Positions 1-37,702 of a DNA stretch of 37,702 nt are shown piece by piece. The stretch is from positions 1 to 37,702 of the forward strand of contig CACPON010000009.1 of assembly GCA_902635645.1 (NCBI GenBank), in the 5' to 3' direction. This DNA is from an uncultured SAR86 cluster bacterium. Lineage in GTDB: Bacteria > Pseudomonadota > Gammaproteobacteria > Magnimaribacterales > D2472. The notes beneath the pieces were generated by a model. That model saw nothing but the letters and a program-made list of their open reading frames with translations. It searched no databases and was not told the DNA's origin. The position numbers and the translations under genes were made by a program. Position 1 is the stretch's first letter. Each line of letters opens with the position of its first letter.

Positions 1-117
1 GTATTCTGCATGCTCGCCTCTCCAAACGGGCCCAGTACCAAATACTTTAGAATAATTATTTTCAGCCTCATCAATATCTGAAACAGCAACAATTAAATGG
101 TCTAGTTTTTCAATCAT
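1..117 (-). CDS. VOC/glyoxalase-fold protein, N-terminal 39 residues only
   Basis: An open frame runs from an ATG at 117 leftwards off the window edge, so only the N-terminus is visible. It begins MIEKLDHLIVAVSDIDEAEN, the usual opening of vicinal-oxygen-chelate proteins: a first beta strand carrying a metal-ligand His (H7) followed by the D-x-x-x-A helix. The specific reaction cannot be told from 39 residues; members include glyoxalase I-like enzymes, dioxygenases and resistance proteins. The frame is too short for an automatic call. The family assignment rests on this one motif. Confidence 0.6.
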   Translation of the reverse strand, partial: MIEKLDHLIVAVSDIDEAENNYSKVFGTGPVWRGEHAEY

Positions 118-127
118 TTTGGCAGAT

Positions 128-160
128 CTATAAGCTGCACATAAAAAATGCAGCTTATAG
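128..160. repeat. Perfect 12-bp inverted repeat (possible terminator)
   Basis: The arms CTATAAGCTGCA (128-139) and TGCAGCTTATAG (149-160) are perfectly complementary around a 9-nt loop. The repeat lies just after the stop of the secreted-protein gene ending at 177 and just before the start of the VOC gene at 117. In the minus-strand transcript the T-run is in the loop rather than after the stem, so it is not a textbook intrinsic terminator. It could stop or stabilise the upstream transcript or act as an operator for the VOC gene. Confidence 0.5.
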
Positions 161-176
161 GTTTATAGAATAGATA

Positions 177-599
177 TTATTTAACAGGATATATATCTAA
201 ATTAATATTGCCAGTCAGGACATCCATAGTGCCCTGAACATAATTGATGCCATCAGTCACACTATCCACTGACTTCATATTGAAAACGCTTCCGTCTCGT
301 GTCCATACACCCATTAAAATACCAGCTTGAAGCTGCCCATCAGGACTCATGCCCCTGCCATGTCCTTTCCAGGTACCTGAATTTGGAATATATGGATTTT
401 GTGTAAATGTGTAAGAAACATAAACCTTGCCATACTGTCCTACATCTGCTGCAGCACTTGATGCATTAACAGTTACTTCATTTTCACCAACAGTCATCGA
501 GTCAATTTTAAATTTGCCCTCAAAATGATTGCCGCTTACTTCAAATGCATGAGCTCCAACTGACAAGAATAAAGCTAAAGCAAAAAAATATTTTTTCAT
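177..599 (-). CDS. Secreted or periplasmic protein of unknown function
   Basis: This 140-residue protein starts with a clear Sec signal peptide: Lys-Lys, a hydrophobic core and a probable cleavage after Ala-His-Ala near residue 18. The mature part is about 120 residues, rich in Gly, Val, Thr and Ser, with no cysteine and no further hydrophobic helix. It looks like a small beta-rich extracytoplasmic domain. A purine-rich ribosome site (GGGAGAAG) lies just before the ATG at 599. I do not recognise the family. It is flanked by spacers of about 60 and 110 nt and is probably monocistronic. Confidence 0.75.
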   Translation of the reverse strand: MKKYFFALALFLSVGAHAFEVSGNHFEGKFKIDSMTVGENEVTVNASSAAADVGQYGKVYVSYTFTQNPYIPNSGTWKGHGRGMSPDGQLQAGILMGVWTRDGSVFNMKSVDSVTDGINYVQGTMDVLTGNINLDIYPVK

Positions 600-711
600 T
601 TTCTTCTCCCAAGAATTTGTTTAAATTAAATTATATAGGGCAAAAAAAATATATGTGTTTTTGTAAGAAGAATTATCTACAAATAATATAACTATTTTGT
701 TTTAAATATTT

Positions 712-1050
712 TTAATCTTCTTCTTTATTTTCTTTATTAATTTCGATTTTTATTTGAACATCTACATCTTCTAAAGCTTCTATGGCTTCTTCTAAACCTT
801 CTTCTAAGCCATCCAAGACTTCTGAGCTCACACCCTCTAAATCTAAGTCTTTAATAATATCCATGTTTTGTAAAACATCTATACCATGAATATCTTTTAC
901 ATCAGGCAGGTCGCCTTCTTTAAAATCTGACTTTATAATCATATGTTTTTTCATAGTCTTTTCTTTTGTTGGTTTGACATAATCATCAAAAAGAATAGCG
1001 CCCCCAATTAAAGATCCTAAAATTAAAGCTTGTATATATTTCTCGTTCAT
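712..1050 (-). CDS. Small acidic membrane-anchored protein, unknown
   Basis: This 112-residue protein has one N-terminal hydrophobic segment (about residues 6-22) containing a GxxxGG stretch, then a short basic linker. A strongly acidic tail follows, with a Glu/Asp-rich region (about residues 74-112) that could form an amphipathic helix. The segment could be an uncleaved signal anchor. The ribosome site AAGGAGAT upstream of the ATG at 1050 is strong, supporting real expression. No catalytic motif or known family is apparent. The repeated ME/KK and E-rich runs make homology hard to judge. Confidence 0.65.
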   Translation of the reverse strand: MNEKYIQALILGSLIGGAILFDDYVKPTKEKTMKKHMIIKSDFKEGDLPDVKDIHGIDVLQNMDIIKDLDLEGVSSEVLDGLEEGLEEAIEALEDVDVQIKIEINKENKEED

Positions 1051-1112
1051 AATTTCTTATCTCCTTCTTAAATTACTAGACAACGAAGACACAAAGAAGT
1101 TCCTAATATCTG

Positions 1113-2084
1113 CTAAAGATTATTTAAACTTTTAACTAATTCCCGATTTTCAAATTCTTTTAAGCAATCTAATGACTTAAGATTGTCCTCTAATTGCTTG
1201 ATGTTTGATGCGCCTAGAATTACCGTTGAAACATTTTTATTTAACAGGCACCAAGCTATGGCAAGTTTTACAGGATCTAAATCATGGTCTTTAGCAATAC
1301 CAATATATTTAGAAACCTTTTGCATTCTTTCTTGACCTCTATCTGATTCAATCATATGTCTTCTTAGCCATTCATAGCCTTTAAGTGAGGCTCTCGAACC
1401 TTCCGGCACACCCTCTAAATACTTTCCGGTTAAAGCACCTGATGCAAGAGGAGACCAAGTTGTTGTCCCCATTTTATATTTCTCAAAAATAGTTTTATAT
1501 TCAACTTCGAATCTTTCCCGATCCAATAAATTGTACTGAGGCTGCTCCATTGTTGGGGGCGTGAGATTGTTTCCTATTGCAAATTCATAGGCATAGTTAA
1601 TCTCTTCTGCTGTCCATTCAGATGTTCCCCAGTATAAAATTTTTCCTTGAGTTATTAAGTTGTGCATAGCCCAAACAGTTTCTTCAATTGGGGTATCGGG
1701 GTCTGCTCTGTGGCAAAAATATAAATCTAAATAATCAACCTGAAGTCTTTTAAGAGCCTGGTTGCATGCTTCTGTTACATGTTTTCTACTTAAGCCCATT
1801 TGGGTTGGAAGTGGGTTTTCATGAGCTCCAAAGAAAACTTTTGAACTTACACAATAAGAGTCTCTTGGTCTATCAAGGCTTTTAAGAGCCTCTCCCATTA
1901 CAATTTCTGACATGCCTCTTTCATAACCTTCTGCATTGTCAAAAAAATTAACTCCAGCATCTAAGCACATTCCAAACATTCTTTCTGCAAGCTTAGAATC
2001 TACTTGCTTGTGAAAAGTTACCCAAGAACCAAATGAAAGAGCAGAAACTTTTAGGCCTGACTTTCCAAGATTTCTATATTGCAT
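1113..2084 (-). CDS. Aldo/keto reductase (Kv-beta-like group)
   Basis: This 323-residue protein is a full-length NADPH-dependent aldo/keto reductase. The opening LGKSGLKVSALSFGSW and the catalytic tetrad are visible: D49, Y54 (in FFDNAEGY), K82 and H125 (in LYFCHRADPDTP). The C-terminal cofactor segment reads VILGASNIKQLEDNL. The length and the WSPLASGALTGKY motif place it near the potassium-channel beta-subunit/YghZ branch rather than the aldose reductases. The substrate is unknown; carbonyl detoxification is typical of the group. It starts 8 nt after the stop of the upstream methyltransferase-like gene, so the two are probably cotranscribed. Confidence 0.92.
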   Translation of the reverse strand: MQYRNLGKSGLKVSALSFGSWVTFHKQVDSKLAERMFGMCLDAGVNFFDNAEGYERGMSEIVMGEALKSLDRPRDSYCVSSKVFFGAHENPLPTQMGLSRKHVTEACNQALKRLQVDYLDLYFCHRADPDTPIEETVWAMHNLITQGKILYWGTSEWTAEEINYAYEFAIGNNLTPPTMEQPQYNLLDRERFEVEYKTIFEKYKMGTTTWSPLASGALTGKYLEGVPEGSRASLKGYEWLRRHMIESDRGQERMQKVSKYIGIAKDHDLDPVKLAIAWCLLNKNVSTVILGASNIKQLEDNLKSLDCLKEFENRELVKSLNNL

Positions 2085-2092
2085 ATCAATAC

Positions 2093-2875
2093 CTATGGCT
2101 TTTTAAATAAAAGGGTCATTCTGTCACTTTCACCTATTGATAAATATTTGTTCCTATCAACATCTTTAAGTCTAAGGTTTGGGGGCAATGTCCAGACACC
2201 TCTTGGATGATCTTTGGTATCTTTTGGGTTAGCATTTATTTCTGATTTTGCTACAAGGACAAATCCATGTTTTTTAGCAATCGTAATCGCATGCTCTTCA
2301 GTAACATAGCCACTTTTTTTCATATCATCTATAGATGTTCCTGGATCAGCTCTATGCTCTACAACTCCAAAAACACCCCCGGGCTTTAGGGCCTTGAAAC
2401 TATTAGCAAATATAGAATCCATTTGTGGGCCTAACCAATTATGAAGGTTTCTAAAAGTTATAACTGCGTCTACAGAATTTTCTTTAGCAAGATTTGAGCT
2501 TAAGTCTACTATTTCAACATTTGAATACATTGGACTAGATGCTATTTTCTTTTCAAAGTTTGCTCTACCTCTTTTGAAATAGCCAACCTCAGAATCTTTA
2601 TCAAAATGTGCAGCAATCAATATTCCTGGTTCGTGCAGATAATTGGCTAAAATTTCTGTATACCAGCCTCCTCCAGGAGATAGCTCTACAACCCTCATAT
2701 CAGGCTTTATTTGAAAAAAAGTTAATGTTTCTTCAGGATTCCTAAATTCATCACGTAAAACATTTTTGGGGCTTCTGTCCTCGCTTTGAATTGCAGCCAC
2801 AAGATCATGAGCTGAACTAAAAGACGAAAAAGAAAATAAAAAACTTAAAGACAACAAACTTATTAATTTACTCAT
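2093..2875 (-). CDS. Exported methyltransferase-like protein
   Basis: This 260-residue protein has a Ser/Phe/Leu-rich signal peptide (about residues 1-22) followed by a Rossmann-type methyltransferase domain. Motif I is ELSPGGGWYTEIL near residue 65, and VDAVITFRNLHNW corresponds to motif IV. It resembles the group of predicted bacterial methyltransferases with signal sequences, whose role is unknown. Presence of a SAM-binding fold outside the cytoplasm is puzzling because SAM is not known to be abundant there, so catalytic activity should not be assumed. It is upstream of and close to the aldo/keto reductase gene. Confidence 0.8.
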   Translation of the reverse strand: MSKLISLLSLSFLFSFSSFSSAHDLVAAIQSEDRSPKNVLRDEFRNPEETLTFFQIKPDMRVVELSPGGGWYTEILANYLHEPGILIAAHFDKDSEVGYFKRGRANFEKKIASSPMYSNVEIVDLSSNLAKENSVDAVITFRNLHNWLGPQMDSIFANSFKALKPGGVFGVVEHRADPGTSIDDMKKSGYVTEEHAITIAKKHGFVLVAKSEINANPKDTKDHPRGVWTLPPNLRLKDVDRNKYLSIGESDRMTLLFKKP

Positions 2876-2980
2876 TCTTTAATTCTAAACTTAATTTAGA
2901 ATTTTTGAAAAATAATTCATTGTAACCTTTACTTCTCATAAAAAAGATGATAAGTTTGCGTTACATTTTTGGAGAAATAT

Positions 2981-3199
2981 ATGATAAGTCAAAAAAATAA
3001 CTTAGTTATGAATTTGGGTTTGGGAATAACTTTTGTTGGCATTGCTTTGTATGACTCATTGGGATTGATATTTACAGGCATGGGATTGATATTTGTTGGA
3101 TTTGGTTTAACTTTCATATATTTTGGCTACAGGCAATTGAATGAAGTTGAGATAATTAACAGAACTGTTGAAAGCTTCGAAAAAAATAGGAGAAAGTAA
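2981..3199 (+). CDS. Small two-helix membrane protein
   Basis: The protein is 72 residues from the ATG at 2981. An in-frame TTG at 2969 would add four residues, but GGAG at 2971-2974 sits correctly spaced for the ATG, so I use the ATG. Two glycine-rich hydrophobic stretches (about residues 10-27 and 29-48) are followed by a charged tail. The stop overlaps the next start as TAATG, so translation is probably coupled. No function is known. It heads an operon with another membrane protein, an XRE regulator and a glycine-zipper peptide. Confidence 0.7.
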   Translation: MISQKNNLVMNLGLGITFVGIALYDSLGLIFTGMGLIFVGFGLTFIYFGYRQLNEVEIINRTVESFEKNRRK

Positions 3200-3594
3200 T
3201 GAGTCCAGAAATAGTAATACCATCATTGGGAATAATGACAGGAATAATAGTACCGCTTGCAGTTTTTGTTTGGTTGTATTTAGAAAGCAAAGATAAGAAT
3301 AAAACAATTTTAGAGATATCTAAAAACATAGATGATCCATCAAAGCTTGAAGATTTGGTAGGCTTGCTTGATGAAAGAAAAAAACAACCGATAGACTATA
3401 GAAGAAGTGGCGTTGTAACATTATTTGTTGGGATTGGTCTTTTCCTTTTTGGTGTGTTCTTTTTGGGTAACATCTTAAAGGGTGTTGGAGCTTTAGTTGG
3501 CACTATAGGCATTGGTCAAATTATTGCTGGCTACCTCTATCCTAATACAAGTGAAGAATTAACAAGCGCCGTTGAAGATTTTGAAAAGAAATAG
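3199..3594 (+). CDS. Membrane protein with cytoplasmic linker, DUF6249-like
   Basis: This 131-residue protein has an N-terminal membrane helix (about residues 8-27), a charged linker of about 45 residues and two closely spaced glycine-rich helices (about residues 72-112). A short acidic tail follows. The layout and the helix-KDKNKTILEISKN transition resemble DUF6249-type proteins, which often sit beside small XRE regulators. That resemblance is from memory and uncertain. The start overlaps the previous stop by one base, and the regulator gene begins 2 nt after its stop. Confidence 0.65.
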   Translation: MSPEIVIPSLGIMTGIIVPLAVFVWLYLESKDKNKTILEISKNIDDPSKLEDLVGLLDERKKQPIDYRRSGVVTLFVGIGLFLFGVFFLGNILKGVGALVGTIGIGQIIAGYLYPNTSEELTSAVEDFEKK

Positions 3595-3596
3595 TT

Positions 3597-3809
3597 TTGG
3601 GAAAAAATCACAAAAAACTTATTAATAATCTTGAGCAGCTGAGAAAAAAAGCTGGATTAACTCAAAGTGATTTATCTGAGAGCGCAGAGGTTTCAAGAAA
3701 AAGTATCAATGCCATAGAAAATGGAATCTATGTACCCTCCACTGTTCTTGCATTAAAGATTGCAAAAACCTTAAAGTGCAAAGTAGAAGACATTTTTAAA
3801 TTACCATAA
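3597..3809 (+). CDS. Small XRE/Cro-type transcriptional regulator
   Basis: This 70-residue protein is essentially one helix-turn-helix domain: LRKKAGLTQSDLSESAEVSR forms the first helices, then KSINAIENGIYVPS and a C-terminal dimer helix ending in VEDIFKLP. It belongs to the compact Cro/CI-like regulators commonly coupled to small membrane proteins. The start is a TTG at 3597, two bases after the previous stop; no in-frame ATG lies early enough to keep the domain intact. It probably represses its own operon, perhaps under control of the adjacent membrane proteins. That regulatory link is inference from context. Confidence 0.85.
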   Translation: MGKNHKKLINNLEQLRKKAGLTQSDLSESAEVSRKSINAIENGIYVPSTVLALKIAKTLKCKVEDIFKLP

Positions 3810-3831
3810 GGTTTAATATTAAGAGGGTAAC

Positions 3832-3981
3832 ATGAAATTTATTAATAAAAATTCAGGTAACTGGATTGGTATTGGCGTTGCTCTTGGCGCTGTCTTTTTT
3901 GCTTTGACTAGAGAGCCTGTCTGGATAGCGGTCGGAGTAGCTATTGGTGCTGCAATTGATTGGACTTATAGAAAAAAATAA
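3832..3981 (+). CDS. 49-aa glycine-zipper membrane peptide
   Basis: This short frame encodes 49 residues with two glycine-rich hydrophobic segments, WIGIGVALGAVFFAL (residues 11-25) and WIAVGVAIGAAIDW (31-44), and a basic C-terminus. The GxGxxxG spacing is a glycine zipper, suited to tight helix packing or oligomerisation. An AAGAGG ribosome site lies 5-6 nt before the ATG. It follows the XRE regulator by 22 nt and is probably the last gene of the operon. Similar peptides often accompany small XRE regulators; a function is not established. Confidence 0.72.
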   Translation: MKFINKNSGNWIGIGVALGAVFFALTREPVWIAVGVAIGAAIDWTYRKK

Positions 3982-3992
3982 TCGATACCCAT

Positions 3993-4754
3993 TTATGCTG
4001 AGCAGACCGGAAGCAGATTTGGCAGCTGGTAATTATGTTTTTCTGAATCTGAGATATCTTGCATATCGATAGTTAAATTAAATTTTTCATCAAATGAGCC
4101 TGGCTCATAAACGGTTACTTCAGAAAAAACTTCCCTATAGCGATCAAAATAGTCTATTCCAGTCTCGCGTATTATTCTTTTATTTAGCGGTCTTTCTTCA
4201 AAATCAATAGTTTTATCATGGAGCATAGGGACAGGTAAAAATGCTAGGCCTCCTGGCCTAAGTACTCTTTTTATTTCTTGTATGGCTTGCCTATCATCTT
4301 TTACATACTCTAAAACATGTGAGGCAAAAACCAGATCAAAAGAATTATCAGGATAAGGTATGCTTTGAATATCAAACTGCTGATCTACATCCTCCCGATA
4401 TAAATCAGAAGAAATATAGCTCTTATATTTTTCTTTAAAAATCTTTCTTAAAAAGTTTTCAGGAGAAACGTGAAGGACATCTGTTTCAGATGCTTTTTTA
4501 GCATCATATATTTGATTAACCACCAACATTGCCATTCGCGCCCTTTCAAGCTCACCACATTTTGGGCATTTGGCTCTAAGGCGATTGTTCTTATCCATAA
4601 AAGGTCCGTGATAACCACAGATTGGACAATCATATTTATGTTTGGATTTATGATTTAGTAATTTAAATATTGGGGCTCGAAGGCCTTTAAGAAAATACTC
4701 TACTTCCTTAAACTTGCCTTTATTGTATCCGTCGTCTTTTCTTTTTTTACCCAT
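3993..4754 (-). CDS. Zinc-ribbon SAM-dependent methyltransferase
   Basis: This 253-residue protein combines an N-terminal zinc ribbon (C43-x2-C46 and C63-x2-C66) with a class I methyltransferase domain of the Methyltransf_11 type. The SAM fold shows DVLHVSPE as an atypical motif I, IPYPDNSFDLVFASHVLEYV around residues 132-151 and IKRVLRPGGLAFLPVP. The basic N-terminus (first 40 residues) is unassigned. Enzymes of this architecture are often found with cell-surface polysaccharide genes, but nothing here shows the substrate. It converges on the plus-strand operon ending at 3981, with an 11-nt spacer. Confidence 0.85.
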   Translation of the reverse strand: MGKKRKDDGYNKGKFKEVEYFLKGLRAPIFKLLNHKSKHKYDCPICGYHGPFMDKNNRLRAKCPKCGELERARMAMLVVNQIYDAKKASETDVLHVSPENFLRKIFKEKYKSYISSDLYREDVDQQFDIQSIPYPDNSFDLVFASHVLEYVKDDRQAIQEIKRVLRPGGLAFLPVPMLHDKTIDFEERPLNKRIIRETGIDYFDRYREVFSEVTVYEPGSFDEKFNLTIDMQDISDSEKHNYQLPNLLPVCSA

Positions 4755-4823
4755 GGAAGATTTGAGTTTTATATAGAACTATAAAACTTTTTAATTTTGA
4801 AAAAAGATTTTAATTTCTACTGT

Positions 4824-4946
4824 TTATTTGGCGCAACAAGTGCACTCGCAGCAACTACAACAATCACACATAACCTGAGTATAAACCATATCTTTGGCAA
4901 TCGCACATCTCAAAAATGCTTTCAGTTTAATAAGTTTTATATCCAT
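4824..4946 (-). CDS. 40-aa cysteine-rich peptide, possible metal binder
   Basis: This frame overlaps the 3' end of the cupin gene by 10 nt. It starts at ATG 4946 and encodes 40 residues. The N-terminal part is helical-looking and basic (MDIKLIKLKAFLRC). The last 14 residues are CDCCSCCECTCCAK, with eight cysteines; a ninth is at residue 14. Such density resembles metallothionein-like or metal-chelating peptides and is hard to explain by chance in AT-rich DNA. The ribosome site is weak, so translation may be coupled to the cupin gene. The peptide is inferred from sequence only. Confidence 0.5.
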   Translation of the reverse strand: MDIKLIKLKAFLRCAIAKDMVYTQVMCDCCSCCECTCCAK

Positions 4947-5296
4947 TGATTATCATCTGATGTTAAATCACTAACGATATCGCCAGTGTTTCGAACTCCT
5001 TTGGGTTCTATGAGCATAATCTTTGCTTCTTCATCTGCATACGGTCTGTGTTTTTTTCCCTTAGGCACAACAATCATCTCTCCCTCAGAAAGCTCAACAG
5101 TCTCATCTTCAAACTCAATATAGATTTTTCCTTCAATCACAATAAAAGTTTCGTCAGTGTCTTCATGGCTGTGCCATATAAAATCATTATTTACTTTTGC
5201 TAACTTAAATTGATAGTCGTTCATTTCAGCTACTACCTTTGGAGACCAATGCTCAGTAATTTTTTTATATTTCGAAGCCAGATTAATCTTTTTCAT
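4937..5296 (-). CDS. Cupin-domain protein
   Basis: This 119-residue single-domain cupin has both metal-site motifs. Motif 1 supplies H42, H44 and E49 (WHSHEDTDETFIVIEG), and motif 2 supplies H83 (GEMIVVPKGKKHRP). All four ligands expected for a 3-His-1-Glu site are present. The reaction is unknown; stand-alone cupins include dioxygenases, isomerases and sensors. Its ATG overlaps the stop of the VOC gene (TGATG), so the two are translationally coupled. The shared operon with VOC and DoxX proteins suggests a role in handling a small reactive or redox-active compound. Confidence 0.88.
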   Translation of the reverse strand: MKKINLASKYKKITEHWSPKVVAEMNDYQFKLAKVNNDFIWHSHEDTDETFIVIEGKIYIEFEDETVELSEGEMIVVPKGKKHRPYADEEAKIMLIEPKGVRNTGDIVSDLTSDDNQWI

Positions 5297-5709
5297 CAGT
5301 CTTTTTTGAAAATATCTTTATCGTTTTTAAATGATTTAAATTCTAGGGCATTGCCAAAAGGATCTTTGAAGAACATTGTCTTTTGTTCTCCAGGCAATCC
5401 TTCGAATCTAAGGTAAGGTTCAATGATAAATTGAATGTCGTTTTCTTTGAGTGTATTTGAAAAATTATCAAACTCATCCCATCCCAGCAAAATTCCAAAA
5501 TGAGGAACTGGCACATCTTTACCATCAACTTCATTAGTAAAGCTATTTGATTCACCAATGTGGCAAACCAATTGATGACCAAAAAAATTATAATCCACCC
5601 AGTGATCATCAGATCTGCCCTCTGCAAATCCTAGCTTGGAGCCATAAAATTCCTTAGCTGTTTCAATGTCATCAACGGGAATTGCTAAATGGAAAGGCCT
5701 TAGATTCAT
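5296..5709 (-). CDS. VOC/glyoxalase-like dioxygenase-fold protein
   Basis: This 137-residue VOC-superfamily protein opens with FHLAIPVDDIETAKEFYGSK, giving the first metal ligand H7. It shows FGHQLVCHI and PHFGILLGWDEF in the middle and ends with MFFKDPFGNALEFKSF, the typical last strand with its metal-ligand Glu. It resembles the extradiol dioxygenase-like group often annotated as glyoxalase/bleomycin-resistance proteins. The substrate cannot be told. It lies 6 nt after the DoxX gene and overlaps the cupin start by one base. Confidence 0.88.
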   Translation of the reverse strand: MNLRPFHLAIPVDDIETAKEFYGSKLGFAEGRSDDHWVDYNFFGHQLVCHIGESNSFTNEVDGKDVPVPHFGILLGWDEFDNFSNTLKENDIQFIIEPYLRFEGLPGEQKTMFFKDPFGNALEFKSFKNDKDIFKKD

Positions 5710-5715
5710 ATACTA

Positions 5716-6105
5716 TTACTCCGATTTATCAGGCTGTTCCATATTAACAGCCGCTAAAAGCAAAAGGCCTGCAAAAATACCTAAGTTTTTATAAAAGTTT
5801 TGTAGCTCACGATCAGGATTAACACCTTCATAGGTGTTCCAGAAGTCATGTAAGTTAAAATTAATTAATAAGGTCATCACAGCAAATCCAAGCGCACATA
5901 TCACAACATGCCTGTTTAATAATAAACTGATGCTCCCAACCACCTGCGCTATGCCAGCAATTGTTAATAAAGCTGGAATCATTTTCATGTTATGGGCCCC
6001 CATTAATGCAACACTTGTATTCCATGACAGAAATTTACTTATTCCTGGTATTAAAAAGTAAAGTGCAAGAAATATTCTTCCAACATGCATTAATATTAAT
6101 TTCAT
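5716..6105 (-). CDS. DoxX-family membrane protein
   Basis: This 129-residue protein has four predicted membrane helices (about residues 5-20, 43-60, 67-84 and 105-120). The early motif RIFLALYFLIPGISKFLSW is the hallmark of DoxX/DoxD-like proteins. Family members are linked to thiosulfate oxidation or redox stress, but most are uncharacterised. It lies 7 nt after the 95-aa membrane protein gene and 6 nt before the VOC gene, so a five-gene minus-strand operon running from 6400 to 4824 is likely. Confidence 0.85.
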   Translation of the reverse strand: MKLILMHVGRIFLALYFLIPGISKFLSWNTSVALMGAHNMKMIPALLTIAGIAQVVGSISLLLNRHVVICALGFAVMTLLINFNLHDFWNTYEGVNPDRELQNFYKNLGIFAGLLLLAAVNMEQPDKSE

Positions 6106-6112
6106 ATGCTTA

Positions 6113-6400
6113 TTATGTTATCAACTTGGGTATTATTCCTAGTTGAGCAAAAATACCAAAGATAATTAGCAATATAATGCTGGAGATTATTTTAAGATTC
6201 TTCTTTTGAATCCATTCAAACAAGTTGTCTATTAATTTCCTTATCCATATGTCTGCTTTGTCCACCCATTTAATAGCTTTTCTTGTCCATGTATCAGTCA
6301 CATCAATCAATGTAAGAAAAATTACTGCAATAACAAGCCATACAAAACCATTAAGTATCATGTCTATAATCCAACCTACTGCGATCCAGTTTATTTCCAT
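6113..6400 (-). CDS. Small membrane protein, unknown
   Basis: This 95-residue protein has an N-terminal hydrophobic helix (about residues 6-32), a charged amphipathic middle (TRKAIKWVDKADIWIRKLID) and a C-terminal hydrophobic helix (about residues 70-92). I do not recognise it. Its ATG is 6 nt beyond the outermost glmS-tail-like repeat (6407-6424), so it may be the first chromosomal gene beyond the cassette array, or an older cassette. It starts the DoxX/VOC/cupin gene series. Confidence 0.6.
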   Translation of the reverse strand: MEINWIAVGWIIDMILNGFVWLVIAVIFLTLIDVTDTWTRKAIKWVDKADIWIRKLIDNLFEWIQKKNLKIISSIILLIIFGIFAQLGIIPKLIT

Positions 6401-6406
6401 TATGAT

Positions 6407-6424
6407 TAATTCAACATTAACTGA
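6407..6424 (-). repeat. glmS-tail-like repeat E
   Basis: The minus strand reads TCAGTTAATGTTGAATTA, coding SVNVEL in the glmS frame. It lacks the stop and is the most degenerate copy in coding terms, yet at nucleotide level it is closest to the resident glmS end (TCAGTCACTGTTGAATGA, 14/18). Beside it, 6425-6441 matches 8132-8148 next to copy A at 15 of 17 positions. Confidence 0.5.
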
Positions 6425-6466
6425 GTGTTCTTATCCCGCCCTAATTTGTTATGAGATAATATTATC

Positions 6467-6778
6467 ATGTCGTCAGCAACAATAATCGTTACCTTTAAAG
6501 TTATCAATGGCAAAGAAGGTTTAGTTAAACAACTTCTAGAAAACACTCTCAACGAAACCAGGGGTTTTGATGGTTGTTTGTCATTAGAAGTATTCTATGA
6601 GAAGAAAACTAACTCATATCTAGCAATAGAAAAATGGGAATCAGTATCACACTACAACAGATATCTAGAGTGGAGAATACAGACAGGAATTGAAAAAGTC
6701 TTAAATCCTTTACTTGATGGTGGTTGGAAAAATGTTCTGGACAATATTAAAAAGTTTGAGGGTCCTGAGCAGGTTTAA
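6467..6778 (+). CDS. ABM-domain monooxygenase-like protein
   Basis: This 103-residue protein matches the antibiotic biosynthesis monooxygenase (ABM/YgiN) fold, a dimeric ferredoxin-like barrel. It begins ATIIVTFKVINGKEGLVKQL, has a central GFDGCLSLEVFYEKKTNSYL and the typical strand AIEKWESVSHYNRYLE. Family members oxidise quinols or polyketides without a cofactor, or degrade haem; the substrate here is unknown. It is the only gene of the array on the plus strand. Its stop codon (6776-6778) directly abuts repeat D, and repeat E lies 43 nt before its start. Confidence 0.88.
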   Translation: MSSATIIVTFKVINGKEGLVKQLLENTLNETRGFDGCLSLEVFYEKKTNSYLAIEKWESVSHYNRYLEWRIQTGIEKVLNPLLDGGWKNVLDNIKKFEGPEQV

Positions 6779-6796
6779 TTACTCCACCGTGGTGGA
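6779..6796 (-). repeat. glmS-tail-like repeat D
   Basis: The minus strand reads TCCACCACGGTGGAGTAA, coding S-T-T-V-E-stop in the glmS frame. It differs from repeat B by three bases near the left end. It contains a 6-bp palindrome (TCCACC-GT-GGTGGA on the plus strand). The ABM stop codon ends one base before it. Confidence 0.55.
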
Positions 6797-6799
6797 TTT

Positions 6800-7062
6800 A
6801 TTTTGTATGTAACAATTTTTATATTCATTATTTTTTTAGTCTTTGATACAAAGAAATTGAACCATTTAAAAACCAAACAACAACCAAACCCCACCAAATA
6901 ACAAAGAACCAGTCATTCTTATTTGTACCATTCCATTCCAACCACTCAAATACAAAACCTTCTACAAATAAATCAAATGATAGGAGAACAAAAAAACCAA
7001 AAACCCAAATTAAAAAGAAATTGAGATTGGTTAATTTATTCATTAACTGTTACATACAAAAT
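6800..7062. repeat. 15-bp inverted repeats bounding the 71-aa gene
   Basis: ATTTTGTATGTAACA at 6800-6814 is the exact reverse complement of TGTTACATACAAAAT at 7048-7062. The arms lie just inside repeats D and C and enclose the 71-aa membrane-protein gene and nothing else. The right arm's last base is the first base of repeat C. Confidence 0.75.
6828..7043 (-). CDS. 71-aa membrane protein, unknown
   Basis: This protein has two hydrophobic helices (about residues 8-27 and 45-62) rich in Phe and Trp, separated by an acidic, Asn-rich loop (WLEWNGTNKNDW). It ends in a short basic tail. I do not recognise the family. It is the only gene of its interval in the array, between repeats D and C and inside 15-bp inverted repeats. 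Its ATG is 5 nt from the right-hand inverted repeat, so little room remains for its own promoter. Confidence 0.6.
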   Translation of the reverse strand: MNKLTNLNFFLIWVFGFFVLLSFDLFVEGFVFEWLEWNGTNKNDWFFVIWWGLVVVWFLNGSISLYQRLKK

Positions 7063-7164
7063 TATTCGACCGTTACAGAGTGTATTTGAACAGAGAATAA
7101 GATTTTCGTCATTTTTAAACTTTTTGTGAAATGTTTTGTAAAACTTAATGTATTTTTGTTCCAT
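7036..7164 (-). CDS. Short ORF (42 aa), homologous to 7557-7682
   Basis: This frame starts 2 nt after the DUF2306-like gene stop and encodes 42 residues beginning MEQKYIKFYKTFHKKFKN. Thirteen of the first 18 residues match the short frame at 7557-7682, and four matching codons differ only synonymously, which suggests coding history. After that the frame crosses repeat C and diverges, ending inside the start of the 71-aa gene. It may be a short peptide, or a truncated gene end trapped at the cassette boundary. Confidence 0.35.
   Translation of the reverse strand: MEQKYIKFYKTFHKKFKNDENLILCSNTLCNGRIILYVTVNE
7062..7079 (-). repeat. glmS-tail repeat C
   Basis: The minus strand reads TCTGTAACGGTCGAATAA, coding Ser-Val-Thr-Val-Glu-stop exactly as at the end of glmS. 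Compared with copy A, the differences fall at third codon positions and in the stop codon. Confidence 0.65.
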
Positions 7165-7580
7165 TATTATCCAAATAATATGTGATGAAAAAGTCTTCCT
7201 GGCATCAAAGTAAATGCACCAGCAATTAAAAGTGCCCCAACGTAGACACCAATCATCGAATACATATGTGAGTATTTGTATCTTTCTATTTTTGTTTTTT
7301 TATATTTCTTAATGTTCCAAATTGAATAAATCAAAGAAACCAAAGTGAAGGGTATCAAAAGATGAATCCATGAATATTGTCCAGGGTTAATTGTTTGAAT
7401 AAATATTGCTGTCAAAGAAACTATTATTAAAAAAGTTACCCAGATTCGTCCGAGCATTTTATGTTGCTTTGTGCCCTTTTTGGTTAGGAAGATGTAAAGA
7501 CCAAGTGGAACTGCAAGCAATGCTAACGTTGCATGAGCATAAATTATCTGCATATTTTATATTTTAATTCTCTGTTCAAA
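7085..7580. repeat. 16-bp inverted repeats bounding the DUF2306-like gene
   Basis: TTTGAACAGAGAATAA at 7085-7100 matches the reverse complement of TAATTCTCTGTTCAAA at 7565-7580 at 15 of 16 positions. The arms lie just inside repeats C and B and enclose the 128-aa membrane-protein gene. Confidence 0.72.
7167..7553 (-). CDS. DUF2306-like membrane protein
   Basis: This 128-residue protein has four predicted helices (about residues 4-22, 38-54, 63-81 and 98-116). The spacing HATLALLAVPLGLYIF, then KKGTKQHKMLGRIWV and a His in helix three (SWIHLLIPF), fits the DUF2306 group of His-containing four-helix membrane proteins. The function of that group is not known to me; a haem or metal role is sometimes suspected because of the conserved His residues. 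It is the only main gene between repeats C and B. Confidence 0.7.
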   Translation of the reverse strand: MQIIYAHATLALLAVPLGLYIFLTKKGTKQHKMLGRIWVTFLIIVSLTAIFIQTINPGQYSWIHLLIPFTLVSLIYSIWNIKKYKKTKIERYKYSHMYSMIGVYVGALLIAGAFTLMPGRLFHHILFG

Positions 7581-7682
7581 CTTACTCCACCGTGACTGAC
7601 TTGAATGAAACAGAGAATTAGTTTTTTTATTCTGAAATCCTTTGTGGAAATTCTGATAAAACTTTATATATTTTTCTTCCAT
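7557..7682 (-). CDS. Short ORF (41 aa), homologous to 7036-7164
   Basis: This frame starts 2 nt after the MAPEG stop and ends 3 nt before the DUF2306-like start, filling the spacer almost exactly. It encodes 41 residues beginning MEEKYIKFYQNFHKGFQN and reads through repeat B in a frame different from the glmS one. The N-terminal half is homologous to the short frame at 7036-7164. The perfect fit between neighbours supports translation, but the C-terminal half is repeat-derived, so it could be a non-functional gene end. Confidence 0.38.
   Translation of the reverse strand: MEEKYIKFYQNFHKGFQNKKTNSLFHSSQSRWSKFEQRIKI
7582..7599 (-). repeat. glmS-tail repeat B
   Basis: The minus strand reads TCAGTCACGGTGGAGTAA, coding Ser-Val-Thr-Val-Glu-stop. 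Its first eight bases are identical to the resident glmS end; the remaining differences are at wobble positions and in the stop codon. The near-palindrome AATTCTCTGTT...AACAGAGAATT surrounds it, made of the inner ends of two neighbouring intervals. Confidence 0.65.
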
Positions 7683-8110
7683 ACTTATAAAAGTAGCATT
7701 ATCGATGTCCTGATGAGACCCAAGAAACCAACAAAAGTTAGTGCCATACCACCAATTCTTAAAAACATATTTGGATTCAAAAATGAAAAAACTATTCCGT
7801 GCATCAACCTCCCGACCGTAAATGCTACTCCAGAGAAATAAAGTTGAGTTTGAGGTGCACCTGATAATTCAAGAATAAACATTAAAATTAAGAATAGTGG
7901 AGCATATTCAACTAGGTTTCCGTGCCCTCTGATGGACCTTTGAAGAGTTTCGTCATCAACAATCCTGTTGGGTTTGTGAAGAAATTTTGTAACGGGACTT
8001 CCTCTGAGGTCGAGAACCCTAAAAGATAGAATTATCATAAATGATGAAAGTATCGTGGCAAATACTAGTGTAACTTCTGGCATGTTTATAAATTCATAAT
8101 TCTCTGTTTT
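7607..8110. repeat. 14-bp inverted repeats bounding the MAPEG gene
   Basis: GAAACAGAGAATTA at 7607-7620 matches the reverse complement of TAATTCTCTGTTTT at 8097-8110 at 13 of 14 positions. The arms lie just inside repeats B and A and enclose the MAPEG gene and the start of the 41-aa frame. The arm sequence is shared with the neighbouring DUF2306 interval. Confidence 0.7.
7685..8083 (-). CDS. MAPEG-family membrane protein
   Basis: This 132-residue protein has the MAPEG layout: four helices, with ETLQRSIRGHGNLVEYAPLF (residues 45-64) carrying the conserved Arg, Asn and Glu-Tyr, and FTVGRLMHGIVF (about residues 88-99) carrying the glycine-Arg-x-x-His motif. Family members are membrane glutathione transferases and eicosanoid enzymes; bacterial members are mostly uncharacterised but may conjugate or reduce electrophiles with glutathione. 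It is the only main gene between repeats B and A in the glmS-tail array. Confidence 0.88.
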   Translation of the reverse strand: MPEVTLVFATILSSFMIILSFRVLDLRGSPVTKFLHKPNRIVDDETLQRSIRGHGNLVEYAPLFLILMFILELSGAPQTQLYFSGVAFTVGRLMHGIVFSFLNPNMFLRIGGMALTFVGFLGLIRTSIMLLL

Positions 8111-8113
8111 GTT

Positions 8114-8131
8114 CTACTCGACCGTAACCGA
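8114..8131 (-). repeat. glmS-tail repeat A
   Basis: The minus strand reads TCGGTTACGGTCGAGTAG, coding Ser-Val-Thr-Val-Glu-stop, with 5-bp palindromic ends (ACTCG...CGAGT). It differs from the resident glmS end at six of 18 positions, five in third codon positions and the last within the stop. Its left flank shares 15 of 17 bases with that of repeat E. Confidence 0.68.
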
Positions 8132-8161
8132 GTGTTCTTAACCCACCCAACTAACCTAAAT

Positions 8162-8707
8162 TCATAGTTTGTTAATTTTTTCATTGAGTATCTCTCTGTC
8201 CAGTTTCAGAGACTTAGCATTAAAAAAAATAAAATTCCAAATAAATGTCATGATACATGTTAATCCATAACCCATGATTATGAATATTGGCAAGTCGGGT
8301 GGAGGTCTAGACGATTCTTCAATAAGAACCCAAATACCTACAATTGCAAAAAAACCAAACCCGCCATAGAGAATAAGTCTGCTAATAAAATAATTAATAA
8401 TAAATAATTTTTTAGATGGCGAAATAAGCTGGTATGTATATAAAAAAACTACAGCTGCAAAAATATCAATTATTACCCATGTTAATTTTTCATTAAAATA
8501 AATTGGGAAAATTGGATTAAAAAGAATGGCCAACATCATTAACAATATCCAAATGCTGTTATTTCTTTTATTTAGTTCATATGTTCCATATATAAATGAC
8601 AAACAAATAACTGTTCTGGTAAATACATAAAAAGTTGCATTAAATGGAAATGCTGATATTAGTGACACGGCCATTCCAGCTAATAAAATTTTTGGATCAA
8701 GATTCAT
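8162..8707 (-). CDS. Membrane protein, DUF6804-like, coupled to glmS
   Basis: This 181-residue protein has about five hydrophobic segments. The stretch LAILFNPIFPIYFNEKLTWV (residues 60-79) resembles the DUF6804 group of small membrane proteins, a call made from memory. Its ATG overlaps the glmS stop (ATGA at 8707-8704), with no ribosome site of its own, so translation must be coupled to glmS. In the array model it is the most recent arrival, placed directly on the restored glmS end. Function is unknown. Confidence 0.65.
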   Translation of the reverse strand: MNLDPKILLAGMAVSLISAFPFNATFYVFTRTVICLSFIYGTYELNKRNNSIWILLMMLAILFNPIFPIYFNEKLTWVIIDIFAAVVFLYTYQLISPSKKLFIINYFISRLILYGGFGFFAIVGIWVLIEESSRPPPDLPIFIIMGYGLTCIMTFIWNFIFFNAKSLKLDREILNEKINKL

Positions 8708-10530
8708 TCAACAGTGACTGATTTAGCTAGATTCCTTGGTTGATCAATATCTGTTCCTCTTAGAATAGCAACTTCGTATGAAAGAATTTGTAATGGAATG
8801 TTATAAACAATTGGTGTCATAAAGAAATCGCATTTAGGCATATGAATCAATTTTCCTGATTTAACATCCATATTTACTGAAGGATCAGCACAGACATAAA
8901 GGGTTCCGCCTCTTGCCTTTACTTCTTCTAAATTAGAAATTAGTTTTTCTGCAATTTCACTCTCTGGAGCCAATGCTATAACAGGCATATTTTCATCTAT
9001 TAATGCAAGCGGGCCATGTTTTAGCTCACCGGCTGGGTAAGCTTCGGCATGAATATAAGAAATTTCTTTAAGCTTTAATGCTCCTTCTTTGGCGATGGGA
9101 TAAAAAATACCTCTACCTAAAAATAAAGCATTGTCTTTATTAGCAATACTTGGAGCTATTTCAACTATCTTTTCTTTTGTGTTAAGGGCTTCTGCAATAG
9201 TCTCTGGCAGCAATCTTAATGCTTGAACAATTCTTCCCCTAAGTTTTGGGTTTAATCCTCTACTTTTTGCTAGCGACAATGCAAGCAACATTAATCCTGC
9301 AAGCTGAGTTGTAAATGCTTTGGTTGAGGCAACGCCTATTTCAGGACCAGCATTGGTAAATAATGAAAAATCTGACTCTCTAGCTAAAGAGCTGGTTGGA
9401 ACGTTGCAAATAGTAAGGGTAGAAAGATAGTCTTTTTCTTTTGCATAGTTTAATGCGGCTAATGTATCAGCTGTTTCACCTGATTGAGAAATGGTAATTA
9501 ATAATGAATTTTCATCTACATGAGGGTTTCTATATCTATACTCACTTGCGTAATCAATTTGACAAGGAAGTTCGGCTATTGATGAAAACCAACTGGCGGC
9601 AACTCTTCCTGCATGAAGACTTGTTCCGCAAGCAACTATTTGAATACGTTTTACTTTTGAGAATAGTTCGGTAGAGCCTAAACCGAAAATATTATCTAGA
9701 ACATCTTCGCCACCTATTCTTCCGTCTATTGTTTTTGAAACAGCTTCAGGTTGCTCGTATATTTCTTTTTCCATATAGTGCCTGTAATCACCCTTTGAGG
9801 TGGCTTGGGCTGAAATATCTATATGTGTGATTTCTCTTTTGGCTTCGTTTTTGGATTCATCAAAGATTTTGTAGCTATTAGCAGAGATCTCTGCCACATC
9901 ACCATCTTCTAAAAAAATAAAATCATTGGTTTGTTGGGCTATAGCAAGCGGATCTGAGGCTGCAAACATTTCATCGGTTCCAATTCCTATTAATAGAGGT
10001 GATTTGTTTCTTGCTATAACCAAATTAGTACTATCTTTTATATCAATAGCTGCTATCGCGTATGCACCCTCAAGTTTTTCTTTTGCTGAATACATTGCAT
10101 CGATCATTGACTGGCCTTGGTTGATATGTTGATCAAGTAAATGAGCAATTAGCTCTGAATCTGTTTGAGATATAAATTCATAACCATCTTTCTTAAGATC
10201 TTCTCTGAGCTCAACATAATTTTCAATAATACCGTTATGAACAATATAAACCGAATCTTGAGACTTATGGGGATGAGCATTAATCTCTGATGGTTCTCCA
10301 TGAGTTGCCCATCTTGTATGAGCAATGCCTAGTTTACTTTTTGGTTTTTCAGCAATCATTTTTTCTTCTAGAAGCTGAACTTTTCCAAGAGTTCGAAGGT
10401 GTGCTATGCCGTCATTTTGATGAAGAGCGATGCCTGCAGAATCATATCCTCTATATTCCATTTTATGGAGTCCTTGGACCAATAGTTTTCCGACATTTCT
10501 ATTTGAAGCAGCAGCTATAATTCCGCACAT
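8704..10530 (-). CDS. glmS: Glutamine-fructose-6-phosphate aminotransferase
   Basis: This 608-residue enzyme makes glucosamine-6-phosphate from fructose-6-phosphate and glutamine, the first step to UDP-GlcNAc. The catalytic Cys follows the initiator Met (MCGIIAAASN). The glutaminase domain shows GIAHTRWATHGEPS, and the two SIS domains show VACGTSLHAG, ISQSGETADTLAA and GRGIFYPIAKEGALKLKEIS. It ends in the usual PRNLAKSVTVE. The gene follows glmU by 2 nt and overlaps the next ATG. Its 3' end is the apparent source of the repeats downstream and is also the known target of Tn7 in other bacteria. No glmS ribozyme can fit the 2-nt spacer. Confidence 0.98.
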   Translation of the reverse strand: MCGIIAAASNRNVGKLLVQGLHKMEYRGYDSAGIALHQNDGIAHLRTLGKVQLLEEKMIAEKPKSKLGIAHTRWATHGEPSEINAHPHKSQDSVYIVHNGIIENYVELREDLKKDGYEFISQTDSELIAHLLDQHINQGQSMIDAMYSAKEKLEGAYAIAAIDIKDSTNLVIARNKSPLLIGIGTDEMFAASDPLAIAQQTNDFIFLEDGDVAEISANSYKIFDESKNEAKREITHIDISAQATSKGDYRHYMEKEIYEQPEAVSKTIDGRIGGEDVLDNIFGLGSTELFSKVKRIQIVACGTSLHAGRVAASWFSSIAELPCQIDYASEYRYRNPHVDENSLLITISQSGETADTLAALNYAKEKDYLSTLTICNVPTSSLARESDFSLFTNAGPEIGVASTKAFTTQLAGLMLLALSLAKSRGLNPKLRGRIVQALRLLPETIAEALNTKEKIVEIAPSIANKDNALFLGRGIFYPIAKEGALKLKEISYIHAEAYPAGELKHGPLALIDENMPVIALAPESEIAEKLISNLEEVKARGGTLYVCADPSVNMDVKSGKLIHMPKCDFFMTPIVYNIPLQILSYEVAILRGTDIDQPRNLAKSVTVE

Positions 10531-10532
10531 GG

Positions 10533-11888
10533 TTAATCCTTTTTCTTAGACCAATTTTCTTTATTATTTTGTTTTGATCTTCCAACACCAAGCGCTCCGC
10601 CTGGAACATCTTTTGTTATGACAGATCCGGCGGCAACGGTTGCATTTGATCCAACTGTAACTGGGGCAACAAGTGATGTGTTGCTTCCAATAAAGCTTTC
10701 ATCGCCAATGATTGTTTTGTGTTTATTGGTACCATCATAATTACAAGTAATTGTTCCAGCTCCAATGTTTGTTGATTTTCCAACTTCTGTGTCACCAAGA
10801 TAGGTAAAATGATTGGCCTTTGAGCCATTTCCTAGTGTTGAATTCTTGGTTTCTACAAAATTGCCCACTTTAGCTGAATTTTCAATATTGCTTCCTTCTC
10901 TTAGTCTTGCATAAGGCCCTATCACGCAACCATCACCCACTGTGGCGCTTTCGAGATGAGAAAAAGCTTCTATTTTTGAATTATTTCCAATAGTTACGTT
11001 CTTCAAAATTGTATTAGGACCAATATGAACGTTATCACCTAAAGTGACATTGCCCTCAAGTATCACGTTGACATCAATTAGACAGTCACGACCTGCAACT
11101 ACCTCTCCTCTTATATCAAGCCTCGCTGGGTCTGCAACTGTAACGCCTTTATTAATGAGCTCTTCTGATTTCATTGCCCTATATATTCCTTCTAGCTGAG
11201 CCAACTCAGCCTTACTATTTGCACCCTTAACCTCATCGTTAGATGCATTGTATGTTTTAATTTTAAACCCTTTATTGCTTATTATGGAAACTAAATCAGT
11301 TAAATAAAATTCTCCAGCAGCATTATTGTTGTTCAGTTCCGCCAATCCTTCGTCGATAAGCTCCTTTTGCCCACAAAGCACTCCGGTAAAAATTTCTTTT
11401 ATATTTTTTTCATCCGCTGACGCATCCTTTTCTTCGACTATTGCTAATGCATTACCTGAATCGTCTTTTTTTACCCTGCCGTATCCATAAGGATCTTCTA
11501 GTATAGTAGTTAATATTGATAACCCCTCATCAGAGCTATTTATTAATTCTTCAAGGGTCTCTTTTTTTATGAGAGGGACATCGCCATAAAGAACTAAAAC
11601 TTTTGTGCCGTCTTCAACCTTGGTGATTCCACACTTCACAGCATCTCCTGTTCCAATTGGTTTTGGTTGTTCTGCTGTTGAGATTTCAAGATTATAAGTC
11701 TTAGACTCTTTTATAACAGAATCTTTATCAAAGCCAACAACTAATGTAATTTTTGGACTTATTGATCCGGCTGTTAAACATATTTTTTCGAGCATAGATG
11801 TCCCCCCGATCCTTTGGAGGGATTTAGCTCTATTTGATTTCATTCTTGAGCCCTCTCCGGCTGCAAGAACTATAGTATGAATGTCCAC
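10533..11888 (-). CDS. glmU: Bifunctional GlcNAc-1-P uridyltransferase/GlmN acetyltransferase
   Basis: This 451-residue protein catalyses the last two steps to UDP-GlcNAc. The N-terminal pyrophosphorylase domain opens with VLAAGEGSRMKSNRAK and contains VLYGDVPLI with the catalytic Asp. The C-terminal half is a left-handed beta helix with hexapeptide repeats; NHFTYLGDTEVGKSTNIGAG is the acetyl-CoA binding part, including the acid/base His of the NHF motif. It lies 25 nt after atpC and 2 nt before glmS, giving the common atp-glmU-glmS order of gammaproteobacteria. Confidence 0.97.
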   Translation of the reverse strand: MDIHTIVLAAGEGSRMKSNRAKSLQRIGGTSMLEKICLTAGSISPKITLVVGFDKDSVIKESKTYNLEISTAEQPKPIGTGDAVKCGITKVEDGTKVLVLYGDVPLIKKETLEELINSSDEGLSILTTILEDPYGYGRVKKDDSGNALAIVEEKDASADEKNIKEIFTGVLCGQKELIDEGLAELNNNNAAGEFYLTDLVSIISNKGFKIKTYNASNDEVKGANSKAELAQLEGIYRAMKSEELINKGVTVADPARLDIRGEVVAGRDCLIDVNVILEGNVTLGDNVHIGPNTILKNVTIGNNSKIEAFSHLESATVGDGCVIGPYARLREGSNIENSAKVGNFVETKNSTLGNGSKANHFTYLGDTEVGKSTNIGAGTITCNYDGTNKHKTIIGDESFIGSNTSLVAPVTVGSNATVAAGSVITKDVPGGALGVGRSKQNNKENWSKKKD

Positions 11889-11913
11889 AGTTATATAAGG
11901 TTAAATAGATACC

Positions 11914-12327
11914 TTACTGGTTTTTACGTAATTTTTGAATAGTTTTTAATCTCGCTACAGCCTCGGCTAGCTGAGCAGATGCTTTTGCATAATCAAGACT
12001 AGCGTCTTTGTTTGCTAATTCTTGTTCGGCTGCTTCTTTGGCTTTAATTGCTTCAGACTCGTCAAGACTTTCAGCCCTTTCTGCTGTATCAGACAAAACT
12101 GTTACAAGGTCTGGCTGTACTTCTAAAAAACCACCTGAGCAGAAAAATGCTTCTTCTTCAGAGCCGTTTTGTACTCTTACAGGGCCAGCAGCCAAACCGG
12201 TTAGTAAAGGTGTGTGGCCAGGAGCTATACCAAGTTCACCAAGGGTTCCGGTTGCATAAACCATTGTAGCTTCGCCGGAATATATCTCTTCACTTGAAGA
12301 AACTATGTTGATCTTGATAGTGCTCAT
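11914..12327 (-). CDS. atpC: ATP synthase F1 epsilon subunit
   Basis: This 137-residue subunit sits in the central stalk and couples rotation to the catalytic ring. The N-terminal beta-sandwich is clear (GELGIAPGHTPLLTGLAAGP, residues 30-49; FFCSGGFLEVQPDLVTVLSD), and the C-terminal helical hairpin is Ala/Glu-rich, ending in RLKTIQKLRKNQ. It follows atpD by one nucleotide. Length is normal for the family. Confidence 0.96.
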   Translation of the reverse strand: MSTIKINIVSSSEEIYSGEATMVYATGTLGELGIAPGHTPLLTGLAAGPVRVQNGSEEEAFFCSGGFLEVQPDLVTVLSDTAERAESLDESEAIKAKEAAEQELANKDASLDYAKASAQLAEAVARLKTIQKLRKNQ

Positions 12328-12328
12328 T

Positions 12329-14600
<2,272 letters not shown>

Positions 14601-14608
14601 TTTTTATC

Positions 14609-16153
14609 TTAAAAAGTTTGTGTTTTTTTAAAGTCTTCAACAAGCTCTTTGAATTGATTTTCAATATCATCATTCCAATCACCTGTCGTATTTATTTGTT
14701 GTTCAAGCTCACCTTTTTCAGATGTAAAATATCCATGAAGGGCTTCTTCGAAATCAAGAATTTTTTCTACTTCAACATCAGCCATATAACCCCTGTCAGC
14801 TGCAAACAGGCTAAGTGCTTGTTGAGCTACGCTCATTGGTGCATATTGTTTTTGCTTTAAAAGTTCAGTAAATGCTTTACCGTTAGCAAGTTGTTGTTTG
14901 GTTGCATCATCTAGGTCAGATGCGAACTGAGAGAATGCTGCTAGCTCACGGTATTGGGCTAGTGCTGTCCTAACACCACCTGCTAGTTTTTTCATAATCT
15001 TTGTTTGTGCAGAGCCGCCAACCCTTGAAACTGAAAGTCCAGGATTAATGGCTGGTCTGACACCTGAATTAAATAACTCAGTTTCTAGATATATTTGACC
15101 GTCAGTAATAGAAATCACGTTTGTTGGAACAAATGCTGATACGTCTCCAGCTAAAGTTTCAATAATTGGAAGGGCTGTTAGAGATCCTGTTTTTCCTTTA
15201 ACCTTTCCACCGGTTACTTGCTCAACATAATCAGCATTAACTCTAGCTGCCCTTTCTAAAAGTCTTGAATGAAGGTAAAAAACATCACCAGGATATGCTT
15301 CTCTTCCTGGAGGCCTTTTTAAAAGAAGTGATACCTGTCTATAGGCAACAGCCTGCTTTGATAGGTCATCGTAAACAATTAAAGCATCTTCACCTTTATC
15401 TCTAAAATATTCACCCATTGTGCAGCCGGCGTATGCTGAAAGGTACTGCATGGGTGCTGGATCTGCAGCGGTTGCTGAAACTACAATTGTATGTTCCATT
15501 GCTCCATATTCTTCAAGCTTTCTTACAACGTTTGCTACAGTTGATTGTTTTTGACCTATGGCAACATAAATACATTTAATACCTGTTCCTTTTTGGTTAA
15601 TAATCGCATCGACAGCTACAGCGGTTTTTCCTGTTTGTCTATCTCCAATAATTAGCTCTCTTTGACCTCTTCCGATTGGCACCATAGCATCAACTGCCTT
15701 TAAACCAATTTGAACAGGTTGATCAACTGATTGACGAGCGATAACCCCTGGGGCAACAACCTCAACTGGCATATTTTTTTCAGCTTTTATTTCACCCTTG
15801 CCATCGATTGGTGTTCCCAGAGTGTTCACAACCCTTCCAAGAAGAGCCTCGCCAACAGGAACCTCTAAGACTTTTCCAGTACAAACTGCTTTTTGTCCTT
15901 CAATAATTTCTAAGTAGTCTCCCAAAACAACAGCCCCGACTGAGTCTTGTTCAAGGTTTAAAGCCATGCCTTTTGTTCCGTTATCGAATTCAATAACCTC
16001 ACCATACATAACATCGCCCATGCCGTGTATTCTGACAATACCGTCGGAAACGCTAACAACGACTCCTTCGTTTTTTCTTTCAGCGGAAAGATCAAGACCT
16101 GCGATCTTTTCTTTTAATACACTGGAAATTTCTGATGGATTTAATTGACTCAT
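14609..16153 (-). CDS. atpA: ATP synthase F1 alpha subunit
   Basis: This 514-residue non-catalytic subunit shows Walker A GDRQTGKT at residues 170-177 (K176), nearly the E. coli numbering. [17 protein letters not shown] and [20 protein letters not shown] follow, and [10 protein letters not shown] contains the arginine finger. Length is typical. It follows atpH by 9 nt within the minus-strand operon. Confidence 0.98.
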
Positions 16154-16162
16154 ATTTTCACC

Positions 16163-16699
16163 TTAAAAATTTAATTGGTTTACAAGCTTATTAACCTTTC
16201 CTCTAATGGAAAGATCTAAAGTTTCGTCACCTATCTTTATTGATAGGCCGCCCATTATGTTTGGGTCTTTTGAAAAAGAAATGTTGGCATCATTGCCATA
16301 ACTGGCTTTTATTTTTTCTTCTATATGTTCTTTGGTAGAGTCGCTTGGATTAACAGCGACAAAGACCTCTACAGATTTTTGTTTTTTGTGTTGTTTAAGC
16401 AGCTCTTGATAAATAAAAGAGATCGGTTCAAGAAGATTTAATCGTTTGTTTTCAGCCAATATTGAAAGAAGTTTTTTTGACGTGTCTGAAATGATGTCAT
16501 CAAACAATTTAACCAAGATATCTACAACCTCATGTCTGGATAGTGTTGGGCTCTCAATAGTATTTACAACCCCATCTTCTAAAGATGCTGCAGCCATGGT
16601 GTTTAACTCAACAGCCATGTCTTCTATCGTATTAGACTCAACTGCTGAGGCAAACAATGCTTTTGCATAAGGTCTGGCTAGTGGAGTTAGTTCTGTCAT
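16163..16699 (-). CDS. atpH: ATP synthase F1 delta subunit
   Basis: This 178-residue stator subunit opens with LARPYAKALFASAVE and ends with ISIKIGDETLDLSIRGKVNKL-type sequence, the two conserved ends of the family. It connects the F1 head to the peripheral stalk. It follows atpF by 3 nt. Confidence 0.95.
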   Translation of the reverse strand: MTELTPLARPYAKALFASAVESNTIEDMAVELNTMAAASLEDGVVNTIESPTLSRHEVVDILVKLFDDIISDTSKKLLSILAENKRLNLLEPISFIYQELLKQHKKQKSVEVFVAVNPSDSTKEHIEEKIKASYGNDANISFSKDPNIMGGLSIKIGDETLDLSIRGKVNKLVNQLNF

Positions 16700-16702
16700 C
16701 TT

Positions 16703-17173
16703 TTAAAGTTCCTCGGCGGCTTTCTTTAAAATAGCCTCGTGTTTCTCTTTTGAAACCTCGTCACCAAGAATTTTTTGAGTTGTTTCAATAATAATATCTG
16801 ACATTTGCTGTCTCAGCTCTTCTTTTGCTTTGTTGGTCTCGTTTTCTATATTAGTTGCCGCAGCAGTCAATATTTTTTCGGCCTCGGCTTCGGCTTTTGA
16901 AGATGCGTCGTTAACTATTTGAGATGCTCTATTATTTGCCTTTTCAAGAATCTCAGCTGCGTCTGCTTTTGCTTTATCTAATTCTTTGTCAAAAGCTAAT
17001 TTTGCTTCTTCTAAGGAATCGTCTGCCTTTTTTGCAGCCTCAAGACCATCAGATATCTTTTTTTCTCTTTCTTGCATTGTTGCCAATATTGGGGGGTATA
17101 CATACTTCCAGCAAATGGCTACAAAAACTATCATCACGACAGCTTGTGCAAGTAAGGTAGCGTTAATATTCAT
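16703..17173 (-). CDS. atpF: ATP synthase Fo subunit b
   Basis: This 156-residue subunit has one N-terminal membrane helix (about residues 5-25, with the family motif FVAICWKYVYPPI) and a long charged, Ala/Lys/Glu-rich helix that dimerises as the peripheral stalk. Length equals the E. coli protein (156). There is a single copy; no b' gene is seen. It follows atpE by 26 nt. Confidence 0.95.
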   Translation of the reverse strand: MNINATLLAQAVVMIVFVAICWKYVYPPILATMQEREKKISDGLEAAKKADDSLEEAKLAFDKELDKAKADAAEILEKANNRASQIVNDASSKAEAEAEKILTAAATNIENETNKAKEELRQQMSDIIIETTQKILGDEVSKEKHEAILKKAAEEL

Positions 17174-17199
17174 ATTTTTTGTTCTTTTTTATAATTAAT

Positions 17200-17436
<237 letters not shown>

Positions 17437-17449
17437 TTAAAGTAGAGGA

Positions 17450-18771
<1,322 letters not shown>

Positions 18772-18805
18772 GTTGTTTTGTTCTTAAATTGAAAATTTTT
18801 TACAG

Positions 18806-19645
18806 TCAGTTTTTTAGTTTAGAAATTATAGATTCAAGTTCATCTTTGGTGTTGTAATTAATAACAACCTTGCCTGATTTTTTGTTCTTAGCCTCTATTT
18901 CAACCTTGTGGCCAAAGTTTTCAGACATTTCCTCTTCAACAATTAAAAGATCTCTATCTTTTGTCTTGGTTTGAGGTTTTTTATTGGTTTTTTTTGAAGA
19001 TAACCCTGCTAAATCTTTTACTGTTAGTTTATTTTTTATAATATTGTTTGCTGCTTTTTCCGCCTCTAATGGATCCATTGATGCAAGAAGTTTTGCGTGC
19101 CCTTTTTCAATCTTCCCAGAAGAAAGCATTTCTAAAACCTTTGCGGGCAAAGACAGCAACCTCAAAGAGTTTGCAATTGTACTTCTGGCTTTACCTGTTG
19201 AGGCTGCAACCTCATCCTGGGTTAAACCAAACTCTCTTTTTAATCTGTCATAACCTCTTGCTTCTTCAACAGCGTTAAGGTCTTCTCTTTGAAGGTTTTC
19301 TATTAAAGCCGATTCTAGGGCGTCTTTGTCTTGTTTTTGATCGATTAATGTAGGAATTGTTTTAAGGCCAGCGTTTTTTGAAGCCCTCAACCTTCTTTCT
19401 CCAGCTATAACCTCATATTTGTTTAGGCCAACCTCTCTAACAAGAATTGGTGAGAGTACTCCGTGGTTTTTTATAGAGTTTGTTAACTCTAAGAGTTTTT
19501 CTTCGTCAAAATTTGTTCTTGGTTGAAATCTTCCCGGGTTAATATCTTCAACAGGCAGCTCTTTAACGCTTTTTTGGTTGTTGTTGGTGTTTTGGCCTAG
19601 TAGAGCGTCGAGCCCTTTATTTAAAATTTTGTTTTCTTCAGACAT
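18806..19645 (-). CDS. parB: Chromosome-partitioning protein ParB
   Basis: This 279-residue protein binds parS and spreads along DNA as a CTP-dependent clamp. The opening NKGLDALLG is typical, followed by the ParB N-terminal domain with YEVIAGERRLRASKNAGLK (the GERRxRA CTP-binding motif). ENLQREDLNAVEEARGY follows, then the helix-turn-helix (LTQDEVAASTGKARSTIANS) and a C-terminal dimer domain. It overlaps parA by 8 nt. A matching parS site lies at 30020-30035. Confidence 0.97.
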   Translation of the reverse strand: MSEENKILNKGLDALLGQNTNNNQKSVKELPVEDINPGRFQPRTNFDEEKLLELTNSIKNHGVLSPILVREVGLNKYEVIAGERRLRASKNAGLKTIPTLIDQKQDKDALESALIENLQREDLNAVEEARGYDRLKREFGLTQDEVAASTGKARSTIANSLRLLSLPAKVLEMLSSGKIEKGHAKLLASMDPLEAEKAANNIIKNKLTVKDLAGLSSKKTNKKPQTKTKDRDLLIVEEEMSENFGHKVEIEAKNKKSGKVVINYNTKDELESIISKLKN

Positions 19646-20399
19646 ATTCCACCTTTCTGATTAACTCTCCAGCAAGTGCTAAGTAAGCCTTTGCACCATA
19701 AGAGGTTGGCATATATTTAACACCAGACACGCCGTGGCTTGGGGCCTCGGCTAGCTTTATGTTTCTGGGTATAAGGGTGTTGAAAACCAAGCTTGAAAAA
19801 TGTTTTTCTAGCTCATCAGACACTTCTTTGGCAAGGTTGTTTCTCATGTCTACCATTGTTCTTATTATCCCCAAAACCCTGTTAGATGTCAGGTTTTTGT
19901 CGGAAAGGGTTTGTATTGTTTGCATTAATCCAGCAACACCCTCTAAAGAATAGTATTCGCATTGAAGGGGGATGAGGGTCCCCGATGCTGCAAACAGGGC
20001 TTCTATTGTGAGCTGGTTTAGTGTTGGCGGTGTGTCTATTATTGTATAGTCGAACTCATCCTCTATTTTTTTTAATTCTGTTGATAAAAAGTTTTGTTTG
20101 TTGTTTTCTCTTATTCCCACATCAAGCGCTATGAGGTTTTGGTCTCCTGGTAAGACCTTGTAGTTATCTGATGTGTTGTATATGCACTCATTGATGGGTG
20201 TGTTGTTGAAAAAAAGTTCGTACAAGGTGTTTGGTTTTTCTTCTTTTATTCCTGTTGCTGTTGTGGCGTTCCCTTGTGGGTCAAGGTCAATGAGTAAAAC
20301 CCTTCTTTTGGTTGCAGCAAGGCTTGAGGCAAGGTTTACCGCCGTGGTTGTTTTTCCAACACCGCCTTTTTGGTTTGCTATTGCTATAACTTTATTCAC
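19638..20399 (-). CDS. parA: Chromosome-partitioning ATPase ParA
   Basis: This 253-residue ATPase carries the deviant Walker A motif QKGGVGKTTTAVNLA (K11 and K16), then LLIDLDPQGNATT and TIIDTPPTLNQL. It lacks an N-terminal DNA-binding domain, fitting chromosomal Soj-type proteins. It moves ParB-bound origins along the nucleoid. Its start overlaps the end of rsmG by 8 nt, and parB overlaps its own end by 8 nt. Confidence 0.97.
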   Translation of the reverse strand: MNKVIAIANQKGGVGKTTTAVNLASSLAATKRRVLLIDLDPQGNATTATGIKEEKPNTLYELFFNNTPINECIYNTSDNYKVLPGDQNLIALDVGIRENNKQNFLSTELKKIEDEFDYTIIDTPPTLNQLTIEALFAASGTLIPLQCEYYSLEGVAGLMQTIQTLSDKNLTSNRVLGIIRTMVDMRNNLAKEVSDELEKHFSSLVFNTLIPRNIKLAEAPSHGVSGVKYMPTSYGAKAYLALAGELIRKVEYV

Positions 20400-20976
20400 T
20401 TTTTTTTATCTCTAATAAGTGTCTTTCATACTTCTTGTTTTCTAGTTTGATTATTTCATACTTATATTTGTTTGTGTCTATTGTTACTAGCTCTTCTATG
20501 ATTTTTTCTTTTTTTCCTTTAAGTAACACATATTTGCCATCATCATCAAGGTTATTCTCTGTGAGTTCTAATATGTTAGTAGTAGAAGAAAACGCTCTTG
20601 CTGTTATAAGGGTGTATGAACCAAGGCTGTTGTTTTTACTAATAACTGTATTTAAAACTTTTGCGTTTTTTAACCCCAAAAGGTCGATTGTTTTATTTAA
20701 GAAGTAGCACTTTTTTTTACTTTTTTCTAAAAGATGAATTTCACACATCGGTTTAAGGATGGCTATAATTATTCCTGGAAAGCCTCCCCCAGAACCAAGA
20801 TCTAATATTTTGTCTGAGTTGTTAATTTTTTGCAGAACGGGCAAACAGTCATCTACGTCTTTTTCATAAACCTCTTTGATTGATTCTCTTACAAAAATAT
20901 TGTGTTTTTTGTTGAAAGCTAGGGCTTCGTTTACAAATTTTTCTAATTTTTCTGCTTCAGCTTTGTTTTTTTTCAT
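20392..20976 (-). CDS. rsmG: 16S rRNA m7G527 methyltransferase
   Basis: This 194-residue enzyme methylates G527 of 16S rRNA; its loss gives streptomycin resistance in other bacteria. The SAM motif is ILDLGSGGGFPGIIIAIL (about residues 55-72), followed by HLLEKSKKKCYFLN and ITARAFSS. It is slightly shorter than E. coli RsmG (207). It overlaps mnmG by 4 nt and parA by 8 nt. The coding strand here is notably A-rich and T-poor. Confidence 0.96.
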   Translation of the reverse strand: MKKNKAEAEKLEKFVNEALAFNKKHNIFVRESIKEVYEKDVDDCLPVLQKINNSDKILDLGSGGGFPGIIIAILKPMCEIHLLEKSKKKCYFLNKTIDLLGLKNAKVLNTVISKNNSLGSYTLITARAFSSTTNILELTENNLDDDGKYVLLKGKKEKIIEELVTIDTNKYKYEIIKLENKKYERHLLEIKKSE

Positions 20977-22820
20977 GCATTGAGTTTTTCCAACTCTTGT
21001 TTTTTAATGCTTATCAGAATCAGGTTTATGGCGGCTGGTGTTACTCCTTCTATTTGTGAGGCTGATCCAATTGTTTCTGGTTGAGATTTTGTTAGTTTTT
21101 CTACCACCTCGTTCGAAAGTCCTGATATTTTTTTGTAATTTATTGATGGAGGTATTTTTTTGTTGTTTTGTTTTTTGTTTTTATTTATTTCTCTGGTTTG
21201 TTTTTCTATATAGCCTTTATATTTTATTTCTGTTGAGGCTCTTTTAAAAAAAGCTTCTTCTTCTTTGTTAAGTTTAATGAGGTTGTTTTCGTCAACATCT
21301 GGTCTTGCCAATATTAAAGATACGCTTCTTTTTTCATCAAGCGAAACAGTTTGTTGTTCTTTGTTTATGAAGGATGATATTTTTGTTTTGTCTAATCTGG
21401 TTTTAACGAACTCTGCGTATTGTTTTTCTTTGTTTACAAAGGATGTGTTTCTTTCTTCTGAAATAATACCAAGGTCAAAAGCTTTGCTTAGCAGCCTTTG
21501 TTCAGCGTTATTTTGTGAGAGTAAAAGCCTGTGTTCTGCCCTGCTTGTAAACATTCTATAGGGTTCTGTTATTCCATGTGTGGTTAGGTCGTCTATTAAG
21601 ACCCCTATATAAGCTTCTTCTCTTTGAAGAATAAAGTCAGATTTTTTTTGAATAGCCTGAGCGGCATTTAGGCCAGCAACAAGGCCTTGGGCGGCTGCTT
21701 CCTCATACCCGGTTGTTCCGTTAATTTGTCCAGCTAAATAAAAATCATTAAAGTATTTGGTTTCAAGGGTTTTTTTGTTTGTCCTGGGGTCAACAAAATC
21801 ATATTCAACAGCGTATCCAAATTCTGTAATTTCACACTGCTCCATTCCTTTTATTGTGTGGATAAAATCTTCTTGAGCCTTTTTGGGAAGGCTTGTTGAT
21901 ATTCCGTTTGGGTATACGAGGTCAACCCCAATACCCTCAGGCTCAATAAAAATTTGATGACTGTCTTTGTGACTAAATTTAAATACTTTATCTTCTATGG
22001 ATGGGCAATACCTAGGGCCAATTCCTGAGATGTTTCCAGAATACATTGCAGACAGATGGGTGTTGTCAGATATTATCTGGTGTGTTGTTTTGTTGGTTCT
22101 TGTTATAAAACATGATAATTGTTCTTGGTGTTTTTTAACCTCGCCTGTTAATGACATAAATGGAGTGGGTGTCTCGCCCGGTTGCTCATCCATAACAGAC
22201 AGGTCTAACGTAGACATTTTCACTCTTGCCGGGGTTCCTGTTTTAAGTCGTCCCATTGGAAGCTTTAACTCGTAAAGTTTCTTGGATAGAGGTATAGCAG
22301 AATCATCCCCAACTCTTCCACCAGAAGAAACTTCCGATCCTGTGTACATTAAGCCGTTCAAAAATGTGCCAGTGGTAAGAATCGTCTTCTTTCCATAAAT
22401 TTTTTTATTTTTTGTTATAACCCCTTTTACTGATTCTTGTTCAACAATTAGGTCCTCAACCTCTTCTTCAAAAATATTAATGCTAGTTGAACTTAATATC
22501 TTTTGAATGGCTTTTTTATAAAGATCTCTATCACACTGGACCCTCAGGGCTTGGACAGCATCTCCCTTTCTTGTATTCAAAGTTCTGTATTGAATGCCGG
22601 ACATGTCTGTTGCAATCGGCATAATACCGCCCATTGCATCAATCTCTCTAACTATATGCGATTTACCAAGACCTCCTATAGCTGGGTTGCATGACATCTG
22701 ACCAATTTTACTTTTTTCAAAAGTTACAAGTGCGCAAGAAAGGCCGCTTCTGTATACAGCGTATGCAGCCTCTACTCCAGCATGACCGCCTCCAACAACT
22801 ACTACATCAAACTTATCCAT
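20973..22820 (-). CDS. mnmG: tRNA uridine-5-carboxymethylaminomethyl modification enzyme MnmG
   Basis: This 615-residue FAD enzyme works with MnmE on wobble uridines of tRNA. It starts with the dinucleotide motif VVVVGGGHAGVEAAYA, then MSCNPAIGGLGKSHIVREID and the conserved LKTGTPARV and MFTSRAEHRLLLSQNNAEQR. Length is near the E. coli protein (629). It is separated from mnmE by a 214-nt AT-rich spacer and overlaps rsmG by 4 nt. In E. coli the region upstream of this gene is oriC. The coding strand is A/C-rich towards the 3' end, unlike mnmE. Confidence 0.98.
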   Translation of the reverse strand: MDKFDVVVVGGGHAGVEAAYAVYRSGLSCALVTFEKSKIGQMSCNPAIGGLGKSHIVREIDAMGGIMPIATDMSGIQYRTLNTRKGDAVQALRVQCDRDLYKKAIQKILSSTSINIFEEEVEDLIVEQESVKGVITKNKKIYGKKTILTTGTFLNGLMYTGSEVSSGGRVGDDSAIPLSKKLYELKLPMGRLKTGTPARVKMSTLDLSVMDEQPGETPTPFMSLTGEVKKHQEQLSCFITRTNKTTHQIISDNTHLSAMYSGNISGIGPRYCPSIEDKVFKFSHKDSHQIFIEPEGIGVDLVYPNGISTSLPKKAQEDFIHTIKGMEQCEITEFGYAVEYDFVDPRTNKKTLETKYFNDFYLAGQINGTTGYEEAAAQGLVAGLNAAQAIQKKSDFILQREEAYIGVLIDDLTTHGITEPYRMFTSRAEHRLLLSQNNAEQRLLSKAFDLGIISEERNTSFVNKEKQYAEFVKTRLDKTKISSFINKEQQTVSLDEKRSVSLILARPDVDENNLIKLNKEEEAFFKRASTEIKYKGYIEKQTREINKNKKQNNKKIPPSINYKKISGLSNEVVEKLTKSQPETIGSASQIEGVTPAAINLILISIKKQELEKLNA

Positions 22821-22987
22821 ATAATAATAAAACCAATAATATCTATATTATATACTTACTGTTAATTCTATTAGTGCCTAAAGGATTTGTTAATAAGTAC
22901 CTTTTACACCCTTATTAAAACAAAAATATGATTTAACAAACTATGTTTAACCCTGTTAAAAAACTAGAGACACATCTCTCAACAACC

Positions 22988-22996
22988 TGTGAATAA
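22988..22996 (-). promoter_or_regulatory. DnaA box
   Basis: TGTGAATAA on the plus strand is TTATTCACA on the minus strand, matching the DnaA consensus TTATNCACA. It is in the mnmE-mnmG spacer. Confidence 0.5.
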
Positions 22997-23020
22997 AAAA
23001 AAGAGTTAAAAAACATTAAC
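22995..23020 (-). terminator. Weak candidate terminator after mnmE
   Basis: On the minus strand, GTTAA and TTAAC (23020-23005) can pair around a 6-nt loop, followed after one C by a run of T residues. The stem is only five AT-rich pairs, so termination would be weak. It also overlaps the candidate DnaA box. Confidence 0.3.
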
Positions 23021-23034
23021 AATTTAATAACAAC

Positions 23035-24351
23035 TTATTTACCAATACAAAAAGAGCTAAAAATATCACCAAGCAAAGAGTCTGACATTTTAACACCTAT
23101 TATTTCGTTTAAATCACCCCTAGCCAGCTTTAAATCTTCTGCTACAAGCTCAAGCCCACCATTCTCACTAAGTTTTAAAAGCGCATTTTCAAGATGATTA
23201 ATAGAAGATTGAAAAAGCCCAATATGCCTATCTCTTACCAAATACATATAGTCTCCAGAAATATCTGACTTAAACGCTTTAGAGATAAGTTTCTTAAGGC
23301 CGTCAAAACCCTCACCGGTTTTAGCTGATACCATGCAGTCAAAAACACCCTCCCTCACAACATGACCCAAATCTGTCTTGTTATAAACTTTTAAATATTT
23401 TTTTTCTTTAGAAAGCTCAGCAAATCTATCTAATATAGACTCTTCATCAGAGTCAAAAATACCAACCACCAGATCAACATTATTTAATTGCTCTATTGCA
23501 AACTGCATTCCTTTTGACTCAACAACATCATCCGTCTCTCTTAAGCCAGCTGTATCAGATATAGAAAAAGAAGCCTCATTATAAAAAATTTCAGACTCAA
23601 CAAGGTCTCTTGTTGTGCCAGGTTTCTCAGAAACAAGAGCCCTCTCAAAACCAAGCAATCTATTAAACACAGAGGATTTACCAGAGTTTACAGGACCTAC
23701 AAACATAACCTTATTTTTTGCAGAGTGATTTTTTTTATTCAAACAACCTCCAACAAAAAGCTTAAAATTTTCAACAAGAAGAGATAGCTCATTTGGTAGA
23801 GATGAATCAAAAAAGCTTTCCCCTTCATCAGAAAAATCAATTTCACCCTCAACCCTAACACGAAGGTTGTTTATAACACCTGAGAAACTCAAAACCTTTT
23901 CTGTAAAATCACCTGAAAGGGTGTTTGAAGATAGAACCACCCCATCTTGATCATGACTATCAATTAAATCAACAACAGCCTCTGCTTCTGCAAGACTAAT
24001 CTTGTTATTTAAAAAGGCTCTTTTGGTAAACTCGCCAGGGGGAGCCTCATCAAAACCCAAAGACTTAAAAATATCAACCAGCATAGACATAACACCCAAC
24101 CCGCCATGGGCATACACCTCAAAAGAATCTTCCCCCGTATAACTATCTGGACCCTTAAAAGAAATAATGCCAACACGGTCAACAATATCACCAGACTTGT
24201 TTTTAACAGACCTTAAATAAAACTTTTTATTTTCCTCTAATGGAGAACCAGTAAGCTCAGGAATTTTTGAAAGGCAACCAGGACCAGATACCCTAAAAAT
24301 ACATATTGCCGATTTTGCAGGGGGCGTGGCTAGCGCAAAAACCACAGACAC
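23035..24351 (-). CDS. mnmE: tRNA modification GTPase MnmE
   Basis: This 438-residue GTPase partners MnmG. The tetrahydrofolate-binding N-terminal domain includes IFRVSGPG and PGEFTKRAFLNNKISLAEAE. The G domain shows G1 GPVNSGKSS, G2 GTTRDLVES, G3 DTAGLRETDD and G4 NKTD. It ends in FCIGK, the conserved catalytic Cys motif. The G1 loop has Val-Asn-Ser where Pro-Asn-Val/Ala is usual. It follows yidC by only 5 nt. The coding strand is G/T-rich, the reverse of mnmG. Confidence 0.97.
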   Translation of the reverse strand: MSVVFALATPPAKSAICIFRVSGPGCLSKIPELTGSPLEENKKFYLRSVKNKSGDIVDRVGIISFKGPDSYTGEDSFEVYAHGGLGVMSMLVDIFKSLGFDEAPPGEFTKRAFLNNKISLAEAEAVVDLIDSHDQDGVVLSSNTLSGDFTEKVLSFSGVINNLRVRVEGEIDFSDEGESFFDSSLPNELSLLVENFKLFVGGCLNKKNHSAKNKVMFVGPVNSGKSSVFNRLLGFERALVSEKPGTTRDLVESEIFYNEASFSISDTAGLRETDDVVESKGMQFAIEQLNNVDLVVGIFDSDEESILDRFAELSKEKKYLKVYNKTDLGHVVREGVFDCMVSAKTGEGFDGLKKLISKAFKSDISGDYMYLVRDRHIGLFQSSINHLENALLKLSENGGLELVAEDLKLARGDLNEIIGVKMSDSLLGDIFSSFCIGK

Positions 24352-24356
24352 TAAAA

Positions 24357-25913
24357 CTAACCTCCGGAACTGGCCTGAGTGTCACCCAAAACACCATGTT
24401 TTTTATATAAATATCTTTGTTGACCAAGAGAAACACCTGAATTTATCACAGAGTAAAGACATAGAGCGGCAGGAAAAACAAAAAAGAATATGGAGAAAAC
24501 AACAGGCATGTATTTAATTACTTGTTGCTGCATTGGGTCCTGAGAAGGGGGTGCAGGACTAAGCTTTTGTGTGGAAAACATAATCAAACCGAACAAAACA
24601 GGAAGAATAAAAAGAGGGTCTGGAACAGACAAATCAGACATCCAAAAAATAGACGCATGCCTTAGCTCAACCATCTCTCTTAACGCAAAAAAGAAACCAA
24701 TAAAAAAAGGCATTTGAGCTAAAATTGGTAAACAACCACCCAAAGGATTAACTTTTTCTGTTTTGTATAATTTCATCATCTCTTGTGAAAGCTTTTGCCT
24801 GTCATCACTATACCTATCTTGAAGCTCCTTCATTTTTGGGCCAACCTTTCTCATATTGCCCATAGATACAAACCCTTTTGCTGTTACAGGAAACAACACA
24901 AGCTTTAAAATAAAAGTGAAAACAATTATTGAGAGAGCCCAGTTGTCAACAAACCCATTAATTAGATCTAAAAACCAAACCATGGGCTGCGATATAAACC
25001 AAAACCAACCCATATCTATAGAGAGCTCTAAATTTTCTGCCCTCTCAGCCAAATCTTTTCTAACTTTTGGTCCAATAAAAACACGGTGAGAGTGCTTATA
25101 TACAAGGTTTGAGGCCTCCCCTTTTTCAACGGTATACCCCATTCTATAAACACCAGAATCAGCGGGATGAGCAAAGAAATTATAAATATTATCTTCCGAG
25201 CCAATAAGAGCAGCAAAAAAATATTTTTGTATAAAAGAAACCCAACCAGAACGAGAAAGATAAGAGATAGATTCATCAATACTTCTCAACCTGGTTGTTT
25301 CATACGGGTCTTGATCGGTGCTAAACGCGACTCCCTGATAAGAGCTATTATTCATCATCCCACCTTGGAGCCATGATGCTTTTAAATCTAAAGACCTGCC
25401 CTCTGTTCTATAAAGAGCAGCAAAAGCCTTTCCAGAAGAACCAAGTGATGAGGTGTCAGTAATTAAAAGCTCATATGTCTCAGGCAAAAAAGTGAACTCT
25501 TTTGTTAAATCCCCGTCTTCTGTTTTCAAAACCACAGAGTTGTTGTTATAACTATGAAGTACATAATTAGGGGCCTTACCAGTAAAACCGGTTTTTAAAT
25601 AATACCTAAACGGGCTTGTGTTTGATGAGCCAAAAACCCTTACCCCAGGCGAACCTTCAATATTTTCTACCCCATACTTTTTAAGCCTAGATTCAACAAC
25701 AGAACCAGTGGACGTTGATATTTTTATTCTTAATTCATCATTTTCAAGATAAACAAAACTCCCATCATTTGTTACCTGGGAGGTGGCAGCCTCCATGTCT
25801 GCTACCCTAAGCTGTTCTATCTCAGAGAGTTTTTGGTTTTCAGAGTTCCACTCATAAAACAAAGCCATTGAGAGAACAACAATAACCCCTAGATAAACTT
25901 TTCTTAAATTCAT
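24357..25913 (-). CDS. yidC: Membrane protein insertase YidC
   Basis: This 518-residue protein has the gram-negative layout: one N-terminal helix (about residues 6-21), a large periplasmic domain, and a C-terminal cluster of five helices from about residue 310. The conserved core is VFTFILKLVLFPVTAKGF, where the positively charged groove residue is K rather than the usual R. MKELQDRYSDDRQKLSQEMM and LGGCLPILAQMPFFIGFF follow. It overlaps rnpA by 4 nt, so yidD, usually between them, is absent. It folds and inserts proteins such as subunit c. Confidence 0.97.
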   Translation of the reverse strand: MNLRKVYLGVIVVLSMALFYEWNSENQKLSEIEQLRVADMEAATSQVTNDGSFVYLENDELRIKISTSTGSVVESRLKKYGVENIEGSPGVRVFGSSNTSPFRYYLKTGFTGKAPNYVLHSYNNNSVVLKTEDGDLTKEFTFLPETYELLITDTSSLGSSGKAFAALYRTEGRSLDLKASWLQGGMMNNSSYQGVAFSTDQDPYETTRLRSIDESISYLSRSGWVSFIQKYFFAALIGSEDNIYNFFAHPADSGVYRMGYTVEKGEASNLVYKHSHRVFIGPKVRKDLAERAENLELSIDMGWFWFISQPMVWFLDLINGFVDNWALSIIVFTFILKLVLFPVTAKGFVSMGNMRKVGPKMKELQDRYSDDRQKLSQEMMKLYKTEKVNPLGGCLPILAQMPFFIGFFFALREMVELRHASIFWMSDLSVPDPLFILPVLFGLIMFSTQKLSPAPPSQDPMQQQVIKYMPVVFSIFFFVFPAALCLYSVINSGVSLGQQRYLYKKHGVLGDTQASSGG

Positions 25914-26212
25914 TTTTTAACCTTTTTATGAATTGATGATTTTACAGCGTTAACTATCTCAACAGAAGCCTCTTTGAAACTTAATTCAGTAAAAGGCTTA
26001 TAGGCAACAAACACAAAAGAACCGTTGTTAAAAAAAAGATGATTGTTTTTAAAAATTTCTTTTACCCTTCTCTTAATTTTGTTTCTCGTAACAGCAAGCT
26101 TAAAATTTTTTTTAGACACAACTATTCGCAGATCTGTTTTACCATCCTCGACAAAAAAAATTCTTAAATTTTTAGAACTATGAAAGTGTTTTGAAAGCGA
26201 AGGGGTTCGCAA
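25910..26212 (-). CDS. rnpA: Ribonuclease P protein component
   Basis: This 100-residue basic protein assists the RNase P RNA in tRNA maturation. The family core is KLAVTRNKIKRRVKEIF, the RNR motif. It is shorter than the E. coli protein (119). The start appears to be a TTG at 26212, 3 nt after the rpmH stop; no in-frame ATG precedes the conserved region. The PSLSKHFHSSK opening is less conserved. It overlaps yidC by 4 nt. Confidence 0.93.
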   Translation of the reverse strand: MRTPSLSKHFHSSKNLRIFFVEDGKTDLRIVVSKKNFKLAVTRNKIKRRVKEIFKNNHLFFNNGSFVFVAYKPFTELSFKEASVEIVNAVKSSIHKKVKK

Positions 26213-26215
26213 GTT

Positions 26216-26350
26216 CTAGGCAGTTAAAACCTTGCGGCCTTTTTTTCTTCTGTTAGACAGTATTGCTCTACCTGCCTTGGTAGCCATTCTTGCTCTAAAG
26301 CCATGAGTTCTGCTTCTTTTTAAAGTGCTTGGTTGAAATGTTCTTTTCAT
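26216..26350 (-). CDS. rpmH: 50S ribosomal protein L34
   Basis: This 44-residue protein is a textbook L34: [20 protein letters not shown], then [20 protein letters not shown] and a short tail. It heads the minus-strand operon with rnpA, yidC and mnmE and diverges from dnaA. It is below the usual length cut-off for automatic frames but unmistakable. Confidence 0.98.
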
Positions 26351-26532
26351 AATTTACTACCTGTAAAAATAGTGGCGCATTATAGCCCATAAATTAAAAG
26401 ATTTCATAGAATTTTAAAAAAACTAAAATAAGTTTTTTATATACAAGTTATCCACAGAAAATTCATTAACTTATCCTGTAGATATCTTGTTAGTTTTTTC
26501 GTAGACTAGTTGTCTATTAGGAGGAACTAGGA
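26351..26532. promoter_or_regulatory. rpmH-dnaA divergent promoter region
   Basis: This 182-nt spacer separates divergent rpmH and dnaA. It contains one perfect DnaA box (26448-26456), a half-like TTATCCTGT at 26471-26479 and a short inverted repeat TAGAC/GTCTA at 26502-26516 just before the dnaA ribosome site. These suggest DnaA autoregulation. In Pseudomonas the origin lies here, but too few boxes are visible to claim that. Confidence 0.6.
26448..26456 (+). promoter_or_regulatory. DnaA box, perfect consensus
   Basis: TTATCCACA is the highest-affinity DnaA box sequence. It is 77 nt upstream of the dnaA start, a position suited to autorepression. Confidence 0.75.
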
Positions 26533-27828
26533 TTGGAATTTTGGAATAAATGCTCAGAGAAACTTGAAAACAAGCTCTCACAAGAAGATTTTAACACCTG
26601 GATCAGACCCCTTAAAGGCAATTTAAATAAAAATACTTTAGAAATAGTTGCACCTAATGATTTTATTCTCAACTACGTAGAAACAAACCTTTCAGATGAA
26701 ATCATGGAAATGATTAAATCACAATCAAAAAAAGACATAAGTCTGGTTTTTAAGACATTAACAAAGGAAACATTTGTTGATAAATATAGTAATAATAAGA
26801 AATCTGAAGACACCAAACTAGTTCCATCTTATGTTTTTGATACCTTTGTTGAGGGTAAATCAAATCATGTGGCTCTGGCAGCATCAAAACAGGTTGCCTT
26901 AAACCCAAAAGGTGATTACAACCCATTATTCATTTATGGTGGTGTTGGCCTTGGTAAGACCCACCTAATGCACGCTGTTGGAAACGAGATCCTTAAAAAC
27001 GAACCAAATAAAAGAATTGTTTATGTTCACTCAGAAAAGTTTGTGTCTGATATGGTTAAAGCGCTTCAACTTGGAGCCATGAACGAATTTAAATCTTTTT
27101 ATAGAAACGCTGATGCCCTTTTAATCGATGACATACAGTTTTTTGCAGGAAAAGAGCAGTCACAAGAAGAGTTCTTTCATACATTCAACGCTTTATTAGA
27201 TAGAAACAATCAAATGATACTTACCTGTGACAAATACCCAAAAGAAATTGATGGTTTAGAGGAAAGACTGAAATCAAGGCTTGGTTGGGGGTTGCCTGTA
27301 ATTATTGATCCACCCGAGCTAGAAACTAGAGCTGCGGTACTTCTACAAAAAGCATCTTCAATGGGTGTTTCTCTACCAAATGACTGCGCAATATATATTG
27401 CACAAAGAATAAGGTCAAACATAAGGGAGCTCGAAGGCGCTCTTAAAAGAGTTGTTGCCAATGCAAAGTTTACCAATCAGCAAATAGACCTTGCTCTTGT
27501 TAAAGATGCCCTTAAAGATCTTTTTGTAATTTCTGCAAAAATGGTGAGTATTGAAAATATACAAAAGACAGTGGCTGAGTATTACAACATCAAACTTTCA
27601 GATCTTTTATCTAAAAGAAGAAGTCGCTCTATAACAAGACCGAGACAACTTGCTATGGCTTTAACAAAAGAGCTGACAAGACACAGCCTTCCAGAAATAG
27701 GCGAAGCCTTTAATGGTAGAGACCACACCACTGTTTTGCATGCATGCAAAAAAATTGCGGAACTTAGAAAAGAAAGCCCCTCACACGAAGAGGATTACAG
27801 AAACTTAACAAGAGCACTAACCAATTAA
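26533..27828 (+). CDS. dnaA: Chromosomal replication initiator DnaA
   Basis: This 431-residue AAA+ initiator has the N-terminal domain I (residues 1-75), Walker A GGVGLGKT at 136-143, Walker B ADALLIDDIQFFAGKEQSQE and a C-terminal DNA-binding domain ending in the signature GRDHTTVLHACKKI. The linker is short (about residues 80-100). The start is TTG at 26533, supported by a perfect AGGAGG at 26519-26524 spaced 8 nt away. dnaN starts 2 nt after its stop. Confidence 0.98.
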   Translation: MEFWNKCSEKLENKLSQEDFNTWIRPLKGNLNKNTLEIVAPNDFILNYVETNLSDEIMEMIKSQSKKDISLVFKTLTKETFVDKYSNNKKSEDTKLVPSYVFDTFVEGKSNHVALAASKQVALNPKGDYNPLFIYGGVGLGKTHLMHAVGNEILKNEPNKRIVYVHSEKFVSDMVKALQLGAMNEFKSFYRNADALLIDDIQFFAGKEQSQEEFFHTFNALLDRNNQMILTCDKYPKEIDGLEERLKSRLGWGLPVIIDPPELETRAAVLLQKASSMGVSLPNDCAIYIAQRIRSNIRELEGALKRVVANAKFTNQQIDLALVKDALKDLFVISAKMVSIENIQKTVAEYYNIKLSDLLSKRRSRSITRPRQLAMALTKELTRHSLPEIGEAFNGRDHTTVLHACKKIAELRKESPSHEEDYRNLTRALTN

Positions 27829-27830
27829 TC

Positions 27831-28934
27831 ATGGATTTTTATATCACCAAAGAAGAGATAGTTTCATCTCTTAATGCAACACTTGGGGTTGTAGAAAAAC
27901 GTCAAACCCTCCCAATTCTTGCAAACGTTCTTTTTGAGGTTGATGAATCAACCTTAAGACTCACAGCAACAGATTTAGAATCAGAAATATCAACTATTTC
28001 AACAATATGTAATTTTAAAAGTGGGGGAAGGACAACGGCTCCAGCAAAAAAACTAAGCGAGCTTTGCAGGTTGTTTAAAGAGGGAGACGAGATTCATTTT
28101 TTTCTCGATGGAGACAATCTAAAAATAGAAACAAGCTCCGGTAAATATAATTTATCTACATTGCCAAGTGAAGATTTTCCTGTTTTTGAAAAAGAAGAGG
28201 GCGGAAACACCGTAAACATTACAGGACCAAACTTAAAGGCATTGATATACAAAACATCTTTTGCCATGGGTAATCAGGACTGGAGACATTACCTAAATGG
28301 TTTGTATATTTCAGTTGAGGACAACAATATCACAAGCGTGGCAACGGATGCGCATAGATTGGCTCTAGCCACAGCACCACTAAACGAAGGGGTTTCAGAA
28401 CAAATTACCGGAATCGTTCCAAGAAAATCAATTAATGAAATAGGCAAGATTGTGAGCGATAGTAGCGAAAATATTTTATTACAACTAACGCCTAACTCTA
28501 TTAATGTTAATGTTGCTGGCACCACTTTTTCTAGCAAATTAATTGAAGGCAAATTCCCAGATTATGAACAAGTGATTCCAAGCGGAGAAAGCTCAACCCT
28601 CTCAATTAACAAGAAAGACCTCTCAGAAAGTCTTAGCAGAGTAAGCGTTCTTTCTAGTGAAAAGTTTAGAGGCGTAAGGATGATAACGTCAGAAAACCAA
28701 ATTAACATTTCTGCTAATAACCCAGAAAAAGAACAGGCAGAAGAAAGTATTAATTGTTCTTACGCTGGCGAAAGTATTGATATAGCATTTAATGTTAATT
28801 ATATCCAAGAAATTTTATCTTCAATTGATGGTGAAAGTGTTGAGGTGCATTTTTTTGGTTCTGATAAGAGCTGCCTTATCACAAACCCAGGATCAGATGA
28901 CTTTAAATATGTTGTGATGCCTTTATTAATTTAA
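27831..28934 (+). CDS. dnaN: DNA polymerase III beta sliding clamp
   Basis: This 367-residue protein forms the ring that tethers DNA polymerase III. The three similar domains are recognisable from VEKRQTLPILANVLFEV at the start, ATDAHRLALAT in the middle and YVVMPLLI at the end. Length equals typical clamps (366). It is 2 nt after dnaA and 37 nt before recF. Confidence 0.97.
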   Translation: MDFYITKEEIVSSLNATLGVVEKRQTLPILANVLFEVDESTLRLTATDLESEISTISTICNFKSGGRTTAPAKKLSELCRLFKEGDEIHFFLDGDNLKIETSSGKYNLSTLPSEDFPVFEKEEGGNTVNITGPNLKALIYKTSFAMGNQDWRHYLNGLYISVEDNNITSVATDAHRLALATAPLNEGVSEQITGIVPRKSINEIGKIVSDSSENILLQLTPNSINVNVAGTTFSSKLIEGKFPDYEQVIPSGESSTLSINKKDLSESLSRVSVLSSEKFRGVRMITSENQINISANNPEKEQAEESINCSYAGESIDIAFNVNYIQEILSSIDGESVEVHFFGSDKSCLITNPGSDDFKYVVMPLLI

Positions 28935-28971
28935 TTGCTATAAATTAAATTTCTAGTTTTAATAAACTCAA

Positions 28972-32671
<3,700 letters not shown>

Positions 32672-32674
32672 TAT

Positions 32675-34030
32675 CTATTCATTTATGCACTTTATTAGAT
32701 ATTCTGGTAAAGCATCAATAGATATTCTCTCTTGCTTCATTGTATCCCTATCTCTAACTGTAGCTGTATTGTCTTCCAAGCTCTCAAAATCTATTGTAAT
32801 GCATAATGGCGTACCAATTTCATCGTGTCTTCGATAACCCTTACCTATATTACCTGTATTTTCTAAAACAACTCTTCCTATATTTAAGCTTTGCAACCTC
32901 TTTTTTAAATCAGAGGCTTTATTAACCAGCTCAGCATTATTTTTTTTCAACGGAATTACAGCGGCTTTTATTGGCGAAAGATGTGGTTTAAGCTTTAAAA
33001 CAATTCTTTCTTTGCCCTCGCCCAAATCTTCAACATTATATGCTTCATTCATGATCGCCAAAACACCTCTATCTACACCAGCAGAGGGTTCTATAACATA
33101 TGGAACCACCCATTTCTTTGATTCTATGTCTTGAATTGCCAATCTTGTATTTGAATTATTGTTTGGCATGACTTTGGCAGATATATTAAGTTCATCCTGG
33201 TTTTTTGTATGTGAGCCTAAGTCAAAATCTGTTCTATTCGCTATACCCTCCAATTCTTCAAGCCCATGAGGAAACTTGTACATAATATCAATTGTGCCCT
33301 TTGAATAATGTGCTAACTCATCATCAGGCACATCGTAGAGCTCTATATTATCTTTTGGTACACCTTGTTTTTCCCACCAATCAAGTCTCTTTTTAACCCA
33401 TGTCTTATGCCAATCCTCATCAGTTCCTGGCTTTACAAAAAACTCTAACTCCATTTGTTCAAACTCTCTAACTCTGAAAATAAAATTTCTAGGCGTTATT
33501 TCATTCCTAAATGCTTTGCCTATTTGTGCAATGCCAAAAGGTAATGTTTTCGAAGATGAATCAACAACGTTTTTAAAATTTGTAAATATTTGTTGTGCGG
33601 TTTCAGGCCTTAAGTATGCAAATGAAGTACCATCGTCTATTGGTCCAACATTTGTTTTAAACATAAGGTTAAACTGTCGCGCTTCAGTAAAATCACATTT
33701 ACCCTTGTTGCAGTTTTCAGGTAGTTGATCTTCTCTAAACCTTGATTTACATGTTTTACAATCAACCATGGGGTCTGAGAAAGTATCTTCATGACCAGAA
33801 TACTTTAAAACTGTTGGGTTTGATAATATAGAGGCATCTAAACCTTCAATATTATCGTTTTCATAGACCATAGACGACCACCAAGCGCTTTTTAGGTTAT
33901 TTTTTAGTTCTACACCTAAAGGGCCATAGTCATACATGCCCTGCAATCCTCCATATATTTCCCCAGATTGAAAGATAAAACCTCTTCTTTTACACAAAGA
34001 TACTAAATCATCCATTGTTTTTGCAGTCAA
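32675..34030 (-). CDS. glyQS: Glycyl-tRNA synthetase, single-chain type
   Basis: This 451-residue class II synthetase is the dimeric single-chain form. Motifs include [20 protein letters not shown] near the start, a Cys cluster (CKTCKSRF and a second Cys pair, residues about 96-112), [32 protein letters not shown] and [17 protein letters not shown] in the anticodon-binding domain. E. coli and most gammaproteobacteria instead use the two-subunit GlyQ/GlyS enzyme. The start is a TTG at 34030 with AGGAG 6-7 nt upstream; the next ATG is at residue 6. Confidence 0.95.
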
Positions 34031-34159
34031 AGCATTCTCCTAATCCATAAAATGGAACATATGTCTAATTTAATATAAATAAACTATTTATAAAAAATTA
34101 AATCTATAACTATAAAAATCAATTAAGATTATATATCAAACGCTGGATAAGTAATCACA

Positions 34160-35020
34160 ATGAAGCCTATATTTTACATAGTATCTCTAATCCCAATATC
34201 TATAGTTAGAGCTGTTTTATCGACTATATCTAAAACTGGTTTATATAAGCTATCAAATGCTTACAAAGTAACATTGCGAAATTTAAAGATGAGTTATATT
34301 AACCTAAGCCAAAACCAGCTTGAAAAACTTGCATTAGAAAGTTTTATAGAAACATTGGTAAGTGGCTATGAAACCATTCAGTCATGGAGTAGGCCAATTC
34401 ATAATTCAGGAAAAAAGATATTTAGAGTAGAGAATAATTTTCTTCTTAATAAATATATTAACGATGGGAATGGTGTTGCCGTAATTGCGATCCATAATAG
34501 AAGTGTAGATATGTTACTCAAATGGATTAATACAAAAAGTGAAACAACCACACTTTATAAAAAAGTTAAAATTAAAGCGCTTGATCGTTTTGTAAAAAAA
34601 CAAAGAGAAGGGAAAAGCAACAAGGTATATGAAACCAACATGAACGGAGTAAGAAAAATATTTCAAGCATTTAAAGCTGGAAAAACCATATGCATAGCTG
34701 CTGATCAAGTTCCACAAAGAGGCATGGGTGAATATGTAAAACTTTTTAATAATGATGCCTATACAACAACGCTAGCCTCATCAATGTTATATAAAACAAA
34801 GAAACCTGGAGTATTTATTTGTCTTAACTCATTTGGCAATAATAGGCTTGGCATTACAATCAAACCCGCAAAAAATGGCATATATAAAGATAGTGAGTAC
34901 AAACTATCACTTAATAAAAGTATTGAAGAATTAATTAATATAAACCCAATAGATTATTCCTGGGAATACAAACGCTATAGAAGACCTCCATCCGGAGAAG
35001 ACCCATATTCAGACATCTAA
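34160..35020 (+). CDS. LpxL/LpxM-like lipid A acyltransferase
   Basis: This 286-residue protein matches the lysophospholipid/lipid A acyltransferase family. The catalytic motif HX4D is visible as IHNRSVDMLL (H112, D117), and ADQVPQRGMGEYVKLFN is the usual second motif. The N-terminus has one hydrophobic segment (about residues 3-22). It is slightly shorter than E. coli LpxL (306). It probably transfers a secondary acyl chain to lipid A at the inner membrane; an acyl role in other lipids is possible. It faces trkH across 1 nt. Confidence 0.87.
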   Translation: MKPIFYIVSLIPISIVRAVLSTISKTGLYKLSNAYKVTLRNLKMSYINLSQNQLEKLALESFIETLVSGYETIQSWSRPIHNSGKKIFRVENNFLLNKYINDGNGVAVIAIHNRSVDMLLKWINTKSETTTLYKKVKIKALDRFVKKQREGKSNKVYETNMNGVRKIFQAFKAGKTICIAADQVPQRGMGEYVKLFNNDAYTTTLASSMLYKTKKPGVFICLNSFGNNRLGITIKPAKNGIYKDSEYKLSLNKSIEELININPIDYSWEYKRYRRPPSGEDPYSDI

Positions 35021-35021
35021 A

Positions 35022-36455
35022 TTATTTTTGCCAGAATATTGGTGTGAATAAAACAAGAAGAGTAAAAATTTCAAGTCTTCCTAGTATCATTGCAAAAGAT
35101 AATATCCCCTTACCAACCGTCGAAACAGAATTATATGTTTGAGCAACCTCACCAAGACCGGGACCAAGATTATTTAAGCACGCACCAATAGCTGAAAACG
35201 CCGATTGAAAATCAAGGCCTGTAGCAACCAGCCCTAATAACAAAATAATGAAAGATATTACGTATATTGAAAAGAAACCCCATACAGATGCAGCAACATC
35301 ATTTTCGACACTCTTAGTACCAATTTTCAAAGTTATAACAGCATTTGGATGAATCATTTTCTTGAGATTAATATATGCATAATTAATCATTATGAGCACT
35401 CTCCAGGATTTAATTCCTCCTCCAACGGAACCAGAACATGCTCCAATAAAAGCTCCAATCAAGAAAAGAAAACCTATTGATGGACTCCACTGGTTTGTAT
35501 CACCTATTGAAAAACCTGTTGTAGTTACAATTGATACTGAGTGAAAAAGTAATTCTCTAATACTGGCCTGTTCTTGGGTTGAAATATAATTCATTAAAAC
35601 AGATAGCAAGAATATGATTGCCATTATTGAGATAAAGAATCTAAGTTCTGGATCATATAAATATTTAAGAGGTTTTTTCATATAAAAAGCAAAATAATGC
35701 AATGTGAAACTAAGTGCAGACAAAAGCATAAAAAATATACAAACAGCCTCAATCATTCCATTATTAAAGTAACCAATGCTCTGGTCATATGTAGAAAAAC
35801 CACCAATTGAGACCGTGCTTAAACTATGTGATATTGCATCAAATGCATTCATTCCTGCAAAGAAATAAAAAAGAGCACAACTGACAGTAAGTAAAAGATA
35901 TATAAGCCACAAAGCTTGAGCTGTTTCCTTTATTCTTGGTGTTAGTTTTTGGTCATTCATGGCTCCAGGTATTTCTGTTTTATAAAGCTGACCACCTCCA
36001 ATACCCAACAAAGGCATAACTGCAATAGCTAGAACTATTAAACCCATGCCGCCCATCCACTGAAGTAGCTGCCTGTAAAGCAACAATGACTCGGGAAGGG
36101 TACTCAAATTTGATATTACAGTTGCGCCAGTAGTTGTTATACCAGACATTGATTCAAAAAAAGAATCAATAAAAGTCATACCGCTTAACATAAACGGAAT
36201 AGAGCCAGCAGATGACAACACAACCCAGAAAAGAGTTATTACCAAGAAACCATCTTTATGGCTCATATCTTCAACAGTATTCCTTGATATTAACCACCCA
36301 ATGAAGCCAACTATAAAAACAATCAAAAATGTAATAACAAAGACTGACATGGCTCCGTCTTCATAAATTAGAGATGTAATTATTGGAAATATAAATGAAG
36401 TGCTAAAAAACATCACCAAGATGCTGAATAGCTTTAATAAAGGCTTCAGGTTCAT
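35022..36455 (-). CDS. trkH: Trk potassium uptake protein TrkH
   Basis: This 477-residue channel-like transporter has four repeated pore-loop units: SMSGITTTGATV, SLSTVSIGGFSTYD, SVSIVTTTGFSIGD and AIGACLNNLGPGLG. Length and order match TrkH. It imports potassium, gated by the TrkA ring. It follows trkA by 4 nt and is probably cotranscribed with it. Confidence 0.97.
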   Translation of the reverse strand: MNLKPLLKLFSILVMFFSTSFIFPIITSLIYEDGAMSVFVITFLIVFIVGFIGWLISRNTVEDMSHKDGFLVITLFWVVLSSAGSIPFMLSGMTFIDSFFESMSGITTTGATVISNLSTLPESLLLYRQLLQWMGGMGLIVLAIAVMPLLGIGGGQLYKTEIPGAMNDQKLTPRIKETAQALWLIYLLLTVSCALFYFFAGMNAFDAISHSLSTVSIGGFSTYDQSIGYFNNGMIEAVCIFFMLLSALSFTLHYFAFYMKKPLKYLYDPELRFFISIMAIIFLLSVLMNYISTQEQASIRELLFHSVSIVTTTGFSIGDTNQWSPSIGFLFLIGAFIGACSGSVGGGIKSWRVLIMINYAYINLKKMIHPNAVITLKIGTKSVENDVAASVWGFFSIYVISFIILLLGLVATGLDFQSAFSAIGACLNNLGPGLGEVAQTYNSVSTVGKGILSFAMILGRLEIFTLLVLFTPIFWQK

Positions 36456-36459
36456 TGGC

Positions 36460-37702
36460 TTATTTAAAAAGCACCTCTACTTCATTAATTTTGTTTTTAT
36501 CAGATAAAAATATTACCAAGTGATCGTTAAGTGTTAATTCAACACTTGAGCTTGGCATTATAAGCTCACCATGTCTTATAATTGCTGCAATTGCTGTTCC
36601 CTCGGGCAAAGGGATGTCTTTAATAGGTTTTCCAAACAAAGGTGAGGTAAATTCATTCGCATGAACAATGCCCTCAACAGCCTCTGCGCCTGTATTTACT
36701 TTTAAAATAACGTCTTGAGCTACATCACTTTCTCTAAGATCTTGAAGAACAGATGATACGGTAAGCCTGTAAGGCGCTATGTAGACATCTATGAAGCCAG
36801 GTACAAGACCTAAATAAGATGGGTTATTCAGTATAATCATGGTTTTCTTTGCACCCATTTTTTTAGCAAGCAGCGAAGACATGACATTTGTCTCGTCATC
36901 ATCAGTTAAAGCACAAAATATATCAATATTTGCAATATTTTCACTTTTTAAAAGAGATTCATCTGTTGCTGAGCCATTTAGAACTATTGTTTTTTCTAAT
37001 TCTTTTGATAATACCTTGCATCGCTCATTATTAGAGTCAATTAGCTTTACGTTATAGTCTTTTTCAATATCTTTTGCTAAAGAAAAGCCTACTTTTCCAC
37101 CGCCCACAATCATAATTCTGGAATATTGCTCCTCATGGTCCCTAAATTCATCAACAATTGGCCCTATATTAGATTCAGACGATATAAAGTAGACTTCGTC
37201 ATTCTCTTTAATAATAGTATCTCCTGAGGGTATAAAAGGATTTCCTTTTCTGTATATGGAGGCCACAAAAGCATCAATATCTGGCATATCTTCTTTAATG
37301 CCTTTAAGCTCTCTTCCAACAAGCTTCCCTTTTTTCTTTGCCTTAACTGAAACTAGCTTGACCTTTCCATTAGCAAAACTTTCTATTTGATTTGCTCCGG
37401 GATGATCTATTAACTCTTTTAAATGAGTTGTTATTTCATCTTCAGGGCTGATAGGTATATCAATAACCCCTTCACCAAATATATCTAGTTTTCCAAAGTA
37501 AGAGTTATCTCTGAAACGACATATAGTCTTTTTAACATCAAAGGCCTTTTTTGCAATTTGACAAGCAACGATATTCACTTCGTCGTTAGATGTTACAGCA
37601 AGAACAATTGTGTCTTCATCAAGGCCAGATTTTTTTAATGTATTAAGATGAGAAGCAGACCCCTCAACAGTCATAATATCTAACTTATCTTCAAGCTCAG
37701 AT
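36460..37702 (-). CDS. trkA: Trk system regulator TrkA, N-terminus cut by window edge
   Basis: At least 413 residues are visible, and the frame stays open to the right edge (reading SELEDKLDIMTVEGSASHL). About 45 residues are missing compared with TrkA (458). An ATG at 37674 is internal, not the start, since upstream codons match the family. Two RCK units are present; the second Rossmann motif is MIVGGGKVGFSLAKDIEKDY. It binds NAD(H) or nucleotides and controls TrkH. Confidence 0.95.
   Translation of the reverse strand, partial: SELEDKLDIMTVEGSASHLNTLKKSGLDEDTIVLAVTSNDEVNIVACQIAKKAFDVKKTICRFRDNSYFGKLDIFGEGVIDIPISPEDEITTHLKELIDHPGANQIESFANGKVKLVSVKAKKKGKLVGRELKGIKEDMPDIDAFVASIYRKGNPFIPSGDTIIKENDEVYFISSESNIGPIVDEFRDHEEQYSRIMIVGGGKVGFSLAKDIEKDYNVKLIDSNNERCKVLSKELEKTIVLNGSATDESLLKSENIANIDIFCALTDDDETNVMSSLLAKKMGAKKTMIILNNPSYLGLVPGFIDVYIAPYRLTVSSVLQDLRESDVAQDVILKVNTGAEAVEGIVHANEFTSPLFGKPIKDIPLPEGTAIAAIIRHGELIMPSSSVELTLNDHLVIFLSDKNKINEVEVLFK

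Follow-up and report, generated by a model that had tools for sequence, protein, structure and literature searches.

The array downstream of glmS

The window analyzed here is a stretch of 37,702 nucleotides from a genome of the marine SAR86 cluster (assembly GCA_902635645.1, contig CACPON010000009.1, positions 1 to 37,702). It contains a glmS gene followed by a series of short copies of the glmS 3' end, separated by compact units that most often hold one gene (Table 1). An earlier note had located these copies at 8114, 7582, 7062, 6779 and 6407 and read them as displaced gene ends. The observation is confirmed, and all five positions are right: on the glmS strand, exact Ser-Val-Thr-Val-Glu-stop copies lie at the first three positions and two-mismatch copies at the last two, besides the glmS end itself at 8704. 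Allowing up to 2 mismatches, we found 6 hits in the window against 0.83 expected, and 0 of 100 dinucleotide shuffles reached 6. No tRNA was found between positions 3000 and 11000, and a search for RNA families in this region returned two matches, both below their gathering scores.

Table 1. Features of the glmS tail array (positions in the window; a dot marks features without strand).
Position	Strand	Feature	Details
8704..10530	-	glmS (GlmS, 608 aa)	last 18 nt (8704-8721) are the target site; crossover dinucleotide AC at 8714-8715
8162..8707	-	unit 1 cargo, DUF6804 protein	ATG overlaps the glmS stop; unit not among the 150 best arm pairs of 204
8114..8131	-	displaced tail copy A	TCGGTT-AC-GGTCGAGTAG; crossover AC at 8124-8125, from linkage
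8097..8119	.	unit 2 start arm	partner is the end arm at 7598-7620 (83% complementary); 17 of 24 symmetric pairs
7685..8083	-	unit 2 cargo, MAPEG family protein	PF01124, E 9.5e-19
7598..7620	.	unit 2 end arm	
7582..7599	-	displaced tail copy B	TCAGTC-AC-GGTGGAGTAA
7567..7587	.	unit 3 start arm	partner is 7078-7098 (86% complementary); 18 of 24
7167..7553	-	unit 3 cargo, DUF2306 membrane protein	PF10067, E 4.4e-10
7078..7098	.	unit 3 end arm	
7062..7079	-	displaced tail copy C	TCTGTA-AC-GGTCGAATAA
7032..7071	.	unit 4 start arm	partner is 6791-6830 (75% complementary over 40 nt); 19 of 24
6828..7043	-	unit 4 cargo, 71-aa ORF	no Pfam match
6791..6830	.	unit 4 end arm	
6779..6796	-	displaced copy D	TCCACC-AC-GGTGGAGTAA; intact right half-site, divergent left half-site
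6467..6778	+	unit 5 cargo, antibiotic biosynthesis monooxygenase-like protein	opposite strand; PF03992, E 1.1e-7
6407..6424	-	outermost, degenerate copy E	just before the native flank; not matched by the half-site pattern, so not in the unit counts
6113..6400	-	native boundary gene (95 aa, MEINWI...)	closes the array; found downstream of glmS in 38 of 75 loci at 235-6384 bp

Two refinements are needed. First, each copy consists of two half-sites with different histories. The right half, AC-NGTNGARTAR, encodes Thr-Val-Glu-stop, whereas the left half, TCNGTN, is not a former gene end in the model that fits best. The note had taken the third-position differences among the copies as a sign that they once evolved as real gene ends; this holds only for the right half-site. 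Second, of the two copies described as degenerate, the one at 6779 is intact on its right half, and only that at 6407 is truly degenerate; it sits directly before the gene that closes the array in relatives.

We then extended the analysis to 75 loci (numbered L below; genomes are numbered G), covering 532,772 bases. We found 207 displaced right half-sites in glmS orientation against 1 on the other strand. The left half departs from TCNGTN in 52 of the 207 displaced copies. Our search pattern fixes the right half-site by construction, so that conservation there is not independent evidence, while the left half and the arms described below are; a few of the 207 look like chance gene ends rather than sites (for example L027 at 7600, L035 at 7389, L039 at 2080 and L049 at 2009). 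Between glmS and the boundary gene there are 95 cores, and 4 lie beyond it. Units, defined between right half-sites so that a decayed site fuses two of them, have a median length of 683 bp. The arrangement of one small gene per unit proposed in the note is the commonest case: 119 of 207 units have exactly one non-overlapping ORF of 60 aa or more, 26 have none and 62 have more.

In the SAR86 order, 105 of 203 genomes have two or more tail copies on one strand, against 5 of 365 other Gammaproteobacteria. These counts were made by hand and include the glmS end; the copies were not checked for lying on one contig nor, in the other Gammaproteobacteria, for belonging to glmS. An assembly or binning artefact, conceivable because many genomes are drafts, is contradicted and can be all but dismissed: arrays lie inside long contigs, for example L016, which appears to be the single-cell record SCGC AAA168-P09, and near-identical units recur in independent genomes.

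Borders, arms and turnover of the units

To locate the unit borders, we asked which neighboring unit each position of the core travels with. Core positions up to 6 follow the upstream unit (at position 6, identity is 0.78 when the upstream unit is shared and 0.35 when only the downstream unit is shared, with 0.32 expected by chance), and positions from 15 on follow the downstream unit (0.95 at position 15). This puts the exchange at or next to the AC of the Thr codon. Positions 9 and 12 follow the downstream unit only partly (0.58 and 0.65), so that a pure 2-bp exchange does not explain every base. The borders lie inside the glmS coding end, and direct repeats are present at both borders with the gene end restored.

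About half the units carry matched arms that form a pseudo-palindrome of about 54 bp centered on this AC. Arms match symmetrically about AC at 16 or more of 24 positions in 98 of 204 units, against about 14 expected with shuffled partners, while 106 of 204 lack well matched arms. Across junctions only 9 of 138 match, so arms belong to units. In a second SAR86 family, 19 of 33 units show matched arms against 2.4 expected (one of the 15 loci of this family, L174, was dropped because no glmS end was found). The 117 matched units contain 60 distinct 11-mers and fall into 16 arm classes, three of them dominant. The earlier note had seen neither the matched arms nor the crossover position, which point to the mechanism.

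The note proposed that units insert serially at the glmS 3' end, each restoring the gene end and pushing the old tail outward, and this interpretation is supported by what close relatives show. Loci L030 and L026, whose glmS ends are 97.7% identical, differ by two units placed exactly between glmS and the unit that directly follows glmS in L030; L035 and L026 (92.6%) differ by four. Single units are gained or lost with clean junctions. Units also enter at displaced, non-glmS copies (L049 at 2061 against L039 at 2132-2574), which the note had not foreseen. Two outcomes had been set out in advance as fatal to serial insertion, namely repeats at many loci unrelated to glmS and a fixed array common to all relatives, and we observed neither. 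In the whole draft genome of the window (887,777 bases, 66% complete) the exact pattern occurs 4 times, all at this locus and in the same orientation, with 0 occurrences of the backward control, and the arrays differ between relatives. The strand bias, the locus specificity and these differences likewise reject a chance or fixed repeat.

Units also appear to move between genera: units 96.6-99.4% identical occur in genera whose glmS ends are 67-82% identical. Tandem duplication of the glmS end, or homologous recombination through the 18-bp repeats without a dedicated recombinase, was considered, since repeats can recombine and neighboring units can be shared as a block (L011 and L026 share three). 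We regard it as very unlikely. In the rows examined, tail copies are flanked by unit sequences and not by more glmS sequence, unrelated units share the same border, single units differ between unchanged neighbors, and the matched arms contradict it as well.

Search for the recombinase

We searched unit proteins for recombinases by Pfam scans of 168 cluster representatives, from 183 clusters of 301 ORFs (15 clusters whose longest member is under 75 aa were left out). The scans listed one Resolvase and no other recombinase or transposase; only the first 25 of 42, 36 and 31 families were examined in the three scans, so that 34 families with weaker matches were not seen, and a serine integrase in further units is thus neither observed nor ruled out. 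The Resolvase belongs to the first unit of L041, a 6-kb unit that encodes a 551-aa protein with Resolvase and Recombinase domains and a zinc ribbon below its cut-off. The TP901-1 integrase is among its solved relatives. The gene ends 25 nt before the core, and the arms of the unit are shared by other units that lack the gene (the end arms were read one base off in this comparison, so that the 10-11 mismatches computed for them are an artefact, and the match is seen in the letters themselves). A tblastn search with the L041 integrase against phage records found 443 records, all below 60% identity.

Serine integrases are nearly absent. Resolvase matches occur in 3 of 107 family genomes and 6 of 203 order genomes, and the window's own draft genome, 66% complete, has none. 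Apart from the L041 unit we found none beside a tail, although a match below the cut-off in G150 and two shorter Resolvase proteins in G107 and G124 were not followed. Two other serine integrases, in G080 and G089, overlap or abut tRNA-Ala genes and lie away from glmS. The L041 arms belong to a class of 13 of the 117 matched units, and no integrase was seen for the commonest class (AACAGTGATTT, 71 of 117).

A 2-bp crossover within a pseudo-palindrome points to a serine integrase. The attP of such an enzyme is pseudo-palindromic, with 25-bp half-sites about a central dinucleotide (PMC3783163), and about half the units fit this description, with the reservation on positions 9 and 12. However, serine integrases are reported not to recombine site pairings other than attP with attB without a helper factor (PMC3783163), yet array growth needs this or an equivalent. 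We also compared the arms with the glmS flank for the 5-bp attP/attB shift expected of this enzyme class: a peak was seen at shift 6 for the native flank, based on four sequences only, and none at 5 or 6 for the glmS side, which speaks neither for nor against the enzyme. Phage and island large serine integrases (A118, TP901-1, PLE) share with the L041 protein the Resolvase and Recombinase domains and the weak zinc ribbon, and with the units the pseudo-palindromic attachment site, but those elements carry their own integrase and usually occupy their site once, whereas here an integrase was seen in one of 207 units and the units form arrays.

Alternatively, the same arrays may be built by another enzyme, either a host recombinase such as XerC/XerD or an unknown one, that recognizes the matched arms as a folded single strand, as the integron integrase does with attC. 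We consider this possible but unlikely. In its support, arms are diverse in sequence but matched within a unit, as in attC; tyrosine recombinases of XerC/XerD size were found in 103 of 107 genomes, mostly two each in the part of the list examined, whereas serine integrases are nearly absent; and targets with unmatched arms seem to be accepted. Over all 24 arm positions, coding ones included, A-C mismatches exceed G-T (134 against 80), which would fit folding of the bottom strand. In the non-coding part of the arms, with near-duplicates removed, the imbalance is not significant (G-T 21, A-C 28, p 0.39; at a looser threshold 33 and 40, p 0.48), so that mismatch types give no clear sign of folding either way. 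Furthermore, the exchange is centered on two bases and not on a 6-8 bp overlap, and the few dominant arm classes are as expected for a limited number of sequence-specific enzymes.

No integron integrase was seen. In the window's genus each genome has mostly two conserved tyrosine recombinases, none of the listed ones within 10 kb of the glmS found, and there is none among the Pfam families listed for the units. Integrons otherwise share arrays of compact, often single-gene, mostly co-oriented, apparently promoterless cassettes, each with its own imperfectly palindromic recombination site; here the entry site is the coding end of glmS. IS110-type transposases (PF02371) were found in 0 of 107 genomes, against 4 of 14 control genomes.

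Tn7 and Tn7-like elements also use the glmS end as a landmark, at attTn7, but insert beyond the gene, carry transposition genes and leave the tail single, whereas the borders observed here lie within the coding sequence. TniQ matches were found in 0 of 107 family genomes, but no control genome gave a match either and TnsABC were not searched, so that the gene content does not settle the point. Together with the absence of transposases among the listed families, the border position makes Tn7-like remnants very improbable.

We also looked for a vehicle. Four scans of viral contigs gave nothing relevant; the single hit, contig L161, shows neither glmS nor a recombinase in the 1.8 kb examined. Comparison of two arrays with phage records by megablast gave no match; plasmids and metagenome contigs were not searched. 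A PADLOC scan of one third of the cargo showed mainly methyltransferase and restriction models.

A putative cassette-collecting site

We propose, with moderate confidence, that the 3' end of glmS is a chromosomal cassette-collecting site in the SAR86 order. In this view, each cassette is a small, nearly always recombinase-free unit, most often one gene read in the glmS direction with about 30 nt on either side. Its free form, inferred to be a circle, would carry one pseudo-palindromic attachment site: end arm, TCNGTN, AC, NGTNGARTAR, start arm. Strand exchange at the central AC would insert the unit into the glmS tail or a displaced copy of it; the incoming right half-site would supply new Thr-Val-Glu-stop codons, so that GlmS stays intact, and the old right half-site would be pushed outward. 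Repetition would build the array. The sequences themselves show the unit borders at the core, the crossover at or next to AC, the matched arms in about half the units, the gain or loss of single units, and near-identical single units in different genera. By contrast, we infer the circular intermediate, the action in trans of serine integrases encoded by rare autonomous elements such as the L041 unit, and the expression of cassettes by read-through from glmS. No circle was observed, and recombination of these sites by the enzyme was not assayed.

The site works like SCC and integrons but is neither, and the closest known systems differ in several respects. The staphylococcal cassette chromosome (SCC/SCCmec) is inserted site-specifically by large serine recombinases (Ccr) at a housekeeping gene, orfX/rlmH, with direct-repeat junctions (PMC13296057), and ACME is inserted in tandem with SCCmec (PMC5964201). 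The gene end is restored there too, and elements without ccr can be moved in trans. However, SCC elements are large and normally carry ccr, whereas here the target is glmS, the host is a marine gammaproteobacterial order and the units are short and nearly always without a recombinase. The pdif modules are likewise small, single-gene, recombinase-free modules with short inverted sites recombined by Xer, but they are plasmid-borne with conserved Xer sites, while here the arms vary and the target is glmS.

We think it more likely than not that this is a gene-capture platform with integron-like logic that is not an integron, in which an order of bacteria uses the last codons of an essential gene as entry site and stores mostly single-gene, recombinase-free cassettes with self-matched attachment sites, moved between genera by serine integrases supplied in trans. 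Repair of the essential gene by each cassette would keep the site usable after every insertion. How so many different cassettes are moved when the recombinase gene is nearly always absent is a testable enzyme question, and a serine integrase that writes small units into a defined, self-repairing coding site could also be a useful laboratory tool.

SAR86 is one of the commonest bacterial groups of the surface ocean, with small genomes (0.7-1.8 Mb in those surveyed). About half the genomes of the order examined show tail copies beyond glmS, at a site that takes in single genes, including those for restriction enzymes, nucleases, drug and metal transport proteins and small detoxification enzymes. 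If the mechanism is right, it is a second design for gene-cassette arrays beside the integron, and it gives streamlined genomes a cheap way to sample genes.

Displaced glmS tails in SAR86 genomes

By GlmS sequence, the closest named relatives of the bacterium carrying this array are SAR86 cluster records (98-95% identity for the first six). Downstream of glmS and on the same strand, the last 18 nt of the gene recur five times, as the earlier note had observed. Within the window, six hits were obtained against 0.83 expected, a number reached in 0 of 100 shuffled sequences. A genome-wide search for the motif, which the earlier note had put forward as a test of its reading, revealed no exact copy anywhere else in the draft genome of 887,777 bases, of which the window is one contig. 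Between the copies lie genes for a DUF6804 protein, a MAPEG protein, a DUF2306 protein, a 71-aa ORF without Pfam match and an ABM-domain protein, the last on the other strand. A short ORF with the motif KYIKFY near its start, seen twice in the window, recurs at the 3' end of 19 units and often runs through the arm and core; its function is unknown.

Coordinates of the glmS array in the window and positions of selected units and flanks in other loci (locus@position)
Locus	Position	Strand	Feature
Window	8704-10530	-	glmS
Window	8114	-	copy of the last 18 nt of glmS, exact in sense
Window	7582	-	copy of the last 18 nt of glmS, exact in sense
Window	7062	-	copy of the last 18 nt of glmS, exact in sense
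Window	6779	-	copy of the last 18 nt of glmS, two mismatches
Window	6407	-	copy of the last 18 nt of glmS, two mismatches
Window	6113-6400		native gene closing the array
Window	7036-7164 and 7557-7682	-	short ORF with the motif KYIKFY near its start
Other loci	L008@2459, L013@2237, L021@5378, L023@2033, L048@1810, L075@2789, L077@1043		two-ORF sulfotransferase-like unit of about 1.57 kb
Other loci	e.g. L005, L008@1175, L016@3058		presumed empty-site flank (first bases after the outermost tail)
Other loci	e.g. L014@4130, L026@2131, L047@645		units beginning ...TTTCATTTTAATCCCGCATTCTGCGGGGGTTT..., with the arm class of the integrase-bearing unit

The alignment of glmS downstream regions in related genomes had also been named beforehand as a check. 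We searched GlmS in 107 genomes of the family, which gave 86 matches including the window's own, and extracted the downstream region of 75 others; the ten left out mostly have glmS cut or broken. A glmS end was found in 74 of the 75 (all but L060), which together with the window makes 75 loci (handles beginning with L designate extracted loci). Displaced right half-sites, ACNGTNGARTAR or its TGA variant, occur 207 times on the glmS strand and once on the other in 532,772 bases, although a few of the 207 look like chance gene ends. Copies per locus range from 0 (6 loci, of which L018, L020 and L024 comprise only about 500 bp) to 9, and are most often 2 or 3.

In the whole order, 153 of 203 genomes have at least one exact 18-nt match, and 105 of 203 have two or more on one strand (counted by hand, glmS end included): 71 of 107, 16 of 40, 13 of 35 and 5 of 21 in the four families. 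In 365 other gammaproteobacterial genomes, from which the 4 SAR86 genomes of the draw were left out, 5 have two or more on one strand, and the rest have one or none per strand. Of these five genomes only one, G550, was looked at more closely: in this small non-SAR86 genome (1.0 Mb; locus L162, G550:C15) a displaced tail lies 962 bp after the end of glmS, without matched arms by eye. The system may reach beyond SAR86.

Crossover position and matched arms

If units are exchanged, bases to the left of the crossover should follow the upstream unit and bases to the right the downstream unit. We compared 116 pairs of junctions that share the upstream unit but not the downstream one, and 112 pairs with the reverse. 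Position 6 of the core is 0.78 identical in the first set and 0.35 in the second (chance 0.32), while position 15 is 0.49 and 0.95 identical (chance 0.53). Positions 9 and 12 are at or near chance in the first set (0.30 and 0.41) and intermediate in the second (0.58 and 0.65), a partial linkage for which we have no explanation. So the exchange lies between positions 6 and 9, at the A7-C8 of the Thr codon, and the right half thus brings Thr-Val-Glu-stop with each incoming unit. The left half, TCNGTN, stays at the outer end of a unit and, in this model, would never become part of GlmS; it departs from that pattern in 52 of 207 displaced copies.

Counting outward from AC, the sequence just after a unit's first core is the reverse complement of the sequence just before its last core, with 16 or more of 24 positions matching in 98 of 204 units (80 bp or longer) against about 14 when partners are shuffled. 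Across a junction between two neighboring units, only 9 of 138 reach this level. The arms therefore belong to the unit, and in a circle they would flank one core as a pseudo-palindrome reaching about 27 bp to each side. We repeated this test on a second SAR86 family that had not been used to find the pattern (15 of its 16 genomes with two or more copies; one locus was dropped) and obtained 19 of 33 units against 2.4 expected.

Arms of 117 matched units from both families fall into 16 classes, three of which hold 71, 13 and 12 units. To ask whether one folded strand is recognized, we compared mismatch types: in the non-coding arms, G-T and A-C mismatches do not differ significantly (21 against 28, p 0.39), whereas over all 24 positions A-C leads (134 against 80). 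We see no clear sign of such recognition but do not exclude it. The presumed empty-site flank, AGAAAGATTTCTCGGTTGATC, looks by eye like an inverted copy of the glmS coding stretch upstream of the tail, so that the empty site is itself nearly palindromic.

Candidate enzymes and related systems

A 2-bp exchange in the middle of a pseudo-palindrome of about 50 bp is what serine integrases would leave; a pseudo-palindromic attP with 25-bp half-sites and a central dinucleotide has been described (PMC3783163). One unit, the first of locus L041 (6047 bp), encodes a 551-aa protein with Resolvase (E 6e-24), Recombinase (1e-11) and zinc ribbon (3e-4, below its cut-off) matches, ending 25 nt before the core. 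Its arms recur in units of L026, L047 and partly L039 and L014 that lack the gene. However, such genes are rare: Resolvase matches were found in 3 of 107 family genomes and in 6 of 203 order genomes (one of the six below cut-off). Two of the former (L103 and L104) are large serine integrases that overlap or abut tRNA-Ala genes, which suggests a separate integration system. We also obtained ten short matches to the Recombinase DNA-binding domain (PF07508) alone; nine of these (loci L093-L100 and L102, in glmS arrays such as those of L036, L048, L057 and L063) have glmS-tail cores within the extracted 2-3 kb, and seven have an ATG-started ORF of 64-133 aa. These may be accessory factors or remnants.

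Profile searches of the 107 genomes detected no IS110 transposase, no TniQ match (in a search without a positive control) and mostly two tyrosine recombinases per genome, presumably XerC and XerD. We thus favor, with moderate confidence, serine integrases acting in trans, and retain a host or unknown recombinase as the main rival. Both the identity of the enzyme and the circular intermediate are inferred rather than shown; the circle is likely, but none was observed.

The system works like SCC elements, which involve large serine recombinases, insertion at orfX and direct-repeat junctions (PMC13296057) as well as tandem copies (PMC5964201), and like integron cassettes. It is a member of neither: the target and ccr do not fit SCC, and no integron integrase was found. 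Among the titles and abstract openings seen in searches of the open-access literature on SAR86, glmS and related subjects, and on serine-recombinase or tandem cassettes, none describes this arrangement, although preprints and most subscription papers lay outside these searches, so that the system is not proven to be undescribed.

Gain, loss, transfer and cargo of units

Loci L049 and L039 share neighbors, but L039 has one extra 442-bp unit, bordered by the core, at a displaced site. L030 and L026, whose glmS ends are 97.7% identical, differ by two units placed between glmS and a shared unit, and L035 and L026 (92.6%) differ by four. In total, 44 candidate events were listed, many of them with only 80-90% flank identity. 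A native gene closes the array: we found it in 38 of 75 loci, 235 to 6384 bp from glmS, with 95 cores on the glmS side and 4 beyond it. In L005 (98% GlmS identity to the window) it lies 235 bp from glmS with no displaced tail, while in the window it is 2304 bp away. We regard site-specific, cassette-wise insertion at the glmS tail as nearly certain, in support of the serial insertion proposed in the earlier note.

Twenty-four groups of full-length shared units were found (77 pairs). Between genera, a 538-bp unit is 98.1% identical where glmS ends are 69.0% identical, a 625-bp unit 98.7% against 69.0%, a 541-bp unit 98.3% against 70.1%, and a 540-bp unit 99.4% against 81.9%. Within one genus (g9), a 663-bp unit is 99.8% identical against 79.4%. 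Not all groups are recent, as some pairs are 75-80% identical. The two-ORF sulfotransferase-like unit is up to 99.4% identical across genera, but its start border varies while its end looks fixed, and its arms do not match; it may enter differently.

Pfam families among the cargo include glyoxalases, HNH and restriction endonucleases, DNA methylases, small multidrug resistance, mercury and metal proteins, GFA, sulfotransferase, MAPEG and several of unknown function. Units with the arm class of the integrase-bearing unit share a conserved block after the arm; the L026@2131 ORF reads by eye like an HNH endonuclease, so this may be a defense-carrying subfamily. In units of 150-1000 bp with an ORF of 60 aa or more, the main ORF is on the glmS strand in 98 of 105, and the median distance is 32.5 nt from the tail stop codon to the first ORF and 34 nt from the last ORF to the next core. 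This leaves little room for a promoter, and we infer that the cargo is likely to be expressed by read-through from glmS.
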